DNA of 64,000 nt from Flavobacterium fluviale (GTDB lineage Bacteria > Bacteroidota > Bacteroidia > Flavobacteriales > Flavobacteriaceae), in assembly GCF_003312915.1 (NCBI RefSeq), contig NZ_CP030261.1, positions 1,426,001 to 1,490,000 of the forward strand, written 5' to 3'. Position 1 is the first letter of the stretch. Each line of letters starts with the position of its first letter. The notes under the pieces were generated by a model, which was given only the letters and a program-made list of their open reading frames with translations, was not told where the DNA came from and searched no databases. Of this stretch, positions 1 to 64,000 are shown one piece after another. The translations under genes were made by a program, and so were the position numbers.

Positions 1-1431
1 ACCAATTACCACTTCATCTTTATAATTAACTTTAGAAAAACTTCTGGAGAAAATATACGGCTGATCTGAAATCATATTGTGTATTCCTGCCCCAACCGCG
101 GGATGATTTCTGCGAAATTGACCCAGTTTTTGCCAATGCCAGAGTATTCTTTGAGTTTCAGAATTATTCTCAACATCATCCCAATTCATAAAAGATCGTA
201 AAGTAGCATCGCCTTCTGTACCTTCAATTACAAGAGAACGACCTGTTTCATCACCATAATAAATCTGTGACATTCCGGGTGAAAGTAATAATTTTGTTCC
301 GGCTTCAAAAGTTCGGATTCTATTGGCATCAAAGGGAGTAGGGTCGTCGTGTGAGGATATATAATTAAGAACGCTGAATCCTTTTAATTCATTTTGTAGT
401 TTTTCTGAATACTTCGAAAATATAACTTCATAATCGTTTTGAGCATCCAATTTAAATTCAAAATTAATCATGCAGTCAAAGCCGTTTTCAAAATAGTTTA
501 CTTTTCGGTCTCCAAAATCATAATCCAGTCCGGTGCTTATTTCATAACCGTAAACTTCCGCAATTGTATAAAAAGGATTTTGATCTAAAACTTCAAGCGG
601 ATGATGCTTTTTCCAAGTTTCAAATGCATAATCGCATTCTTTTCTAAAATCAACCCAAACATCTTCATCGGTATGTTTTACAGTATCGGCTCTGTAGCCG
701 TCAATTCCGAATTCGAGAATATAATCGGTTAACCACTTTATGATGTAATATTTTGGCGTTCTGGGGTAATTTGTTCTTTTGAAAAATTCATCTAGTGAAG
801 CGATTTCTTTTTCGTAACGGCCTTCATTTTTCCATTTTTCAATTAAGAAAACGGGCAGTTCAACTTCCTGATTACTTTCGGTACGTACATCTGGAAGATT
901 ATCAACCAAAGTACACATTGTTGTGTTTTCAAATGATTTATAATCGCATACAATTCCAGTTCTAACCCAGTCTTCTGGCCACATCGGATCTTCTTCAGTT
1001 ACAGGTCCGGTATGATTGATAACGCCGTCAAGCAGAATTCTAATGCCTTTTTCGTGGGCTTTTTTTACCAGATTTGCCAAATCTTCTTTAGTTCCGAAGT
1101 TAGGGTCTAAAGCCGTCCAATCTTTTGCCCAATAACCATGAAAGCCATAGCTAAGACCAGTTCCTTCGTCAACACCATCATGAATTTGTTCAACAATCGG
1201 CGTAAGCCAAATAGCATTTATTCCTAATTCATCAAAATAGCCTTCGTCGATTTTTTTGATAATTCCGATGATGTCACCGCCTTCAAAACCGCGTAATTTT
1301 CCCGGGGTTTTGGTTCTGTTAAAATTGATATCGTTTGAAGGATTTCCGTTGTAAAAACGATCGGTAAGTAAAAAGTAAACGTTTGCTCCTTCCCAGATGA
1401 AAGGTGGCTTTTGAGTATTGTCGTTATTCAT
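1..1431 (-). CDS. Cytoplasmic GH13 alpha-amylase, 3' end cut by window edge
   Basis: This frame is open from an ATG at 1431 to base 1, giving 477 codons without a stop, so the C-terminus lies outside the window. The translation starts MNNDNTQKPPFIWEGANVYF and has no signal peptide, so the enzyme probably stays in the cytoplasm and shortens imported maltodextrins. The GH13 signatures are in order: LLDGVINH near residue 133, GYRAD with the nucleophile Asp at about 249, AEVYG with the acid/base Glu at about 292, and a SSHDD motif for the third carboxylate. It is the distal gene of the minus-strand maltodextrin arm, 164 bases after the next GH13 gene. GH13 membership is certain; the exact specificity (amylase or maltodextrin glucosidase) is inferred. 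Confidence 0.9.
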   Translation of the reverse strand, partial: MNNDNTQKPPFIWEGANVYFLLTDRFYNGNPSNDINFNRTKTPGKLRGFEGGDIIGIIKKIDEGYFDELGINAIWLTPIVEQIHDGVDEGTGLSYGFHGYWAKDWTALDPNFGTKEDLANLVKKAHEKGIRILLDGVINHTGPVTEEDPMWPEDWVRTGIVCDYKSFENTTMCTLVDNLPDVRTESNQEVELPVFLIEKWKNEGRYEKEIASLDEFFKRTNYPRTPKYYIIKWLTDYILEFGIDGYRADTVKHTDEDVWVDFRKECDYAFETWKKHHPLEVLDQNPFYTIAEVYGYEISTGLDYDFGDRKVNYFENGFDCMINFEFKLDAQNDYEVIFSKYSEKLQNELKGFSVLNYISSHDDPTPFDANRIRTFEAGTKLLLSPGMSQIYYGDETGRSLVIEGTEGDATLRSFMNWDDVENNSETQRILWHWQKLGQFRRNHPAVGAGIHNMISDQPYIFSRSFSKVNYKDEVVIG

Positions 1432-1483
1432 TGAAATGATTATGAATCTTAAAGATACAGAAAGAATGGCGTATAATAAAAAA

Positions 1484-1538
1484 TTCCGCCACGAATTCAC
1501 GAATTATTGTTTTATAAATTCGTGAAATCTTGGCGGAA
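1484..1538. repeat. Imperfect palindrome, TTCCGCC-type intergenic repeat
   Basis: Two 22-base arms (1484-1505 and 1517-1538) are inverted copies matching at 20 of 22 positions, with an 11-base loop. The outer ends read TTCCGCCA and TGGCGGAA. It lies between two GH13 genes and lacks a T-run, so it looks like a dispersed REP-like element more than a plain terminator, although it could stall transcription. Confidence 0.75.
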
Positions 1539-1549
1539 AAAGTTTGCGT

Positions 1550-1569
1550 AGACGCACAGCTGTGCGTCT
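1550..1569. repeat. Perfect 20-base palindrome with GACGCAC arms
   Basis: AGACGCACAGCTGTGCGTCT is its own reverse complement. It starts 11 bases after the TTCCGCC hairpin and belongs to a different sequence type. It may be part of a composite repeat or a protein-binding site; nothing in the sequence decides this. Confidence 0.7.
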
Positions 1570-1595
1570 CTACAATATATACTGTATGTTTAAAA

Positions 1596-3458
1596 CTATT
1601 CCAATTCTAAAACTAAAGCTGATTTTGGTTCCAATGTAATTTCTGAACTTAAATCAAATGTTTTTCCAGTAATAACATCTTTTCCTGATTTAAAGTTTTT
1701 GATGCTTTCTTTGAAACGATTTGTTTTCACAACTTGCTCTTTTGCATTGTTATTGAAAACTACCATAACAGTTTTAGCATCGGTATATCTGAAATATACA
1801 TAGGTGTTATTTTCTGGAATATAATGCGTCATTTTTCCGAAATGAACCGCTTCATTTGATTTTCTCCAGTTGAATAATTTTGCAGTAAAATCGAAGTATT
1901 TCGCTTGTTCAGGCGTTCTTCCTGCTGCAGTCAGAGCGTTGTTTTTATCGCCAGCCCATCCGCCTGGAAAATCCTGACGAATATCGGCATCGCCTTTGCT
2001 TTTGTCGCCGCCCATTCCGATTTCTGAACCATAGTACAATTGCGGAATTCCGCGAACTGTCGCCAATAAAGTCATGGCAAGTTTGTATTTTGGAAGGTCG
2101 TATTTGAACTTATCATTCATACGGTCGGTATCATGATTTTCGGCAAAAACCAAAATGTTATTTGTATTTGGATATAAATAATCCATCGCAAAATTGTTGT
2201 AGAATTTAATCAACCCATTGTCCCAGCTTGGTTCGTCTTCATTGAAAGCAGAAGTAACCTGACTTTGAAGCGTAAAATCCATTACACTTGGCAGATTCGA
2301 ATTGTAATTTTCAATTGCACCAATTTTACTGTCTTTCTGCCAAAAAGCTAAATTCGCCTGATTGTGCATCCAGATTTCTCCAACAATATTGAAATTAGGA
2401 TATTCGTTTGTGATTGATTTCGCCCATTCGGCCATTGCCGTTTTATCCGAATAGTTATAAGTATCTACTCTAAAACCGTCAAGATTTGCAAACTCAATCC
2501 ACCAGATTGCGTTTTGAGTTAAGTATTTTGCAACCAAAGGATTTCTTAAATTCAAATCCGGCATGGAAGGTACAAACCAGCCGTCAACACAAACTTCCTG
2601 ATCTATTTTTGAAGCATGGATATCTGTAATTACTTCACGTCTGTGGTGTGTTTGTGTGAAAGTCTCGAATTGATTGAACCATGTTTTGGTTGGAATATCT
2701 TTCATCATCCAGTGTGTAATTCCCCAGTGATTGGTAACATAATCCATCACTAGTTTCATGTTCTTTTTGTGCATTTCTGCAGATAAACGAGCGTAGTCAT
2801 CATTCGTTCCATAACGAGGATCAATTTTATAAACATCAGATTGACCGTAAGTGTGGTATGAATGCTGTTTGTCATTGTCTTCGCATAAAGGCGTGCTCCA
2901 GATTGTAGTTGCACCAAGAGACGAAATGTAATCTAAGTTTTTAATGATTCCCTCGATATCACCACCGTGACGCCCGCCTGGCTCTGCGCGGTTTCCTTTT
3001 TCTGTTAAAGAAGTATCGCTGTCGTTTTTAGGGTTCCCGTTAGCAAAACGATCCGGCATTATTAAATACATCATATCTGATGCATCATAACTTTTTCTGT
3101 CGGCAGAATTCGCTCTTCTTTCTTTAAGAACATATTTTTGTTTGAAGGCAACTTTATTATTGTTTTTGAAAGAGAAAACTAATTCAGAAGCCTTTACATC
3201 TTTTGTATCAATTGTTACGAAAAGGTAATTTGGGTTTTCTGTTGTTTCTACATTTTTAATTACCACATTATTTGAAACCGAAGCTTCATATTGTGCAATA
3301 TTTTTTCCGTAAAACATAATTTGCAGTTCCGAATTTTTCATTCCTGCATACCAGAAAGGCGGTTCTACTTTTTGGATTTGCGCTTTCGCGGAAGCGGAAA
3401 ACAACAAAACCAATAGTATTAATCTAAAGATATGATAGTTTATTTTTAGGTTTTTCAT
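1596..3458 (-). CDS. Exported GH13 alpha-amylase / neopullulanase (SusA-like)
   Basis: The 620-residue protein begins with a signal peptide ending near AKAQ (residue 27) and has no lipobox, so a periplasmic enzyme is expected. Residues about 28-115 form a beta-rich N-terminal domain like that of cyclomaltodextrinases. The catalytic barrel follows, with MDYVTNH (238-244), GFRVD with nucleophile Asp332, VGEIW with acid/base Glu361, and ENHD with Asp443. The last 80 residues form a C-terminal beta domain. The architecture matches SusA of Bacteroides, which cuts imported malto-oligosaccharides. It is transcribed with the GH97 and GH65 genes; a 102-base gap holding an inverted repeat separates it from the GH97 gene. 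Confidence 0.9.
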   Translation of the reverse strand: MKNLKINYHIFRLILLVLLFSASAKAQIQKVEPPFWYAGMKNSELQIMFYGKNIAQYEASVSNNVVIKNVETTENPNYLFVTIDTKDVKASELVFSFKNNNKVAFKQKYVLKERRANSADRKSYDASDMMYLIMPDRFANGNPKNDSDTSLTEKGNRAEPGGRHGGDIEGIIKNLDYISSLGATTIWSTPLCEDNDKQHSYHTYGQSDVYKIDPRYGTNDDYARLSAEMHKKNMKLVMDYVTNHWGITHWMMKDIPTKTWFNQFETFTQTHHRREVITDIHASKIDQEVCVDGWFVPSMPDLNLRNPLVAKYLTQNAIWWIEFANLDGFRVDTYNYSDKTAMAEWAKSITNEYPNFNIVGEIWMHNQANLAFWQKDSKIGAIENYNSNLPSVMDFTLQSQVTSAFNEDEPSWDNGLIKFYNNFAMDYLYPNTNNILVFAENHDTDRMNDKFKYDLPKYKLAMTLLATVRGIPQLYYGSEIGMGGDKSKGDADIRQDFPGGWAGDKNNALTAAGRTPEQAKYFDFTAKLFNWRKSNEAVHFGKMTHYIPENNTYVYFRYTDAKTVMVVFNNNAKEQVVKTNRFKESIKNFKSGKDVITGKTFDLSSEITLEPKSALVLELE

Positions 3459-3473
3459 AGTGAATAGAATTTA

Positions 3474-3553
3474 AACCATATAAGAAATGTAAGAACATTT
3501 AAGACAAAAACTAGAGATTTCTATTTAAATGGACTTACATTTCTTATATGGTT
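3474..3553. repeat. Long inverted repeat, AACCATATAAG type
   Basis: Arms of 29 bases at 3474-3502 and 3525-3553 match in inverted orientation except for two central bases, with a 22-base AT-rich loop. The ends read AACCATATAAG. It fills most of the gap between the GH97 and GH13 genes of one operon. Without a T-run it is better called a dispersed palindromic repeat that may act as an mRNA stabiliser or attenuator. Confidence 0.75.
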
Positions 3554-3560
3554 AATTAAA

Positions 3561-5687
<2,127 letters not shown>

Positions 5688-5702
5688 TTAGAGTATTGTA
5701 AT

Positions 5703-8006
5703 TTAATTTATTTGTACAAATTTACTTGCAATTACAGGATTTCCATTAAATACAATTGTTAAATCTTGATCGCCATCTACAGTAAATGTTGTTTCGTTAT
5801 GATTTACAGCTACTTTTAAAATTTGATTTCTAAAATTAATTTTAAAAGAATACCCTTTCCATTCTTTTGGGATTTTTGGAGAGAAATGCAATTGGTCATT
5901 TTTTACTCTCATTCCGCCAAAACCTTCTACAATACTCATCCATGTTCCGGCCATTGAAGTGATGTGGCAGCCTTCTTCAACTTCTTTGTTATAATCGTCC
6001 AAATCCAAACGAGAAGTTCTTAAGTAGAAAGTGTATGCCATATCCATTTTGTCTAAAACAGCAGCCTGAATGGAGTGTACGCAAGGAGAAAGTGAACTTT
6101 CATGAACCGTAAATGATTCATAAAAATCGAAGTTTCTTTCTAATTCTTCTCTTGAAAAATGATCTTCGAAGAAATAAAAACATTGTAAAACGTCTGCTTG
6201 TTTGATATATGGCGAACGTAAAACACGATCCCAAGACCATTTTTGGTTAATAGGACGCTGCGAGCGATCTAAATCTTTAACCGGAACTAAATCTTTGTCT
6301 AAGAAACCGTCTTGCTGTAAATAAATTCCAAGTTCTTTTGAAGTTGGGAAATACATATCATCGGCCACTTTTTTCCATTCCTGAATTTCTTCTGCCGAAA
6401 GGCTTACTTTTTCTAAAATGCGTTTGTGATCTGCAGGATATTCTGAACCCACTTTTTCAATTTGTTCTGCAGCAAAATCAATACACCATTTTGCAATATA
6501 ATTGGTGTAGAAATTATTGTTGATGTTGTTTTCGTACTCGTTTGGTCCGGTAACTCCCAAAATCACATATTGATTTTTCTGTTTTGAGAAAGAAGCTCTC
6601 TGGTGCCAGAAACGGGCAATCCCGATTAAAACTTCTAAACCTTTTTCAGGAATATAAGAGTAATCTCCGGTATAACGGTAATAGTTGTAAATCGCAAAAG
6701 CAATTGCACCGTTTCTATGGATTTCTTCGTGAGTGATTTCCCATTCGTTGTGGCATTCTTCACCATTCATGGTAACCATTGGGTACAATGCAGCACCGTT
6801 TTTGAAACCTAAATTATCTTTAGCGTTTTCAATTGCTTTGTCTAATTGGTTGTAACGATACGTCAATAAGTTTCGAGCAACCTGCTGATCTTTTGTAGCC
6901 ATGTAAAACGGAATACAATAAGCCTCAGTGTCCCAGTAAGTTGATCCACCGTATTTTTCTCCGGTGAAACCTTTTGGACCGATATTCAAACGAGAATCTT
7001 TTCCTAAATACGTTTGATTTAATTGGAAAATATTGAAACGAATTCCCTGTTGTGCTTTTACATCTCCATCAATGGTAATATCTGACATTTCCCAGATTTT
7101 TGCCCAAGCCTCGATTTGATTTTGAAGCAAAGCATCGTATCCTGAATTAACAGCAGATTTTATTACTTTTTCGGCTGCAGCCAAAGTGTTTTCGTGGTTT
7201 AAAGAAACTGTATAACCACCAATTTTTTGAATTGCTGAGGTTTGCCCTTTTGCAATAATGGTTCCGTAAGTATATTGAACTTTGTCTGCAGTTGAATCGA
7301 TTGTAGAAGGTGAAACGTGAATGTCTTCATCATTTGCCAAAATCGTATTGTGCATGAAAGTTGTTACTTTAAAATGCGTTTTAAAAGTCTGCGCTGTTAC
7401 AAAAGCTTCGTTTGTGCCTTTTTTAACTTCAAGCGGTTCCCAGAATTTTTCTTCCCAGTTGGCATCTTCATTCGTTACACCAGCGTCTACATAAGGTTTG
7501 TAAACTATTTTTGCATCTTTGTTTAAAGGCGTGATTTCGTACTTGATAATTCCCGCTTCATCTAAATCTAATGAAAGAAAACGACGAACATTTACGGCAA
7601 TTTCGGTTCCGTTTTTTAGAACAGCTTCAAAAGAACGATTGTACCATCCTTCTTTCATATTTAGTTCTCTGCGGAAATTTCTAACCTCCGTACAAGTATT
7701 TAAATCTAGATTTTCTTCGTTGATTTCAATGTCAATTCCAATCCAGTTTGGAGCATTTAATACTTTGGCAAAATATTTCGGATAACCGTTTTTCCACCAG
7801 CCCACTTTTGTTTTGTCTGGATAATAGATTCCAGCGATGTAACTTCCTTGAAAAGTTTCTGCTGAATAGGTTTCTTCAAAATTGGCGCGCTGCCCCATAG
7901 CACCGTTACCGATACTAAAAAGACTTTCAGACGATTTTACTCTTTCGGCATCAAATCCTTCTTCTATAATTGACCAATTATCTGGTTTTATATAATCTTG
8001 ATTCAT
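5703..8006 (-). CDS. GH65 maltose phosphorylase
   Basis: This 767-residue protein has no signal peptide and spans a full GH65 fold: N-terminal beta-sandwich, (alpha/alpha)6 barrel and C-terminal beta sheet. The conserved stretch CHNEWEITHEEIHRNGA contains Glu423, which aligns with the general acid of maltose phosphorylases. The enzyme would convert maltose and phosphate to glucose and beta-glucose-1-phosphate in the cytoplasm. The beta-phosphoglucomutase just upstream in the same operon supplies the next step and supports phosphorylase over hydrolase activity. Trehalose or kojibiose phosphorylase are possible alternatives; the starch-locus setting argues for maltose. Confidence 0.92.
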   Translation of the reverse strand: MNQDYIKPDNWSIIEEGFDAERVKSSESLFSIGNGAMGQRANFEETYSAETFQGSYIAGIYYPDKTKVGWWKNGYPKYFAKVLNAPNWIGIDIEINEENLDLNTCTEVRNFRRELNMKEGWYNRSFEAVLKNGTEIAVNVRRFLSLDLDEAGIIKYEITPLNKDAKIVYKPYVDAGVTNEDANWEEKFWEPLEVKKGTNEAFVTAQTFKTHFKVTTFMHNTILANDEDIHVSPSTIDSTADKVQYTYGTIIAKGQTSAIQKIGGYTVSLNHENTLAAAEKVIKSAVNSGYDALLQNQIEAWAKIWEMSDITIDGDVKAQQGIRFNIFQLNQTYLGKDSRLNIGPKGFTGEKYGGSTYWDTEAYCIPFYMATKDQQVARNLLTYRYNQLDKAIENAKDNLGFKNGAALYPMVTMNGEECHNEWEITHEEIHRNGAIAFAIYNYYRYTGDYSYIPEKGLEVLIGIARFWHQRASFSKQKNQYVILGVTGPNEYENNINNNFYTNYIAKWCIDFAAEQIEKVGSEYPADHKRILEKVSLSAEEIQEWKKVADDMYFPTSKELGIYLQQDGFLDKDLVPVKDLDRSQRPINQKWSWDRVLRSPYIKQADVLQCFYFFEDHFSREELERNFDFYESFTVHESSLSPCVHSIQAAVLDKMDMAYTFYLRTSRLDLDDYNKEVEEGCHITSMAGTWMSIVEGFGGMRVKNDQLHFSPKIPKEWKGYSFKINFRNQILKVAVNHNETTFTVDGDQDLTIVFNGNPVIASKFVQIN

Positions 8007-8025
8007 TTTCTAAATTAGATAATGT

Positions 8026-8138
8026 GGCAATTTGATAATTACATAATTGCCTGGGTTTTTTAATAACTTTTTACACTCATTTGAGTAATCGCAGCATTAG
8101 AATATTTTGTCATCGAGATAAATTATCTCATTGAGACA
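8026..8138. repeat. Two small hairpins in the gap between pgmB and GH65 genes
   Basis: GGCAATT at 8026 and AATTGCC ending at 8051 form one hairpin. GAGATAA and TTATCTC around 8115-8129 form a second, perfect one with a one-base centre. The rest of the 140-base gap is AT-rich with repeated TCTAATTA-like words. No T-run follows either hairpin on the minus strand, so the operon probably continues through. Confidence 0.45.
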
Positions 8139-8146
8139 TTTTCTAA

Positions 8147-8800
8147 TTATCCAATTAACTCTTCAATAAAGCTTGTTTCGATTTGGGTAAAATCTTTAAA
8201 AATATAGTCAGCTTCATGTAAAATTGTTTCCTCACCAATTCCCACACTTACCATTTCTGCAATATTTGCTGCCTGAATTCCGGCAACAGAATCTTCAAAT
8301 ACAATTGAATCTTTTGGATCAATATTTAATAATTGAGCCGCTTTTAAGAAAACTTCTGGATCTGGTTTTGCATTGGTAACATCGTTACCGTCAACAATAA
8401 CATCGAAATACGAAAGAATTCCAGTTTTTTCAAGAATTGGTCGGGCATTTTTACTCGCAGAACCCAATGCAATTCCTTGGTTTTTATCTTTTAATAGTTT
8501 TAGAATTTTAGCAACTCCTGGAAGAATCTCACTTTCGTCCATGTCAACTAAATAGGATAAATAATCTTCGTTTTTCTGAATCAGCCATTTGTCTTTGTCT
8601 TCCTGAGAAGCCTCAACATTTCCTAATCCGAGTATAATATCTAACGAACGAACGCGGCTCACGCCTTTTAAAAGTTCGTTGTCTTCATGTGTAAAATTTA
8701 TATTTAATGCTTGTGCAATTTTCTGCCATGCTAAAAAGTGGTATTTAGCGGTATCAACGATTACTCCGTCAAGATCGAATATGAAGGCTTTTTTGTTCAT
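8147..8800 (-). CDS. pgmB: Beta-phosphoglucomutase
   Basis: The 217-residue HAD-superfamily protein starts MNKKAFIFDLDGVIVDT. Asp9 is the phosphorylated nucleophile and Asp11 the acid/base residue of the family. Later motifs are GSASKN (motif II), and KPDPEVF with FEDSVAGIQAA (motifs III and IV). It would convert beta-glucose-1-phosphate to glucose-6-phosphate. Its place between the sugar permease and maltose phosphorylase fits the phosphorolytic maltose route. Length and cap domain are normal for the family. Start and spacing (17 bases after the permease gene) are typical of an operon. Confidence 0.95.
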   Translation of the reverse strand: MNKKAFIFDLDGVIVDTAKYHFLAWQKIAQALNINFTHEDNELLKGVSRVRSLDIILGLGNVEASQEDKDKWLIQKNEDYLSYLVDMDESEILPGVAKILKLLKDKNQGIALGSASKNARPILEKTGILSYFDVIVDGNDVTNAKPDPEVFLKAAQLLNIDPKDSIVFEDSVAGIQAANIAEMVSVGIGEETILHEADYIFKDFTQIETSFIEELIG

Positions 8801-8817
8801 TTTAGGGAAATTCTTCT

Positions 8818-10173
8818 TTATGATTTTACAATAGTGTCATCTACATCTTTTACTTTGTAGACTAAAAGAGCGGCAATTAAAAAACTTACTCCGCTGGTAA
8901 TTAGGGCATAAATTGCGTCTCCATTGTAAAGGTATTTTACAATTGGACCTCCAATTAAGGCATTTACAATTTGTGGAATAACAACAAAGAAGTTGAAGAT
9001 TCCCATGTAAACTCCCATCTTTTTTGGAGCAATTGATCCTGCAAGAATGGCGTAAGGCATTGCCAGGATACTCGCCCAGGCAACTCCAATTAAAATCATT
9101 GGCAGTACAACCCAGTCTTCATTTGGCATAAAATAGATAGAGATTAATCCGATTCCACCAATAATTAGTGAAAGTGCGTGAGTTGATTTTCTTCCGATTT
9201 TTTTAGCGATGTACGGTAAGAAGAATAAAGCGATAATAGCAGAAACTAAGTTGTAAACACCAAATAGAATTCCGACCCAGTCACCGGCATCCTGATATTG
9301 CTGGCTTGAAGTATCGCTTAATGGTAAACCGTAAATATGGTGTGCGATTGCCGGCGTTGTAAAAACCCACATTCCAAATAATCCAAACCAAGAGAAAAAC
9401 TGCACCCAGCTCAGCTGACGCATTGTTGTTGGCATTTTTGCAAAATCGGTAAAAATGTCTGTGATTTTTGATTTTTCCTCAGAATCAGAAATTGCATCAT
9501 TTTGCGGATCTTCAAAGTTTGCTAACTCTTCTGGTGTGTACTCTTTTGTTGTGAATAAGGTCACTAAGATCGAACCAATTAAAACTGCAGCGCCAATGAT
9601 AAACGATAAAGTTAAATTTAAAGGTACGCTCCCCGGAACTGTGCTGTTTGAAACATGAAAGTACTTTGTTAAAACATAAGGCAATGCGGAACCAATTACA
9701 GCTCCAAAACCAATTAAAGAGGTTTGAATACTGAAACCTGCAGTTCGCTGATCTGTTCTTAAATTATCACCAACAAGAGCGCGAAATGGCTCCATGGCAA
9801 TGTTGAAAGAAGCATCCATGATCATTAACATTCCGGCACCAACCCATAAAGCCGGTAAAATTGAAATGAAAATATTAGCTTGCGGCATTAAAATTAATCC
9901 GACTGAAGCTAAAATAGCGCCTACAAGAAAAAACGGCTTTCGTCTGCCGAATCTTCCCCATGTTTTATCGCTGTAATGACCAATGATTGGCTGCACTATT
10001 AATCCCATAAGGGGAGCAATAATCCAGAACCATGAAAGTTCATGTACGTCGGCACCAAAAATTTGAAGAATTCTGCTGGCATTTGCATTTTGAAGTGCAA
10101 ACCCCATTTGTATTCCCAAGAAACCAAAACTCATGTTCCAAATTTCCCAGAAACTTAATTTACGCTTTTCCAT
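8818..10173 (-). CDS. MFS sugar permease (GPH/sucrose-maltose type)
   Basis: The 451-residue membrane protein shows about 12 hydrophobic segments and MFS loop motifs such as GHYSDKTWGRFGRRKPFF between segments 2 and 3. The WGRFGRRKPF motif resembles sucrose/maltose-proton symporters of the glycoside-pentoside-hexuronide type. It is the first gene of the minus-strand maltodextrin arm and lies next to an operator-like palindrome, so maltose or short maltodextrin uptake across the inner membrane is likely. A hydrophilic loop of about 35 residues near residue 215 divides the two halves. Confidence 0.88.
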   Translation of the reverse strand: MEKRKLSFWEIWNMSFGFLGIQMGFALQNANASRILQIFGADVHELSWFWIIAPLMGLIVQPIIGHYSDKTWGRFGRRKPFFLVGAILASVGLILMPQANIFISILPALWVGAGMLMIMDASFNIAMEPFRALVGDNLRTDQRTAGFSIQTSLIGFGAVIGSALPYVLTKYFHVSNSTVPGSVPLNLTLSFIIGAAVLIGSILVTLFTTKEYTPEELANFEDPQNDAISDSEEKSKITDIFTDFAKMPTTMRQLSWVQFFSWFGLFGMWVFTTPAIAHHIYGLPLSDTSSQQYQDAGDWVGILFGVYNLVSAIIALFFLPYIAKKIGRKSTHALSLIIGGIGLISIYFMPNEDWVVLPMILIGVAWASILAMPYAILAGSIAPKKMGVYMGIFNFFVVIPQIVNALIGGPIVKYLYNGDAIYALITSGVSFLIAALLVYKVKDVDDTIVKS

Positions 10174-10196
10174 ATCGTAATTTGAAAAAATTATAC

Positions 10197-10215
10197 GATA
10201 AGCGCTTTGCTTATC
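10197..10215. promoter_or_regulatory. Probable LacI-type operator upstream of the maltose permease gene
   Basis: GATAAGC and GCTTATC are inverted arms around a five-base centre, and the segment contains AAGCGCTT, which fits the AAnCGnTT core of LacI-family operators. It lies 24 bases upstream of the permease ATG, next to a TATAATTT box on the minus strand, so a bound repressor would cover the promoter. The adjacent lacI-type gene is the natural candidate regulator. This is inference from position and symmetry. Confidence 0.5.
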
Positions 10216-10299
10216 AAAACTTACTGTTTTTTTCGAAGTAAAAGTAAAAGCCTTGACGGCCGTAAAAGTATAAATTATTTTTAGATATATGCTAACAAA

Positions 10300-10326
10300 A
10301 AAGCCATAAATGTTATTTATGGCTTT
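10300..10326 (-). terminator. Rho-independent terminator of the LacI-type gene
   Basis: Perfect 11-base arms AAAGCCATAAA and TTTATGGCTTT enclose a five-base loop and are followed on the minus strand by six T. It starts 24 bases after the regulator stop and isolates that gene from the permease operon. Confidence 0.85.
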
Positions 10327-10349
10327 AGAATATATTGATTTTAAGAAAA

Positions 10350-11381
10350 TTAATCGGTTGATTCTCTTTTAATAAGATGCGTTTCGATAACTTCTGTCGT
10401 ATAATTTTCATTTTCTTCCTCGTCGTCATCGTGTTCAGCTTCGAGTCTTTCAATAAGCATTTTAGCGGCTTTATTTCCCATTTTTTCACCACTCTGACTA
10501 ACTGTTGTAATACTTGGAGTAGAATATTTGGAGATGATTCCGTCAGTAAAAGCAATTACAGCTAAATCTTCTGGGACTTTTAATCCCATTTTTGATGCGG
10601 TTTTGATAATCGTTACTGCAAAAAGCTCATTTACAGCAAAAACAGCATCAAAAGCTCTGTCGTGTAAAAGCTGGCTGATAGTGATTTCACAGGTATCAAC
10701 GTCTTCAATTTTAATGATTAAATCTTCATTGAACGGAATTCCGTTGTCTAAAAGTGCTTTTTCATAACCGTCAGTTCTTAGTTTTCCGACACTTACGTAA
10801 TCGACAGTTGTTACTAAAGCGATTTTTTTTCTGCCATTGTCAATTAAACTTTGAACGGCTTCATATGCTGCTGCCTTATCATCAATAATCACTTTATCGC
10901 ACAAAATATCATTGGTCACGCGGTCGAACATAACAACCGGCATTCCTTGATTAATTACTTCTGTAATGTGATGAAAATCACCTTTGTATTGTGTTTCTTT
11001 AGAAAGAGACATGATAAAACCGTCGATGCTACCGTTGGCTAACATCTCCATATTTAGTACTTCTTTATCAAAAGAATCATCAGATAAACAGATGACAACA
11101 CTATAACCATTTTCGTTCGCAACCTGCTCGATTCCGTTGATTACCGTAGAGAAAAAATAATGTACAATTTCAGGAATGATAATACCAATACTTTTGGTTT
11201 TTCGGTTCTTTAAACTAAGGGCAATATTGTTAGGTTTATAGTTGTAAAACTTTGCAAAAGCCTGCACTTTTAAGCGCGTTTCTTCGCCAATTTCAAGACT
11301 GTTTCTAAGTGATTTTGAGACAGTTGAAATGGATACGTCAAGTTCCTTTGCAATCTGTTTTAGGGTTATTTTGCGTTTCAT
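10350..11381 (-). CDS. LacI-family transcriptional regulator of the starch locus
   Basis: The 343-residue protein starts with a LacI helix-turn-helix, TLKQIAKELDVSISTVSKSL at residues about 5-24, then the hinge region with SLKNRKTKSIGIIIPE and a periplasmic-binding-like effector domain to about residue 325. The C-terminal tail is acidic (EAEHDDDEEENEN). It sits between the two arms of the starch locus and is preceded by the susC promoter region. In Bacteroides the Sus locus is controlled by the unrelated SusR, so LacI control is a flavobacterial arrangement. Candidate operators lie at 10197 and 11443. Effector is probably a malto-oligosaccharide, which is inferred only. Confidence 0.93.
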   Translation of the reverse strand: MKRKITLKQIAKELDVSISTVSKSLRNSLEIGEETRLKVQAFAKFYNYKPNNIALSLKNRKTKSIGIIIPEIVHYFFSTVINGIEQVANENGYSVVICLSDDSFDKEVLNMEMLANGSIDGFIMSLSKETQYKGDFHHITEVINQGMPVVMFDRVTNDILCDKVIIDDKAAAYEAVQSLIDNGRKKIALVTTVDYVSVGKLRTDGYEKALLDNGIPFNEDLIIKIEDVDTCEITISQLLHDRAFDAVFAVNELFAVTIIKTASKMGLKVPEDLAVIAFTDGIISKYSTPSITTVSQSGEKMGNKAAKMLIERLEAEHDDDEEENENYTTEVIETHLIKRESTD

Positions 11382-11442
11382 GGCGGAAAGTGAAAAAAAT
11401 CTAATTAATAATAAAGGTATCTGAAATTTTTATAATTGACAA

Positions 11443-11456
11443 TTTTAACGCTAAAA
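11443..11456. promoter_or_regulatory. Candidate LacI-type operator upstream of susC
   Basis: TTTTAACGCTAAAA is symmetric around a central CG except for one pair, as expected of LacI-family sites. It lies about 80 bases upstream of the susC promoter boxes and 62 bases upstream of the regulator's own start, so it could serve either gene. Similarity to the 10197 site is limited to the CG-centred core. Confidence 0.3.
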
Positions 11457-11521
11457 GATTACAAAAAATAGAAAGTTTTCAACACTACCACGTTTTCGTA
11501 ACTCAATAAAATTTGTCTGTG

Positions 11522-11551
11522 GTTGAGCATGTTAATAAATTCATAATTTTG
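11522..11551 (+). promoter_or_regulatory. Probable susC promoter (GTTG ... TAATTTTG)
   Basis: TAATTTTG at 11544-11551 fits the Bacteroidetes TAnnTTTG -7 box, and GTTG at 11522-11525 lies 18 bases upstream as a -33 box. A start near 11558 would give a leader of about 60 bases before the susC ATG. Confidence 0.5.
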
Positions 11552-11617
11552 AAATTCGAAGTAAAATTAAAAACTTAACTAACAGTCAAAAACTCAAAAC
11601 TAATTTAAACAAAAAGT

Positions 11618-14599
11618 ATGAAAACAATTTACAAAAAGTTGTTATTTTTATTCCTTCTGCTTCCGTTTACTGTGTTAGCTCAAAGCACTTTAAGTGGAAC
11701 AGTAACTGATCTTGCCACAGGTCAGCAAATTCCGGGAGTAAATGTAAATGTACAAGGTGCCGCAGGAGGTACCTCTACTGATTTTGATGGTAAATTCCAA
11801 TTACCTAATCTAAAAAATGGAGACAAGATTTTGGTTTCATTTATCGGATACAAATCAGAGACTATTGTATTTAATGGTCAAAAAAACTTAGCAGTTTCTT
11901 TAAGCGAAGATACAAATCAATTACAAGAAGTTGTAGTACAGGTAGGTTATGGTACTGTTAAGAAAAAAGATGCTACAGGTTCTGTATCTCAAATTTCTGC
12001 TAAAGAATTTAATAAAGGTATTAACGTAACTCCTGAAAGCTTAATCGGCGGACGTATCGCTGGTGTTAATGTTGTAGGTGGAGGAGCTCCTGGAGCAAAA
12101 GCTGATATTAGAATTCGTGGAGGATCTTCTTTAAGTGCATCAAACGACCCTTTAATTATTTTAGACGGACTTCCGTTAAGTAACGCTGTTCCAAGTGGTG
12201 CTACAAGTATCTTGTCTACTATTGATCCTAATGATATTGAGTCGTTCACGGTTCTTAAAGATGCTTCTGCAGCTGCTATTTACGGTTCTCGTGCAGCAAG
12301 TGGTGTAATCGTAATTACAACTAAAAAAGGTACTAAAGGTGGTGTAAAAGTTAATTTTAGTTCTCAAGTTGGTATTAATACAGTTGCTAATACAGTTGAT
12401 GTTTTAAGCGCAGATCAATTCCGTAATCTAATAAATACATTAGGAAATGACGCTCAAAAAGCAACAATGGGTACGGCAAGTACAAATTGGCAGAATGAAA
12501 TTTTCAACACAGCTCTAACAACAAACAACAATATCTCTGTAAGCGGTGCTTTATTTAATAAATTACCAGTTCGTTTATCTGTTGGTAATGTTAATAATCC
12601 TGGAATCTTAAGAAACACTTCTTTTGAAAGAACTACGACATCGATATCGTTAAATCCAGTTTTATTTGATAATCATTTGAAAATTGATATTAGCGGAAAC
12701 TTATCTTTCAGTAAAAATCAATTTCAGGATGAAAACGCTGTTATTGGTTCAGCAATTAGTTTTGATCCAACACAATCACCTTATCAAGCAGGTTCTCGTT
12801 ATGGAGGATATTTTGAATGGCTGGAGCCAAACGGAAACATAGCATTGTTACCAGCTAAAAACCCAGTTGCAAGATTAAACCAAGAAGATAAAAGATCTAA
12901 ATCTACTAGAAAATGGGGTAATATTAGTATTGACTATAAATTCCACTTCTTCGAAGATTTGAGATTTGTTGCCGAAGCGGGTATTGACAGATTTGATAGC
13001 AGCGGATACAACAGACAAAGTACAGAAAGTATTTTAGGATTCCAGCCAGTTGCTTTTACAGCTCCGGGTTATGTAAATTTAGGAAACTACGATACTTATA
13101 CTGATGATCTTCAAAATAAAAATTTAAATACTTATTTTGTTTATACTAAAAATTTAGGGAAACTTAAATTGGATGCTACTGCCGGATATAACTATCAGTT
13201 GTTCCAAAAAGAAAAATACCAGTCAGGAGCTTTAACACAGCCTGTCGAAACTAGAAATGAAGATGTTATTACTGACCCGGATGTTAATTTACAATCGTTC
13301 TTTGGACGTTTAAATTTAGGTTGGGATAGTAGATATTTATTGACTTTAAACTACAGAAGAGACGGAACTTCTCGTTTCTCTGAAGAAAACAGATGGGGTA
13401 ATTTTATGGGAGGAGCTTTTGCATGGAATGTTGCTGAAGAATCTTTCCTTAAAGATAACGAAACACTTTCTAGTTTAAAATTAAGAGTTGGTTATGGTAC
13501 TACAGGACAACAAGACATAGCTCCTCAATACGATTATTTACGAAGAGTTACATTAGGTACAATTAGTACTCAGTATGTTTTTAATGGTGTTGTGTACAGA
13601 ACTGCAAGACCAGAAGGTTACAACCAAAACATCAAATGGGAAGAATTGGCTGAGATGAATATTGGAGTTGATTTTGGATTCTTAAATGATAGAATTACGG
13701 GATCTGTTAACTATTTCGATAAAAAATCAACAGACTTATTAGCAGATGTATTAGTCCCAGATGGTGCAAACTTAAGAAACCAAGGTTTTAATAATATTGG
13801 TAATTTAAGAACAAAAGGACTTGAGTTCAGTTTACAGTCTGATGTGGTTAAAAATGACAACTTAACTTGGAATGTTGCTGTGAATGCTACCTATATAGAT
13901 CAAAAAATTGAGAATTTAGGTCAGACTGTTGAAGGTTTCCAAGGTTATGAAGTAGGAGATAACATTCAAGGAGGAAATGGAAACAAAATACTTATTAATA
14001 CTGTTGGATATGCACCAAACTCATTCTTTGTATATGAGCAATTATACGATGCAAACAAAAAACCAATTGCAGGTGCTTATGTAGATAGAAACGGAGATGG
14101 TAAAATTGATGCTTCTGACCGTTACAGATACAAAAAACCAACAGCAGATTATACATTTGGCCTATTCTCAACTTTAAACTACAAAAAGTTTGATTTTACA
14201 ATGAACTGGAGAGCAAGTTTAGGAAATTACATTTTTGATAACGTAAATTCTAACTTAGGATATTCGGATCAGGCTTTAAGAAGAGATAATGATTTGTCTA
14301 ATCTGAGTACTGATTACTTAAACACTGGTTTCAAATTTGAAGACAATGGCACGCAACGTTATTTGTCTAACTATTACATAAAAGATGCTTCTTTTATCAA
14401 GTTAGATAACGTGACTCTTGGATATACTTTAGATAAATCTTTATTAAAAGATGTTTCTTTAAGATTCTCAGCGGGTGTTCAAAATGTTTTTGTACTTACA
14501 AAATACGATGGTTTAGATCCGGAGAAATTCAACGGAATTGATGGTAACGTTTATCCAAGAGCAAGAACTTACTTGTTTGGAGTAAATGCAAGTTTCTAA
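11618..14599 (+). CDS. susC: SusC-type TonB-dependent outer-membrane transporter
   Basis: The 993-residue protein has a signal peptide ending near VLAQ (residue 22), a carboxypeptidase-like beta domain (LSGTVTDLATGQQIPGVNV) to about residue 100, a plug domain with IRIRGGSSLSASNDPLIILD, and a C-terminal barrel ending in NASF. The SusC/RagA marker VLKDASAAAIYGSRAASGVI is present around residues 212-231. With SusD it would import malto-oligosaccharides across the outer membrane using TonB energy. It is the first gene of the plus-strand arm and is followed by susD after 35 bases. Confidence 0.96.
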   Translation: MKTIYKKLLFLFLLLPFTVLAQSTLSGTVTDLATGQQIPGVNVNVQGAAGGTSTDFDGKFQLPNLKNGDKILVSFIGYKSETIVFNGQKNLAVSLSEDTNQLQEVVVQVGYGTVKKKDATGSVSQISAKEFNKGINVTPESLIGGRIAGVNVVGGGAPGAKADIRIRGGSSLSASNDPLIILDGLPLSNAVPSGATSILSTIDPNDIESFTVLKDASAAAIYGSRAASGVIVITTKKGTKGGVKVNFSSQVGINTVANTVDVLSADQFRNLINTLGNDAQKATMGTASTNWQNEIFNTALTTNNNISVSGALFNKLPVRLSVGNVNNPGILRNTSFERTTTSISLNPVLFDNHLKIDISGNLSFSKNQFQDENAVIGSAISFDPTQSPYQAGSRYGGYFEWLEPNGNIALLPAKNPVARLNQEDKRSKSTRKWGNISIDYKFHFFEDLRFVAEAGIDRFDSSGYNRQSTESILGFQPVAFTAPGYVNLGNYDTYTDDLQNKNLNTYFVYTKNLGKLKLDATAGYNYQLFQKEKYQSGALTQPVETRNEDVITDPDVNLQSFFGRLNLGWDSRYLLTLNYRRDGTSRFSEENRWGNFMGGAFAWNVAEESFLKDNETLSSLKLRVGYGTTGQQDIAPQYDYLRRVTLGTISTQYVFNGVVYRTARPEGYNQNIKWEELAEMNIGVDFGFLNDRITGSVNYFDKKSTDLLADVLVPDGANLRNQGFNNIGNLRTKGLEFSLQSDVVKNDNLTWNVAVNATYIDQKIENLGQTVEGFQGYEVGDNIQGGNGNKILINTVGYAPNSFFVYEQLYDANKKPIAGAYVDRNGDGKIDASDRYRYKKPTADYTFGLFSTLNYKKFDFTMNWRASLGNYIFDNVNSNLGYSDQALRRDNDLSNLSTDYLNTGFKFEDNGTQRYLSNYYIKDASFIKLDNVTLGYTLDKSLLKDVSLRFSAGVQNVFVLTKYDGLDPEKFNGIDGNVYPRARTYLFGVNASF

Positions 14600-14634
14600 T
14601 AGTACATTGAAAAACAAAATTTAAAACATACAAA

Positions 14635-16239
14635 ATGAAAATATCATTTAAATATATATCTTATTTTTTCCTTTTTATTTTAGGAATAAGTATGACGTTG
14701 ACTTCGTGTACTGACGATTTAAACGTGACCCCAAAGGATGATGATGAATTTTTATCTGAAACCTTTTTCCAAGATCCTGCATCGTACAAGCAAGTTCTAG
14801 CAAAATTATATGCTGGCTTATACGTTGGTGGAAATGATGGTGATGGTGCAGCAGATATTTCTGGACTTGGTGGTGATTTCAGCAGTTACTTACGTTTGCT
14901 ATTTGTAACACAAGAGTTTACTACAGACGAAGCAATTATTGCTTGGGCAGATGGAACTTTGCCAACATTAAACACACAAACTTGGTCGCCTGTAAATGAG
15001 TTTTTATACGGAACTTATTCTAGAGCGTCTTACCATATTAGTGTTGCAAATGAGTTTTTAAGACAAACTACAGATGAGAAATTAGAAGCAAGAGGAGTAG
15101 ATGCTGCTTTAAAAGCTGAAATTGCAACCTTTAGAGCTGAAGCACGTTTTTTAAGAGCATTTTCTTATGTGAATTTAATGGATTTGTTTGGTAATGTGCC
15201 TATTACTACAGAAAATGATCCAGTTGGGTTCTTTTATCCAGAGCAGAAAACAAGAGCAGAAGTTTTTGCTTTTGTAGAATCTGAATTGAAAGATTTAGAT
15301 AATAGTTTAGCAAATGCTAGATCTAATGAATATGGAAGAATTGATAAGGTTGCCGCTAAGTTTTTATTAGCTCAAATTTACTTGAATTCTAAAGTATACA
15401 CTGGAACAGAAAGAAATAACGAAGTAGCAACTTTATGTTCTGAAATTATTAATTCAGGATATACATTTGCAGATGTTCCTTATGCTTATTTATTCTCAGC
15501 AGATAATGATAGAAACGGTGCTCAAAATGAAGTTATCTTTCCAATCGTAAGTGATGGAAATGCAATTAGAGCTACTGGAGGAGGAATGAGTTTTATTCTT
15601 CACGCATCTATTGGTGGAAGTATGGATGCCGCTACCAGAGGAATGGACGGTGGATGGCAGGGAATCAGAACTCGTAAAGAGTTTGTAGCCCTTTTTCCTG
15701 ATGTAACTGCATCAGCAGATAAAAGAGGAACATTCTATACAGATGGACAATCTTTAGATATTACTAATGTATCAACGTTTACAGATGGTTACGCTGTAAC
15801 AAAATATATTAATAAAAATGCTGATGGTTCAGCAGCTCAAAGAACAGATATTCCAGATACTGATTTTCCAATGTTTAGAGTTTCTGATGCTTATTTAATG
15901 TACGCGGAAGCTGTAGTTAGAGGAGCAACTACTGGTAATTTAGCAACTGCAGTTGGTTATATCAACCAAATTAGAACAAGAGCAGAAGCGAGTCAAATTT
16001 CAACAGCTAATTTAACTCTTGATTTTATTTTAGCAGAGAGAGGTAGAGAATTATTCTGGGAATGCCACAGAAGGACTGATTTGATTCGTTTTGGAAAATT
16101 CACAGGAGGAGATAAAATCTGGCAATGGAAAGGCGGAACAATGAATGGTGCTGCTACAGAATCATTCAGAGATTTAATGCCGATTCCTGCTAAGACAATT
16201 CAGGCAAATCCAACTTTGAAACAAAATCCAGGATACTAA
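14635..16239 (+). CDS. susD: SusD-type starch-binding lipoprotein
   Basis: The 534-residue protein has a lipoprotein signal with lipobox LTSC (Cys25), then the all-helical SusD/RagB fold. Typical marks are FLSETFFQDPASYKQVL near the N-terminus, the tetratricopeptide-like segment TFRAEARFLRAFSYVNLMDLFGNVP, and the C-terminal region ILAERGRELFWECHRRTDLIRFGKF. It would act as the surface lid and glycan-binding partner of SusC. The gene pair and their spacing are standard for polysaccharide utilisation loci. Confidence 0.95.
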   Translation: MKISFKYISYFFLFILGISMTLTSCTDDLNVTPKDDDEFLSETFFQDPASYKQVLAKLYAGLYVGGNDGDGAADISGLGGDFSSYLRLLFVTQEFTTDEAIIAWADGTLPTLNTQTWSPVNEFLYGTYSRASYHISVANEFLRQTTDEKLEARGVDAALKAEIATFRAEARFLRAFSYVNLMDLFGNVPITTENDPVGFFYPEQKTRAEVFAFVESELKDLDNSLANARSNEYGRIDKVAAKFLLAQIYLNSKVYTGTERNNEVATLCSEIINSGYTFADVPYAYLFSADNDRNGAQNEVIFPIVSDGNAIRATGGGMSFILHASIGGSMDAATRGMDGGWQGIRTRKEFVALFPDVTASADKRGTFYTDGQSLDITNVSTFTDGYAVTKYINKNADGSAAQRTDIPDTDFPMFRVSDAYLMYAEAVVRGATTGNLATAVGYINQIRTRAEASQISTANLTLDFILAERGRELFWECHRRTDLIRFGKFTGGDKIWQWKGGTMNGAATESFRDLMPIPAKTIQANPTLKQNPGY

Positions 16240-16258
16240 CACCTAATTGAACTGTAAA

Positions 16259-17359
16259 ATGAAAAATATATATAAAGTTTTAATCGCATTTATTGGTGTA
16301 ATCGCGGTATCATGTAATGCTGATGCTGTAGATGAAAGACCAGTACTTAACGTTGTTACTGCGCCGGAAATTACGGCACCAGCTACCGGACAGAATATTG
16401 TCTTAGATGTTGATAAAGCAGGAGAAGAAGTGCTTAAATTTACTTGGTCGGCGGCAGATTATTCTATGCCGGTGGCAGTAAAATACACGGTTTTAATTGA
16501 TAAAAAAGGTGGTGATTTTAGTGCTGCCAAAACGCTTCAAACTGCTTTAAATAGCAGTACTGAAGTTTCTGTACTTGGAAGAGAATTAAATCAAGCAGCG
16601 ATAGATCTTGGCGGAAAGCCAGAAGTAGCAGCTGAGTACGAGGTAAAAATTAAGTCAGATGTTTCTGGAGGATTTACTCAAATCTCAAAAGGATCAATCA
16701 CAATGACTGTAACTCCGTATACAGGAAGAGTTCCTTATGATTTTGTTGATTGGTATTTAGTTGGTGATGCAACTGTTTCAGGATGGGATAACAATAAAGG
16801 AAACCAAATCTTATTTAGAAGCGGCACAAATGCTAATGAGTATACTTTTACTGGATTCTTTAAAAAAGGATATTTCAAAGCTATTAGAGACTTAGGAAAC
16901 TGGGCTCCAATGTATGGCGGTGCCAATGGATCTTTAGCTTATAGAGGAACAGATGCTGATGCAGATCCTGCAAGTATCGAGATTCCAGCTGATGGATACT
17001 ACAAGTTTAAAATGGATGTTCAAAAGTTAACTTATACTTTAGAACCATACGCTGCTGGCGCAGGTGCTGCAACATATACAACGGTAGGTATTATCGGAGA
17101 TGCAACAGCTAAAGGCTGGGACGCTTCAACACCAATGGTGAAATCAACATTCAATGCTCACATTTGGACGTTAGGTGTAACATCTTTAAATGATGGCGGA
17201 ATGAAATTTAGAGCTAATGATGCTTGGGATGTTTCTTGGGGAGGAAAAACAGCTTTCTCTGGTGGAGGAACAGGAGATAATATTCCAGTAGCAAAATCTA
17301 AATATGTAATTTATTTCAATGATTTAGACGGAAGTTATGTAATGATTCCTAATCAATAA
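16259..17359 (+). CDS. susE: SusE-like starch-binding outer-membrane lipoprotein
   Basis: I start this gene at the ATG at 16259, giving 366 residues with signal MKNIYKVLIAFIGVIAVSC and lipidation at the Cys of VSC; an in-frame TTG at 16247 would only add four residues. An N-terminal Ig-like SusE domain (about 25-140) is followed by two similar carbohydrate-binding modules, each with a GDA-GWD motif (VGDATVSGWD and IGDATAKGWD). SusE and SusF of Bacteroides bind starch at the cell surface through such tandem modules. The gene lies 19 bases after susD and is followed by a strong terminator. Confidence 0.88.
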   Translation: MKNIYKVLIAFIGVIAVSCNADAVDERPVLNVVTAPEITAPATGQNIVLDVDKAGEEVLKFTWSAADYSMPVAVKYTVLIDKKGGDFSAAKTLQTALNSSTEVSVLGRELNQAAIDLGGKPEVAAEYEVKIKSDVSGGFTQISKGSITMTVTPYTGRVPYDFVDWYLVGDATVSGWDNNKGNQILFRSGTNANEYTFTGFFKKGYFKAIRDLGNWAPMYGGANGSLAYRGTDADADPASIEIPADGYYKFKMDVQKLTYTLEPYAAGAGAATYTTVGIIGDATAKGWDASTPMVKSTFNAHIWTLGVTSLNDGGMKFRANDAWDVSWGGKTAFSGGGTGDNIPVAKSKYVIYFNDLDGSYVMIPNQ

Positions 17360-17377
17360 AACTTCAGTTAATAACTG

Positions 17378-17409
17378 AAAAGGGGCTATCTGCTAGATAG
17401 CCCTTTTTT
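17378..17409 (+). terminator. Terminator after the susE-like gene
   Basis: GGGCTATC and GATAGCCC arms with a five-base loop are followed by six T. It stands between susE and the secreted amylase gene, so the amylase depends on read-through or on its own promoter, which could set a lower amylase level than SusCDE. Confidence 0.85.
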
Positions 17410-17441
17410 AATAAAACTAACTAACCAAATAACCACACATT

Positions 17442-20315
17442 ATGAAAAAAACTTTACTATCAATATTTTTATTGATGGCAGTAAATGCTTTTGCTCAGAT
17501 TCAAAACGTTACTTATTCAATAAATCCTTCGTCCTTTGAGGATACTACTCCAATTACTATTTCAATTGCAGGAACAAGTGTTAATGAAGGTACTTGGGGC
17601 GTTACGGGAAATGCATTATATCTTTGGTCATGGTCTTATGATGTAAATGATACCAATCAGGCAGATTCTCCATCCAACGGATTCTGGACAGCATCAGCGG
17701 AAGCCAGCAGATTTACCTATAATGCCGCAACAGATACTTATACCAAAACATTTACTCCATCTGTATATTTTAATAGAAACGGAATCGGAAGAATGGGTTT
17801 TTTAATTAAAGCAAAAGATGGAACTGGTACAAAACAATCTCAGGATATAGTTGTCGAAGTTGGATCTTTTCAAGTAAACCTAACCGCACCATTAGCAAAC
17901 AGTACCACAATTATTAATTCTGGAACTAATTTTGTGATTTCAGCAGCGAACACAAATGGTTCTGCTAGTTACACATTAAAGGCAAATGGCATAATAATCC
18001 ATACAAATGCAAGTACTTCAAACTATACTTATTCACATTTTAATATTACAGGAAATCAAAATTATGAATTAATTGCAGTTCAAGGAACGACAACAATTTC
18101 TAAAAAGTTTTCAGTTATAGTAAATCCGAATACAGTTTCAGAAATAATGCCGACAGGTTTGGCAGATGGAATTAATTATAATGTTTCAGATGTTACAAAA
18201 GCAACCTTGGTTTTAGATGCTCCATTAAAGGATTTTGTTTACGTTGCAGGAAGTTTCAACAATTGGCAGCCAACTTCGGCTTATGCAATGAAAAAAGATC
18301 CATCTTCGGGAAAATTCTGGCTGGAATTAACGGGTTTAGTTTCGGGTGTAAATAATATGTATCAATATTGGGTTGTAGACGCAGCACCGCTTGCTAATTC
18401 TCCAGCAATGGTTAAAACCGCAGACCCGTATTCTACTTTAGTTTTGTCTCCTTATGATGATGCTTCGATTCCTGCGGCAAAATACCCAAATATGCCACCT
18501 TATCCCGCGGGACAAAATTTTGAGGTTACAGTTTTAAAAACGGGTCAGACTCCTTACAATTGGCAGGTTACAAATTTTGTAAAACCAGAAAAAGAGAAAT
18601 TAGTGGTCTATGAAGTTTTAGTACGTGATTTTGATGCTGGCAGAAGTTATCAGAGTTTGATTGATCGCATAGATTATTTTAAAAATCTAAAAATTAATGC
18701 CATTGAATTAATGCCTGTAATGGAGTTTGAAGGAAATGAAAGCTGGGGTTATAACACCTCATTTCATATGGCTTTGGATAAATTTTATGGAACATCAGAC
18801 AAATTAAAAGAGTTTATCGATTTATGTCATCAAAACGGAATTGCGGTAATTCTTGATGTGGCCCTAAATCATGCTTTTGGAAGAAATCCGATGGTAAGAA
18901 TGTGGATGAATGACCCAGACGGGGATGGCTTTGGTTCGCCAACTGCCGAAAATCCTTATTTTAATACAGCTGCTAAACATAGTTACAGTGTTGGAGAGGA
19001 CTTTAATCATCAATCTGCAAAAACACAATATTATGTAGAACGTGTTGTTAAACAATGGATTGAAGAATATAAAATTGATGGTTTCCGATGGGATTTAACT
19101 AAAGGGTTTACGCAAGCTTGTACAGCATCAGACGAAAGTTGTACCAATGGTTATCAACAAGATCGAGTAGATGTTTTAAAGAAATATGCTGATTATTCAT
19201 GGAGTTTAGACCCGACACATTACACCATTTTTGAACATTTAGGAACAGAAACCGAAGAAAAACAATGGGCAGATTACAGAGTTGCAGAAACTCCAAGTAA
19301 AGGAATTATGATGTGGGGAAAAATGACAGATCCGTACAATCAATTGTCAATGGGTTACGCTTCAGATAGTAATATTTCAAAAATGTCAAGTGCCAATCGT
19401 GGTTTTGCTGCAAACCGTTTAATAGGTTATGCAGAAAGTCATGATGAAGAACGTTTAATGTATAAAAATATTCAATACGGAGCTTCAAGTGGTACTTATG
19501 ATGTAAAAACATTAAATACAGCTTTGTCAAGAATGTCTGCGATTGGAGCAGTTTCTTTACTGGTTCCAGGGCCAAAAATGATCTGGCATTTTGGAGAGCT
19601 AGGCTGGGAAAGTTCTATTTTTACATGTAATGACAATTCTGTAAATACAAATTTTGATGCCATTTCTGGAGATTGCAAACTAGATACAAAACCGCAGCCT
19701 CAATGGGTAAATAATTGGTTAGGAAATTCAAGTCGTAATAAAATTTATAACGATTGGGCAAAAATGATTAGCCTTAAAACAGTTGAACCAGTCTTTTTGG
19801 GAACTTCCATAATTCCAAATTCTAATTCACTGACCGTCAATATAAAAATTACAAATGCCAGTTTGACTTCGGCACAATTAAAAGATGTGCTGATCTTAGC
19901 CAATTTTGATGTTACAGCACAAAATGTCGCGACAGGTTTTCCTTATTCAGGAACTTGGTATAATTTAATGGATAATACAGCTTTTACTGTAACCGATGTA
20001 AATGCGCCAATAAATCTGCCTCCGGGCGATTATAAAATTTATGGCAACAAAACGGCAAATCTAGCGATAGAGGATTTTGAAAAAGGAAATACCATAAGTT
20101 TACATCCAAATCCAGTTTCAGATTATTTTACTTTAAATAGTGCTTTTAAAAAGGTCCTAATTTATTCCGTTTCAGGTCAAGTCGTTAAAAGCTTCAATTC
20201 AAACAATAATGCTGCTTTTCAATTTGGCGTAAGCGAATTGCAAACAGGTTTATATTTGGTAAAAGCTTCTGATGAAAATGATAAAACTCAAGTTATGAAG
20301 TTTATTAAAAAATAG
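17442..20315 (+). CDS. Secreted multidomain GH13 amylase with type IX secretion tail
   Basis: The 957-residue protein has a signal peptide (cleaved near NAFAQ, residue 19), two beta-rich domains to about residue 235, a CBM48-like module (VYVAGSFNNWQP, 267-277), and a GH13 barrel with LDVALNH (471-477), GFRWD with nucleophile Asp551, FEHLG with Glu598 and ESHD with Asp668. Histidine-aspartate is kept although Ser replaces the usual Asn of NHD. The last 75 residues (SLHPNPVSDYF ... GLYLVKASD ... KFIKK) are a type A sorting domain of the type IX secretion system. So it is a secreted or surface enzyme, taking the part of SusG, which in Bacteroides is a lipoprotein. Confidence 0.93.
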   Translation: MKKTLLSIFLLMAVNAFAQIQNVTYSINPSSFEDTTPITISIAGTSVNEGTWGVTGNALYLWSWSYDVNDTNQADSPSNGFWTASAEASRFTYNAATDTYTKTFTPSVYFNRNGIGRMGFLIKAKDGTGTKQSQDIVVEVGSFQVNLTAPLANSTTIINSGTNFVISAANTNGSASYTLKANGIIIHTNASTSNYTYSHFNITGNQNYELIAVQGTTTISKKFSVIVNPNTVSEIMPTGLADGINYNVSDVTKATLVLDAPLKDFVYVAGSFNNWQPTSAYAMKKDPSSGKFWLELTGLVSGVNNMYQYWVVDAAPLANSPAMVKTADPYSTLVLSPYDDASIPAAKYPNMPPYPAGQNFEVTVLKTGQTPYNWQVTNFVKPEKEKLVVYEVLVRDFDAGRSYQSLIDRIDYFKNLKINAIELMPVMEFEGNESWGYNTSFHMALDKFYGTSDKLKEFIDLCHQNGIAVILDVALNHAFGRNPMVRMWMNDPDGDGFGSPTAENPYFNTAAKHSYSVGEDFNHQSAKTQYYVERVVKQWIEEYKIDGFRWDLTKGFTQACTASDESCTNGYQQDRVDVLKKYADYSWSLDPTHYTIFEHLGTETEEKQWADYRVAETPSKGIMMWGKMTDPYNQLSMGYASDSNISKMSSANRGFAANRLIGYAESHDEERLMYKNIQYGASSGTYDVKTLNTALSRMSAIGAVSLLVPGPKMIWHFGELGWESSIFTCNDNSVNTNFDAISGDCKLDTKPQPQWVNNWLGNSSRNKIYNDWAKMISLKTVEPVFLGTSIIPNSNSLTVNIKITNASLTSAQLKDVLILANFDVTAQNVATGFPYSGTWYNLMDNTAFTVTDVNAPINLPPGDYKIYGNKTANLAIEDFEKGNTISLHPNPVSDYFTLNSAFKKVLIYSVSGQVVKSFNSNNNAAFQFGVSELQTGLYLVKASDENDKTQVMKFIKK

Positions 20316-20367
20316 AAGTTGAAAATATATTTTTCAACTTAAAAATTTGGTTAAGTTTAGTAATGAC

Positions 20368-20405
20368 AAGGGCTGTTCTACGTAAAGTAGACAGCCCTTT
20401 TCTAT
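20368..20405 (+). terminator. Terminator after the secreted amylase
   Basis: AAGGGCTGT...CTAC pairs with GTAG...ACAGCCCTT with a single bulged T and a five-base loop, then TTTT. It ends the plus-strand starch arm. There is no T-run in the minus direction, so it does not clearly serve the converging gene. Confidence 0.82.
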
Positions 20406-20419
20406 TTTTTTGCTTGATT

Positions 20420-20644
20420 TTATTTCTTTTTATTGTATTCTCCTATTAAAGAATAATAACCAAAAGTACCCAATCCCATGACAATCAGCGGTGTCAATAT
20501 GAAGAGGATAATTACACCAAATACTAAATCGTCTTGCTGGTCTGAAAGCAGTTTAGGTAAACCAAATTCAAATACACAGAAATAAGCTGCTGCAGCTGCT
20601 AAAGCAATCCATAAAGCCCCTAAAACTTGTTTAATCGCATTCAT
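20420..20644 (-). CDS. Small two-segment membrane protein next to an MHS transporter
   Basis: The 74-residue protein has two hydrophobic segments (about 6-27 and 40-66), a short acidic linker (SDQQDD) and a basic end NKKK. It begins 11 bases after the upstream transporter gene stop, so the two are cotranscribed and perhaps translated together. I do not recognise a function. The tight pairing suggests an accessory subunit of that transporter, but this is inference from position only. Confidence 0.72.
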   Translation of the reverse strand: MNAIKQVLGALWIALAAAAAYFCVFEFGLPKLLSDQQDDLVFGVIILFILTPLIVMGLGTFGYYSLIGEYNKKK

Positions 20645-20655
20645 TTTTTTAAATT

Positions 20656-22149
20656 TTAAAGGTGAGTAGTTTTGTTTTTGTTATCAATATAAATCATACC
20701 AATTACAAAGCAGATGCCGGCAATTGTAATAGGATACCATAAACCTTCCAGATAAAAATCTGGCTTTCCTGCTGTTTTGGCGTGCGTTACAAAATAAGTA
20801 GAAATAGCAGGAAGTAAACCGCCAAAAATTCCGTTACCCACATGGTAAGGAAGTGACATAGAGGTATATCTTATTTTAGTTGGAAACATTTCGACTAAAA
20901 ATGCTGCAATTGGACCATAAACCATTGTTACAAAAAGTACCTGAATAAAAACTAAGAAAATTAAAGTCCATTTATCGCTTGAATTAATTGTAACCGAAAT
21001 ACTGCTCTGTACTTCGTTCTTTTTCATGTACGTTTTTTTCTCAAAAACGGTTGTGCCATCAGTATATTTTTTTTCAGTCGTTGTAATAGAACTTCCGTCT
21101 TCTCTATTTTCGGTTGTTTCTTTTGGATTTTCTACAATTTCTGTTTTTTGTTTGATGTCTGTTGTATTGTACATCATTTTATAAATCGGTCTATAAGATA
21201 ATATTGCGATTAGCATTCCAAACATCATAATGTATTTGCGTCCGATTTTGTCGCTCAGCCATCCAAAAAAAATAAAAAAAGGAGTTCCAATTAAGAGTGC
21301 GATACCTAATAATTCATCTACTTGTGAGGAGTCAACATTCATAACTGTTTTCATGAAACTCATGGCGTAAAACTGCCCCGTGTACCAAACAACACCTTGC
21401 CCCATTGTGGCACCGAATAAAGCCAGCAAAACGAACTTCATGTTATATCTATTTCCAAAACTTTCTTTTAACGGATTTGTACTTGTTGTTCCCTCTTTTT
21501 TAGCTTTTGCAAAAACAGGCGATTCATCCATATTTTTTCTGATGAGATAGGAAACACCAACCATTGCAATCGATACCCAGAAAGGAACGCGCCAGCCCCA
21601 TAAATCAAAAGCTTCTGGAGAAAGAATATTTTTGGTTGCCAGAATAACCATTAAAGAAATAAAAAGACCCACTGTTGCAGTAGTTTGAATCCAAGAAGTC
21701 CAATAGCCTTTTTCACCTGCAGGCGCATGTTCTGCTACATAAGTGGCTGCTCCCCCATACTCGCCCCCAAGAGCCAATCCTTGTAATAAACGCAGAATTA
21801 GGACTAATAAGGGTGCGAAAAATCCAATTGTTTCATAACTCGGAATACAGCCTATTAAAAAAGTCGAGCCGCCCATTAGTAATAAGGTTGCCATGAAAGT
21901 ATATTTTCGGCCAATGATATCTCCAAGTCTTCCAAAAAATAAGGCTCCAAAAGGACGGACTACAAATCCGGCTGCAAACGTTGCCAAAGTTGATAAAAAC
22001 GCTGCGGTCGGATTATCACTAGGAAAGAACTTCGTTGAAATAACAACGGCCAAACTGCCAAAAATGTAGAAATCATACCATTCGATCATGGTGCCCATAG
22101 AAGAGGCTGAAATTACTTTCCAAATGCCCTTAGTAGAAGTTTTGCTCAT
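20656..22149 (-). CDS. MHS-family MFS transporter with hydrophilic loop insertion
   Basis: The 497-residue protein carries metabolite-H+ symporter marks: MIEWYDFYIFGSLA in segment 1, RPFGALFFGRLGDIIGRK in loop 2-3, and RLLQGLALGGEYGGAATYVAEHAP. Relatives move shikimate, proline/betaine, citrate or dicarboxylates, and the substrate here cannot be told. Between WLSDKIGRKYIMMFGMLIAIL and KWTLIFLVFIQVLF there is a polar stretch of about 70 residues (roughly 325-395), rich in Thr, Lys and Glu, which ordinary family members lack. A small membrane protein gene follows by 11 bases. Confidence 0.88.
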   Translation of the reverse strand: MSKTSTKGIWKVISASSMGTMIEWYDFYIFGSLAVVISTKFFPSDNPTAAFLSTLATFAAGFVVRPFGALFFGRLGDIIGRKYTFMATLLLMGGSTFLIGCIPSYETIGFFAPLLVLILRLLQGLALGGEYGGAATYVAEHAPAGEKGYWTSWIQTTATVGLFISLMVILATKNILSPEAFDLWGWRVPFWVSIAMVGVSYLIRKNMDESPVFAKAKKEGTTSTNPLKESFGNRYNMKFVLLALFGATMGQGVVWYTGQFYAMSFMKTVMNVDSSQVDELLGIALLIGTPFFIFFGWLSDKIGRKYIMMFGMLIAILSYRPIYKMMYNTTDIKQKTEIVENPKETTENREDGSSITTTEKKYTDGTTVFEKKTYMKKNEVQSSISVTINSSDKWTLIFLVFIQVLFVTMVYGPIAAFLVEMFPTKIRYTSMSLPYHVGNGIFGGLLPAISTYFVTHAKTAGKPDFYLEGLWYPITIAGICFVIGMIYIDNKNKTTHL

Positions 22150-22291
22150 AAAACTGCTTTGAGATCTTGTTAATAAATGAAAGTCAAATATATATTTTTA
22201 CGAATATATAAGATATTTTTTTATTCAGTCAATACTTTTTTAACAAAAACTGTTAATTTGTTGACATCTCATCTTTGAAAGTAAAAAAAGA
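22150..22291 (-). promoter_or_regulatory. AT-rich promoter region of the MHS transporter
   Basis: On the minus strand TATATTTG (plus-strand 22185-22192) fits the TAnnTTTG -7 box about 36 bases before the transporter ATG. I cannot find a clear -33 TTTG at the right distance. The rest of this gap is AT-rich without other signals. Confidence 0.35.
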
Positions 22292-22389
22292 TTTAAACCG
22301 CAAAGAGCGCAAAGAAAAAAGCGCAAAGGTTCACAGAGTAAAATTTACTTTGCGAACCTTTGTGTAAACTTAGCGATCTTTACGATTTA
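22292..22389. repeat. CGCAAAG-type large imperfect palindrome
   Basis: The left half repeats CGCAAAG words (TTAAACCGCAAAGAGCGC...) and the right half carries their inverted versions (CTTTGCGAACCTTTGTG...GATTTAA). The outer arms pair over about 45 bases with several mismatches. A related but diverged element is at 48512-48681. It has no open reading frame and looks like a dispersed REP-like unit. Confidence 0.72.
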
Positions 22390-22415
22390 AAAAACAGAAA
22401 AGTATAAAAAACAAA

Positions 22416-22441
22416 AAACCCGAATATTTCTATTCGGGTTT
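22416..22441 (-). terminator. Second copy of the tRNA-Phe terminator hairpin
   Basis: AAACCCGAATA and TATTCGGGTTT enclose a four-base loop, followed on the minus strand by a T-rich run. The hairpin and its flanks (22405-22448) are identical for 44 bases to 22785-22828 beyond the GIY-YIG gene. Confidence 0.85.
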
Positions 22442-22485
22442 GTGGTACTTCCAGTCCCGAGGCTTCGGGAGAACCAGGGACACAT
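22441..22485 (-). pseudogene. Duplicated 3' fragment of tRNA-Phe with a hairpin insertion
   Basis: Read on the minus strand this matches the tRNA-Phe gene from the variable region (ATGTGTCCCTGGTTC) to the 3' end (CTGGA/GGTACC, here with one change), but five bases of the T arm are replaced by the 16-base hairpin TCCCGAAGCCTCGGGA. The copy cannot form a tRNA because the 5' half is missing. It directly follows the GIY-YIG stop codon and joins the duplicated terminator. Confidence 0.8.
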
Positions 22486-22487
22486 AT

Positions 22488-22772
22488 TTAGTTTCTTTTA
22501 GATAAGATATCTTTTAAAATTGACGGATCATTAATTATTTTATTATTAAAGTTTTTGCTTTTCATTCTTTTAATAAAGCGTTCCAAGTAAACAGCTTCGT
22601 CTCTGTCAGTACAATTAAAAGTCAAAACTATTTCCCAGTCATTGGCAATCTTGGTAAAGGAATTTGAATAAGAGTGATTATTGTGTTTTATTACTCTTTC
22701 GTTTATGTTATTCGTTTCGCCGATGTAAAATTTTTGAGATAATTTTGAATAGAGAATATAGAGATAATGCAT
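22488..22772 (-). CDS. Small GIY-YIG nuclease-domain protein
   Basis: From the ATG at 22772 the protein has 94 residues: MHYLYILYS and FYIGETNNINERVIKHN give the GIY-YIG strands and conserved Arg, and AVYLERFIKRMKSKNF gives the conserved Glu helix. This is the single-domain type like E. coli YhbQ, whose cellular role is poorly known. The reading frame stays open upstream through the terminator and the tRNA-Phe gene, so longer gene models are an artefact. The gene sits between the tRNA terminator and a second partial copy of the tRNA 3' end with the same terminator, which suggests it moved in as a small cassette. Confidence 0.85.
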   Translation of the reverse strand: MHYLYILYSKLSQKFYIGETNNINERVIKHNNHSYSNSFTKIANDWEIVLTFNCTDRDEAVYLERFIKRMKSKNFNNKIINDPSILKDILSKRN

Positions 22773-22795
22773 TTGAATAAGTGTTAAAAAACAAA

Positions 22796-22821
22796 AAACC
22801 CGAATATTTCTATTCGGGTTT
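22796..22821 (-). terminator. tRNA-Phe terminator
   Basis: The same AAACCCGAATA/TATTCGGGTTT hairpin as at 22416 starts 2 bases after the tRNA 3' end and is followed by a T-rich run on the minus strand. Confidence 0.85.
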
Positions 22822-22822
22822 G

Positions 22823-22895
22823 TGGTACCTCCAGGGATCGAACCAGGGACACATGGATTTTCAGTCCATTGCTCTACCATCTGAGCTAAGGTACC
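22823..22895 (-). tRNA. tRNA-Phe (anticodon GAA)
   Basis: The minus strand reads GGTACCTTAGCTCAGATGGT for acceptor and D arm, CTGAAAA in the anticodon loop (GAA), and TTCGATC for the T loop, ending AGGTACC plus discriminator A. The length is 73 bases and CCA is not encoded. Acceptor arms GGTACCT/AGGTACC pair fully. The T stem CCTGG/CCTGG has one T-T mismatch in its middle. A TATCTTTG box lies upstream and a hairpin terminator downstream. Confidence 0.95.
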
Positions 22896-22916
22896 GTTGT
22901 GCGGTTAATGCGGGTG

Positions 22917-22924
22917 CAAAGATA
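22917..22924 (-). promoter_or_regulatory. tRNA-Phe promoter -7 box (TATCTTTG)
   Basis: The minus strand reads TATCTTTG, a full match to TAnnTTTG, 21 bases before the tRNA 5' end. A TTTTG lies about 20 bases further upstream as a possible -33 box. Confidence 0.6.
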
Positions 22925-22998
22925 GAATCATTTTCCGTTTATCCAAAACATTTTAAAAAAAAAATCAATTCGTATCTTCGCAGAAACAAAAAGTAAAA

Positions 22999-23733
22999 AT
23001 GATTTTAACTGTTGATGTCGGAAACACCAGAATTAAAGCGTCTGTATTTGAGGGAAATACTGCTCTGGAGAATTTTATTTTTGAGAAAAACGAACTGGAA
23101 GAAAAAATTCAAAAAATTTTAAAAAAATTTCCAAATTGCTCCGATTTGGTTGTTGCATCCGTAGGAAGTATCGAAAAACAATCCTTTTTAACTTTCGAAA
23201 ATCAACTAAAAGTTCATTTTTTTTCACACGAAGATGTATTTCCTTTTCATAATAAATATGCCACTCCAAAAACATTAGGGATAGACCGTATGATTTTGGC
23301 GGCAGGAGCAGCTTTGCAATTTCCTAAACAAAATAGATTGGTTATTGATGCGGGAACATGCATAACCTACGATTTTATCGACGAAAATGATAATTATCTT
23401 GGGGGAGCCATTTCTCCAGGCCTGCGTCTGCGATATGAATCACTGCATAATTTTACGGCCAGACTGCCGTTACTTACATTAGAAGCGCCTGAAACATATA
23501 TTGGAAACTCCACACAACAAGCCATACATTCTGGTGTTGTCAATGGTTTCGTCTATGAGATTGACGGTTTTATCGATGAATATCGAAAAGAGTTTTTAAA
23601 TTTTATCATAATTTTAACGGGCGGCGATGCAGATTTTTTGGCTAAACGATTAAAAAATACCATATTTGCCAATTCAAATTTCCTTCTGGAGAGTTTGAAT
23701 CAAACATATCAATATAAAATCGACAATGATTAA
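22999..23733 (+). CDS. coaX: Type III pantothenate kinase
   Basis: The 244-residue protein has the phosphate-binding motif TVDVGNTRIK at its start, then TLGIDRMILAAGA, DAGTCITYDFID and GGAISPG, the ordered signatures of the ASKHA-fold CoaX family. It phosphorylates pantothenate, the first step of coenzyme A synthesis, using ATP with a monovalent cation. Length is normal. Its last 8 bases overlap the next gene, pointing to translational coupling. A TATCTTCG box at 22973-22980 is a probable promoter. Confidence 0.95.
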   Translation: MILTVDVGNTRIKASVFEGNTALENFIFEKNELEEKIQKILKKFPNCSDLVVASVGSIEKQSFLTFENQLKVHFFSHEDVFPFHNKYATPKTLGIDRMILAAGAALQFPKQNRLVIDAGTCITYDFIDENDNYLGGAISPGLRLRYESLHNFTARLPLLTLEAPETYIGNSTQQAIHSGVVNGFVYEIDGFIDEYRKEFLNFIIILTGGDADFLAKRLKNTIFANSNFLLESLNQTYQYKIDND

Positions 23734-24955
23734 AAAAGTATTAATAAGCGCTTGTTTGCTTATATCGTTCGTTTCATTTGCTCAGCAAGGTACTGCTTCA
23801 CCTTATTCTTTTTTCGGAATAGGAGATGTAAGATTCAAGGGAACTCTTGAAAATAGATCTATGGCTGGGGTTGCAGTGGAGCAAGATACGATTCACTTAA
23901 ATTTAGAAAACCCTGCAAGTTATGCCAGCTTAATACAAACAACTTTTACTGTTGGAGGAACTTTTGCAACTTCTAATTTAAAAACAAGTACACAATCTGA
24001 AAAAGCACAGCGCAGTACTTTCGATTATTTGGCATTAGGAATTCCGATGGGAAAATTCGGAGCTTCATTTGGTTTAATACCAGTATCTTCAGTAGGTTAT
24101 AAAATCCTTACCGACAATTCTGCAACAGAGGGTGCTACAAGTTCTCAACTTGATGGAAAAGGTGGTATAAATAAAGTTTATTTCGGACTTGGATATAAAA
24201 TAATGCGTAACTGGAATATTGGAGTTGACGCACAATATAATTTTGGAAAAATTACCACTACAACAGTAGAAGCAATTACAGGAGTTCAAAATGGTACGGC
24301 AGAGGTAAATTCTTCAGAACTGTCGGGTATGGCTTTTAGTTTTGGAACAATGTACCAGAGAAAGATCTACAAAAAAGTAAGTTTGTTTTCTAGTTTAAGC
24401 TATACTTTTGCTAGTAATTTAACTTCAGATAATACAAGAACGATCTCTGTTCAAGGTGACCCAGATTCTTATGTCTATCCAGTAAATTCACAAACGCTGA
24501 AACTGCCTAACAAACTAAGTATTGGGCTTGGAGTTGGTGAGGCTAGAAAATGGCTTATTGGAGGAAATATGACATTCCAAGGAGATGGACAATTGGCAAA
24601 TTATTATAATGCTGCAGAGAATGTAAGCTACGAAAAGTATACAAAATATGCTCTTGGAGGTTATTACCTTCCTAATTATAATTCCTTTACAAGTTACTTA
24701 AGCAGAATTACGTATAGAGCTGGTTTGAAATATGAAAAAATTGGATTGATTGTAAATAACGAATCGATCAAAGATGTTGGAGTAACATTAGGAGCAGGAA
24801 TTCCGATTCCGCAATCTTTTTCAAATTTAAACTTTGGAATCGAATTTGGTAAACGCGGTACAGTTTCTTCTAATTTAGTACAAGAAAACTACGTGAATTT
24901 TAGTTTAAGTTTCTCTTTCAACGACAAATGGTTTGTGAAGAGTAAATTCCAATAA
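23726..24955 (+). CDS. Outer-membrane beta-barrel protein of unknown role
   Basis: The 409-residue protein has a signal peptide (cleaved near SFAQ, residue 20) and then alternates polar and hydrophobic residues as in a FadL/PorV-like barrel, ending in LSFSFNDKWFVKSKFQ. An early segment, ASPYSFFGIGDV...NRSMAGV, is typical of flavobacterial outer-membrane proteins of this type. It overlaps coaX and precedes lptC, so an envelope function fits, perhaps hydrophobic ligand transport. I cannot name a substrate. Confidence 0.75.
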   Translation: MIKKVLISACLLISFVSFAQQGTASPYSFFGIGDVRFKGTLENRSMAGVAVEQDTIHLNLENPASYASLIQTTFTVGGTFATSNLKTSTQSEKAQRSTFDYLALGIPMGKFGASFGLIPVSSVGYKILTDNSATEGATSSQLDGKGGINKVYFGLGYKIMRNWNIGVDAQYNFGKITTTTVEAITGVQNGTAEVNSSELSGMAFSFGTMYQRKIYKKVSLFSSLSYTFASNLTSDNTRTISVQGDPDSYVYPVNSQTLKLPNKLSIGLGVGEARKWLIGGNMTFQGDGQLANYYNAAENVSYEKYTKYALGGYYLPNYNSFTSYLSRITYRAGLKYEKIGLIVNNESIKDVGVTLGAGIPIPQSFSNLNFGIEFGKRGTVSSNLVQENYVNFSLSFSFNDKWFVKSKFQ

Positions 24956-24994
24956 ACATAGTATTTTATCTTTTCTAAGCTCATTACAATTTAT

Positions 24995-25002
24995 TACATT
25001 TG
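24995..25002 (+). promoter_or_regulatory. Internal promoter box close to the lptC start (TACATTTG)
   Basis: TACATTTG fits TAnnTTTG and ends only four bases before the lptC ATG. Transcription starting at the usual distance would begin at or beside the ATG, so the mRNA would be leaderless or nearly so. Confidence 0.4.
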
Positions 25003-25006
25003 GCAA

Positions 25007-25561
25007 ATGAATTTACCAAAGAGATATAGTCTAATAGTTGTCACAGTTATTGCTGTGACACTCTTTTTTGGGTGCGAAAGTAATTTTAAAGAAGTTCAAA
25101 AAATTAACTTCTCGGAATTTGTTCCAGCCACCGATGCTGATACGGCCGATATTAAATATACAGATTCTGGACGTATTACAGGTGTTTTAAAAGCTCGTAA
25201 AATGCTGGATTATTCTAATCTCGATTTTCCATTTACAGAGTTTTCTAAAGGAATAGATGTTACTTTGTATGATAAAAAGCAAAAACGTACTTTTATAAAA
25301 GGAAATTACGCTGTTTCATATAAAAACACTGGAATTATTGATTTGATTGGAAAAGTAAAAATTACCTCGGAAGCAGGTCAGGTTTTGGAAACAGAACAAT
25401 TATATTTTGACCAGAAAAATGAGTGGTTTTATACCGAAAGAAAATTTAAACTTACCGATGCAAAAGGAATTTCTCACGGTCAGGGAATAGATTTTAGTAA
25501 AGATTTTAAAGTGATTAATTCACAGCGAATAAGCGGTGAAATTGAATCCGACGAAGAATAA
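25007..25561 (+). CDS. lptC: LPS-transport periplasmic protein LptC
   Basis: The 184-residue protein begins with a hydrophobic segment ending in FFGC (Cys23), a possible lipobox. The rest is a single beta-jellyroll-like LptC/OstA domain with KARKMLDYSNLDFPFTEFSKGIDVTLYD and the repeated strand pattern up to the C-terminus. LptC links the LptB2FG extractor to the periplasmic LptA bridge and passes lipopolysaccharide outward. It follows the barrel gene and precedes a small membrane protein and a CNNM/CBS protein, an order common in flavobacteria. Confidence 0.85.
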   Translation: MNLPKRYSLIVVTVIAVTLFFGCESNFKEVQKINFSEFVPATDADTADIKYTDSGRITGVLKARKMLDYSNLDFPFTEFSKGIDVTLYDKKQKRTFIKGNYAVSYKNTGIIDLIGKVKITSEAGQVLETEQLYFDQKNEWFYTERKFKLTDAKGISHGQGIDFSKDFKVINSQRISGEIESDEE

Positions 25562-25570
25562 AACAAAATT

Positions 25571-25765
25571 ATGGGTTACTTAAAATATACACAATTTATC
25601 TATATCGCATTTGCACTTTTTTTTGCTTATGATGGTATAATGAAACTAAACGAAGGCGATGAAAGTTACCCTTTTTACTTTGTAATCGCAGGAATGGCAA
25701 TTTTTATGTTTTTCTTTAGAAGAAGGTTTCTTAAAAAGTACGATAACCACAACAAAAAACAATAA
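25571..25765 (+). CDS. Small membrane protein between lptC and the CNNM gene
   Basis: The 64-residue protein has two hydrophobic segments (about 7-22 and 35-50) around a short loop NEGDESYP, then a basic end RRRFLKKYDNHNKKQ. It starts 9 bases after lptC and ends 3 bases before the next gene, so it is a real operon member. No function is recognised. Confidence 0.75.
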   Translation: MGYLKYTQFIYIAFALFFAYDGIMKLNEGDESYPFYFVIAGMAIFMFFFRRRFLKKYDNHNKKQ

Positions 25766-25768
25766 AAA

Positions 25769-27025
25769 ATGGAAATTAGTATTATAATAATATGTTTAAT
25801 ACTAGCAGCCTTTTTCTCTGGAATGGAGATCGCTTTTATTTCCTCCAATAAAATTTACCTCGAAATAGAAAAGAAACAAGATGATTTTTTATCTCGTATC
25901 TTAACGAAACTCACCGAAAATCCGTCCAAATTTATTGCCGCCATGCTCATTGGTAATAATGTGGCTCTGGTTGTTTACGGATTTTTTATGGGCGATCTGA
26001 TTTTGAATTGGATAACGCATTTTGGTTTTGTCTTTTCCGATTGGTGGAACATACTGATTCAGACTCTTCTCGCAGCATTTATAGTGCTGGTGACTTCAGA
26101 ATTTTTTCCAAAAGTTTTTTTTCAGATTTATGCCAACTCTTTAATTAAGATTTTGGCTCTTCCCGCTTATTTATTCTACAGATTATTTTATTACATCTCA
26201 ACTTTCTTTATTTGGATTGCAGATTTTGTGCTGAGTAAATTTCTTAAAACCGAAGGAAGTCAGATTCAGCTTTTCAGCAGGATTGAGCTTGGAAACTACA
26301 TTACAGAACAGATGAGCACGGTTGAAGAAGATGAAGAAGTAGATTCTGAAATACAGATTTTTCAAAACGCATTAGAGTTTTCAGGTGTAAAGGCGCGGGA
26401 CATAATGACGCCTCGAACAGAAATTGTAGATGTTGATTTGTTTGATACAGTTGATGATCTTAAAGCTATGTTTGTTGAAACAGGCTACTCTAAAATCATT
26501 ATTAGTCAAAATTCTCTAGACGACATTGTTGGTTACGTACATTCATTTGATTTGTTTAAAAAACCAAAAACGATAAAATCGGTTTTGATGACAGTGGAAT
26601 TTGTTCCTGAAACAATTTTGATAAAAGATGTGCTGAATGTACTGATCAAAAAACGTAAGAATGTGGCGGTCGTTTTAGACGAATACGGAGGAACTTCGGG
26701 AATTATTACAATAGAAGATATTGTTGAAGAACTTTTTGGCGAAATTGAAGATGAGCATGATTTAGATGAGGAATTAATTGAAGAAGAAATAGGAGAAGGC
26801 AAGTATTTGTTTTCGACACGTTTAGATGTAGAATATTTAAATGAAACCTATAAATTGATGATTCCAGAGGAAGATTCATATGGAACTTTGGGAGGTTTTA
26901 TTGTCAATCGTACAAAAGAAATCCCGCAAAAAGGAGATAAAATTGTAATAGATAAGTACCACTTTTTCATAAAAGAGGCGTCAAATAAGAAAATTGAGTT
27001 AGTCAAATTGACAATAAAAGATTGA
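25769..27025 (+). CDS. CNNM/CBS-domain membrane protein (HlyC/CorC type)
   Basis: The 418-residue protein has four hydrophobic segments in a DUF21/CNNM domain (1-190) with the SGMEIAFISSN motif, then a CBS pair (about 205-330; ARDIMTPRTEIVDVD and VVLDEYGGTSGIITIEDIVEELFGEI) and a C-terminal CorC_HlyC domain. Relatives take part in magnesium or cobalt efflux, and a related Bacteroidetes protein, GldE, supports gliding. Nothing here picks out GldE, so general ion-transport is the safer call. Confidence 0.88.
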   Translation: MEISIIIICLILAAFFSGMEIAFISSNKIYLEIEKKQDDFLSRILTKLTENPSKFIAAMLIGNNVALVVYGFFMGDLILNWITHFGFVFSDWWNILIQTLLAAFIVLVTSEFFPKVFFQIYANSLIKILALPAYLFYRLFYYISTFFIWIADFVLSKFLKTEGSQIQLFSRIELGNYITEQMSTVEEDEEVDSEIQIFQNALEFSGVKARDIMTPRTEIVDVDLFDTVDDLKAMFVETGYSKIIISQNSLDDIVGYVHSFDLFKKPKTIKSVLMTVEFVPETILIKDVLNVLIKKRKNVAVVLDEYGGTSGIITIEDIVEELFGEIEDEHDLDEELIEEEIGEGKYLFSTRLDVEYLNETYKLMIPEEDSYGTLGGFIVNRTKEIPQKGDKIVIDKYHFFIKEASNKKIELVKLTIKD

Positions 27026-27132
27026 TTTTTTAAATTATTAAAAAAAAATGTGTAAAATAAAACGCTAGTTGTATTGTTATTAACTAGATAATTGTATTTT
27101 CGCAAACTGAATATAAAATTAACGATAATAAA

Positions 27133-29232
27133 ATGGCAGTTTTAGCAAAAATTAGACAGCGTTCCGCTTTATTGATAGGGGTTATTGCACTTGCATTATT
27201 TGCATTTATAATACAAGATCTATTTACAAGAGGAACATTTGGTCAAAGTTCAAAAGATGTAGGAAGCATCGACGGAAAAGATATTTCATTTGAAGACTTT
27301 AGAGTTAAAGTTAGTAATGTTGAAAAAAGTGGGCAGGGTATAACTTCCACTGAAGCTGCAAACAGAGTTTGGGATCAAGAAGTTTCAATCGCTTTATTGT
27401 CATCACAATTTGATAAATTAGGATTGAGAGTTGGTGAAAAACACTTATTAGAAGTTTTAAAATCTGATCCAAATATTGGTAAAAACCCAATGTTTTTAAA
27501 CGCAGCAGGAATTTTTGATGTAGTTAAATTTAAAGATTACTTTAAATCAAATCCAGAAGCGGCACAATACATCGCTGAAAAAGAAAAAGATGCTGAATTA
27601 AATGCTAAATTTCAAATCTATAATACTTTAATTAAGTCAGGACTTTACACAACTGCTAGTGAAGGAAAATTAAAGTATGAAATGGAAGCTAACAAAGTAA
27701 GTTTTGCTTACGCTGCAGCTCCATATTCTTCTATTAAAGATAGTGAAGTAAAAATCTCTGATGATGAGATCGTAGCTTACATGAAGAAAAACGAGAAAAA
27801 ATTTAAAGCGGATGCAACTCGTGAAATTCAGTACGTTTTAGTTGAAGATAAAGCTTCTAAAGAAGATGAGGCTGAAATTAAAGCTAAATTAACTTCTTTA
27901 TTATCAGGAAGTGTTGTTTACAATGCAAAAACAGGTAAAAACGATACATTACCAGGATTTAGAAATGCAACAAACATTGCTGAATTTGTAAATTCAAATT
28001 CTGATGTTCCTTACGATTCAACTTACGTTCCTAAAAATGCTTTACCAGCTGTAGATGCTGATAAATTATTCAGCTTACCTGCTGGAGCAATTTACGGACC
28101 ATATGTATATGGAAGATATTATGCTATTTCTAAATCTCAAGGATTTAAAGCTGGAGTTAACGCAAAAGCTAGTCATATTTTAATTGCTTACGATGGTTCT
28201 CAAACTCCATCTGCTAAAGAAAAAAGAACTAAAGAAGAAGCTAAAGCTAAAGCTGAAGAAATTTTAGCACAAGTTCAAGCTAATCCAGATAGTTTCATGA
28301 TGCTTGCTTTTACAAGTTCTGATGATTCATCTGCACAACAAGGCGGTGATTTAGGATATTTTGGACCAAACCAAATGGTAAAACCATTCAATGATTTTGT
28401 ATTCAATAACGGAATTGGTAAAGTTGGTTTAGTAGAAACTCCTTTTGGATTTCACATTATCAAAATTACAGATAAACAAGACGGAATTCGTTTAGCTACA
28501 ATCGCTCAAAAAATTGAGCCTTCTGAAGCTACTTCTGATAAAGTATTTACTTTAGCAACTAAATTTGAAATGGATGCAGCCGATAAAGATTTCAATGCTG
28601 CTGCAAAAGAATTAGGTTTAAAAGTGGCTCAGCCAGTCGATGCTAAAGCTATGGACGAAGCATTTGGTCCATTAGGAAACCAACGTAATATCGTTAGATG
28701 GGCGTTTGATAAAGAAACAAGCAAAGGAGATGTTAAACGTTTTGAAATTGCGAACATCGGACACGTTATCGCTCAATATAAAGGTGAAAACAAATCAGGT
28801 TTAGTTTCTGTTACAATGGCAAGACCATACGTGGAGCCAATCTTGAAAAACAAGAAAAAAGCTGAAATCTTAAAAGCAAAGATGTCAGGTTCAAGTCTTG
28901 AGGCTATTGCTAAAGCTGCTGGAGTTGCTGTTCAACAAGCAGCTGATGTTACTTTAGATAATCCAGTTCTACCTGGTGGAGTTGGACAAGAGCCAAAAGT
29001 TGTTGGAAATGCATTTGCTTTAACTGCAAATAAAATTTCTGCTCCAATTGAAGGAAATACTGGAGTTTACGTTGTGAAAAACGTTAAAACAGTAAAAGCT
29101 CCTGCAATCGCTAATCACGCTGCTTATGTTGAGAAAGTAAAAGCTCAAAGCGCAAATGACGCAAGCAGAGTATTGCCAGCATTGAAAAACAATGCTAAAA
29201 TTGAAGATAACAGACTACAATTCAATTACTAG
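27133..29232 (+). CDS. SurA/PpiD-like membrane-anchored peptidyl-prolyl isomerase
   Basis: The 699-residue protein has an N-terminal anchor helix (ALLIGVIALALFAFIIQD, 12-30) and a SurA-type chaperone region. A parvulin domain lies at about 335-455 with ASHILIAYDG, GGDLGYFGPNQMVKPFNDFVF and VETPFGFHIIKI. A second, degenerate segment follows to the C-terminus. PpiD-like proteins help outer-membrane proteins leave the Sec translocon and fold. The gene has its own likely promoter (TATTTTCG near 27094) and is followed by a strong terminator. Confidence 0.88.
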   Translation: MAVLAKIRQRSALLIGVIALALFAFIIQDLFTRGTFGQSSKDVGSIDGKDISFEDFRVKVSNVEKSGQGITSTEAANRVWDQEVSIALLSSQFDKLGLRVGEKHLLEVLKSDPNIGKNPMFLNAAGIFDVVKFKDYFKSNPEAAQYIAEKEKDAELNAKFQIYNTLIKSGLYTTASEGKLKYEMEANKVSFAYAAAPYSSIKDSEVKISDDEIVAYMKKNEKKFKADATREIQYVLVEDKASKEDEAEIKAKLTSLLSGSVVYNAKTGKNDTLPGFRNATNIAEFVNSNSDVPYDSTYVPKNALPAVDADKLFSLPAGAIYGPYVYGRYYAISKSQGFKAGVNAKASHILIAYDGSQTPSAKEKRTKEEAKAKAEEILAQVQANPDSFMMLAFTSSDDSSAQQGGDLGYFGPNQMVKPFNDFVFNNGIGKVGLVETPFGFHIIKITDKQDGIRLATIAQKIEPSEATSDKVFTLATKFEMDAADKDFNAAAKELGLKVAQPVDAKAMDEAFGPLGNQRNIVRWAFDKETSKGDVKRFEIANIGHVIAQYKGENKSGLVSVTMARPYVEPILKNKKKAEILKAKMSGSSLEAIAKAAGVAVQQAADVTLDNPVLPGGVGQEPKVVGNAFALTANKISAPIEGNTGVYVVKNVKTVKAPAIANHAAYVEKVKAQSANDASRVLPALKNNAKIEDNRLQFNY

Positions 29233-29251
29233 AAATAGTAAAACACAATAT

Positions 29252-29285
29252 AAAACCCGAAACGTCATTTGATGTTTCGGGTTTT
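29252..29285 (+). terminator. Terminator after the parvulin gene
   Basis: AAAACCCGAAAC and GTTTCGGGTTTT arms form a 12-base stem with a ten-base loop, followed by a T-rich stretch. The 200 bases up to 29490 are AT-rich, and I see no other feature in them. Confidence 0.85.
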
Positions 29286-29490
29286 CTGTTTTATTTAAAA
29301 TGAACAATTTACTTTGTAATAATTTTTAGCTAATTTTCTTATAGTATATAGGAATAATCGAAATTTAATTTAAAAAATTTGTGATATTCAAATTATTACA
29401 GTTAATTTGTCCGATTTTTCATTTTAACATAATTTTTTGTTTTCAATATGTTGAAATAAAGACAATTAAAATCCAAGAACCAATACTTTA

Positions 29491-29949
29491 ATGATCAAAC
29501 ATTTAATGTTTTTTACTTTTAATTTTTTTAGAAAGAAGCCTCGAGTTTATACCAAAATAGAAAGTCATATTTATGGGATTATTACCGAGCTTTTAAAAGT
29601 TAGCAGCACCGACATCAATGTAGATGAATTAGGTGGAAAATATTATTTGAGTAACGAAGAGCAGCATTTTAAAGTTACAATCTTGAGTAATGATTATGTT
29701 ATAAGATTAACCAATACTCATGATTCTGTTGCTGAAAAATATGATAAAATCTTTGTTGAAGATGTTTTAAGAGCGGTAAAAGAAGAAAAGCATCGCAGAA
29801 TGGAACTTGTTTACGATTCTATCACAAACAGCATCGAAAAGATGGCTGAGCGTTTGCATAACAGACTTATCGAATCGAATGAACAAGAAAACCAATCCGT
29901 TCGTCGTTTAGAAACTAAAGATGTCAAAAACAAAAAAGTAAATTACTAA
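29491..29949 (+). CDS. Conserved-looking protein of unknown function, 152 residues
   Basis: No signal peptide or known motif is visible. An N-terminal basic segment (FNFFRKKPRVY) is followed by an alpha/beta part to about residue 85 and a long charged helix (VAEKYDKIFVEDVLRAVKEEKHRRMELVYDS...), probably coiled coil, with a polar tail. Base composition resembles its neighbours, so it looks native. It ends by sharing four bases with the convergent GHMP kinase gene. I cannot assign a function. Confidence 0.7.
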   Translation: MIKHLMFFTFNFFRKKPRVYTKIESHIYGIITELLKVSSTDINVDELGGKYYLSNEEQHFKVTILSNDYVIRLTNTHDSVAEKYDKIFVEDVLRAVKEEKHRRMELVYDSITNSIEKMAERLHNRLIESNEQENQSVRRLETKDVKNKKVNY

Positions 29950-30860
29950 TTACTTAAAATCATCTGTTCGTAGGTAAATATCGTTTCGTATCCTTTTTTA
30001 GCGAAATATTCGGTTGGATTTTCTTTAGATACCACCATTACAAAATCACCACCCCAAGCACCTAGACTTTTAATTACGCCGTTAAAATCTGGAAAAACAG
30101 CTTCTTTCACGGTCTGCATTTCTAGTATGTTGCTTAAATGAATTTCGTGACGCTGTACTGCCAAAGCAAATTCTTTCAATGTTTTAGCGTGAAGAATATC
30201 GTAAGTGATCTTATTGTTTTTGGCTACGCTCTCTGCTAAATGATGATTTTTGTTATTATTGTAAGCGTAGATTGCAGACTTACTATTTTGTTTTTTATTC
30301 AAATAGACGAAATAGATATGTTCTGTAAAATCAGGATTAAACTCAACAGGTTCTACAAAATTATCTTTAACACGATATAAAACAGGAGTATCATTTTGTG
30401 CGCAGGCAATATCGTAACCGCTTCCGCCAAAACTATTGTTTAGTAATGTAAATGCATTGACATCTGCCCACTGAGCAATATTATTTATAAGTGTCGAAGA
30501 AGTTCCTAATCCCCAATTTCTTGGAAACGACAATTCTGTTTTTATTGTAAAACCATTAGACTCATCAATAAATTTTGGATTTAAGACATAAGCCTCATGA
30601 AGAATGTCAATTAATGTCGATTTAATGTTTTCAATTTTTACTGCAGGATTCGCTGTAATTTCTTCAAATGAAATCGTTTCTTCAAACCAAACTTGCTTGT
30701 CATGGTCATAACTTTTCCATTCTATTTCTTTGTTTTGGCCATCTTCAATTACCAAACTTTGACCAAATCTTGTAGGTAACGCAAAAGCATCTGCTCCATC
30801 TAAAACGAGATATTCTCCGGCGATAAAAAGTTTTCCGTTACTGTAAAATGTTTTTTTCAT
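29946..30860 (-). CDS. GYDIA-type GHMP kinase
   Basis: The 304-residue protein has GKLFIAGEYLVLDGADAFALP at the N-terminus, the phosphate-binding loop PRNWGLGTSSTLINNI, and GGSGYDIACAQ, the feature after which this GHMP kinase family is named. The fold is that of mevalonate and phosphomevalonate kinases. It lies directly downstream of HMG-CoA reductase on the same strand, so a phosphorylation step of the mevalonate pathway is likely; which substrate is unclear. Length fits the family. Confidence 0.88.
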   Translation of the reverse strand: MKKTFYSNGKLFIAGEYLVLDGADAFALPTRFGQSLVIEDGQNKEIEWKSYDHDKQVWFEETISFEEITANPAVKIENIKSTLIDILHEAYVLNPKFIDESNGFTIKTELSFPRNWGLGTSSTLINNIAQWADVNAFTLLNNSFGGSGYDIACAQNDTPVLYRVKDNFVEPVEFNPDFTEHIYFVYLNKKQNSKSAIYAYNNNKNHHLAESVAKNNKITYDILHAKTLKEFALAVQRHEIHLSNILEMQTVKEAVFPDFNGVIKSLGAWGGDFVMVVSKENPTEYFAKKGYETIFTYEQMILSN

Positions 30861-30870
30861 GCGTTATATT

Positions 30871-30953
30871 TTAGCCCCGATAGCAGTGGAAATCCTTTTG
30901 CTTTTTTTCTTTAAAAAAGGAAAAGATTGTAACGAATAGCGGGAATAGCTCCA
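30871..30953. repeat. Inverted repeat of the AGCCCCGATAGC type inside a gene pair
   Basis: AGCCCCGATAGCAGTGGAAATC with TCCTTTT on the left and AAAAGG...GATTGTAACGAATAGCGGG...AGCT on the right form an imperfect palindrome around a T-rich/A-rich centre. I recall this word order as a frequent intergenic repeat in Flavobacterium genomes, but no search was run. It fills the gap between the HMG-CoA reductase and GHMP kinase genes, so it would be transcribed. Confidence 0.7.
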
Positions 30954-30955
30954 AA

Positions 30956-32269
30956 TTATTTTCTTAAGTTTTCAATAAATTCTACCACAGCACTGTGCGT
31001 TACTGCTATTTTTTTAAAGTGCGTTTTAATTAATTGGCGCTCTTCATCGGTAGCTTCGAATTGATTGATAATATTATTTAAGTGCATTTTCATGTGGCCT
31101 TCCTGTATTCCTGTAGTGGTAAGTGAACGCAGTGCGGCGAAGTTTTGTGCTAAACCGGCAACAGCAACAATTTCCATTAATTCCTGTGCAGAAGGTTTTT
31201 CTAGAATGTCTAAACACAATTTAACTAAAGGGTGCAAAGAAGTTAATCCCCCTACGGTACCCAATGCAAGCGGAATTTCAAGCCAGAAAGTAAAGATTTC
31301 ATCTTCGATTTTTGCATGAGATAAGCTGGCATATTGACCGTTTTTTGCGGCATAGGCATGAACGCCTGCTTCTACGGCTCTAAAGTCGTTTCCTGTTGCT
31401 AAAATTACGGCGTCAACACCGTTCATTATACCTTTATTATGTGTGACTGCCCTAAAAGGTTCTACTTCGGCAATTTGCACAGCCTGTACAAATCGCTCCG
31501 CAAATTCTTTCGGGTCATCAATGTGTTTTTCTGCTAGTTCTTCAATAGGGCAGGAAACTTCTGCTCTAACCAGACAATTTGGGACATAGTTAGATAAAAT
31601 ACTCATGATAACTTCTACTGCTTCACCACTTTCAGTTAAATCACTATTGCGGGCTTCCTCTTTTAAAGTAGATGCAAATTGTTCTAAACAAGAATTTATA
31701 AAATTTGCTCCCATGCTGTCTTTGGTTTCAAAAGTTGCATGAAGCTGATAATAATTTTCAAGTAGACTTCTTTTGTCTTTTAGCTTAATATCTAAAATAC
31801 CGCCGCCACGCTGCTGCATGTTTTTGGTAATGCTTTGGGTTTCTAAGAAAAATTTAGGTTTTATCTCTTCAAAAAAACTTTTTAGTTTTTCTGCATCTCC
31901 ATTGTATGTAAAGTGAACTTGGCCAATTTTTTCGGTGTTAATAATTGTTGTTTTAAAACCACCTCGTGTAGACCAATATTTTGCTGCTTTAGATGCTGCT
32001 GCTACGACAGAACTCTCTTCGATAGCCATTGGTATGGTTTTGTATTTTCCGTTGATTAAAAAGTTCGGAGCAACTCCAAGTGGGATATAGAGGTTTGTAA
32101 TGGTGTTTTCGATAAATTCATCATGCAGCTGCTGAAGCTTTTCATCTGTATTCCAGTAATTTCTTATAATATTTTGTGCCTCTTCAGGGTTCGAAAAATA
32201 TTCATTTGCAATCCAGTTAATTTTTTCTTTTTTGGATAATTTAGAAAATCCAGCAACAGCGTTGTTCAT
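30956..32269 (-). CDS. mvaA: Hydroxymethylglutaryl-CoA reductase, class II
   Basis: The 437-residue protein starts MNNAVAGFSKLSKKEKINWI, typical of class II enzymes. The catalytic features are Glu84/85 in MAIEESSVVAAASKAA, Lys in THNKGIMNGVDAV, Asp in ATGNDFRAVEAGVHA, and His in QEGHMKMHL. It reduces HMG-CoA to mevalonate. Class II enzymes were first studied in mevalonate degradation, but in flavobacteria they serve isoprenoid synthesis, and the neighbouring GHMP kinase fits that. It appears complete. Confidence 0.94.
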   Translation of the reverse strand: MNNAVAGFSKLSKKEKINWIANEYFSNPEEAQNIIRNYWNTDEKLQQLHDEFIENTITNLYIPLGVAPNFLINGKYKTIPMAIEESSVVAAASKAAKYWSTRGGFKTTIINTEKIGQVHFTYNGDAEKLKSFFEEIKPKFFLETQSITKNMQQRGGGILDIKLKDKRSLLENYYQLHATFETKDSMGANFINSCLEQFASTLKEEARNSDLTESGEAVEVIMSILSNYVPNCLVRAEVSCPIEELAEKHIDDPKEFAERFVQAVQIAEVEPFRAVTHNKGIMNGVDAVILATGNDFRAVEAGVHAYAAKNGQYASLSHAKIEDEIFTFWLEIPLALGTVGGLTSLHPLVKLCLDILEKPSAQELMEIVAVAGLAQNFAALRSLTTTGIQEGHMKMHLNNIINQFEATDEERQLIKTHFKKIAVTHSAVVEFIENLRK

Positions 32270-32451
32270 TCTCAGTATATTAAATAATAATGTTGCGGCA
32301 AATATACCATTTTACGAGATTTGTTTAAAATGTATTTTAAAGTTGGAAAGCACGCAATCGTTATTTTTTTTAACATTTAACACTTAATATGTGTATTATG
32401 TTTATTTTTTTTACTAAAATTGGGCTCTTTTTTATATTTAAATTAATTGTA

Positions 32452-34623
32452 ATGAGTACAAGTAAAATTACTGTAATACTTTTATTTCTAGTTGCGACCG
32501 TTTTTGGCCAACAAAAAATCACTATCGAAAATATTTATGGCGGAACATTCCGAGCTAAAGGAATGGATGAGCTTCAATCGCTAAAAAATACAGACCAATA
32601 TACGGTATTGAATGTTGATAGAGCAAGTAGAAGCATGCAGATTGATTTGTATGATTTTGCAACTTTAAAAAAAGTATCTAACTTAATTGATACTAAAAAT
32701 CATAAAGAACTTTCGCAGGGTATTGACAGTTATACTTTTGATGCATCAGAAAAAAAGATTTTAATTGCTTGTAAAACCAATCAAATTTTCCGTCACTCTT
32801 TTACTGCGGATTATTATTTATATGACATCGCTTCAAAATCTTTATCTAAACTTTTTGATTTTCAAGTTCAGGAGCCGACTTTTTCTCCTGATGGTTCAAA
32901 AATCGCTTACGCAAAAGAAAATAACTTATACGTATACGATATAGCATCTAAAAAATCTACTGCAATTACTACAGATGGTAAAAAGAATGCTGTAATTAAT
33001 GGTATTACTGACTGGGTTTATGAAGAAGAATTTGCTTTTGTTCGCGCATTCGACTGGAGCAAAGACAGTAAAAAAGTAGCTTATATTCGTTTTGATGAAA
33101 GTCAGGTTCCTGAGTTTTCAATGTCGGTATTTCAAAAAGATTTATATCCAAAAATTGAAACGTTTAAATATCCAAAAGCTGGAGAAAAAAATTCAGAAGT
33201 TTCATTACATATATATGACGTAGCGGCTGGAGCGACAAAAAAAGTAGATTTAGGAAAATACAATGATTTCTATATTGCTAGGCTGCAGTGGACAAACGAT
33301 GCAAATGTGCTTTCTGCACAGGTTTTGAACCGTCACCAAGATAATCTTGACTTATTATTTATTGATGGAAATACAGCTGCTGCAAAAGTAGTTTTAAATG
33401 AAAAAGATAAAGCTTATGTTGATGTAACAGATAATTTAACTTTCTTAAAAGACAATAGTTTTATCTGGACTAGCGAAAAAGATGGTTTTAATCATATTTA
33501 TTTATATGATAAAACAGGAAAACTTAAAAATCAAGTTACAAAAGGAAACTGGGAAGTAACATCTTACTATGGTTTTGACGAAAAATCAAAAACTATTTTC
33601 TTTCAATCTACAGAGAATGGTTCAATCAACAGAGATCTTTACAGAATAGGTTTAGACGGAAAAAATAAATTACGTTTATCTAAAAAAACGGGAACAAGTG
33701 CGGCTACTTTCAGCCCTAACTTCCAATATTTTATTACTACTTACTCAAGTAATTTAGTACCTACGACTTACACTTTAAATGAGTCTAAAACAGGAAAAGA
33801 AATTCAAGTTATAGAAAACAATCAAGCGCTTGCTGATAAACTTAAAGAATATAACTTGCCGGCAAAAGAATTTATCGTTTTGAAAACCGCAAAAGGAAAC
33901 GAATTAAATGCTTGGATTTTAAAACCAAAAGATTTTGATCCTTCAAAAAAATATCCAGTTTTCATGTACCAATATTCTGGTCCAGGATCACAGCAGGTAA
34001 ATAATGATTGGAATAATAGTGATGACTATTGGTTTTTATCACTTACGCAGCAAGGTTACATTGTAGCTTGTGTTGACGGAAGAGGAACTGGCTATAAAGG
34101 CGCAGATTTCAAAAAAGTTACTCAAAAAGAATTAGGAAAATATGAGGTAGAAGATCAAATCGATGCTGCAAAAGTTATTGGTTCTTATTCTTATGTTGAT
34201 CCTTCTAGAATTGGTATTTTCGGATGGAGTTATGGCGGTTTCATGGCTTCTAACTGTATCTTCCAAGGTAATGATGTTTTCAAAATGGCAATTGCTGTTG
34301 CTCCGGTAACAAACTGGAGATTTTATGACAGTGTTTATACAGAAAGATATATGCAGACTCCGCAGGAAAATGCAAGCGGATACGATCAAAATTCACCAAT
34401 CAACCACGTAGATAAATTAAAAGGTAAATTTTTATTGATTCACGGTTCAGCTGATGATAATGTTCACGTTCAGAATTCTATGCAGATGATGGAAGCTTTA
34501 ATTCAGGCTAACAAACAGTTTGAATCTCAAATTTATCCAGATAAAAATCACGGTATTTACGGAGGAAAAACAAGAATTCAGCTTTACAATAAAATGACAA
34601 ATTTTATTAAAGAAAACTTATAA
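32452..34623 (+). CDS. Dipeptidyl peptidase IV-like serine peptidase (S9B)
   Basis: I prefer the ATG at 32452, which puts a signal peptide (ending VFGQ) at the very N-terminus and gives 723 residues; an in-frame ATG at 32389 would add 21 hydrophobic residues. A beta-propeller (about 30-480) is followed by an alpha/beta hydrolase domain with Ser593 in GWSYGG, then Asp in GSADDNVH and His in KNHGIYGG. The DWVYEEEFAF segment gives the Glu pair that binds substrate N-termini in DPP IV. It would release dipeptides, and two POT transporters follow. Confidence 0.9.
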   Translation: MSTSKITVILLFLVATVFGQQKITIENIYGGTFRAKGMDELQSLKNTDQYTVLNVDRASRSMQIDLYDFATLKKVSNLIDTKNHKELSQGIDSYTFDASEKKILIACKTNQIFRHSFTADYYLYDIASKSLSKLFDFQVQEPTFSPDGSKIAYAKENNLYVYDIASKKSTAITTDGKKNAVINGITDWVYEEEFAFVRAFDWSKDSKKVAYIRFDESQVPEFSMSVFQKDLYPKIETFKYPKAGEKNSEVSLHIYDVAAGATKKVDLGKYNDFYIARLQWTNDANVLSAQVLNRHQDNLDLLFIDGNTAAAKVVLNEKDKAYVDVTDNLTFLKDNSFIWTSEKDGFNHIYLYDKTGKLKNQVTKGNWEVTSYYGFDEKSKTIFFQSTENGSINRDLYRIGLDGKNKLRLSKKTGTSAATFSPNFQYFITTYSSNLVPTTYTLNESKTGKEIQVIENNQALADKLKEYNLPAKEFIVLKTAKGNELNAWILKPKDFDPSKKYPVFMYQYSGPGSQQVNNDWNNSDDYWFLSLTQQGYIVACVDGRGTGYKGADFKKVTQKELGKYEVEDQIDAAKVIGSYSYVDPSRIGIFGWSYGGFMASNCIFQGNDVFKMAIAVAPVTNWRFYDSVYTERYMQTPQENASGYDQNSPINHVDKLKGKFLLIHGSADDNVHVQNSMQMMEALIQANKQFESQIYPDKNHGIYGGKTRIQLYNKMTNFIKENL

Positions 34624-34662
34624 TCTAAATCTTTAAAACTTTTTAATTAAATAAAGAATAAT

Positions 34663-36339
34663 ATGGTAGAAACTAAAGTAAAAACTGCACATCCAAAAGG
34701 ACTTTGGGTATTGTTTGGGACGGAGATGTGGGAGCGGTTTAATTTTTATGGAATGCGGGCTTTATTGACTTTATTTCTTGTAAATTCATTATTAATGAAA
34801 GAAGAAGAAGCCTCATTGATTTACGGAGGTTTTCTTGGACTTTGTTATTTAACGCCAATGTTGGGTGGTTTCGTTGCCGATCGTTTTTTAGGTAATAGAA
34901 ACTGTATTTTATTAGGTGGATTATTAATGGCAATTGGGCAAATGCTTTTATTTACCAGCGGCAGTATTTTTGAATCTAACTTAGGTTTGGCCAAAACAAT
35001 TATGTATTCTGCATTAGGAGTTATTGTTTTTGGTAACGGATTCTTCAAGCCAAACATTTCGAGTATGGTGGGAAGTTTGTATCCTAAACAAGAAAAAACA
35101 AAATTAGATAGTGCTTTTACTATTTTCTATATGGGAATCAACATCGGAGCTTTTTTAGGTCAGTCAATTTGTCCTTTATTAGGAGATGTGAAAGATGCTG
35201 GAGGAATTAGAGATATTCATGCTTTTAGATGGGGATTCATGGCAGCTTCTATTGCAATGTTGTTAGGAACAATTCTTTTTTACTTCTTAAAAAATAAATA
35301 TGTAGTTTCTCCAGAAGGTAAACCATTAGGAGGACTTCCTTCTAAAAATGATGCTTCTGATTTTGAAGAAGGAGAAGCACAGCAGGCAAACTTTTCAAGT
35401 AAAGCTTTAACACTTGCTGGAATTGCGTTTATCGCTTTAGGATTCTTTTTTCATTATGTTGTAGGTCAGAACTTAATTTATACTTTGATTTATTCAAGTG
35501 GATTGGCATTGGCTGGTTTGATTATTTCGGATTCGTCGCTGACAAAAATCGAAAGAGATAGAATCATTGTAATTTATATTGTTTCATTTTTTATTATTTT
35601 CTTCTGGGCGGCGTTCGAGCAGGCGGGTTCTTCATTAACTTTTATTGCAGATAACCAAACAGATAGAAACTTCTTTGGTTTTCAAATGCCTGCGTCAATG
35701 GTGCAGATTTTTAACGGATTATTTGTGGTATTATTAGCAGTTCCGTTTAGTATTTTATGGGATACTTTGAGAGCAAAAGGAAAAGAACCGATTTCTCCTG
35801 TAAAATTAGCTGTAGGTCTTGTTGTTATTTCGATAAGTTTCTTCATGATTGCGACTCAGGTTTCTTACATTGGAACTTCTGGTTTATTATTGGTTAAATG
35901 GTTAATTCTATTATATTTCTTAAATACATGTGCAGAGTTATGTTTGTCTCCAATTGGGTTATCATTGGTTGGTAAATTATCTCCAAAACGTTTTGCTTCT
36001 TTGTTATACGGAGTATTCTTCTTGTCTAATGCATCAGGTTATGCATTAGGAGGAACTTTAGGTTCTATTTTACCTGCAACAGGCGATAAATTCATCAAAG
36101 CAAAAGAATTAGGAATCGATCTTCAAGCTATTTTAGATAAAACGGTAACGCCAACTGCAGAGCAATTAGCTCTTTTAGAAAAGCATCAGATTAGTGCAGC
36201 AAATCACTTTTTTGCTGGATTTGAAATTCACAATTTATATGAATTTTTTATGGTGTTTGTGGTACTTACAGGTATTGCTGCAATTATATTATTTGCGTTG
36301 ACTCCATTCTTGAAAAAGATGATGCATGGTGTTAGATAA
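34663..36339 (+). CDS. POT-family peptide:proton symporter, first copy
   Basis: The 558-residue protein has about 12-14 hydrophobic segments and the POT signature EMWERFNFYGMRALLTLFLV (the ExxERFxYYG motif with Asn and Phe changes) at residues about 22-41, plus GNGFFKPNISSMVG. It would import di- and tripeptides with protons. It lies 39 bases after the dipeptidyl peptidase gene, whose products would be its substrates, and is followed one base later by a second POT gene. Confidence 0.92.
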   Translation: MVETKVKTAHPKGLWVLFGTEMWERFNFYGMRALLTLFLVNSLLMKEEEASLIYGGFLGLCYLTPMLGGFVADRFLGNRNCILLGGLLMAIGQMLLFTSGSIFESNLGLAKTIMYSALGVIVFGNGFFKPNISSMVGSLYPKQEKTKLDSAFTIFYMGINIGAFLGQSICPLLGDVKDAGGIRDIHAFRWGFMAASIAMLLGTILFYFLKNKYVVSPEGKPLGGLPSKNDASDFEEGEAQQANFSSKALTLAGIAFIALGFFFHYVVGQNLIYTLIYSSGLALAGLIISDSSLTKIERDRIIVIYIVSFFIIFFWAAFEQAGSSLTFIADNQTDRNFFGFQMPASMVQIFNGLFVVLLAVPFSILWDTLRAKGKEPISPVKLAVGLVVISISFFMIATQVSYIGTSGLLLVKWLILLYFLNTCAELCLSPIGLSLVGKLSPKRFASLLYGVFFLSNASGYALGGTLGSILPATGDKFIKAKELGIDLQAILDKTVTPTAEQLALLEKHQISAANHFFAGFEIHNLYEFFMVFVVLTGIAAIILFALTPFLKKMMHGVR

Positions 36340-36340
36340 A

Positions 36341-37825
36341 ATGGAAAAGAAAATTACATTAGAAGAAATTCAAAATTTTGAAGGCAAGTACCCAAAGCAA
36401 TTGTGGTACTTGTTTTTTGTTGAAATGTGGGAGCGTTTCTGTTTCTACGGAATGCGGGGCGTGCTTACAATTTTTATGGTTGATCAGCTTTTTTTGAAAG
36501 AAGATCATGCTAGTTTGCAATATGGGGCTATTCAAGCTTTTGTTTATGCCTTTACTTTTGTTGGAGGTATTTTTGCCGATAAAGTGCTGGGTTTTAAAAA
36601 ATCGCTTTTCTTTGGCGCAATCGTAATGATTCTCGGCAATCTTTTAATAGCTGTATCTCCTCACGATTTATTTTATTACGGAATCGCATTCTCAATTATT
36701 GGAACTGGTTTCTTTAAGCCAAACGTTTCTTCAATGGTAGGAGAGCTGTATAAAGAAGATGATGGAAGAAGGGATGCTGGTTATGGAATGTTTTATGCTG
36801 GTATAAATGTAGGAGGTCTTTTTGGAGGTGCTTTGTGTGTCTACTTAGGAAAATATTATTCTTGGCAGTTGTGTTTCTTATCAGCAGCATTAGTAATGTT
36901 TTTGGGATTGATTACATTTTTATTTACTAAAAAATATTTGGGACCAATTGGTGATTCTCCTTTATTGGATTTACAGCCATCTAAAAGAAGAATTCGCGAA
37001 ATCGCGGTTTATGTATTATCGCTATTAAGTATTCCATTTATTTTTATAATGGTTAAGAATACTGATTATACGGATTATTTCATGTATACAATTGGTATTA
37101 TTGCTGTATTGTATTTTACTTATGAATTGATAAAGCTGGGAGATGTTAAACTTCAGAAAAAGCTTTTTGCGGCGTTTTTATTTGTGTTTTTCTATCTTTT
37201 ATTTAATGCAATTTATGAGCAGAGCGGTGGTTCGTTATCACTTTTTGCAAAAGACAATCTAGATAACAAATTATTGTTTTTTAATATTGATCCCAACATT
37301 ATCAATAACAGTTCAAATACGTTTTTCGTGGTGGTTTTAAGTCCGCTGATTGGATTGTTGTGGATTTGGATGGGAAAAAGAAAAATTGAACCTAATACCC
37401 TGATTAAATTCGGAATTGGATTTTTGTTTTTGGCAGCTTCGTTTTATATTTTCTATTTAACTAAGTTTTTTGCTAATTCTCAAGGAATTGCTTCTTTAAA
37501 TGTCTTCACTTTCGCTTATTTGGTAACAACAATTGGTGAACTTTGTTTAGGACCAATAGGAATGTCAATCATTACCAAACTTTCTCCAAAAAGATTATTT
37601 GGAATGATGATGGGTTTGTGGTTCCTGGCAAGCGCATTTGGACAGTTGGCAGCTGGAAAATTAGGAGCAGAAATATCAAGATCAAACACTGGAGATACCT
37701 TAATGTCTAAATTACAATCGTATACAGAAGGATATTATCAACTAGCGATCTATTCACTTGTTGCTGGAGTTGTGTTAATTGCGATTTCGCCTGTACTTAA
37801 AAAATTAATGCAAGAAGTAAAATAG
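36341..37825 (+). CDS. POT-family peptide:proton symporter, second copy
   Basis: Starting at the ATG at 36341 gives 494 residues; an ATG at 36326 is also in frame but overlaps the preceding stop. The marks EMWERFCFYGMRGVLTIFMV and GTGFFKPNVSSMVGELY show the POT family. It is related to the gene before it but clearly diverged, including a shorter central loop, so the two likely prefer different peptides. They are almost certainly cotranscribed. Confidence 0.92.
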   Translation: MEKKITLEEIQNFEGKYPKQLWYLFFVEMWERFCFYGMRGVLTIFMVDQLFLKEDHASLQYGAIQAFVYAFTFVGGIFADKVLGFKKSLFFGAIVMILGNLLIAVSPHDLFYYGIAFSIIGTGFFKPNVSSMVGELYKEDDGRRDAGYGMFYAGINVGGLFGGALCVYLGKYYSWQLCFLSAALVMFLGLITFLFTKKYLGPIGDSPLLDLQPSKRRIREIAVYVLSLLSIPFIFIMVKNTDYTDYFMYTIGIIAVLYFTYELIKLGDVKLQKKLFAAFLFVFFYLLFNAIYEQSGGSLSLFAKDNLDNKLLFFNIDPNIINNSSNTFFVVVLSPLIGLLWIWMGKRKIEPNTLIKFGIGFLFLAASFYIFYLTKFFANSQGIASLNVFTFAYLVTTIGELCLGPIGMSIITKLSPKRLFGMMMGLWFLASAFGQLAAGKLGAEISRSNTGDTLMSKLQSYTEGYYQLAIYSLVAGVVLIAISPVLKKLMQEVK

Positions 37826-37876
37826 ATTCATTTTACAATTTGTTTTTTTATGTAAATTTGTGAAAAATTTCTCATT

Positions 37877-38344
37877 ATGAAAAAAATAGTACTCATTGCT
37901 TTATTTTTAATTGGTGCGTTGAATGCTCAGGCACAAGAATTAAAATGGTATACAGATGTAAGGGAAGCTATTACTGTAAGTAACAAAGAACAAAAACCTA
38001 TGTTGATGTTTTTTACAGGAAGTGACTGGTGCGGCTGGTGTATTCGACTGCAGAATGAAGTTTTAAAAACAGAGGAGTTCAAAAAATGGGCATCTGGGAA
38101 CGTGGTTTTAGTAGAACTGGATTATCCAAGAGGTGTTGCTCAGACACCAGAAATCAGAAGTCAAAACAATGAATTACAGCAAGCTTTTGGAATTCAAGGT
38201 TTTCCGACTATTTTCTTCACTAGTGCAGAATCTAAGGATGGAAAAATCAATTTTAAAGGTCTTGGTAAAACAGGATATGTTGCTGGTGGACCATCTGCAT
38301 GGTTAACTGTAGCAGAAGGAATTGTTCATCCAAAAAAAATATAG
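37877..38344 (+). CDS. Exported thioredoxin-fold protein with WCGWC
   Basis: The 155-residue protein has a signal peptide (cleaved near NAQAQ, residue 20) and a thioredoxin-like domain with Cys52 and Cys55 in GSDWCGWC and the cis-proline loop GFPTIFF. It resembles thioredoxin-like disulfide proteins found in the periplasm of Bacteroidetes. Two related genes follow downstream, each without the CxxC. A perfect TAAATTTG box lies at 37853. The redox partner is not known. Confidence 0.88.
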   Translation: MKKIVLIALFLIGALNAQAQELKWYTDVREAITVSNKEQKPMLMFFTGSDWCGWCIRLQNEVLKTEEFKKWASGNVVLVELDYPRGVAQTPEIRSQNNELQQAFGIQGFPTIFFTSAESKDGKINFKGLGKTGYVAGGPSAWLTVAEGIVHPKKI

Positions 38345-38369
38345 TTCTTAAAATCTTAAATAAATAGTA

Positions 38370-38402
38370 AAGCCTCTTACAATTTGTAAGAGGCTTTTTT
38401 TG
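38370..38402 (+). terminator. Terminator after the first thioredoxin-like gene
   Basis: AAGCCTCTTAC and GTAAGAGGCTT arms with a five-base loop are followed by a run of T. It separates the active thioredoxin gene from the two CxxC-less paralogues. Confidence 0.9.
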
Positions 38403-38501
38403 TTTAGTAAGAAAATATTTCTTATCATTTATTCTAATTACATATTTTATATTTTATTATAAATAAAAAAACATATAATGTATTTTTTGTGGTAATAAAA
38501 A

Positions 38502-38531
38502 TTGGAAAATTAAAATATTATGTTAATTTCG
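38502..38531 (+). promoter_or_regulatory. Promoter of the second thioredoxin-like gene
   Basis: TTG at 38502 and TAATTTCG at 38524 are 19 bases apart and match the -33/-7 pattern except for one base of TAnnTTTG. The leader to the ATG at 38561 would be about 20-25 bases. Confidence 0.45.
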
Positions 38532-38560
38532 TCATGCTAATCTAACCAAAACCAATTAAT

Positions 38561-39013
38561 ATGACTAAAAAACTACTTATCCTACTATTTTTTTTAGGTC
38601 CATTTATGATGAAAGCGCAAAATTTAGCATGGAGAACTAACATGACCGATGCTATTGCGATAAGTAACGACCAAAGAAAACCAATGCTGATTTTATTTAC
38701 TGCCTCGGGTGTACCAGAAAATCTTCAAAATGAAATTTTTAAAACTCCAGATTTCGCCGTTTGGTCGCGTGATAACGTGATTTTAGTAAAGCTCGATTTA
38801 TCAGATGTGAATGCTTCTGAAAGCGATCGCGAACAAAATGTAAAACTGAAAAATGCATTTGGGGTTGAAGATCTTCCAGAGGTATGTTTCGCTTTGGCAT
38901 CAGTAAGAAAAAACAAGACTACATTCAGTGCCCTAGGGAAAATTGCTTATAAACCTGGAGGAGCAAAAGCTTGGATTGCAGAATCGAATTCGATTTTACA
39001 TCCAGCTGAATAA
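38561..39013 (+). CDS. Thioredoxin-fold paralogue without CxxC, copy A
   Basis: The 150-residue protein has the same signal peptide, fold and length as its upstream paralogue but TASGVPENLQNEI replaces the WCGWC segment, three residues shorter. The cis-proline position is kept (DLPEVCF) with a Cys two residues later, which the third paralogue shares. An intact frame, separate promoter and terminator show it is a working gene that cannot do classical disulfide exchange. A binding or chaperone role is only a guess. Confidence 0.82.
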   Translation: MTKKLLILLFFLGPFMMKAQNLAWRTNMTDAIAISNDQRKPMLILFTASGVPENLQNEIFKTPDFAVWSRDNVILVKLDLSDVNASESDREQNVKLKNAFGVEDLPEVCFALASVRKNKTTFSALGKIAYKPGGAKAWIAESNSILHPAE

Positions 39014-39047
39014 TACGATTTCATTTAACTTTTATTTAATTTTTTTT

Positions 39048-39082
39048 AATCCCTTTTTTGTTTAAAAAGAAGGGGTTTTTTT
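39048..39082 (+). terminator. Terminator after copy A
   Basis: AATCCCTT...TTTGTTTAAAAAG...AAGGGGTT forms a stem with G-T pairs, followed by TTTTTTT. The rest of the 190-base gap to 39275 is very AT-rich; a TTTG at 39216 and TAGATTTT at 39241 may be the promoter of copy B. Confidence 0.65.
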
Positions 39083-39274
39083 GTTGTCAGAAATTACGAC
39101 AGCGAATTTGATGTTTTTTAGTAGTGTTTATTTAACATTTATTAAAAAAGAGGCTTATTATTATTAATTTGATTTTAATGCTTAGAACTTGGTTATTAAT
39201 TCATTAAATAATTGATTTGATATAATTATTTATATTATTTTAGATTTTATTAACATAACCAAAACTCAAATTAT

Positions 39275-39724
39275 ATGCCTAAAAAACTACTTATCCTACT
39301 ACTATTTTTAAGTCCATTGTTGATTCATTCCCAGAACATAATATGGAAAACAGACATTAATGAGGCCGTGGCCACTAGTGCTGAAAAAAGAAAACCCTTA
39401 TTGATTTTTTTTACGGGTCAAGGCGTAAATCCACAGCTTCAAAATGAAATTTTTGCGACTCGCGACTTTGAGGACTGGTCTCGTAAAAATGTTATTTTAG
39501 TAAAATTAGACCTTTCAGATGCTTCAATTACAGATTCGGCAAAAGAGCAAAATTTAAGACTAAAAAATGCTTTTGGTATTGAAGAAATTCCGCAGGTTTG
39601 CTTTACGGAAGTTGCAGTGAGAAAAGGGAAAACTAATTTTAATAAACTGGGTCTCATTTCTTACATGTCTTCCGGCGTTAAAGCTTGGATTTCCGAGTCC
39701 AATTTGATTTTAAACCCAGAATAA
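39275..39724 (+). CDS. Thioredoxin-fold paralogue without CxxC, copy B
   Basis: The 149-residue protein is close to copy A (shared KKLLILL signal, RKPLLIFFTGQGV...LQNEIF, WSRKNVILVKLDLSDA, and EIPQVCF). It again lacks CxxC. Copy A and copy B are closer to one another than to the first gene, so the loss preceded their duplication. The gene ends 8 bases before the convergent comEC-like stop, and its terminator lies inside that coding sequence. Confidence 0.82.
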   Translation: MPKKLLILLLFLSPLLIHSQNIIWKTDINEAVATSAEKRKPLLIFFTGQGVNPQLQNEIFATRDFEDWSRKNVILVKLDLSDASITDSAKEQNLRLKNAFGIEEIPQVCFTEVAVRKGKTNFNKLGLISYMSSGVKAWISESNLILNPE

Positions 39725-39732
39725 AAAAGCAA

Positions 39733-41766
39733 TTATAATTTATAGTATCCCTTTTCTTTCGTAGAATGAAAAGGGATATTTTTTTTGAGGCAGCTGTTTC
39801 TCCAAGTCTTTTGAATTGAATTTGAATTCGAGCCGTCTGCAATGATGATTTTCGGATGAATATCTTTTAATATTCTATCTAGATTTATCTTGGGAGACTG
39901 GGTTAGAATGAGAATTTCAGGTGCTGACTTAGAAGGATAAATTCCTGTACTATCAATTATAAGGAGTTTTTTATCTTTAAAATAAAGAAGATTTTTAATT
40001 TCTTTAATCTTATTCAAAGCAATGGAGTTTCCTACAAGATACATGTTGAGATTCCTCTTGTTTTTATTTTTATTAAAAGTGGTATCTCTTGTATACAAAA
40101 CAATATTTTTTCCTGTACGTTCAGATATTAGAGTATTATTTTTTTCGTTGTAAACAATCAATTCTGTTTCGCTTTCAATTTGAAATTTAGTTACAATAAA
40201 TGCAATCTGAATTAAAATTAAGGAACAAAATGTCAACACTAATTTATTGTAATTAGGCTTCTTAAACCAGAGAATACTATAAATAATAAAGAGATAAAAT
40301 GTAAGTAAATGATAAGAATTGAAACTAATATCTCTGATAACAAAAGAATCTACTGAAGCAACTGCGTGAATCATTAGATTTAATAAATAGATGCTTTTTT
40401 CAAAAATCAATGTTATAAACAATGGCGGACTTGTAAAAATTGCCATAATCATTACAACAATTCCTGCGATCATTATAAAAGACAGAACAGGAAGAATAAT
40501 TATATTAGTCACAAAAAATAAACCTGGAAATTGATGAAAGTAATACAAGCAAAGCGGTAAAGTCCCTATTTGTGCTGCAAAGGAAACAGTGAGTGCTTCC
40601 CAAATGTAAATTGTTAGTTTGTTCTTTGGTGTATAAATATTCTTTAGAAGCGGCTGGAGCCAAAGGATAAAGAATAGCGCCAAGTAACTTAATTGAAAAC
40701 CAACATCGAATAAAAAATAGGGTTCAAAAAGTAATATTAATAAAATTGAGACTAATAAGGTGTGGTAAATATTACCAGTTCTTCTTAAATGATTTCCAAC
40801 AGCTACAAAAGAAAACATTACAACGGACCTTAAAACCGATGGTGATAATCCTGATATAATTGCAAATCCAGCTAGAGAAATTAAAATAGAAGCAAGTTTA
40901 ATAAAAGAGCCCTTTTTTGTATTTGGAATTGGTTTTAAAATGAAGGTGATAAATAGCATTATAAAACCAACATGTAAACCCGAAACAGACAAAATATGAG
41001 TTGCACCAGAATATTGATAATCCAGAATAATATCTTGTGAAATTTCTTGCTGTTGCCCTAAAATTAAAGCGAGGGCAACATTCATTTCTGCTTTATTAAA
41101 TTCTGATTTTTCGAGGTTTGAAACTATTCGTGAATGTAGTCTAGCACAGTAATACCAAATGTCTTTGGTAACGGTTTTGCTGACTAGAATATCTTTTTTT
41201 TGACAGTAAATCTGAGCATAAATTTGTTTGTCGGACAAGTATCTGCTGTAATCAAATTGATTCGGATTTTTGTTTGATTTATTAGCCTGTAAAGAGGTTT
41301 GGATTTTTATAGTATTTCCAATTATCAAACGATTTGGCGTGCTGTCTTTTTGAATGTTAACTATTATTTTTCCAGTATAAATTTTATCTGAAATACTTTT
41401 AATATGACCAATGTAACGGTCGCTGTAATCGTTACTTTTTAATTTTTCTCTCAGTATTAAAGTTACAGATTCTGGTTTTTCGTATACAGATTGGCAATGT
41501 GTGTAATTGGTTTTTTGAAGTTTATCGGTATGACTTATAAGCGTGATGACGCCAATAAGAAATGATAGGAAATATACCGAAACTCCAAATGAGATATATT
41601 TCTTTTTATGTCTTAAGTTCCAGAAATAGTTAAAACAAAATATTACAAAAGATGATGAAAGCGAAATCATTATCAGTGGTACTGATAAATGTAAATAATA
41701 GGAGGCAATAACTCCTAAACTAAAGGCAATAGTAATTTTAACTAACGGAAAATCTAATACTTTCAT
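39733..41766 (-). CDS. comEC: ComEC/Rec2-like DNA-uptake channel protein
   Basis: The 677-residue protein has an N-terminal DUF4131-like part with two or three membrane segments, an OB-like stretch, and the competence core with HILSVSGLHVGFIM and GLSPSVLRSVVMFSFVAVG, followed by several membrane segments. The C-terminal 150 residues keep the outline of a metallo-beta-lactamase domain but show no HxHxDH zinc motif. ComEC moves single-stranded DNA across the inner membrane in natural competence. No other competence genes are nearby, so the role in this organism is inferred from family. Confidence 0.88.
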   Translation of the reverse strand: MKVLDFPLVKITIAFSLGVIASYYLHLSVPLIMISLSSSFVIFCFNYFWNLRHKKKYISFGVSVYFLSFLIGVITLISHTDKLQKTNYTHCQSVYEKPESVTLILREKLKSNDYSDRYIGHIKSISDKIYTGKIIVNIQKDSTPNRLIIGNTIKIQTSLQANKSNKNPNQFDYSRYLSDKQIYAQIYCQKKDILVSKTVTKDIWYYCARLHSRIVSNLEKSEFNKAEMNVALALILGQQQEISQDIILDYQYSGATHILSVSGLHVGFIMLFITFILKPIPNTKKGSFIKLASILISLAGFAIISGLSPSVLRSVVMFSFVAVGNHLRRTGNIYHTLLVSILLILLFEPYFLFDVGFQLSYLALFFILWLQPLLKNIYTPKNKLTIYIWEALTVSFAAQIGTLPLCLYYFHQFPGLFFVTNIIILPVLSFIMIAGIVVMIMAIFTSPPLFITLIFEKSIYLLNLMIHAVASVDSFVIRDISFNSYHLLTFYLFIIYSILWFKKPNYNKLVLTFCSLILIQIAFIVTKFQIESETELIVYNEKNNTLISERTGKNIVLYTRDTTFNKNKNKRNLNMYLVGNSIALNKIKEIKNLLYFKDKKLLIIDSTGIYPSKSAPEILILTQSPKINLDRILKDIHPKIIIADGSNSNSIQKTWRNSCLKKNIPFHSTKEKGYYKL
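39746..39786 (+). terminator. Plus-strand terminator inside the comEC-like 3' end
   Basis: TATCCCTTTTC and GAAAAGGGATA arms with an 11-base loop run into eight T. It would stop transcription from copy B, yet every base also encodes the last residues of the convergent comEC-like protein (STKEKGYYKL). Confidence 0.82.
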
Positions 41767-41818
41767 GGCTTAAAAGTATTAAATATTTGTAAGAAAAATA
41801 ATAAAAAAATTAGAATTT

Positions 41819-42304
41819 TTAAGGAAGAACTCTGTTTACCTGTTCAAAAGAGTTTTTGTAATAAGGTTCTTTTGTAGAAGAAATAATTACCCCTTTTGAA
41901 GTGGAAGAATGAACAAATTTTACTTCATCTGAATTGGCTTCTGTAATTAATCCCACATGATTGATTTGTCTGCTTTTATTGGTTTTAAAGAAAATTAAAT
42001 CGCCTTTTTTGGCGTCATTCAGCGGAATTACTTTTCCAATTTTAGCTTGGTCATATGAGCTTCTTGGCAATTTTATATTTTCACTTTCGAATGTTGTGTA
42101 AACTAATCCAGAACAGTCGAAGCCGCTTTTTGTAGTCCCTCCCGCTTTGTATCGAACGCCAATATTGTCAGTTGCTTTTTCGATTAAATTGTGAACTAAA
42201 GTTCTATTTTCTCTTTTAGACTCGCTTTTGCTTACGGCAGTTGAAGTCGATTTACAAGAAGTAAAAGCAACAGCCAAAAGCAGGAAAATTATAATTCTTT
42301 TCAA
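41819..42304 (-). CDS. NlpC/P60 peptidoglycan endopeptidase lipoprotein
   Basis: The 161-residue protein has a lipobox FTSC (Cys17) and one NlpC/P60 domain: Cys64 in SGFDCSGLVYTTF, His in INHVGLITE, and a third polar residue in the KFVHSST region. Such enzymes cut peptide stems of the cell wall. The gene starts 10 bases after lpxB and may be in the same transcript. Complete and normal in length. Confidence 0.9.
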   Translation of the reverse strand: MKRIIIFLLLAVAFTSCKSTSTAVSKSESKRENRTLVHNLIEKATDNIGVRYKAGGTTKSGFDCSGLVYTTFESENIKLPRSSYDQAKIGKVIPLNDAKKGDLIFFKTNKSRQINHVGLITEANSDEVKFVHSSTSKGVIISSTKEPYYKNSFEQVNRVLP

Positions 42305-42314
42305 AACGTAGTAA

Positions 42315-43433
42315 TTAATTGTTTTTTAAATCGGCAACTATAAGTTTTGCCGTTTTAGTGCTCGCGCCGACCCCTCCAAGTTTTTGCTCTAAAATATCAT
42401 AGTTTTGAAGCAGTTTAGAGCGATATTCAGGCTCTAATAATTTTTGTAATTCTTCTTTAATTCGTTTTTTATTGCAGTCGGCTTGGATCAATTCGGTTAC
42501 AACTTCTTGATCCATAATTAAATTGACGAGAGAAATATATTTTAATGTAATAATACGTTTCGCAATTTGATAGGAAACTTCACTTCCTTTGTAACAAACT
42601 ACTTCGGGAACTTTAAAAAGTGCCGTTTCAAGAGTAGCTGTCCCAGAAGTTACCAAGGCTGCTGTTGAAGAACGCAGTAAATCGTAGGTTTTATTCGAAA
42701 CAAACGCAATATTTTTGTTTTTTAGAAACTGCTGATAGAATTCATATTCCTGACTTGGAGCGCCGGCAATTACAAATTCGTAATCTTGAAAATCATCAAC
42801 AACACTTAACATTACGCTCAGCATTTTGGTAATTTCTTGTTTACGGCTTCCCGGTAAAACAGCAATAATTGGTTTTTCACCTAAATTATTTTCTTTTCTA
42901 AACGAAGCTTCGTCAAACGCAGGCTGATTCTGAATGGCATCAATTAAAGGATGTCCGACAAAATCAACTGGAAATTGATGTTTGTCTTCGTAAAAACTTT
43001 TTTCAAAAGGCAAAATAACAAACATCTTGTCGACATCTTGTTTGATTGCTTTGATTCGGTTTTCTTTCCAAGCCCAAATTTGAGGTGAAATATAATAATG
43101 AGTTTTATAGCCTAATTCTTTTGCCCATTTTGCAATTCGCATATTAAAACCAGGATAGTCAATAAAAATAAGTACATCTGGTTTAAACTCAGTTATGTCT
43201 TTTTTACAGATTTTTATATTGTTTAAAATGGTTTTCAAATTAAAAACCACTTCAATAAAGCCCATAAAAGCTAGATCTCGGTAATGTTTTACAAGAGTTC
43301 CGCCAGCTTTCTGCATTAAGTCGCCTCCCCAAAATCTAATGTCTGCTTGCGGATCTTCAGCATATAAAGCTTTCATTAAATTAGATCCGTGTAAATCTCC
43401 AGAGGCTTCACCTGCAATTATGTAATACTTCAT
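42315..43433 (-). CDS. lpxB: Lipid-A-disaccharide synthase
   Basis: The 372-residue protein opens with MKYYIIAGEASGDLHGSNLM, the LpxB start motif, and shows DVLIFIDYPGFNMRIAKWAK, YYISPQIWAWKENRIK and ALPGSRKQEI-type (AVLPGSRKQEITKML) motifs of this GT19 family. It joins UDP-diacylglucosamine and lipid X to make the lipid A disaccharide. Its neighbours NlpC/P60 and surE lie on the same strand. I also note the C-terminal half motif SGTATLETALF, conserved in nucleotide binding. Confidence 0.96.
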   Translation of the reverse strand: MKYYIIAGEASGDLHGSNLMKALYAEDPQADIRFWGGDLMQKAGGTLVKHYRDLAFMGFIEVVFNLKTILNNIKICKKDITEFKPDVLIFIDYPGFNMRIAKWAKELGYKTHYYISPQIWAWKENRIKAIKQDVDKMFVILPFEKSFYEDKHQFPVDFVGHPLIDAIQNQPAFDEASFRKENNLGEKPIIAVLPGSRKQEITKMLSVMLSVVDDFQDYEFVIAGAPSQEYEFYQQFLKNKNIAFVSNKTYDLLRSSTAALVTSGTATLETALFKVPEVVCYKGSEVSYQIAKRIITLKYISLVNLIMDQEVVTELIQADCNKKRIKEELQKLLEPEYRSKLLQNYDILEQKLGGVGASTKTAKLIVADLKNN

Positions 43434-43499
43434 AATGGTTTTTTTGAAAAATGCTCAAATTATAATTCAGCAATTATTGTAACAAAGCAAAGATAAGAT

Positions 43500-43769
43500 T
43501 TAAATAACTAATGTAGAAATGGCCAATACAATCACGGCTAAAATTACGCCGCGAGCCATTAATTCTTTGTTTCTTTTTAAAAGAATTGCAAAAACACCCA
43601 GATCTAGAAGTGTTCCTAAAGTGATAATTTTTCCAAGATATCCCTGCTGTTTAATGATATGAATGCCAGAAGAAATATCAAAATTTGTAAAAAAAGTGAT
43701 GAACAAATAACTTCCTAGAAGAGCGGTAAAAATCCCGATTATAAAACCGATAAGTATTTCTTTAACCAT
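43500..43769 (-). CDS. Small membrane protein overlapping surE
   Basis: The 89-residue protein has three hydrophobic segments (about 6-27, 45-62 and 70-89) with few charges. Its start overlaps the end of surE by 8 bases, which implies coupling. I do not recognise a family with a defined function. Confidence 0.72.
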   Translation of the reverse strand: MVKEILIGFIIGIFTALLGSYLFITFFTNFDISSGIHIIKQQGYLGKIITLGTLLDLGVFAILLKRNKELMARGVILAVIVLAISTLVI

Positions 43770-44541
43770 TTAATTTCCATGTATTAAGTTGTTGAATAGA
43801 GTGGTGGGCAGTAAGATCGAATTGTACCGGAACTACAGAAACATATCCGTTTTCAAGGGCCCATTCGTCTGTATCTTCGCCTTGGTCTTCGTTTACAAAT
43901 TTACCTGCAAGCCAGTAATAATCTTTGCCAAAAGGAGTCTGTCTTTTGTCAAATTTTTGTGCGTAGTAAGCTTTCGCTTGTCGACAAACTTTAATTCCTT
44001 TAATTTCTGTTTCTTTTAATTTCGGAAAATTGACATTTAAAACTACACCTGGAGGCAGCTTATTAGCTAGAGTTTCTAAAGCAATTTTTTTGACAAAAGA
44101 CTTTACAGGTTCAAAATCGGCGTTCCAATCAAAGTCTAAGAGAGAGAAACCAATGGCTTGAATTCCTTCTATTCCAGCTTCAACGGCAGCACTCATAGTT
44201 CCAGAATAAATTACATTTATGGAGGAATTTGAACCGTGGTTAATTCCCGAAACACACAAATCTGGTTTACGTTTTAAGATTTCATTAACTGCCAGTTTTA
44301 CACAATCGACAGGAGTTCCAGAACAGCTGTATTCTGCAATTGTGTCATCATCTTTAGAAATTTTATCGAGAAACAAAGTGTTATTAATCGTTATGGCGTG
44401 TCCCATGGCACTTTGAGGTTTGTCTGGCGCAACGACGATTACTTCGCCGATGGTTTCCATGACACTGATAAGAGCTCGTATGCCAGGAGCCAAAATGCCA
44501 TCATCATTTGTAACCAGTATTAAAGGTTTTTCAACTTTCAT
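43762..44541 (-). CDS. surE: 5'/3'-nucleotidase SurE
   Basis: The 259-residue protein has the metal-binding start LVTNDDGILAPGIRAL (Asp13, Asp14) and GINHGSNSSINVIYSGTMSAAVEAG, both diagnostic of SurE. It removes phosphate from nucleoside monophosphates and some polyphosphates and is linked to stress survival. It is followed by a small membrane protein and lpxB. Confidence 0.95.
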   Translation of the reverse strand: MKVEKPLILVTNDDGILAPGIRALISVMETIGEVIVVAPDKPQSAMGHAITINNTLFLDKISKDDDTIAEYSCSGTPVDCVKLAVNEILKRKPDLCVSGINHGSNSSINVIYSGTMSAAVEAGIEGIQAIGFSLLDFDWNADFEPVKSFVKKIALETLANKLPPGVVLNVNFPKLKETEIKGIKVCRQAKAYYAQKFDKRQTPFGKDYYWLAGKFVNEDQGEDTDEWALENGYVSVVPVQFDLTAHHSIQQLNTWKLNG

Positions 44542-44660
44542 TTTATGAATATTATGTGTAATTTTAACAATTGTAAGATTTTAAAAACAAATGTAGTGAC
44601 AGATTTCTCGTGATAAGTCACAAATAATGTAAATTTTGTCAACTAAGTTAAAGAACTTTT

Positions 44661-44688
44661 TTGCGAATTAAACATTTTTATATCTTTA
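44661..44688 (+). promoter_or_regulatory. Probable promoter of the tail-specific protease
   Basis: TTG at 44661 and TATCTTTA at 44681 are 17 bases apart and match the -33/-7 pattern with one deviation. The leader would be about 60 bases and includes no clear hairpin. Confidence 0.4.
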
Positions 44689-44754
44689 ACAAAAAATTAT
44701 CGTGACGTTAGCTCTCGTGGCATAGTTTTTAACGTAACTTAGATAAAAAAATTG

Positions 44755-46941
44755 ATGAATGCTATTATAAAGTTTATGAAAAGAAATTATAAGATACTCA
44801 TAGCCGTATTGTGCTTATCGCTTACATTATTTGCATTTAAGATGAATGCCGATAGAACAATCGACCCAGATCCAAATAGAGACAAGACACTTTTAGAGTT
44901 ACTAGCATTTGTAATTGAAAAAGGACATTATAGCCCAGCAGAAATAAATGATGAATTCTCAAAAGGTATTTTTAAGGATTATATTGAAGCGTTAGATCCT
45001 TCTAAAAGATTCTTTCTTCAGTCGGACATTGATGAATTTAAGCAGTATGAATTAATGCTTGATGATCAATTTTTAAATAAAGATATTACCTTTTTCAACC
45101 TAACTTATACAAGGTTGATGAAGCGTATGGAAGAAAGTAAAAAACGCTATAAATCAATTTTAGCACAGCCGTTTAATTACAATGTTGATGAAACTTTCGA
45201 TGCTGATTATGAAAAAATTCCTTATGCAAAGAACTTAAACGAAATTAATGAAAGATGGAGAAAACAAATTAAGTTATCTACACTTTCTTCTCTTGTAACA
45301 AAGCAAAAAATTGAGGAAGAAAAAAAGAAAAAAGATGCTTCTTACAAAGAAAAATCTTTTGATGCTTTAGAAAAAGAAACACGCGAAAGTTCTTTAAAAT
45401 CGCTTGACGATAATTTTAGTGTAATTAAAGATTTGAACAGAGAATATTGGTTTTCAGTGTATTTGAATTCTATAATGACTCGTTTTGATCCGCATACAAG
45501 TTATTTTGCACCTGAAGAAAAAGACCGTTTTGATGTAAACATCAGTGGTAAATTGGAAGGTATTGGAGCTCGTTTGACTAAGAAAAATGATTTCACTCAA
45601 ATTGATGAATTAATTTCTGGCGGACCTGCATGGAAAGGAAAACAACTTGAAGCTGGTGATTTAATCTTGAAAGTTGCTCAAGGTAATGAGGAGCCGGTAG
45701 ATGTTGTTGGAATGCGTTTGGATGATGTTGTGAAGAAAATTAAAGGTCACAAAGGAACTGAAGTTAAACTTACAGTTAAAAAGGTTGACGGAAGTATCAA
45801 AGTAATATCAATTATCAGAGATGTGGTTGAAATTGAAGAAACGTATGCTAAGTCTAGTATTGTGGAGAAAAATGGTTTAAAATATGGTGTGATTTATCTT
45901 CCTAAGTTTTATATCGATTTTGAAAACAAAGACGGACGTGATGCTGGAAAAGATATCGCTCTTGAAGTAGAGAGATTGAAAAAAGAAAACATCAACGGAA
46001 TTGTTTTAGATGTGCGTGATGACGGTGGTGGATCTCTTTCTACAGTAGTTGATATTGCTGGATTATTTATCGAAGAAGGGCCAATTGTTCAGGTTAAATC
46101 TGCTGGTAAAAAGAAAGAAGTTTTATACGATAAGGATAAAAAGATCGAATGGGATGGTCCATTAGTGATCATGGTAAATAGTTTTTCTGCTTCTGCCTCT
46201 GAAATTTTAGCAGCTGCAATTCAGGATTATAAACGTGGTGTAATTATCGGAAGTAAACAAACTTACGGTAAGGGAACTGTACAAAACGTATTAGATTTGA
46301 ACCAGTTTGTTCGTAATGCAAACTACGGCGATCTTGGAGCTTTAAAAATTACTGGTCAAAAATTCTACAGAATCAATGGTGGATCTACGCAATTGGAAGG
46401 CGTTCATAGTGATGTTGTTATGCCAGATCGTTACGCTTACCTAAAAATGGGAGAAAGAGATATTGACAATGCAATGCCATGGGATAAAATTGATCCAGCA
46501 GATTACAGCACTTGGACTTCTAGCGAGAATTTCAATAAAGCTATTAATAATAGTAAAAATAGAATCGCTCAAAATGCTCAGTTCAAATTAATTGATGATA
46601 ATGCAAAATGGATTGATGTTAAGAATAAAGAGAATACTTATAGCTTAAACATCAATAGTTTCAAAGCTACTCAAGAACAAGTTGAAAATGAGGGTAAAAA
46701 ATACAAGCCAATTTCAGATTATAAAAATAATTTGATTTTTAAATCTCTGCCTTACGAAGAAGCTGAAATGAATTCTGATGCAACTTTAAAAGAAAAACGA
46801 GATGCATGGCACCAGGCATTATCAAAAGATGTTTATGTGGAAGAAGCACTAAATGTTTTAGATGATTTACAAACTAAAGGTTTGGTAAAAAGTAATAACG
46901 TTTCTCCTAAAATGAAAAAGGATAAACTTGTAAAGTCTTAA
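44755..46941 (+). CDS. Tail-specific protease (Prc/CtpA, S41)
   Basis: Starting at the ATG at 44755 gives 728 residues; a TTG three bases earlier is not needed. An N-terminal signal or anchor (ILIAVLCLSLTLFAF) is followed by the long Tsp N-terminal domain, a PDZ domain (LEGIGARLTKKNDFTQIDEL... at about 255-345), and the S41 core with catalytic Ser in NSFSASASEILAAAIQDY and Lys in KQTYGKGTVQ. A DUF3340-like C-terminal region completes it. The enzyme trims or removes periplasmic proteins from their C-terminus. Confidence 0.94.
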   Translation: MNAIIKFMKRNYKILIAVLCLSLTLFAFKMNADRTIDPDPNRDKTLLELLAFVIEKGHYSPAEINDEFSKGIFKDYIEALDPSKRFFLQSDIDEFKQYELMLDDQFLNKDITFFNLTYTRLMKRMEESKKRYKSILAQPFNYNVDETFDADYEKIPYAKNLNEINERWRKQIKLSTLSSLVTKQKIEEEKKKKDASYKEKSFDALEKETRESSLKSLDDNFSVIKDLNREYWFSVYLNSIMTRFDPHTSYFAPEEKDRFDVNISGKLEGIGARLTKKNDFTQIDELISGGPAWKGKQLEAGDLILKVAQGNEEPVDVVGMRLDDVVKKIKGHKGTEVKLTVKKVDGSIKVISIIRDVVEIEETYAKSSIVEKNGLKYGVIYLPKFYIDFENKDGRDAGKDIALEVERLKKENINGIVLDVRDDGGGSLSTVVDIAGLFIEEGPIVQVKSAGKKKEVLYDKDKKIEWDGPLVIMVNSFSASASEILAAAIQDYKRGVIIGSKQTYGKGTVQNVLDLNQFVRNANYGDLGALKITGQKFYRINGGSTQLEGVHSDVVMPDRYAYLKMGERDIDNAMPWDKIDPADYSTWTSSENFNKAINNSKNRIAQNAQFKLIDDNAKWIDVKNKENTYSLNINSFKATQEQVENEGKKYKPISDYKNNLIFKSLPYEEAEMNSDATLKEKRDAWHQALSKDVYVEEALNVLDDLQTKGLVKSNNVSPKMKKDKLVKS

Positions 46942-46968
46942 GTTCTAGCAGAATTTAATTTGTTAAAA

Positions 46969-47008
46969 AAACGCTCTGTAAATTTTTGAATTTATGGAGC
47001 GTTTTTTT
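46969..47008 (+). terminator. Terminator after the tail-specific protease
   Basis: AAACGCTCTGTAAAT pairs with ATTTATGGAGCGTTT using two G-T pairs, followed by TTTT. It lies 30 bases before the nuclease gene, which is thus likely to have its own promoter. Confidence 0.85.
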
Positions 47009-47037
47009 GTAAGTTTAGCCTTTAATTAAAAAGGTTT

Positions 47038-47823
47038 ATGAAAAGTTGTCTAGCTTTATTTTTGATGAGTTTTGCGTTACTTTCTTGTAAAAAAGAAAAT
47101 GTGGAAATCAAAGAAGGTGTAATCGAAAATGCAGTTGTCCCTTTTGTGGAAAATTCCACTGTTACAGATTCTTTGTATACTGCAGCTTATCTTCCAACCT
47201 CGACAACAAAGCAAATTATAAAGCATCAATATTATACACTTTCGTATAATGAAAAGTTCGAGCAGGCCGAATGGGTTGCTTATGAATTGAAGAAAGAATA
47301 TTTGAAAAACCACGATTATAAAAGACCTTACTTTATTGAAGATCCAAAAGTAACCACAGGTTCTGCAGACTGGAGGAATTATAAAAAATCTGGTTATGAC
47401 AAGGGGCATCTTTGCCCGGCAGGAGATATGGAATTTAGTAAAGACGCGTATAACGACACTTTTTATACTTCGAATATTTCTCCTCAAAAAAAAGAATTTA
47501 ATGCTGGGATTTGGAATAGGCTAGAGCAAAAAACACGTTATTGGGCAGGAAAATACAATGATATTTATGTAGTAACGGGAGGTATTCTAAAAGATTCGGA
47601 CAAAAAAATAGGAACAGAAAAAGTTTCTGTTCCTAAATATTTTTATAAAATTGTTTTAGCCAAATCAGGAAAAGAGCATAAAGTGATTGCTTTTCTAGTT
47701 CCCAATGAAGAAAGTGATAAATCTATTTATGATTTTGTTGTGCCAATTGAGACATTAGAAAAAATGACAGGAATTGATTTCTTTCCGAATTTGAGAAACT
47801 TAAAAAGCAGTAAGAGCTTTTAA
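47038..47823 (+). CDS. DNA/RNA non-specific endonuclease lipoprotein (NUC1)
   Basis: The 261-residue protein has lipobox LLSC (Cys17) and the NUC1/Serratia nuclease core. The motif SGYDKGHLCPAGDM contains catalytic His124, where the usual DRGH is DKGH, and the metal-binding Asn is in NISPQKKEFNAGIWNRLEQK. As an envelope lipoprotein it would degrade extracellular or periplasmic nucleic acid, perhaps for phosphate or nucleotide scavenging. Its last 24 bases overlap the convergent rpe gene. Confidence 0.92.
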   Translation: MKSCLALFLMSFALLSCKKENVEIKEGVIENAVVPFVENSTVTDSLYTAAYLPTSTTKQIIKHQYYTLSYNEKFEQAEWVAYELKKEYLKNHDYKRPYFIEDPKVTTGSADWRNYKKSGYDKGHLCPAGDMEFSKDAYNDTFYTSNISPQKKEFNAGIWNRLEQKTRYWAGKYNDIYVVTGGILKDSDKKIGTEKVSVPKYFYKIVLAKSGKEHKVIAFLVPNEESDKSIYDFVVPIETLEKMTGIDFFPNLRNLKSSKSF

Positions 47824-48462
47824 ATCTGCGATAGTCTCAATTTGATTTTCGGCTTTAAAAACAAAACTTCCAGCAACCAATACATCTGCACCAGCTTCTA
47901 CTAATTGTTTTGCATTTTTGTTCGTAACACCGCCGTCAATCTCAATAAGAGTTGAAGCGTTTTTACGTGTAATTAATGCTTTTAGCTTTTTTACTTTATC
48001 GTAAGTGTTTTCAATAAATGATTGTCCTCCAAAACCAGGATTCACACTCATAATACAAACTACGTCAATATCGTTAATAACGTCTTCTAAGAGATCAATG
48101 TTAGTGTGAGGGTTCATGGCCACTCCTGCTTTCATTCCTTCTGCTTTAATAGCTTGAAGCGTTCTGTGCAAGTGTGTGCATGCTTCGTAATGTACAGTTA
48201 ATCCATTTGCACCTAAATCTGCAAAAGTTTTGATATAACGATCGGGATCGATAATCATTAAATGAACATCAATATATTTTTTTGCATGTTTTGAAATAGC
48301 TTCTAAAACCGGCATTCCGAAAGAAATATTTGGAACAAAAACTCCATCCATAATATCAATATGAAACCAATCAGCCTGACTGTTGTTTATCATTTCAATA
48401 TCGCGCTGTAAATTAGCAAAATCTGCTGCAAGAACCGAAGGAGCAATAAATGTATTTTTCAT
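47800..48462 (-). CDS. rpe: Ribulose-phosphate 3-epimerase
   Basis: From the ATG at 48462 the protein is 220 residues and starts MKNTFIAPSVLAADFANLQ, the normal Rpe beginning; the frame is open 23 codons further up but into a repeat element. Motifs are FHIDIMDGVFVPNISFG, VHLMI, MSVNPGFGGQ and IEIDGGV, with the metal and catalytic His/Asp residues in place. It interconverts ribulose-5-phosphate and xylulose-5-phosphate. The 3' end overlaps the nuclease gene by 24 bases tail to tail. Confidence 0.95.
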   Translation of the reverse strand: MKNTFIAPSVLAADFANLQRDIEMINNSQADWFHIDIMDGVFVPNISFGMPVLEAISKHAKKYIDVHLMIIDPDRYIKTFADLGANGLTVHYEACTHLHRTLQAIKAEGMKAGVAMNPHTNIDLLEDVINDIDVVCIMSVNPGFGGQSFIENTYDKVKKLKALITRKNASTLIEIDGGVTNKNAKQLVEAGADVLVAGSFVFKAENQIETIADLKALTAF

Positions 48463-48511
48463 TGTGTGTTGTTTTATAGCAAAGATAATTTTTTTATGCT
48501 GAACGGGATAA

Positions 48512-48681
48512 TTTAACCGCAAAGTGCACAAAGGTTTTTCGCAAAGTTCGCAAAGTTTTAATTAAAATTATTTGGAGAATACAAAGTTCACAAAGCTTTG
48601 TATTCTTTGAAAGCTTTTGGATTAACAGTTAAAATATCTTTGTACACTTTGCGTAAATTCTTTGCGCACTTTGCGTTAAAA
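48512..48681. repeat. CGCAAAG-type large palindrome with inner hairpin
   Basis: The outer left part (TTTAACCGCAAAGTGCACAAAGG) and outer right part (inverse ending in ACTTTGCGTTAAA) form inverted arms of about 45 bases with mismatches. Inside, GAATACAAAG (48577) and CTTTGTATTC (48596) form a separate hairpin. It resembles the element at 22292 in its repeated CGCAAAG words. This repeat and two further hairpins fill the gap between rpe and the sigma factor gene. Confidence 0.72.
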
Positions 48682-48691
48682 AAAAGAAATA

Positions 48692-48718
48692 AAAAACTCC
48701 GGTAATCAGCCGGAGTTT
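48692..48718 (-). terminator. Terminator in the minus direction, probably of rpoD
   Basis: AAACTCCGG and CCGGAGTTT form a nine-base stem with a seven-base loop, and the minus strand then runs into TTTTTT. It lies about 120 bases after the rpoD stop. Confidence 0.75.
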
Positions 48719-48787
48719 CAATCATCAATCAAAAAACGAACAGTCAATCAAACTGTTGTTTGCGGTAAAATTCCAAATTATAAATTC

Positions 48788-48819
48788 AAAATCCCAATTA
48801 GATTGGAATTTGGGATTTT
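48788..48819. repeat. Hairpin with AAAATCCCAA arms after rpoD
   Basis: AAAATCCCAA (48788-48797) and TTGGGATTTT (48810-48819) are perfect inverted arms, with a smaller CCAAT/ATTGG pairing also possible. No T-run follows on the minus strand, so it is a processing or stability hairpin, or part of a dispersed repeat. Confidence 0.6.
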
Positions 48820-48841
48820 AAATATTGAAATTTAATATTGT

Positions 48842-49705
48842 TTATCCTAAATAAGTTTTAAGGATTTTACTTCTTGAAGTATGTTTCAATCTGCGGATTG
48901 CTTTTTCTTTAATTTGACGAACACGCTCACGAGTTAAGTCGAAAGTTTCTCCAATTTCTTCTAAAGTCATTGGGTGCTGGTCACCAAGTCCAAAATACAA
49001 ACGAACAACGTCAGCTTCTCTTGGAGTTAATGTTTCTAAAGAACGCTCAATTTCAGTACGAAGAGATTCGTGAATTAATTCTCTGTCTGGGTTTGGAGAT
49101 TCACCAGAACGTAATACGTCATAAAGGTTAGAATCTTCTCCTTCAACAAGAGGTGCATCCATTGATAAGTGACGGCCAGAGTTTTTCATTGACTCTTTTA
49201 CGTCGTTTACTGTCATATCTAGTTCTTTTGCAATTTCTTCAGCAGAAGGCGGGCGCTCGTTAGATTGTTCTAATAACGCATACATTTTGTTGATTTTATT
49301 GATAGAACCGATTTTGTTTAATGGTAAACGTACGATACGAGACTGTTCAGCCAAAGCTTGAAGAATCGATTGACGAATCCACCATACAGCATAAGAAATG
49401 AATTTAAAACCACGAGTTTCATCAAAACGCTGTGCGGCTTTAATTAAACCTAAGTTTCCTTCATTAATTAAATCTGGAAGAGTTAATCCTTGATTTTGAT
49501 ATTGTTTAGCCACCGATACTACGAAACGCAGGTTGGCTTTTGTAAGTTTTTCTAAAGCTCTTTGATCACCAGCCTTTATTCTTTGTGCTAATTCTACCTC
49601 TTCATCAGCAGTAATTAGGTCAACTTTTCCAATTTCTTGTAGATATTTATCTAACGATGCAGTTTCACGATTAGTTACCTGCTTGGTGATTTTAAGTTGT
49701 CTCAT
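48842..49705 (-). CDS. rpoD: Primary sigma factor (RpoD/SigA), Bacteroidetes short form
   Basis: The 287-residue protein lacks region 1.1 and starts near region 1.2 ([18 protein letters not shown]). Region 2 has [38 protein letters not shown] and [16 protein letters not shown], region 3 follows, and region 4 has [29 protein letters not shown]. This is the usual flavobacterial housekeeping sigma factor, which recognises TTTG/TAnnTTTG promoters as seen in this window. The gene is transcribed alone. Confidence 0.95.
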
Positions 49706-49797
49706 GTTGTTGTCTCCCTATTTTTTAAAAGTGTACAAATGGTTATACGTAAGCAGTATCAAAAAAGTTACAATAAAATGAAAAATATTTTCAAAAA

Positions 49798-49829
49798 AAA
49801 TCTCCAGTACTATAAAGTAATGGAGATTT
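49798..49829 (-). terminator. Terminator of the four-gene outer-membrane operon
   Basis: AAATCTCCA and TGGAGATTT arms, with an inner TAC/GTA pair, are followed on the minus strand by TTTTTT. It lies 22 bases after the last gene of the operon and upstream of the rpoD promoter region. Confidence 0.82.
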
Positions 49830-49850
49830 TGACTTTTTGTCAAGCCTTTC

Positions 49851-51602
49851 TTAGTTGATAGAAGCGTCTTTAACTTCAATAAATTCTTTAACTGATACGG
49901 GAATTCCGCTTTTTGTAAAACCTTCTAATCTTACTTCGAAATTTCCAGAAACATCAGAGGTGTAAAAAGTAGTATTAGAGTCATTTAATTTTACTTCAGG
50001 AGCCCAGAATAATTGATTTCTGTAGTCTGGAATTCGAGCCTCATCTGTTTGATTTAGGTATTCAATTTTGTTGTATATTTTTTTTGGTTTCGCACTTAAC
50101 ATTGTCGTTTTTACGATTGAACTTCCTGTATGAGTACTGGTGAAATTTTTATCGAAAGTAGTAAAACTAACCAGCCCGTTAAATGGTTTTGATCCCACAT
50201 AATAGCGTCCAATGATTACTTCTATTTTGTATACATTTTTCATTGGGTAATTCATCAGTTCATTTTGGTTTTCCAAATACAAACCGTCAACAAGCACCAA
50301 TGCAGGTTCTGGTAATTGAGGAAAAATGCTTGGATCGTTCACATGCAGGTAATTTTTTCCATCTTTTTGTCTGATGAAAATGTCCGTTGCAACTTCAACA
50401 GAAGTCTCCTTTAGAGTTTTAAATCTTGTATAATCATCTAAAACATATTGTTTTGCCAATGGAGAATAAAAAGGTTCTAAAGTTGGTATTTTCGAAAGAT
50501 TATCAACTTTTTTGTGGAAGTAAGCATTTTCAATTTGAGCTGCAATCGATCTTTCTACTATGTTTTCTTTTAAGGCATAAGATAGTTCAGAAGCTGCAGG
50601 AAAAGATAAACCGCTATAATTAATTGCTGGATCATCATTTAATGTTAAGGTGTAATTTTCTGCTTTTTCATCAATTAGCTGAACCGTAATATTAGAGGTA
50701 TAATAAACATCTTTCAGGTAAAAAACGAAATTGCCTCCGGCATCTGTCTGTGAAACTTCAAAAGTGAAAGATTTCCCAGGTAATGATAGGCCGACAAATT
50801 TACCATTTATAATATCCGTGCCATTCTTTGAAACTATTTTCCCAGAAATTACTTCGCCGCGAACCTCTGGTAAGATTAATTTATTTGTTTGATTTTGAAG
50901 ATCAATTAAATTTGTTTCTTTTGATGAAGTAGAAAAATCTGCTGCTGTTGCTTGAGTCTTGCTAGCTAGATTATCGATTTTACGAACAGATAACGAGTAA
51001 TTCCCATCTTCGTACAAAGAATTTGCAGACTCTATTTTTAAGTCTACCAATTCACGATTCGTAAATGTCTTTTTAGGCAATCTAAGTTTTATATTCGGGT
51101 TTGTGCTGGCAGTATTCTCAATACTTACAGGTAAAACCGTTTGAATTGTTGGCGCAGCAATATTTCCTGTGTTGAGTTTTTGTTCAGCTCCATCTTTTGA
51201 TTTAAATGGATTGATAATTTTAACATCTATTTGGAAATAATCTGAAACATTTTTGTTCAGCATCCAAGTCGTGTAGCTGATTAGTTTGTAATTCCCGGTT
51301 TTTAGAGTTGTTGGTATAAAAAAGTCACCTTGGCCAGTACTATTTTTTAAAGCAATTTTAGTTTTAAAAACCGATTTTTTACTTTCATCTACCAATTCTA
51401 CATAGGCAATTTTGCTAATAGTGCTAGGTGATTTGTCTGATGATTTTATACAGTAAATTTTAAACAAGATCGTTTCTCCAGAAACAAATGTTGAAGCATT
51501 TGCATGGGTAAATACCGTTTCGTCTAATGTAACGGTTTGTGCGTTTATTAGTTGTGCACTAATTAGTGCAAACAATACTAAAAGATTTTTTAATTTGTCC
51601 AA
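49851..51602 (-). CDS. Exported MG2-like and plug-like outer-membrane-associated protein
   Basis: The 583-residue protein has a signal peptide (near NAQ, residue 21) and an N-terminal MG2-like beta domain (TFVSGETILFKIYCIKSS...KTGNYKLISYTTWMLN). A middle carboxypeptidase-like segment follows at about 240-320. A late segment resembles TonB-receptor plug motifs (ALVLVDGLYLENQNELMNYPMKNVYKIEVIIGRYYVG). No barrel follows. The start overlaps the upstream DUF4249 gene by 13 bases, so it belongs to the TonB-receptor operon. Function is unknown; a surface partner that handles a substrate with the receptor is a guess. Confidence 0.78.
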   Translation of the reverse strand: MDKLKNLLVLFALISAQLINAQTVTLDETVFTHANASTFVSGETILFKIYCIKSSDKSPSTISKIAYVELVDESKKSVFKTKIALKNSTGQGDFFIPTTLKTGNYKLISYTTWMLNKNVSDYFQIDVKIINPFKSKDGAEQKLNTGNIAAPTIQTVLPVSIENTASTNPNIKLRLPKKTFTNRELVDLKIESANSLYEDGNYSLSVRKIDNLASKTQATAADFSTSSKETNLIDLQNQTNKLILPEVRGEVISGKIVSKNGTDIINGKFVGLSLPGKSFTFEVSQTDAGGNFVFYLKDVYYTSNITVQLIDEKAENYTLTLNDDPAINYSGLSFPAASELSYALKENIVERSIAAQIENAYFHKKVDNLSKIPTLEPFYSPLAKQYVLDDYTRFKTLKETSVEVATDIFIRQKDGKNYLHVNDPSIFPQLPEPALVLVDGLYLENQNELMNYPMKNVYKIEVIIGRYYVGSKPFNGLVSFTTFDKNFTSTHTGSSIVKTTMLSAKPKKIYNKIEYLNQTDEARIPDYRNQLFWAPEVKLNDSNTTFYTSDVSGNFEVRLEGFTKSGIPVSVKEFIEVKDASIN

Positions 51603-52783
51603 AATGATGGTATTTGGTTAGACGAAAATGATGTACAGTCTCCGCATTCTACAGGAACCATGTAGTAAAATGCACCTTCTATGTTGTATTTATAACTAAT
51701 TGTATTAGAGTTAAGTCTGTCGATTAATACGTTTCCACGACAGGGAATAGGCATGCTTAAACCAAAACAAAATTTGTACTCTTCTTCAGTACAATCTGTA
51801 TAATAAGGCGGCAGCATTTCGCCAGGAAAGAGGTCTGCATAATTAAAGAACATTCTTTTTGATGAAAAAGAAGAAACTTCAAAAAATCCAATTGCTTTTT
51901 GGTCTGTATGAGAAATACATTTAATATTTCCGTTAATAAAACCTGGCTGTTTCGGAGAAAGCACACTTCCTGAACTTGAAATTTCTTTCATTGTTCTTCG
52001 AAATGTATAAGATTCTAAACTCTGTACATATTGTTTTACTAAAATACTGTAACGATGACTGATAATGTAGTTTTGGTCACTGATGAATCGAACAGGGAAA
52101 TTAACACGGTCTTCCTGTAAATCTGTAGTGCTTGTCAGAATAATTTCATTAGATGATTTTGTGCTGTAGCAAATTCTTGTGTTCGGATCATTTGGTTCTA
52201 AGCCTACTGTACGCGGTTCTGGTTTTACCACTAGTTTTTCTTGTCTGTAAACAGGTGCTATTATTTTATATGTTTCATCATATTCATATCTGTAATATTT
52301 TGACGTATTACTAGGATCGTAATTGGTTACTCGTATTTGAACGCCGCGTCCTTCCTTACTGTCTGTAACAACTGCAGGAACTACATCTAATATTGGGTTT
52401 TCTGTAGTCAGTGTTTCATTAGAAGATTCGTAAACTTTTCCGTCTTTAGTTCTAATTTCTAAAGTATAAATAGTATTTGGAGTTGCTTGAAAAGGATTTT
52501 CAGAGACATAAACTCCATCCTGCTCTCTAAATGGGTAAACAGTTCCAAGATTATCCTTAACTACTACTGTAGCTCCAGTTTCATTTTGTACGCCGGTATC
52601 TTCTAAACGAGCTGTTTTAGAAATTTTTATTTCATGAGTTTTTAGTTCGTTCGTTATCGTTGCTTCAACAACCAATGCTTCTTCATAGGTATCAGATTGT
52701 AAGGCATAGTTTTCTGCACAGCTTGAAAGTAAAATGCTAAATAGCAGCAGAAGAATGGGTTTATTTTTAAATAATGTTTTCAT
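51590..52783 (-). CDS. DUF4249-family lipoprotein
   Basis: The ATG at 52783 gives a 397-residue protein with signal MKTLFKNKPILLLLFSILLSSC (lipobox LSSC, Cys22); the frame also offers an ATG five codons earlier. The following region, VVEATITNELKTHEIKISKTARLEDTG, and a beta-rich rest with several Cys near the C-terminus (CTEEEYKFCFG, VPVECGDC) fit DUF4249 proteins, which usually sit next to STN-type TonB receptors in Bacteroidetes. It probably acts with the receptor at the outer membrane; the ligand is unknown. Confidence 0.85.
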   Translation of the reverse strand: MKTLFKNKPILLLLFSILLSSCAENYALQSDTYEEALVVEATITNELKTHEIKISKTARLEDTGVQNETGATVVVKDNLGTVYPFREQDGVYVSENPFQATPNTIYTLEIRTKDGKVYESSNETLTTENPILDVVPAVVTDSKEGRGVQIRVTNYDPSNTSKYYRYEYDETYKIIAPVYRQEKLVVKPEPRTVGLEPNDPNTRICYSTKSSNEIILTSTTDLQEDRVNFPVRFISDQNYIISHRYSILVKQYVQSLESYTFRRTMKEISSSGSVLSPKQPGFINGNIKCISHTDQKAIGFFEVSSFSSKRMFFNYADLFPGEMLPPYYTDCTEEEYKFCFGLSMPIPCRGNVLIDRLNSNTISYKYNIEGAFYYMVPVECGDCTSFSSNQIPSFWTN

Positions 52784-52807
52784 GATATTTGAATCCATTT
52801 TGGGATA

Positions 52808-55591
52808 TTAAAATTTAAAGTTATAAGTAATACTAGGAACAGGAATAGAAAAAATGGATGTTTTGTATCCTTTTACTTTTCCAGATTGATCTGTTACAAA
52901 ATAAATCGAATAAGGATTGTTACGTCCTAATACATTGTAAACAGAGATGTTCCAGAAACTATGAGCAAGCTTTTTAATCTTATGATTTCCTTCAATATTA
53001 ATTCCAATATCTAAACGAATATAATCTGGAATTCTGTATTTATTTCTGTCGCTGTAGAGTGTGTATTCGGCACCTCCATAGTTATAAGTTCCAATTGGGA
53101 AAGTAATTGGTCTTCCGGTTTGATATAAAAAGTTCGTTGATAAACTATATCGCTTTGTAAATTTATAATTTAATACCGCACTCAAGTCGTGTGGCTTGTC
53201 AAAATTTGAGGCAAAATATTTTCCGTTGTTTACTTTCTCTTCGTTAAACTGTCCGTCAAGTTTAATAAGTGATCTAGAGTAAGTGTATCCAATCCATCCA
53301 TTTAAATTACCCACTTGCTTTTTAATTAAAAACTCAACTCCGTATGCTTTACCTTCGCCTTGTAGTAGTTCTGTTTCTACGTTTTCATTTAAAAGCAGTT
53401 GTGCGCCAACTTTATAATCTAAGATGTTTTTAGATGTTTTATAATAACCTTCAAGACTCAGTTCGTATTCTTCATCTTTTAAATTTTTATAAAGACCCAA
53501 AGAAACTTGCTGAGCGCTTTGTGGTCGTACATTTGTATCCGATAACTTCCAAGTATCGGTCGGAGACTGAGTTACATTACTAGATAAAAGGTGAATATAT
53601 TGTCTCGTTACATCATAACTTACTTTTGCTGAGAAATCTTCTGCAAAGAAATATCGAGCAGCAATACGAGGTTCCAGTCCGCCGTATGTTTTTACAACTT
53701 CATTATTGTTGTAATGTTCAGTCCTTATTATAGTTGCATCATTTAAAGGTAATCCTTCTTGATAAATATTAACATCTGCAGCTCCTAAAGAGGCATAGAA
53801 CGAATATCTTAAACCTAAATCAATTAATAATTTGTCGCTAAATTTAAAATTATCACCAATATAAACACCAGATTCTAAAGCCTTTTCTTTTGCAATATCT
53901 GTAGCTGCTAAAGTTGCTTCGGGCTTTGTCGGGTGTTGGTATCCAGGAGATATATTATACAATTTGCTGGCAATTCCATAAGAAAGATTATGTTTCTCAT
54001 TTAGCGCATAATTAAACTTCAGTTGTAATTGAGACTCATTAATTTTATATCCGAAATCAAATGAATTAACATCATCTGTATTATAGTCAATATTGAATTT
54101 GTATTCACTATTTGTGAAAATAAGTGCCGATTTGTGTTTTTTATTATAAGTGTGATCCCATTTTAGAGATGCTAACCTATTTGTATATTTAAAAACAGAA
54201 TCTGAACTTATCGCAAATTTATCGTTACTGTAATATACTGTGGCTTCTAAATTATTGTTAGCGCTTAATGCATTATTGTATTTTACAATCGCGTCGTAAA
54301 AACTAGCCTGGCTGTTTTTTAAATTTTCATCATCTAATGTTTTCAAAATCCAATCCGAATAAGTTGCTCTTCCTCCGAAAAGTATGCTCGATTTATTCTT
54401 TTTAATTGGAGTTCCAAAACTTAAGTTTGAAGTAACTGGTCCAATGGCACCTTCACCAGAAAATTTCTCAGGATTTCCATTTTTGGTCGTAATATCGAAT
54501 ACAGATGATAATCTTCCTCCAAAATCGGCAGGAATACTTCCTTTATAAATATCTGCTTTCTTGGCAGTGTATGGATTAATTGCCGAGAAGAATCCTAAAA
54601 AGTGCTGTGGATTATACAGTACAGCATTATCTAAAAGTATTAAGTTTTGATCTTCTTTTCCGCCTCGTACATTGAATCCAGCAGATCCTTCTCCTGTAGT
54701 TTTAATACCTGGGAAAGTTGTGGCAACTTTCAAGATATCTCTTTCTCCCAAAATTAAAGGGACATTTTTCATGCCTTCAATGTCAATAGAAACTAAACCA
54801 GAAATAACAGATTCGGTAGTTTTTTGTCCTTTCTTTTTAATTACAACTTCATCAAGCTGGTTAGATTTTTCATTAATATTAATGTCCAAATTACCATTGT
54901 CATATACAACTACAGTTTTTGTAACCTCTTTATGATTTAGAGATTTGATTTCAATAACATTTGTTCCTCTAGGAAGCTGCAGACTGTAATTACCATCTAA
55001 ATCTGTTGAAGTATTAATGTTTTTATTTCTTACTCTAATGTAAATGTTAGGTTCGGCTTTACCAGTTTCTTCATTTCTAATTGTTCCTGTAACTGTGAAG
55101 TTTTTTTTCGTCAAATCATTATTTTCTTTTCCTATAAAAACAATGGCAGACTTTTTATTAACGCTGTAATTATTAATAGAGTCATACTGCTGATAAAAAA
55201 CTGGATTATCAGAACCGCTTTTTTTGCTTACAGCATCAGCTGGCGCGTCTACAAAGAACCCTGCAGGCAAGTCTTCGTGAATAGTTTGATTGAGCGTTAA
55301 GATGATTTTGTTTTTTAAAACAATAAAATTCAAATCGGTCTTGCTTAACAATTTATCCAATAATTCATCAACCGTTACGTTGCTGTAAGTTCCAGAAATT
55401 AAAGTTTTGTTCGAATCCACCCAGACAGGATCAAAATAAAATTTATAAGAAGTCGAAGCCTCAATGGCTTTTAGTGCTTCTGGTAAGGTTTGGTTATTAA
55501 ATGTTATAGTTACTTTTTCATTTGTATTTTGGGAAAATGAAAGATTACATGATAATATAATAACAACTAAGGCGAGTATAATTTTTTTCAT
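52808..55591 (-). CDS. TonB-dependent receptor with STN domain
   Basis: The 927-residue protein has a signal peptide, an STN domain (about 22-100), a carboxypeptidase-like domain (about 165-245; NEETGKAEPNIYIRVRNKN), a plug with GFNVRGGKEDQNLILLDNAVLYN, and a barrel ending in ITYNFKF. STN domains usually signal to FecR-type anti-sigma factors, but no FecI or FecR gene is in this operon. It lacks the SusC marker sequence and has no SusD partner, and is followed by DUF4249. The ligand cannot be told from sequence. Confidence 0.92.
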   Translation of the reverse strand: MKKIILALVVIILSCNLSFSQNTNEKVTITFNNQTLPEALKAIEASTSYKFYFDPVWVDSNKTLISGTYSNVTVDELLDKLLSKTDLNFIVLKNKIILTLNQTIHEDLPAGFFVDAPADAVSKKSGSDNPVFYQQYDSINNYSVNKKSAIVFIGKENNDLTKKNFTVTGTIRNEETGKAEPNIYIRVRNKNINTSTDLDGNYSLQLPRGTNVIEIKSLNHKEVTKTVVVYDNGNLDININEKSNQLDEVVIKKKGQKTTESVISGLVSIDIEGMKNVPLILGERDILKVATTFPGIKTTGEGSAGFNVRGGKEDQNLILLDNAVLYNPQHFLGFFSAINPYTAKKADIYKGSIPADFGGRLSSVFDITTKNGNPEKFSGEGAIGPVTSNLSFGTPIKKNKSSILFGGRATYSDWILKTLDDENLKNSQASFYDAIVKYNNALSANNNLEATVYYSNDKFAISSDSVFKYTNRLASLKWDHTYNKKHKSALIFTNSEYKFNIDYNTDDVNSFDFGYKINESQLQLKFNYALNEKHNLSYGIASKLYNISPGYQHPTKPEATLAATDIAKEKALESGVYIGDNFKFSDKLLIDLGLRYSFYASLGAADVNIYQEGLPLNDATIIRTEHYNNNEVVKTYGGLEPRIAARYFFAEDFSAKVSYDVTRQYIHLLSSNVTQSPTDTWKLSDTNVRPQSAQQVSLGLYKNLKDEEYELSLEGYYKTSKNILDYKVGAQLLLNENVETELLQGEGKAYGVEFLIKKQVGNLNGWIGYTYSRSLIKLDGQFNEEKVNNGKYFASNFDKPHDLSAVLNYKFTKRYSLSTNFLYQTGRPITFPIGTYNYGGAEYTLYSDRNKYRIPDYIRLDIGINIEGNHKIKKLAHSFWNISVYNVLGRNNPYSIYFVTDQSGKVKGYKTSIFSIPVPSITYNFKF

Positions 55592-55597
55592 GCAGTT

Positions 55598-56341
55598 TTA
55601 TTTTTCAGTCAAAAGTGAGTTATTGATGTATTTCATTAAATTTTTCATGAATAAATTGAGATCAGATTTTCGGAGTTCTCTATTCATATCATAAAACTCA
55701 TTAATATTTTTCTTTTTCTCTGGAAATATTTTAATAATATCACTTTTGCTGTCAACTGTGTACTGAGATTTTTTATAAGCTAAGAAATAATTGTTCTTTG
55801 GTTTAAACTGATAGAAAATACCATCTTCCCTAACAACTTTTTGTATGGTTTTGCTGTGTTTAATGTAAAAAGTAAAATCGGGAGTACTTTCTGTAACTTC
55901 GTAATAACCAGTAGAGAATCCTGGTAAGTTATATTGCTCCTTATTTAATTTGACAAAATTTCGGTCATATAAAGAAAAAGAATCCACTTTTTCTTTTACA
56001 AGGCTGATGCCAATTAATTCTGATGCGCCAAAAGGATTTAAAATCAGAATATCTCTATAGATATCATATTTTAAAGACGTTGCGTAATAAAATTGTCCTT
56101 CAAATTTAAGTGTTCCTTTTTCGAACTTGTCATCACGGAAATAAATTGTGCTGCCGTCTAAAGTGGTGTACGGATTGGTATGAAGAATTCCATTGTTGAT
56201 GTCAAGATTGTTTTTTCCAATACTATTGTCAAACCAATTATAAATTTCAATTTCTTTAATACTTTGGCTGTGAACGGAATTAATGCTTAATAATAATCCA
56301 AATAAAGTTAGGAATATTATCTTTTTTTGATAATTTTTCAA
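55598..56341 (-). CDS. Exported protein of unknown function, first gene of the receptor operon
   Basis: The 247-residue protein has a signal peptide (cleaved near VHSQ, residue 26) and no lipobox. The mature part is a beta-rich domain with FDNSIGKNNLDINNGILHTNPYTTLDG and a Lys-rich C-terminal helix (KKKNINEFYDMNRELRKSDLNLFMKNLMKYINNS). It lies 6 bases before the TonB receptor gene. I recognise no family. Its position suggests a periplasmic or surface component of the same system. Confidence 0.72.
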   Translation of the reverse strand: MKNYQKKIIFLTLFGLLLSINSVHSQSIKEIEIYNWFDNSIGKNNLDINNGILHTNPYTTLDGSTIYFRDDKFEKGTLKFEGQFYYATSLKYDIYRDILILNPFGASELIGISLVKEKVDSFSLYDRNFVKLNKEQYNLPGFSTGYYEVTESTPDFTFYIKHSKTIQKVVREDGIFYQFKPKNNYFLAYKKSQYTVDSKSDIIKIFPEKKKNINEFYDMNRELRKSDLNLFMKNLMKYINNSLLTEK

Positions 56342-56598
56342 AGGATTCAGTAATTTAATGATTTGTTTTGGTAGTTTCCAAAAGTATAAAAAAAAGGTTA
56401 CAAATAAAACGTGAATTTGTTAAATTGTGATATTTTTTTTAAAAGTTTTAGAAAGGAAGTTGCTGATTATTATTGGGTTTTAAATTTGTTTATGAAAAAT
56501 TAAGAGGCAAAAGATTATTGTCTCTAAAACGAAAAACCCCAATTCAATTAATGAATTGGGGTTTCCTATGAATAAACCTTTAGTAAACTAAGATCTGA
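56342..56598. other. Intergenic region between pnp and the receptor operon
   Basis: The first 180 bases are very AT-rich and hold the upstream region of the receptor operon, in which I find no convincing promoter. The last part holds the pnp terminator at 56534. Nothing else is visible. Confidence 0.6.
56534..56564 (-). terminator. Terminator of pnp
   Basis: AAACCCCAATTCA and TGAATTGGGGTTT form a perfect 13-base stem with a five-base loop, and the minus strand continues with TTTTCG. It begins 35 bases after the pnp stop. The stem is symmetric and could also act in the other direction. Confidence 0.85.
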
Positions 56599-58734
56599 TT
56601 ACTCTTTTTTCTCCTCGCGTGGAGGTCTTGGAACAAGTGCTTTTTTAGACACTTTTTCTTTTTTAGTTTTTGGGTCAACTCCTAAGTATTTTACTTGGAA
56701 AACATCTCCCATTTTAACTACGTCAGCAACGTTTTCTGTACGTTCCCAAGCCAATTCAGAAACGTGAAGCAATACTTCGTTTCCTGGTGCAGCAGTATAT
56801 TCTACTACAGCTCCAAAGTCAAGCATTTTGATAACTTTTACTTCGTAAGCTTCTCCCATTTGTGGTTTGAAAGTAATAGAAGCAATTTTTGCTAATACAG
56901 TTTCAATTCCAGCAGGATCTGTACCTAAAATTTCGATAACACCTTGCTCGTCAACTTCGTTAATAACGATAGTTGTTCCAGTAGCTTTTTGTAATTCTTG
57001 AATTACTTTTCCTCCAGGTCCAATTAATGCTCCAATAAAGTTTCCAGGAATAGTTCTAGTGATAATTTTTGGTGCATGTGCTTTAACGTCACCTCTTGGA
57101 GCTGCGATAGTTTCAGTTAGCTTTCTTAAAATATGTAAACGTCCATCACGAGCCTGAGCTAAAGCTTGTTCCATAATGTCATAACGTAATCCATCAATTT
57201 TGATGTCCATTTGACAAGCTGTAATACCATCAGCAGTTCCAGTTACTTTAAAGTCCATATCTCCTAAATGATCTTCATCACCTAAAATATCAGACAATAC
57301 CGCAAATTTCTCACCGTCAGTAATTAATCCCATAGCAATTCCAGAAACTGGTTTTACCATTTGAACTCCAGCGTCCATAAGAGCCATTGTTCCAGCACAA
57401 ACTGTTGCCATAGAAGAAGAACCATTAGATTCTAAAACCTCAGAAACAACACGAATTGTATACGGACAATCAGCAGGAATCATATTTTTTAAAGCTCTTT
57501 GAGCTAAGTTACCGTGACCAACTTCTCTTCTTGAAGTTCCTCTTAGTGGTTTTGCTTCACCAGTAGAGAAAGGAGGGAAGTTATAGTGTAAGTAGAATTT
57601 CTCTTCACCTTGCTCACTAGGCGAGTCGATTTGGTTTGCTTCTCTAGAAGTTCCTAAAGTTACAGTTGCCAAAGCTTGAGTTTCTCCACGAGTAAATAAA
57701 GATGAACCGTGAACTCTTGGTAAATAATCAGTTTCACACCAAATTGGTCTGATTTCTGTAGTTTTTCTACCATCTAAACGTACGCCTAATTCTAATACTA
57801 CATTACGAACAGCTTCTTTGTTTGTTTTGTAGAAATATTTAGAAACTAAATCTCCGTCAACAGCTAATTCTTCTTCAGTAAATAAAGCTTTTACTTCTTC
57901 TTTTACTTCAGCAAATGCAGCTCCTCTTTCGTGTTTAGCCGAACCAACTTTTGCAATATTATAGATTTTATCGTATGCAGCTTCTTTTACTTTTTTGTAA
58001 ATTTCTTCGTTTTCTTTCTCACCTTCGTAAGTACGAATTTCTTTTTTACCAAAAGCAGCTTGTAAACGATATTGTGCTTCGATTTGAACTTTGATCGCTT
58101 CGTGGGCAAATTTAATTGCTTCGATCATTTCAGCTTCTGAAATTTCTTTCATCTCACCTTCAACCATCGCAACAGAATCCATAGAAGCACCAATCATCAT
58201 ATCGATATCAGATTTTTCTAATTCAGCTCTGCTTGGGTTGATAACTAATTTTCCGTCGATACGTGCAACACGTACTTCAGAAATTAAATTATAAAAAGGA
58301 ATATCTGAAACGGCTAATGCTGCAGATGCAGCTAAACCAGCTAAAGCGTCTGGCATAACTTCTTCGTCATGAGACATTAGTTGAATCATAACTTGTGTTT
58401 CAGCGTGGTAATCGTCTGGGAAAAGCGGACGTAAAACACGGTCAACTAATCTCATTGTTAATACTTCGCTGTCGCTTGGACGTGCTTCTCTCTTGAAGAA
58501 ACCTCCAGGGAAACGACCAGCTGCTGCAAATTTTTCGCGGTAATCTACCGTTAATGGTAAAAAGTCAACGCCTGGGTTTGATGTGCGAGCTGAAACTGCT
58601 GTTGCAAGAATCATCGTGTCCCCCATTCTTACTACTACAGAACCGTCTGCTTGCTTAGCTAAACGCCCTGTCTCGATTGTGATGCTTCTGCCATCACCTA
58701 AATCGATTTTTTCTACAAATAATTGTGGAATCAT
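56599..58734 (-). CDS. pnp: Polynucleotide phosphorylase
   Basis: The 711-residue protein has two RNase PH domains (about 10-140 and 320-450; [29 protein letters not shown] and [13 protein letters not shown]), an all-alpha linker, a KH domain with [12 protein letters not shown] (GxxG loop) near 575, and an S1 domain to about 695. It degrades RNA from the 3' end using phosphate and can add tails. It is downstream of rpsO, as in many bacteria. A long leader hairpin before the gene suggests post-transcriptional control. Confidence 0.97.
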
Positions 58735-58756
58735 AAATTTTTTCCTTTTGATTATA

Positions 58757-58819
58757 CAATGGGTTTTAGTTGTGTTGTAGTTGTTGTTGTGTGTAGTTGT
58801 TGTTATCTAAAACCCAATG
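58757..58819 (-). promoter_or_regulatory. Leader hairpin of pnp with a G-free CA-rich loop
   Basis: On the pnp sense strand CATTGGGTTTTAG (58819-58807) pairs with CTAAAACCCATTG (58769-58757) at 12 of 13 positions. The 37-base loop (AACAACAAC-like) has no G and few T, so it should be single-stranded. The structure lies 22 bases before the pnp ATG and about 60 bases beyond the rpsO terminator. E. coli pnp is controlled through a leader hairpin cut by RNase III; an analogous role here is inferred. Confidence 0.7.
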
Positions 58820-58872
58820 AAAAACCAAACTTTTTTTCTTGTAATATGCTTGTAAGCAGTTGTAATTGTAAA

Positions 58873-58899
58873 AACAAAAAGAGGCACTTTCGCACCTCT
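58873..58899 (-). terminator. Terminator between rpsO and pnp
   Basis: AGAGGTGC and GTGCCTCT arms (two G-T pairs) close a GAAA tetraloop and run into TTTTTG on the minus strand. It lies just after the rpsO stop, so pnp is expressed by read-through or by its own promoter. Confidence 0.82.
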
Positions 58900-58911
58900 T
58901 TTCTATATTGA

Positions 58912-59178
58912 TTATTTTCTGATATTCAATACTTTGATAATCTCACGATATCTGTTGATCTCTTTCTTTTTCAAGTAATCCAACAAAGATCTTCTTTTAC
59001 CTACTAATAGGACAAGAGAACGCTCTGTGTTGTAATCGTGACGATTTTTTTTCAAGTGTTCAGTTAAGTGTGCGATTCTGTAAGTGAACAATGCAATTTG
59101 ACCTTCTGCGCTTCCAGTGTTTGTTGCACCACCGTGTTGTGCGAAAATCTCTTCTTTCTTTTCTTTAGTTAAATACAT
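58912..59178 (-). CDS. rpsO: Ribosomal protein S15
   Basis: The 88-residue protein has the S15 core: GSAEGQIALFTYRIAHLTEHLKKNRHDYNTERSLVLLVGKRRSLLDYLKKKEINRYREIIKVL, which covers the 16S rRNA-binding helices. Length is normal. It is the gene before pnp in the same direction and has a TATTTTTG promoter box upstream. Confidence 0.97.
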   Translation of the reverse strand: MYLTKEKKEEIFAQHGGATNTGSAEGQIALFTYRIAHLTEHLKKNRHDYNTERSLVLLVGKRRSLLDYLKKKEINRYREIIKVLNIRK

Positions 59179-59232
59179 TCCAATATTATTTAATGATTTT
59201 TATGTATGTCGTACATCTTTTGTAAGACGGTG

Positions 59233-59240
59233 CAAAAATA
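59233..59240 (-). promoter_or_regulatory. rpsO promoter -7 box (TATTTTTG)
   Basis: The minus strand reads TATTTTTG, a full match to TAnnTTTG, 55 bases upstream of the rpsO ATG. The -33 region is AT-rich without a clear TTTG. Confidence 0.45.
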
Positions 59241-59275
59241 ATACTTTTTTTTAGAAAAATAAATTTTATTGCTCC

Positions 59276-60220
59276 TTATTTTGTAATTATTGTAATTGGC
59301 AATTTATAAAGCGCCCGAACTGGAATGCCTCTGTTTTTACCTGGATTCCATTTTTTTGCTTCTTTAATCAATTGTACAGCATTTTCATCGATGCCGTAAC
59401 CTACACCTTTTAGTATTGTAGGGTCAATTAAATTTCCTTCTTCATCTACCACAAAAGTCATGTATATCTTTCCAGAAACTTTTCTTGCTTCTGCTGGAAT
59501 ACGCATTGATTTTCCGACATAGCTGTAGAATGAATCCATTCCATTTTTAGGACTTGGCTGCAGATATTTTGTAGAGTACGTATGTTTTATGTTTAAAGAA
59601 TCGGTGGTGATGCCGGAAATTAATTTTCCATTTTCATAAATTTCAATAAAACTCGATTTCCTTTTAAAATCCTTTCCTGTCCAAGTGCCGTCTGGTTGTC
59701 CGTCCTTTACTTTGCCTGCTTCTTCGTTGTTTTCGGTCTTAACAGAATAATATCCATTTCCATCTGCTACAATTCGTTCTTTTTCTGGATTCCAAAAGTT
59801 ATTGATTTTACCTTCAATTTTACCTTTTTTGTCTTCAATATAATCAATTTCAGATTTTATATCCCCATTTTCGTACCAGCTAAATTCTCTGCCGGATTTT
59901 CTTGTCTTGACATAGTTGACAGTGTATTTTTTATTTCCATTTTCATAATAAGAGACAGCTTGTCCTTCATTTATCATAATGTCTTTGTCTAATGTCGTGG
60001 CAATAAATTTTAATTTTCCAGATTTGTAGTAATCTTTATAAACATAAGATTTTTTATCAGAGTAATAGCCTTCAACAAGTCTTGTGTATTTATAATTATC
60101 CTCACTGCATGGTACCCACATTGAATCTAAATAAATTAGTTTATTGGCCGCCAAAGAGTTTTGGGAAAATGCTTTTGCTGCAATTAAAATAAAGAAGAGA
60201 AGACGTAAAGTTTGTTTCAT
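59276..60220 (-). CDS. MORN-like repeat protein with TonB C-terminal domain
   Basis: I choose the ATG at 60220 (314 residues), which places the signal peptide MKQTLRLLFFILIAAKAFSQ at the N-terminus. The middle has repeated strands of the type KSGKLKFIATT, ENGNKKYTVNY and ENGDIKSEIDY, like MORN or YwqK-type repeats. The last 75 residues (MRIPAEARKVSGKIYMTFVVDEEGN...) are a TonB C-terminal domain ending ALYKLPITIITK. With a cleaved signal and no anchor it is not a normal TonB. A TATTTTTG box lies 8 bases before the ATG. A paralogue without the TonB part is next upstream. Confidence 0.85.
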   Translation of the reverse strand: MKQTLRLLFFILIAAKAFSQNSLAANKLIYLDSMWVPCSEDNYKYTRLVEGYYSDKKSYVYKDYYKSGKLKFIATTLDKDIMINEGQAVSYYENGNKKYTVNYVKTRKSGREFSWYENGDIKSEIDYIEDKKGKIEGKINNFWNPEKERIVADGNGYYSVKTENNEEAGKVKDGQPDGTWTGKDFKRKSSFIEIYENGKLISGITTDSLNIKHTYSTKYLQPSPKNGMDSFYSYVGKSMRIPAEARKVSGKIYMTFVVDEEGNLIDPTILKGVGYGIDENAVQLIKEAKKWNPGKNRGIPVRALYKLPITIITK

Positions 60221-60333
60221 AAAATGATCAAAAATAAAATTACGCCAAAGTAATATTTTTAATACAAATAACAAAAGTTTTTACATTAACAAATGATAAT
60301 CTTCTGCGCCCATTTGCAAAGAATATAATGCTG

Positions 60334-61032
60334 CTATTGTTTCAATTTCGAAGATTTTTTACCAGTTGCTTTTTCGCTTAAAGATGCATAAGTAGTTTTT
60401 ATGTTCTTGTCGTCAACGCTCACTCCAGAAATCAAGATCCCGCGATCATAATTATCTACAAAAGTTGTCTTTCTAAAGCTGTCATTTCCTTCCCAAGAAC
60501 CTTGTTTTAAACCGTCTTTAATTGATCCTTTTTGAGTTACAAATCCTTCAGATTCTTCATAATCCCCATTTCCATCGGTTACTGTCTGATTTTTGTTTTG
60601 GTCCCAAAAATTAAGAATCAGAGTTTGAGATTTTTTTGTTTTCGAGTCCCAGATATTTTGTTTCTCAGATTTTTTAGTTTGGTTTTCGTACCAATTAATC
60701 TCTTTTCCCGATTTATGATCATCAGAATAATTTACAACAGATTCTTTTGCTCCACTTTTATAATAGCAGATAAATTCTCCATCTTTTTTTAAAACATCTC
60801 TGTCTAAAGTGGTTCCTGTCATTTTCTTTCTGCCATTTTTGTAGAAATCAGTAACAACGTATCTAGCACTTTTTTGAGAATAATTTGTAATTACTCTTGT
60901 GTAAATATAGTTTTCGGGAGTAGCTTCACGGTTTAATGAGTCCAGAAAGATTTTCTTGGATACTACATTAATTTGCGAAGACAGATTAACTGAAATTATC
61001 AGAAGCAAAAAAAGGAATATGTTTCTTTTCAT
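60334..61032 (-). CDS. MORN-like repeat protein, paralogue lacking the TonB domain
   Basis: The 232-residue protein has a signal peptide (MKRNIFLFLLLIISVNLSSQ) and the same repeat series as its downstream neighbour: YSQKSARYVVTDFYKNGRKKMTGTTLDRD aligns with YSDKKSYVYKDYYKSGKLKFIATTLDKD. It stops where the TonB-like domain begins and ends with a basic tail KSSKLKQ. The gap after it shows no remnant of the missing domain. Function is unknown. Confidence 0.8.
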   Translation of the reverse strand: MKRNIFLFLLLIISVNLSSQINVVSKKIFLDSLNREATPENYIYTRVITNYSQKSARYVVTDFYKNGRKKMTGTTLDRDVLKKDGEFICYYKSGAKESVVNYSDDHKSGKEINWYENQTKKSEKQNIWDSKTKKSQTLILNFWDQNKNQTVTDGNGDYEESEGFVTQKGSIKDGLKQGSWEGNDSFRKTTFVDNYDRGILISGVSVDDKNIKTTYASLSEKATGKKSSKLKQ

Positions 61033-61065
61033 TCAGTTCTATTTTTTATACTAAAAATAGTCCTT

Positions 61066-61521
61066 CTAGAATAGTTTAGCAACTTCTTGATTAACAAATT
61101 CTAAAAATCTTTCGTCAGCCTCTGTAAACGGATCAATAACATGGCTGTCAATATCAATTTGACCAATATTTACTCCATTTACAAATAACGGAACTACTAT
61201 TTCAGATTTAACCGTAAAACTGCATGCAATATAATTATCCTGCGCTTTAACGTCTGGCACTACAAAATTTGCATTGCTTTCTGCCACTTGACCACAGATT
61301 CCCTTACCAAAAGGTATAACAGTATGATCTGTTTCTGCTCCAACATAAGGACCTAAATGCAAAGTCTTAGCTTCGTGATTGGCAAAATAAAAACCAACCC
61401 AGTTGTAATAATCTATATTTTCATTTAACAGCTTACACACTGCTAATAATTTTTCGTCTCTATTTGCTTCATTGCCAGCGATAATGGCGCTTATTTTTGG
61501 TTCTAATTCTTGAAATGTCAT
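61066..61521 (-). CDS. GAF-domain free methionine-(R)-sulfoxide reductase
   Basis: The 151-residue protein is one GAF domain with YYNWVGFYF, FGKGICGQVAES and DNYIACSFTVKSEIVVPLFVNGVNIGQIDIDSH, the layout of fRMsr (MsrC). Catalytic and recycling Cys of that family sit in GICG and YIAC; a third Cys found in E. coli is absent here. It would reduce free methionine-R-sulfoxide. The divergent exosortase gene is 70 bases away. Confidence 0.85.
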   Translation of the reverse strand: MTFQELEPKISAIIAGNEANRDEKLLAVCKLLNENIDYYNWVGFYFANHEAKTLHLGPYVGAETDHTVIPFGKGICGQVAESNANFVVPDVKAQDNYIACSFTVKSEIVVPLFVNGVNIGQIDIDSHVIDPFTEADERFLEFVNQEVAKLF

Positions 61522-61537
61522 GATATTAAATTTTATA

Positions 61538-61545
61538 CAAAAGTA
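61538..61545 (-). promoter_or_regulatory. Promoter box of the GAF gene (TACTTTTG)
   Basis: The minus strand reads TACTTTTG, a full match to TAnnTTTG, 16 bases upstream of the ATG at 61521, so the leader would be short. Confidence 0.45.
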
Positions 61546-61570
61546 TTTAAAGCTGAACTCAAAAAATACA

Positions 61571-61578
61571 TAAATTTG
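61571..61578 (+). promoter_or_regulatory. Promoter box of the exosortase gene (TAAATTTG)
   Basis: TAAATTTG matches TAnnTTTG and ends 13 bases before the TTG start codon of xrtF. Confidence 0.4.
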
Positions 61579-61591
61579 AAAAAAAATTCTC

Positions 61592-62128
61592 TTGAAAAAA
61601 TATTTAGTTCAGTTTAAGCCATTTTTACTTTTTGTAAGCATCTTTTTCTTGACATATATTGTTCTGACTTTGCTTTATAAATTCTATTTAAACAGTTATC
61701 AAGCCAATGACCTTGACGGTGTGAGCATGATTACGGGCGCCAATACAGAGCAGTTGCTGCAGTTTTTTAATTACGATGTCAGTATTCAAAAAAGCATTCA
61801 GGATCCGTGGTTAAAAATTATAATTAACGAAAAATATGTAGCACGTATAACAGAAGGTTGTAATGCCGTGAGCGTAATGATTCTTTTTGTTTCTTTTGTT
61901 GCTGCCTTTTCTGGAAAGTTTAAAAAGACTTTATTATTTATTCTCTTTGGGCTTATCTCTATTTACATTTTGAATGTTATTAGAATTGCACTTTTAACGG
62001 TTCTGGTATTTTATTTTCCAGCACAAAATGACTTTCTTCACGGAGTTGTATTTCCATTAATTATTTATGGATATGTTTTTGTTTTATGGATTTTCTGGAT
62101 TAATAGATTTTCAAAATATGCTAAATAA
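61592..62128 (+). CDS. xrtF: Exosortase family protein XrtF
   Basis: The 178-residue protein starts at a TTG (no ATG fits) and has about five membrane segments. The exosortase active-site residues are Cys90 in ITEGCNAVSVMILF, Arg131 in NVIRIALL and His150 in LHGVVFP. XrtF is the small flavobacterial exosortase; its sorting substrates are not known to me. An associated membrane protein overlaps its 3' end by 11 bases. A transpeptidase role on C-terminally tagged proteins is expected from the family. Confidence 0.9.
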   Translation: MKKYLVQFKPFLLFVSIFFLTYIVLTLLYKFYLNSYQANDLDGVSMITGANTEQLLQFFNYDVSIQKSIQDPWLKIIINEKYVARITEGCNAVSVMILFVSFVAAFSGKFKKTLLFILFGLISIYILNVIRIALLTVLVFYFPAQNDFLHGVVFPLIIYGYVFVLWIFWINRFSKYAK

Positions 62129-62564
62129 TTTAAGAGAGAATAAGTTTAAAATTTTCATTGCACTAGTTGTCGTAATATGCTTTGCTTTGATAAGAGCATT
62201 TGAAAAACAATTGTTTTACGATCCTTTTTTGAGCTTTTTTAAAAATGATTTTCATAATCTGCCTTATCCGCAGGTTGAGATATCAAAACTCTTTTTCGGA
62301 CTCTTTTTCCGTTATTTATTAAATTCTGTTTTGTCTTTAATCTTGATTTATGCATTATTTCAGGATCGCGATATTTTAAAATTTAGTTTGTTCATATATA
62401 TATTATTTCTAATTGTGCTTTTGGGAATGTTTTATATAATATTAGAATGTTTCCCAGATGCAGGCTGGCTTTTATTCTATGTAAGAAGATTCATAATTCA
62501 GCCTATTTTAGTGTTACTTTTTATTCCTGGATTCTATTATCAGCTCCAGAATTCAAAAAAATAA
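62118..62564 (+). CDS. Exosortase F-associated membrane protein
   Basis: From the ATG at 62118 the protein has 148 residues and four to five membrane segments (IFIALVVVICFALIRAFEKQLFYDPFL, LFFGLFFRYLLNSVLSLILIYALF, FIYILFLIVLLGMFYIIL and ILVLLFIPGFYYQ). It is known as the constant neighbour of XrtF in flavobacteria. The 11-base overlap with xrtF suggests translational coupling and a physical complex. Its own activity is not known. Confidence 0.88.
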   Translation: MLNNLRENKFKIFIALVVVICFALIRAFEKQLFYDPFLSFFKNDFHNLPYPQVEISKLFFGLFFRYLLNSVLSLILIYALFQDRDILKFSLFIYILFLIVLLGMFYIILECFPDAGWLLFYVRRFIIQPILVLLFIPGFYYQLQNSKK

Positions 62565-62599
62565 CATTTCTTTTTGTTTTTTATCGACTGTTTTTTGAA

Positions 62600-62607
62600 T
62601 AGCTTTG
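62600..62607 (+). promoter_or_regulatory. Promoter box adjoining the HYC/CC gene start (TAGCTTTG)
   Basis: TAGCTTTG fits TAnnTTTG and ends four bases before the ATG at 62612, so transcription would start at or next to the start codon. Confidence 0.45.
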
Positions 62608-62611
62608 CAAA

Positions 62612-63010
62612 ATGAATTTGAAAAAGTGTACAGGTCTGTTTTTAGCGTTCCTTTTATTGGTTTCCAATATTGGGTTTGCTTTTGATGTACATTATTGCGG
62701 AGGAAAAATTGCTTCCGTTTCATTAAATACAACAGTAGAACCTGTTGTAGAAAAAAAATGCTGTGGATCAAAAGAGAAAAAGAATTCTTGCTGCAAGGAT
62801 AAAGTAGTTCACTTTGAGAAAAAATCAGACAATGCAACTTTCAAATTCTTCTTTTTCCAATTTGCTTTTCCAGCTGTTATTCAGGACTATAAACCTTTAG
62901 CCTTTTTAGCACTTCCAAGCTTTAAAAAGAAAGAAGTTCTTTCGTATTATTCTGATGCGAATGCGCCCCCCTTATTCAAATTATACCATCAGTATATTTT
63001 CTATTCCTGA
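62612..63010 (+). CDS. HYC/CC-type small exported protein
   Basis: The 132-residue protein has a signal-like hydrophobic start (CTGLFLAFLLLVSNIGFAF), then DVHYCGGKIASVS and paired cysteines in KKCCGSKEKKNSCCKDK. A further hydrophobic segment and APPLFKLYHQYIF follow. This matches the HYC_CC_PP-type proteins of Bacteroidetes, which often precede a TonB receptor. The His and Cys pattern hints at metal binding, perhaps copper, but that is inference. The next gene, a TonB receptor, starts 117 bases on. Confidence 0.8.
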   Translation: MNLKKCTGLFLAFLLLVSNIGFAFDVHYCGGKIASVSLNTTVEPVVEKKCCGSKEKKNSCCKDKVVHFEKKSDNATFKFFFFQFAFPAVIQDYKPLAFLALPSFKKKEVLSYYSDANAPPLFKLYHQYIFYS

Positions 63011-63127
63011 TTTTAATGTTAAGATGCAATGCAGGTCTTGATCAAGTCTTTGCATTTACATTTTGATTGTTTTTTGTTTTGAACAAACATCAAAAATGTA
63101 ATTCTTTTCAACATTAAAATCATTTTT

Positions 63128-64000
63128 ATGCAAAAAAATATAATGCTTTTTATAGCGTTTTTGCTTTCTGTTGCTGCATCTTCGCAAGAAGATTTAGAGG
63201 AAGTAAAAATCAATAAAAAGCAAAAAGGAATAAAAAAATCCTTCACAGTAACAGCCAATACATCTTTAATTACAAGTAAAGAGCTGCTTAAAGCCGCTTG
63301 TTGTAATCTGGCCGAAAGTTTCGAAACAAATCCATCAATCGATGTCAATTTCTCGGATGCCTTAACAGGAACCAAGCAAATTAAAATGCTGGGTTTAACG
63401 AGTCCTTATTTAATGATTACCGAAGAAAATATTCCTTCGGTTAGAGGTGCTTCACAGGCATACGGTTTATCATTTATTCCAGGAACATGGATTGAAAGCG
63501 TTCAAATAACCAAAGGGGCGGGGAGTGTTATAAATGGCTACGAAAGTATTTCCGGCCAAATTAATACAGAACTTTTAAAGCCATTAAGCGATATTCCGTT
63601 TTTCGTGAATGCTTATGGTTCAACCGATTCTCGTTTTGAATTAAATACCCATTTCAATAAAAAACTTTCAGATAAATGGGCGACAAGTTTATTTGTTCAC
63701 GGAAACACCCGTGTGGCCAAAAACGACATGAATAATGATGGATTTTTAGATAATCCGTTAGGAAAACAAATCAATGTTTTAAACCGTTACCAATATTACA
63801 ATCCAGAAAGTGGTTTGGTTAGTTTTATCAATTTCAGATATATGAATGATAAAAAACAAACAGGAGAACTGGATTTTGATAAAGATCGTGATCGTGGAAC
63901 CACAAATTTTTGGGGATCTGAAATCAATACAGAACGTTTTGATGTTTCAACAAAAATAGGTTATGTTTTTAAGGATATGCCTTATCAAAGTATTGGTTTT
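63128..64000 (+). CDS. TonB-dependent receptor, 3' end cut by window edge
   Basis: From the ATG at 63128 the frame is open for 291 codons to the window end. A signal peptide (near ASSQ, residue 20) is followed directly by a plug domain: CCNLAESFETNPSIDV, GTKQIKMLGL, YLMITEENIPSVRG, and GAGSVINGYESISGQIN, then the first barrel strands. No carboxypeptidase-like or STN domain precedes the plug. The pairing with the HYC/CC protein is typical of a metal-linked receptor locus. Ligand unknown. Confidence 0.92.
   Translation, partial: MQKNIMLFIAFLLSVAASSQEDLEEVKINKKQKGIKKSFTVTANTSLITSKELLKAACCNLAESFETNPSIDVNFSDALTGTKQIKMLGLTSPYLMITEENIPSVRGASQAYGLSFIPGTWIESVQITKGAGSVINGYESISGQINTELLKPLSDIPFFVNAYGSTDSRFELNTHFNKKLSDKWATSLFVHGNTRVAKNDMNNDGFLDNPLGKQINVLNRYQYYNPESGLVSFINFRYMNDKKQTGELDFDKDRDRGTTNFWGSEINTERFDVSTKIGYVFKDMPYQSIGF

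Follow-up and report, generated by a model that had tools for sequence, protein, structure and literature searches.

A GIY-YIG nuclease gene packaged with a duplicated tRNA-Phe 3' end in Flavobacterium fluviale: a candidate minimal homing-type cassette with relatives on many tRNA genes of Bacteroidota

Organization of the tRNA-Phe locus of F. fluviale

The stretch of DNA analyzed here (the window) comprises 64,000 nt of Flavobacterium fluviale contig NZ_CP030261.1 (assembly GCF_003312915.1), and its source genome is referred to as G000 in the comparisons. On the minus strand an intact tRNA-Phe gene is followed by a terminator, a GIY-YIG ORF, a displaced tRNA-Phe 3' part (22485..22442) and a second, identical terminator. 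The features are as follows:

22917..22924, minus strand: Bacteroidota-type promoter element TATCTTTG, 29 nt 5' of tRNA-Phe (motif match)
22822..22895, minus strand: intact tRNA-Phe (GAA), called by ARAGORN and the same as the tRNA of empty relatives, e.g. G006
22796..22821, minus strand: proximal terminator stem-loop copy, belonging to the inserted unit (repeat search and empty-site comparison)
22488..22772, minus strand: GIY-YIG nuclease gene, 94 aa, catalytic-type residues intact (PF01541, alignment, AlphaFold2, purifying selection)
22471..22485, minus strand: displaced tRNA-Phe copy, portion 5' of the palindrome (tRNA positions 42-56; exact 15-nt match)
22455..22470, minus strand: palindrome TCCCGAAGCCTCGGGA, replacing T-loop bases 57-61 (from the sequence; the position recurs in Phe cassettes of other species)
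22442..22454, minus strand: displaced tRNA-Phe 3' end (positions 62-74, one mismatch; repeat comparison with the tRNA)
22416..22441, minus strand: distal terminator copy, which together with the downstream flank is the native post-tRNA sequence (flank ATACTTTTCTGTTTT common to empty G006)
22442..22821, minus strand: inserted unit of 380 bp, for one possible cut within the direct repeat (repeat spacing of 380 and empty sites)

Every element named in the original prediction, i.e. tRNA-Phe, terminator, 94-codon GIY-YIG gene, second tRNA end and second terminator, is present. The two copies, predicted to be identical over 44 bases at a distance of 380, form a direct repeat of 50 nt at 98% identity, 44 nt of it exact, with just that spacing, and the 16-base hairpin claimed for the T arm was located at 22455-22470. 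Past this hairpin 15 nt more, GAACCAGGGACACAT, match exactly (22471-22485 and 22840-22854), and in the displaced copy the palindrome stands in for 5 nt (GATCC) of the T loop. Only the upstream copy was called as a tRNA by ARAGORN; the displaced copy was not. The motif TCCCGA-N(0-12)-TCGGGA has a single occurrence in the window (22455-22470), the chance expectation being 0.00.

According to the ORF list, no integrase is encoded in the 380-bp unit and the GIY-YIG ORF is its sole gene. It may be noted that the longest ORF call (22488-22880, 130 aa) begins within the tRNA and hence has a false N-terminus; the nuclease gene likely starts at the ATG at 22772. No promoter motif lies between tRNA-Phe and this ATG, and only one of 47 cassettes has such a motif in the 45 nt 5' of its ATG. 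TATCTTTG is probably the sole promoter for the tRNA and, by read-through, which is inferred, for the nuclease gene. Since G000 has a second tRNA-Phe (C1:3564829-3564902, L061), followed by tRNA-Leu and without a cassette, the tRNA-Phe of the window is not the sole copy.

The 380-bp unit is absent from most orthologous loci

We compared the orthologous coaX-tRNA-Phe locus in 10 genomes of the genus (not strains of one species), and found clean empty sites with one terminator in 8 of them, only G000 and G015 being occupied. In the closest empty relative, G006 (89% identity over the matched part), the tRNA and one terminator are followed by ATACTTTTCTGTTTT, which also flanks the distal copy in G000, and the sequence past the proximal copy differs from G006. 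As the flank in G006 is that of the distal copy, the distal copy is native, and the proximal terminator, the gene and the palindrome-bearing part constitute the inserted unit. The genome comparison thereby bears out the predicted 380-base insertion of one nuclease gene without integrase, the exact breakpoints of which fall inside the repeat and cannot be placed. Since the gene's 3' end and the terminator exist on both sides, the tRNA stays intact; its sequence is identical between occupied and empty genomes. The membership tests of sporadic presence with clean empty sites and of a host-gene 3' end duplicated on both sides of an endonuclease gene were both met; that of an integrase gene adjoining the rebuilt tRNA was not.

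Related units lie at tRNA genes of many types

Furthermore, G000 carries one 380-bp cassette 3' of tRNA-Ala(GGC) and five tandem cassettes of 365-366 bp each 3' of tRNA-Met(CAT), the latter array ending in an apparent decayed start of a sixth ORF, and relatives are empty at these tRNA-Ala and tRNA-Met loci too. In surveys of the genus, the order, the phylum and named genomes (the last scanned with the Phe type only), matching anatomy was observed 3' of tRNA-Phe, Asn, Pro, Ala, Val, Met (several kinds), Arg and His, and also of tRNA-Leu, Asp, Trp, Thr, Gly and Ser, about 14 amino acids in total. Lys is uncertain as a target, because some Lys calls are pseudo-tRNA-Val. ARAGORN calls palindrome-bearing pseudo-tRNA-Val copies tRNA-Lys(TTT) or tRNA-SeC(TCA) (L072:1155-1235, L074:1119-1213, L073:1429-1508), as the hairpin loop is read as an anticodon, and false tRNA annotations are therefore to be expected in such genomes.

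The Phe-type protein occurs at at least 76% identity in 3 of 41 genus genomes, and profile matches (E<=1e-16) were obtained in 53 of 118 Bacteroidota genomes, tRNA adjacency being checked for fetched loci only; in Balneolaceae MAGs the cassette sits on tRNA-Asp. Nearly all cassette-like genes (profile score at least 80) are bordered by a tRNA copy on one side or both (78/80), and where copies stand on both sides the isotypes agree for 78 of 80 genes, both exceptions being near another tRNA gene. Among the 18 low-scoring genes that lack a match are the full-length, ordinary-looking GIY-YIG genes. Recurrence on many tRNAs, often as tandem arrays, is thus a firm result, and what was predicted as a single element belongs to a large multi-tRNA family in which tandem arrays occur and the palindrome is a regular feature.

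The family also includes units without a gene. G025 (L028) has tandem units of about 111 bp (terminator, palindrome and tRNA 3' part) alongside nuclease units, and G016 (L067) has a doubled tRNA end without the gene. A doubled end in a genome lacking the gene had been named as a refutation of the insertion, and it was met marginally by G016; its copy, however, bears a palindrome at the same T-loop spot and is, by its sequence, a gene-less derivative. Both kinds are non-autonomous derivatives.

Three loci may be mentioned in their own right. At L023 (G038) a cassette lies 3' of tRNA-Asp with a flanking repeat (AACCCATAGCAGGTTTWGTAG...) not recognizable as a tRNA 3' end, which is perhaps another target or a replaced one. 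L011 (G000:C1:4072500-4075500) holds an ordinary-looking GIY-YIG gene without a tRNA, surrounded by TTGTCATTTCGA... repeats, two of which bear a TCCCGA-type palindrome. In G079 (L254, C34:5800-10600) an array of 8 units of 359-368 bp each stands behind a tRNA-Met 3' half lacking its 5' half, which resembles the att site of an integrated element; another locus begins with a comparable half (L033:140-185).

Duplication of a tRNA 3' end is a hallmark of integrase-driven islands, and both this duplication and the G079 array behind its att-like half would suit a remnant of such an island reduced to one gene. A remnant would not explain why the unit keeps to a constant size (about 350-390 bp) in many families and at many isotypes, why the integrase is absent from every unit read, why a palindrome lies within the displaced copy, or why mirror-image cases exist in which the damaged copy is upstream and the intact tRNA downstream (L083, L090). 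This origin appears very improbable. A phage or plasmid vehicle also lacks support, for the types searched: the Phe-type protein had no match in phage records, the Ala type none in plasmids, and the Phe and Val types none in viral contigs.

The nuclease and its association with the tRNA

The ORF matches Pfam PF01541 (E=5e-13), and Y5, Y16, G18, R26, H30 and E64 are invariant in the alignment, by which the membership test for GIY-YIG catalytic-type residues was met. AlphaFold2 confidently predicts a single GIY-YIG domain (pLDDT 90.9). Its best PDB match is UPF0213 (1zg2), followed by SLX1 (4xlg) and, third, the catalytic domain of I-TevI, TM-scores being modest throughout; 1zg2 tops both the profile search (E 1.7e-12) and the fold search (TM-score only 0.53), which met the test for a UPF0213-like fold. 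The nuclease has no separate DNA-binding domain and is nearer to UPF0213/SLX1 than to I-TevI, which counts against homing. In the alignment its C-terminal stretch differs visibly between tRNA types and may be inferred to be a candidate specificity determinant.

Mapped onto a 74-protein tree, the tRNA labels require 22 changes, compared with a mean of 50.0 for shuffled labels (0 of 200 as low) and a minimum possible of 14; this tree has few columns and many weak forks, and near-copies favour a low count. Judged by these sequences, nuclease lineage predicts the host tRNA, and the membership test of fidelity to the target locus across species was met. Searching with the Phe-type nuclease gave 31 loci. 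As the original prediction had called for, related genes elsewhere lie at tRNA ends: all 19 loci with at least 51% identity to the Phe-type protein, from Flavobacterium, Christiangramia, Aquimarina and MAGs, are on tRNA-Phe 3' ends, with the gene starting 41-57 nt past the tRNA or behind an upstream array unit. Aquimarina (L214) is peculiar in that the T loop is changed in the upstream copy of tRNA-Phe too.

Estimates of dN/dS within Flavobacterium, where computable, were about 0.07-0.14 with dS saturated, and on this measure the nuclease is under purifying selection. It is more divergent than the adjacent coaX, with which it is only weakly correlated (Mantel r 0.32, p 0.09), and in some species pairs the nuclease is closer than coaX. 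Such discordance suggests horizontal spread without proving it.

At most loci both terminators are identical within the locus and different between species, which means that gene conversion between the copies, or local duplication at insertion, is also needed. Exceptions are G000 and G007 at tRNA-Ala, G005 at tRNA-Val and G004 at tRNA-Asn, where the two sides carry different terminators. The Ala locus has an element-specific, foreign proximal terminator and a native distal one; most Phe loci have both ends alike.

These data bear on the possibility that the tRNA end was merely duplicated locally together with a resident nuclease serving the host, for instance in DNA repair, without any mobility. 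Purifying selection on the nuclease and the usually host-like terminators, identical within a locus, agree with it, and unequal crossing-over can yield tandem arrays. Yet it does not account for the patchy distribution of the cassettes and the empty sites of close relatives, the many tRNA targets, the tie between nuclease type and tRNA type across genera, the foreign terminator of the Ala locus or the species pairs closer in nuclease than in coaX, and we regard it as unlikely.

The palindrome in the displaced copies

As a rule, a defined part of the displaced tRNA has given way to a palindrome of 14-20 nt, the site being characteristic of each tRNA type. For Val, Ala, Arg and Pro the palindrome takes the place of precisely the anticodon arm (about positions 28-44), in the Phe type, one Asn group and one Met group it is in the T loop, and in another Asn group in the variable region; some displaced copies have none or a decayed one, and some have two. 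The Phe hairpin occupies the same tRNA position in other species and is therefore not an accident of the window. Palindromes of the form TCCCGA-N2-10-TCGGGA are present in 73 copies in the G000 genome (reversed control, 0), several of them in the loop of a terminator or of another inverted repeat (L112, L113; loci L101-L115). They constitute a dispersed, loop-replacing palindrome family, the origin of which is not known. We had considered the palindrome as a cassette-specific end and rejected this, given the 73 dispersed copies, some of them within terminator loops. We infer that it marks the target of the nuclease, or repair at the target.

Ssn nucleases act on single-stranded DNA at dispersed repeats, and Neisseria Ssn acts on repeats resembling palindromes. 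The cassette nuclease might likewise be specific for single strands or hairpins, its substrate being a folded tRNA gene or a palindrome, e.g. in naturally transformed DNA; the chromosome would then remain uncut, and the cassette would be shielded from replacement by the empty allele or spread on single-stranded DNA. The UPF0213/SLX1-like fold, the exact replacement of tRNA stem-loops by palindromes and the dispersal of the palindrome family in the genome would suit such an enzyme, and no immunity would be needed for an identical intact tRNA if double-stranded DNA is not cut. However, there are no biochemical data, palindromes also occur at nuclease-free places such as terminator loops, and protection alone leaves spread into nuclease-free cells unexplained; we hold this to be possible, though rather unlikely. 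Equally tentative is a wider proposal, that these are phylum-wide minimal elements which read tRNA genes as folded single-stranded DNA, one arm per nuclease lineage, with the palindrome as a working part (immunity site or substrate) in a hairpin-based process distinct from homing in double-stranded DNA.

A proposed model of intronless homing

The unit consists of a terminator, a 94-aa GIY-YIG gene and a palindrome-disrupted tRNA 3' part. Clean empty sites, recurrence on other tRNAs, isotype match, the label tree, the placement of all 19 closer loci on tRNA-Phe, dN/dS, discordance with coaX, the foreign Ala terminator and the position of the palindrome lead us to favour a minimal selfish cassette of the intronless-homing type with a tRNA gene as its landing site, to which we assign a probability of roughly two in three; cleavage, the exact target and self-protection have not been demonstrated. 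According to this model, the nuclease, weakly expressed by read-through from the tRNA promoter, would recognize a site in its own tRNA gene (the T loop for Phe; the anticodon arm for Val, Ala, Arg and Pro) and break an empty copy. Recombination with cassette DNA, presumably made easier because tRNA genes are nearly identical from one species to the next, would copy the unit in and rebuild the tRNA 3' end, and the displaced copy would escape cutting because the palindrome replaces the site.

Against a homing-type cassette stand the identity of the intact tRNA, the terminator pattern and the form of the protein, together with the lack of cleavage data and of a within-species comparison of strains. 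A resistant tRNA-Ala allele was tried as a source of immunity and discarded: although most occupied loci have the anticodon stem CTTGCC/GGCAAG, so do 12 of 16 empty loci, and G025 carries a cassette despite having the other stem. With this failure, and with tRNA-Phe identical in occupied and empty genomes, the escape of the host gene remains unexplained. Since neither cleavage nor immunity has been shown, we do not class the protein as a proven homing endonuclease.

Relation to known systems and significance

For UPF0213, SLX1 and Ssn proteins, neither an association with a duplicated tRNA end in one unit nor lineages specific to a tRNA are known; the UPF0213/SLX1 proteins (PDB 1zg2, 4xlg), the best matches in sequence and fold, are small and single-domain like the cassette nuclease. 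Genomic islands targeting tRNA genes resemble the cassettes in keeping a functional tRNA and leaving a displaced 3' fragment, but the cassettes have no integrase and no cargo, are only about 380 bp long and bear a palindrome in the displaced copy. The same gene-end-replacing anatomy is seen in the mORF 'gene hybrids' of fungal mitochondria (Allomyces atp6; Glomus atp6, atp9, cox2 and nad3), where the inserted endonuclease gene brings along a copy of the host-gene 3' end and the native one comes to lie beyond the insert, the atp9 mORF being a GIY-YIG enzyme (PMC3630166). Those elements have larger endonucleases and mitochondrial protein-gene targets, in contrast to the 94-aa enzyme and bacterial tRNA genes of many isotypes described here, and the tandem arrays and the displaced-copy palindrome set the cassettes further apart from them. 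SegB of phage T4, like the cassette nuclease a free-standing GIY-YIG enzyme beside tRNA genes, is encoded between tRNA-Arg and tRNA-Ile and has its target within the tRNA region (PMC2988022). A 2026 abstract links SegB to segmental amplification, which is comparable to the tandem arrays. Seg genes, however, are phage-borne, cut at a distance and lack a duplicated gene end or palindrome, whereas the cassette units are chromosomal and sit on the tRNA itself. We found no earlier description of tRNA-based bacterial GIY-YIG cassettes in the literature on Flavobacterium/Bacteroidetes; subscription papers were not covered, and a prior account is not excluded.

If the interpretation is right, tRNA genes across Bacteroidota would host a swarm of tiny nuclease-driven elements, each specialized on one tRNA, which would account for the tandem GIY-YIG genes and the false extra tRNA calls in these genomes. 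They would provide a natural collection of small nucleases whose target specificity can be read, and a testable case of an element that targets an essential, highly conserved gene harmlessly.
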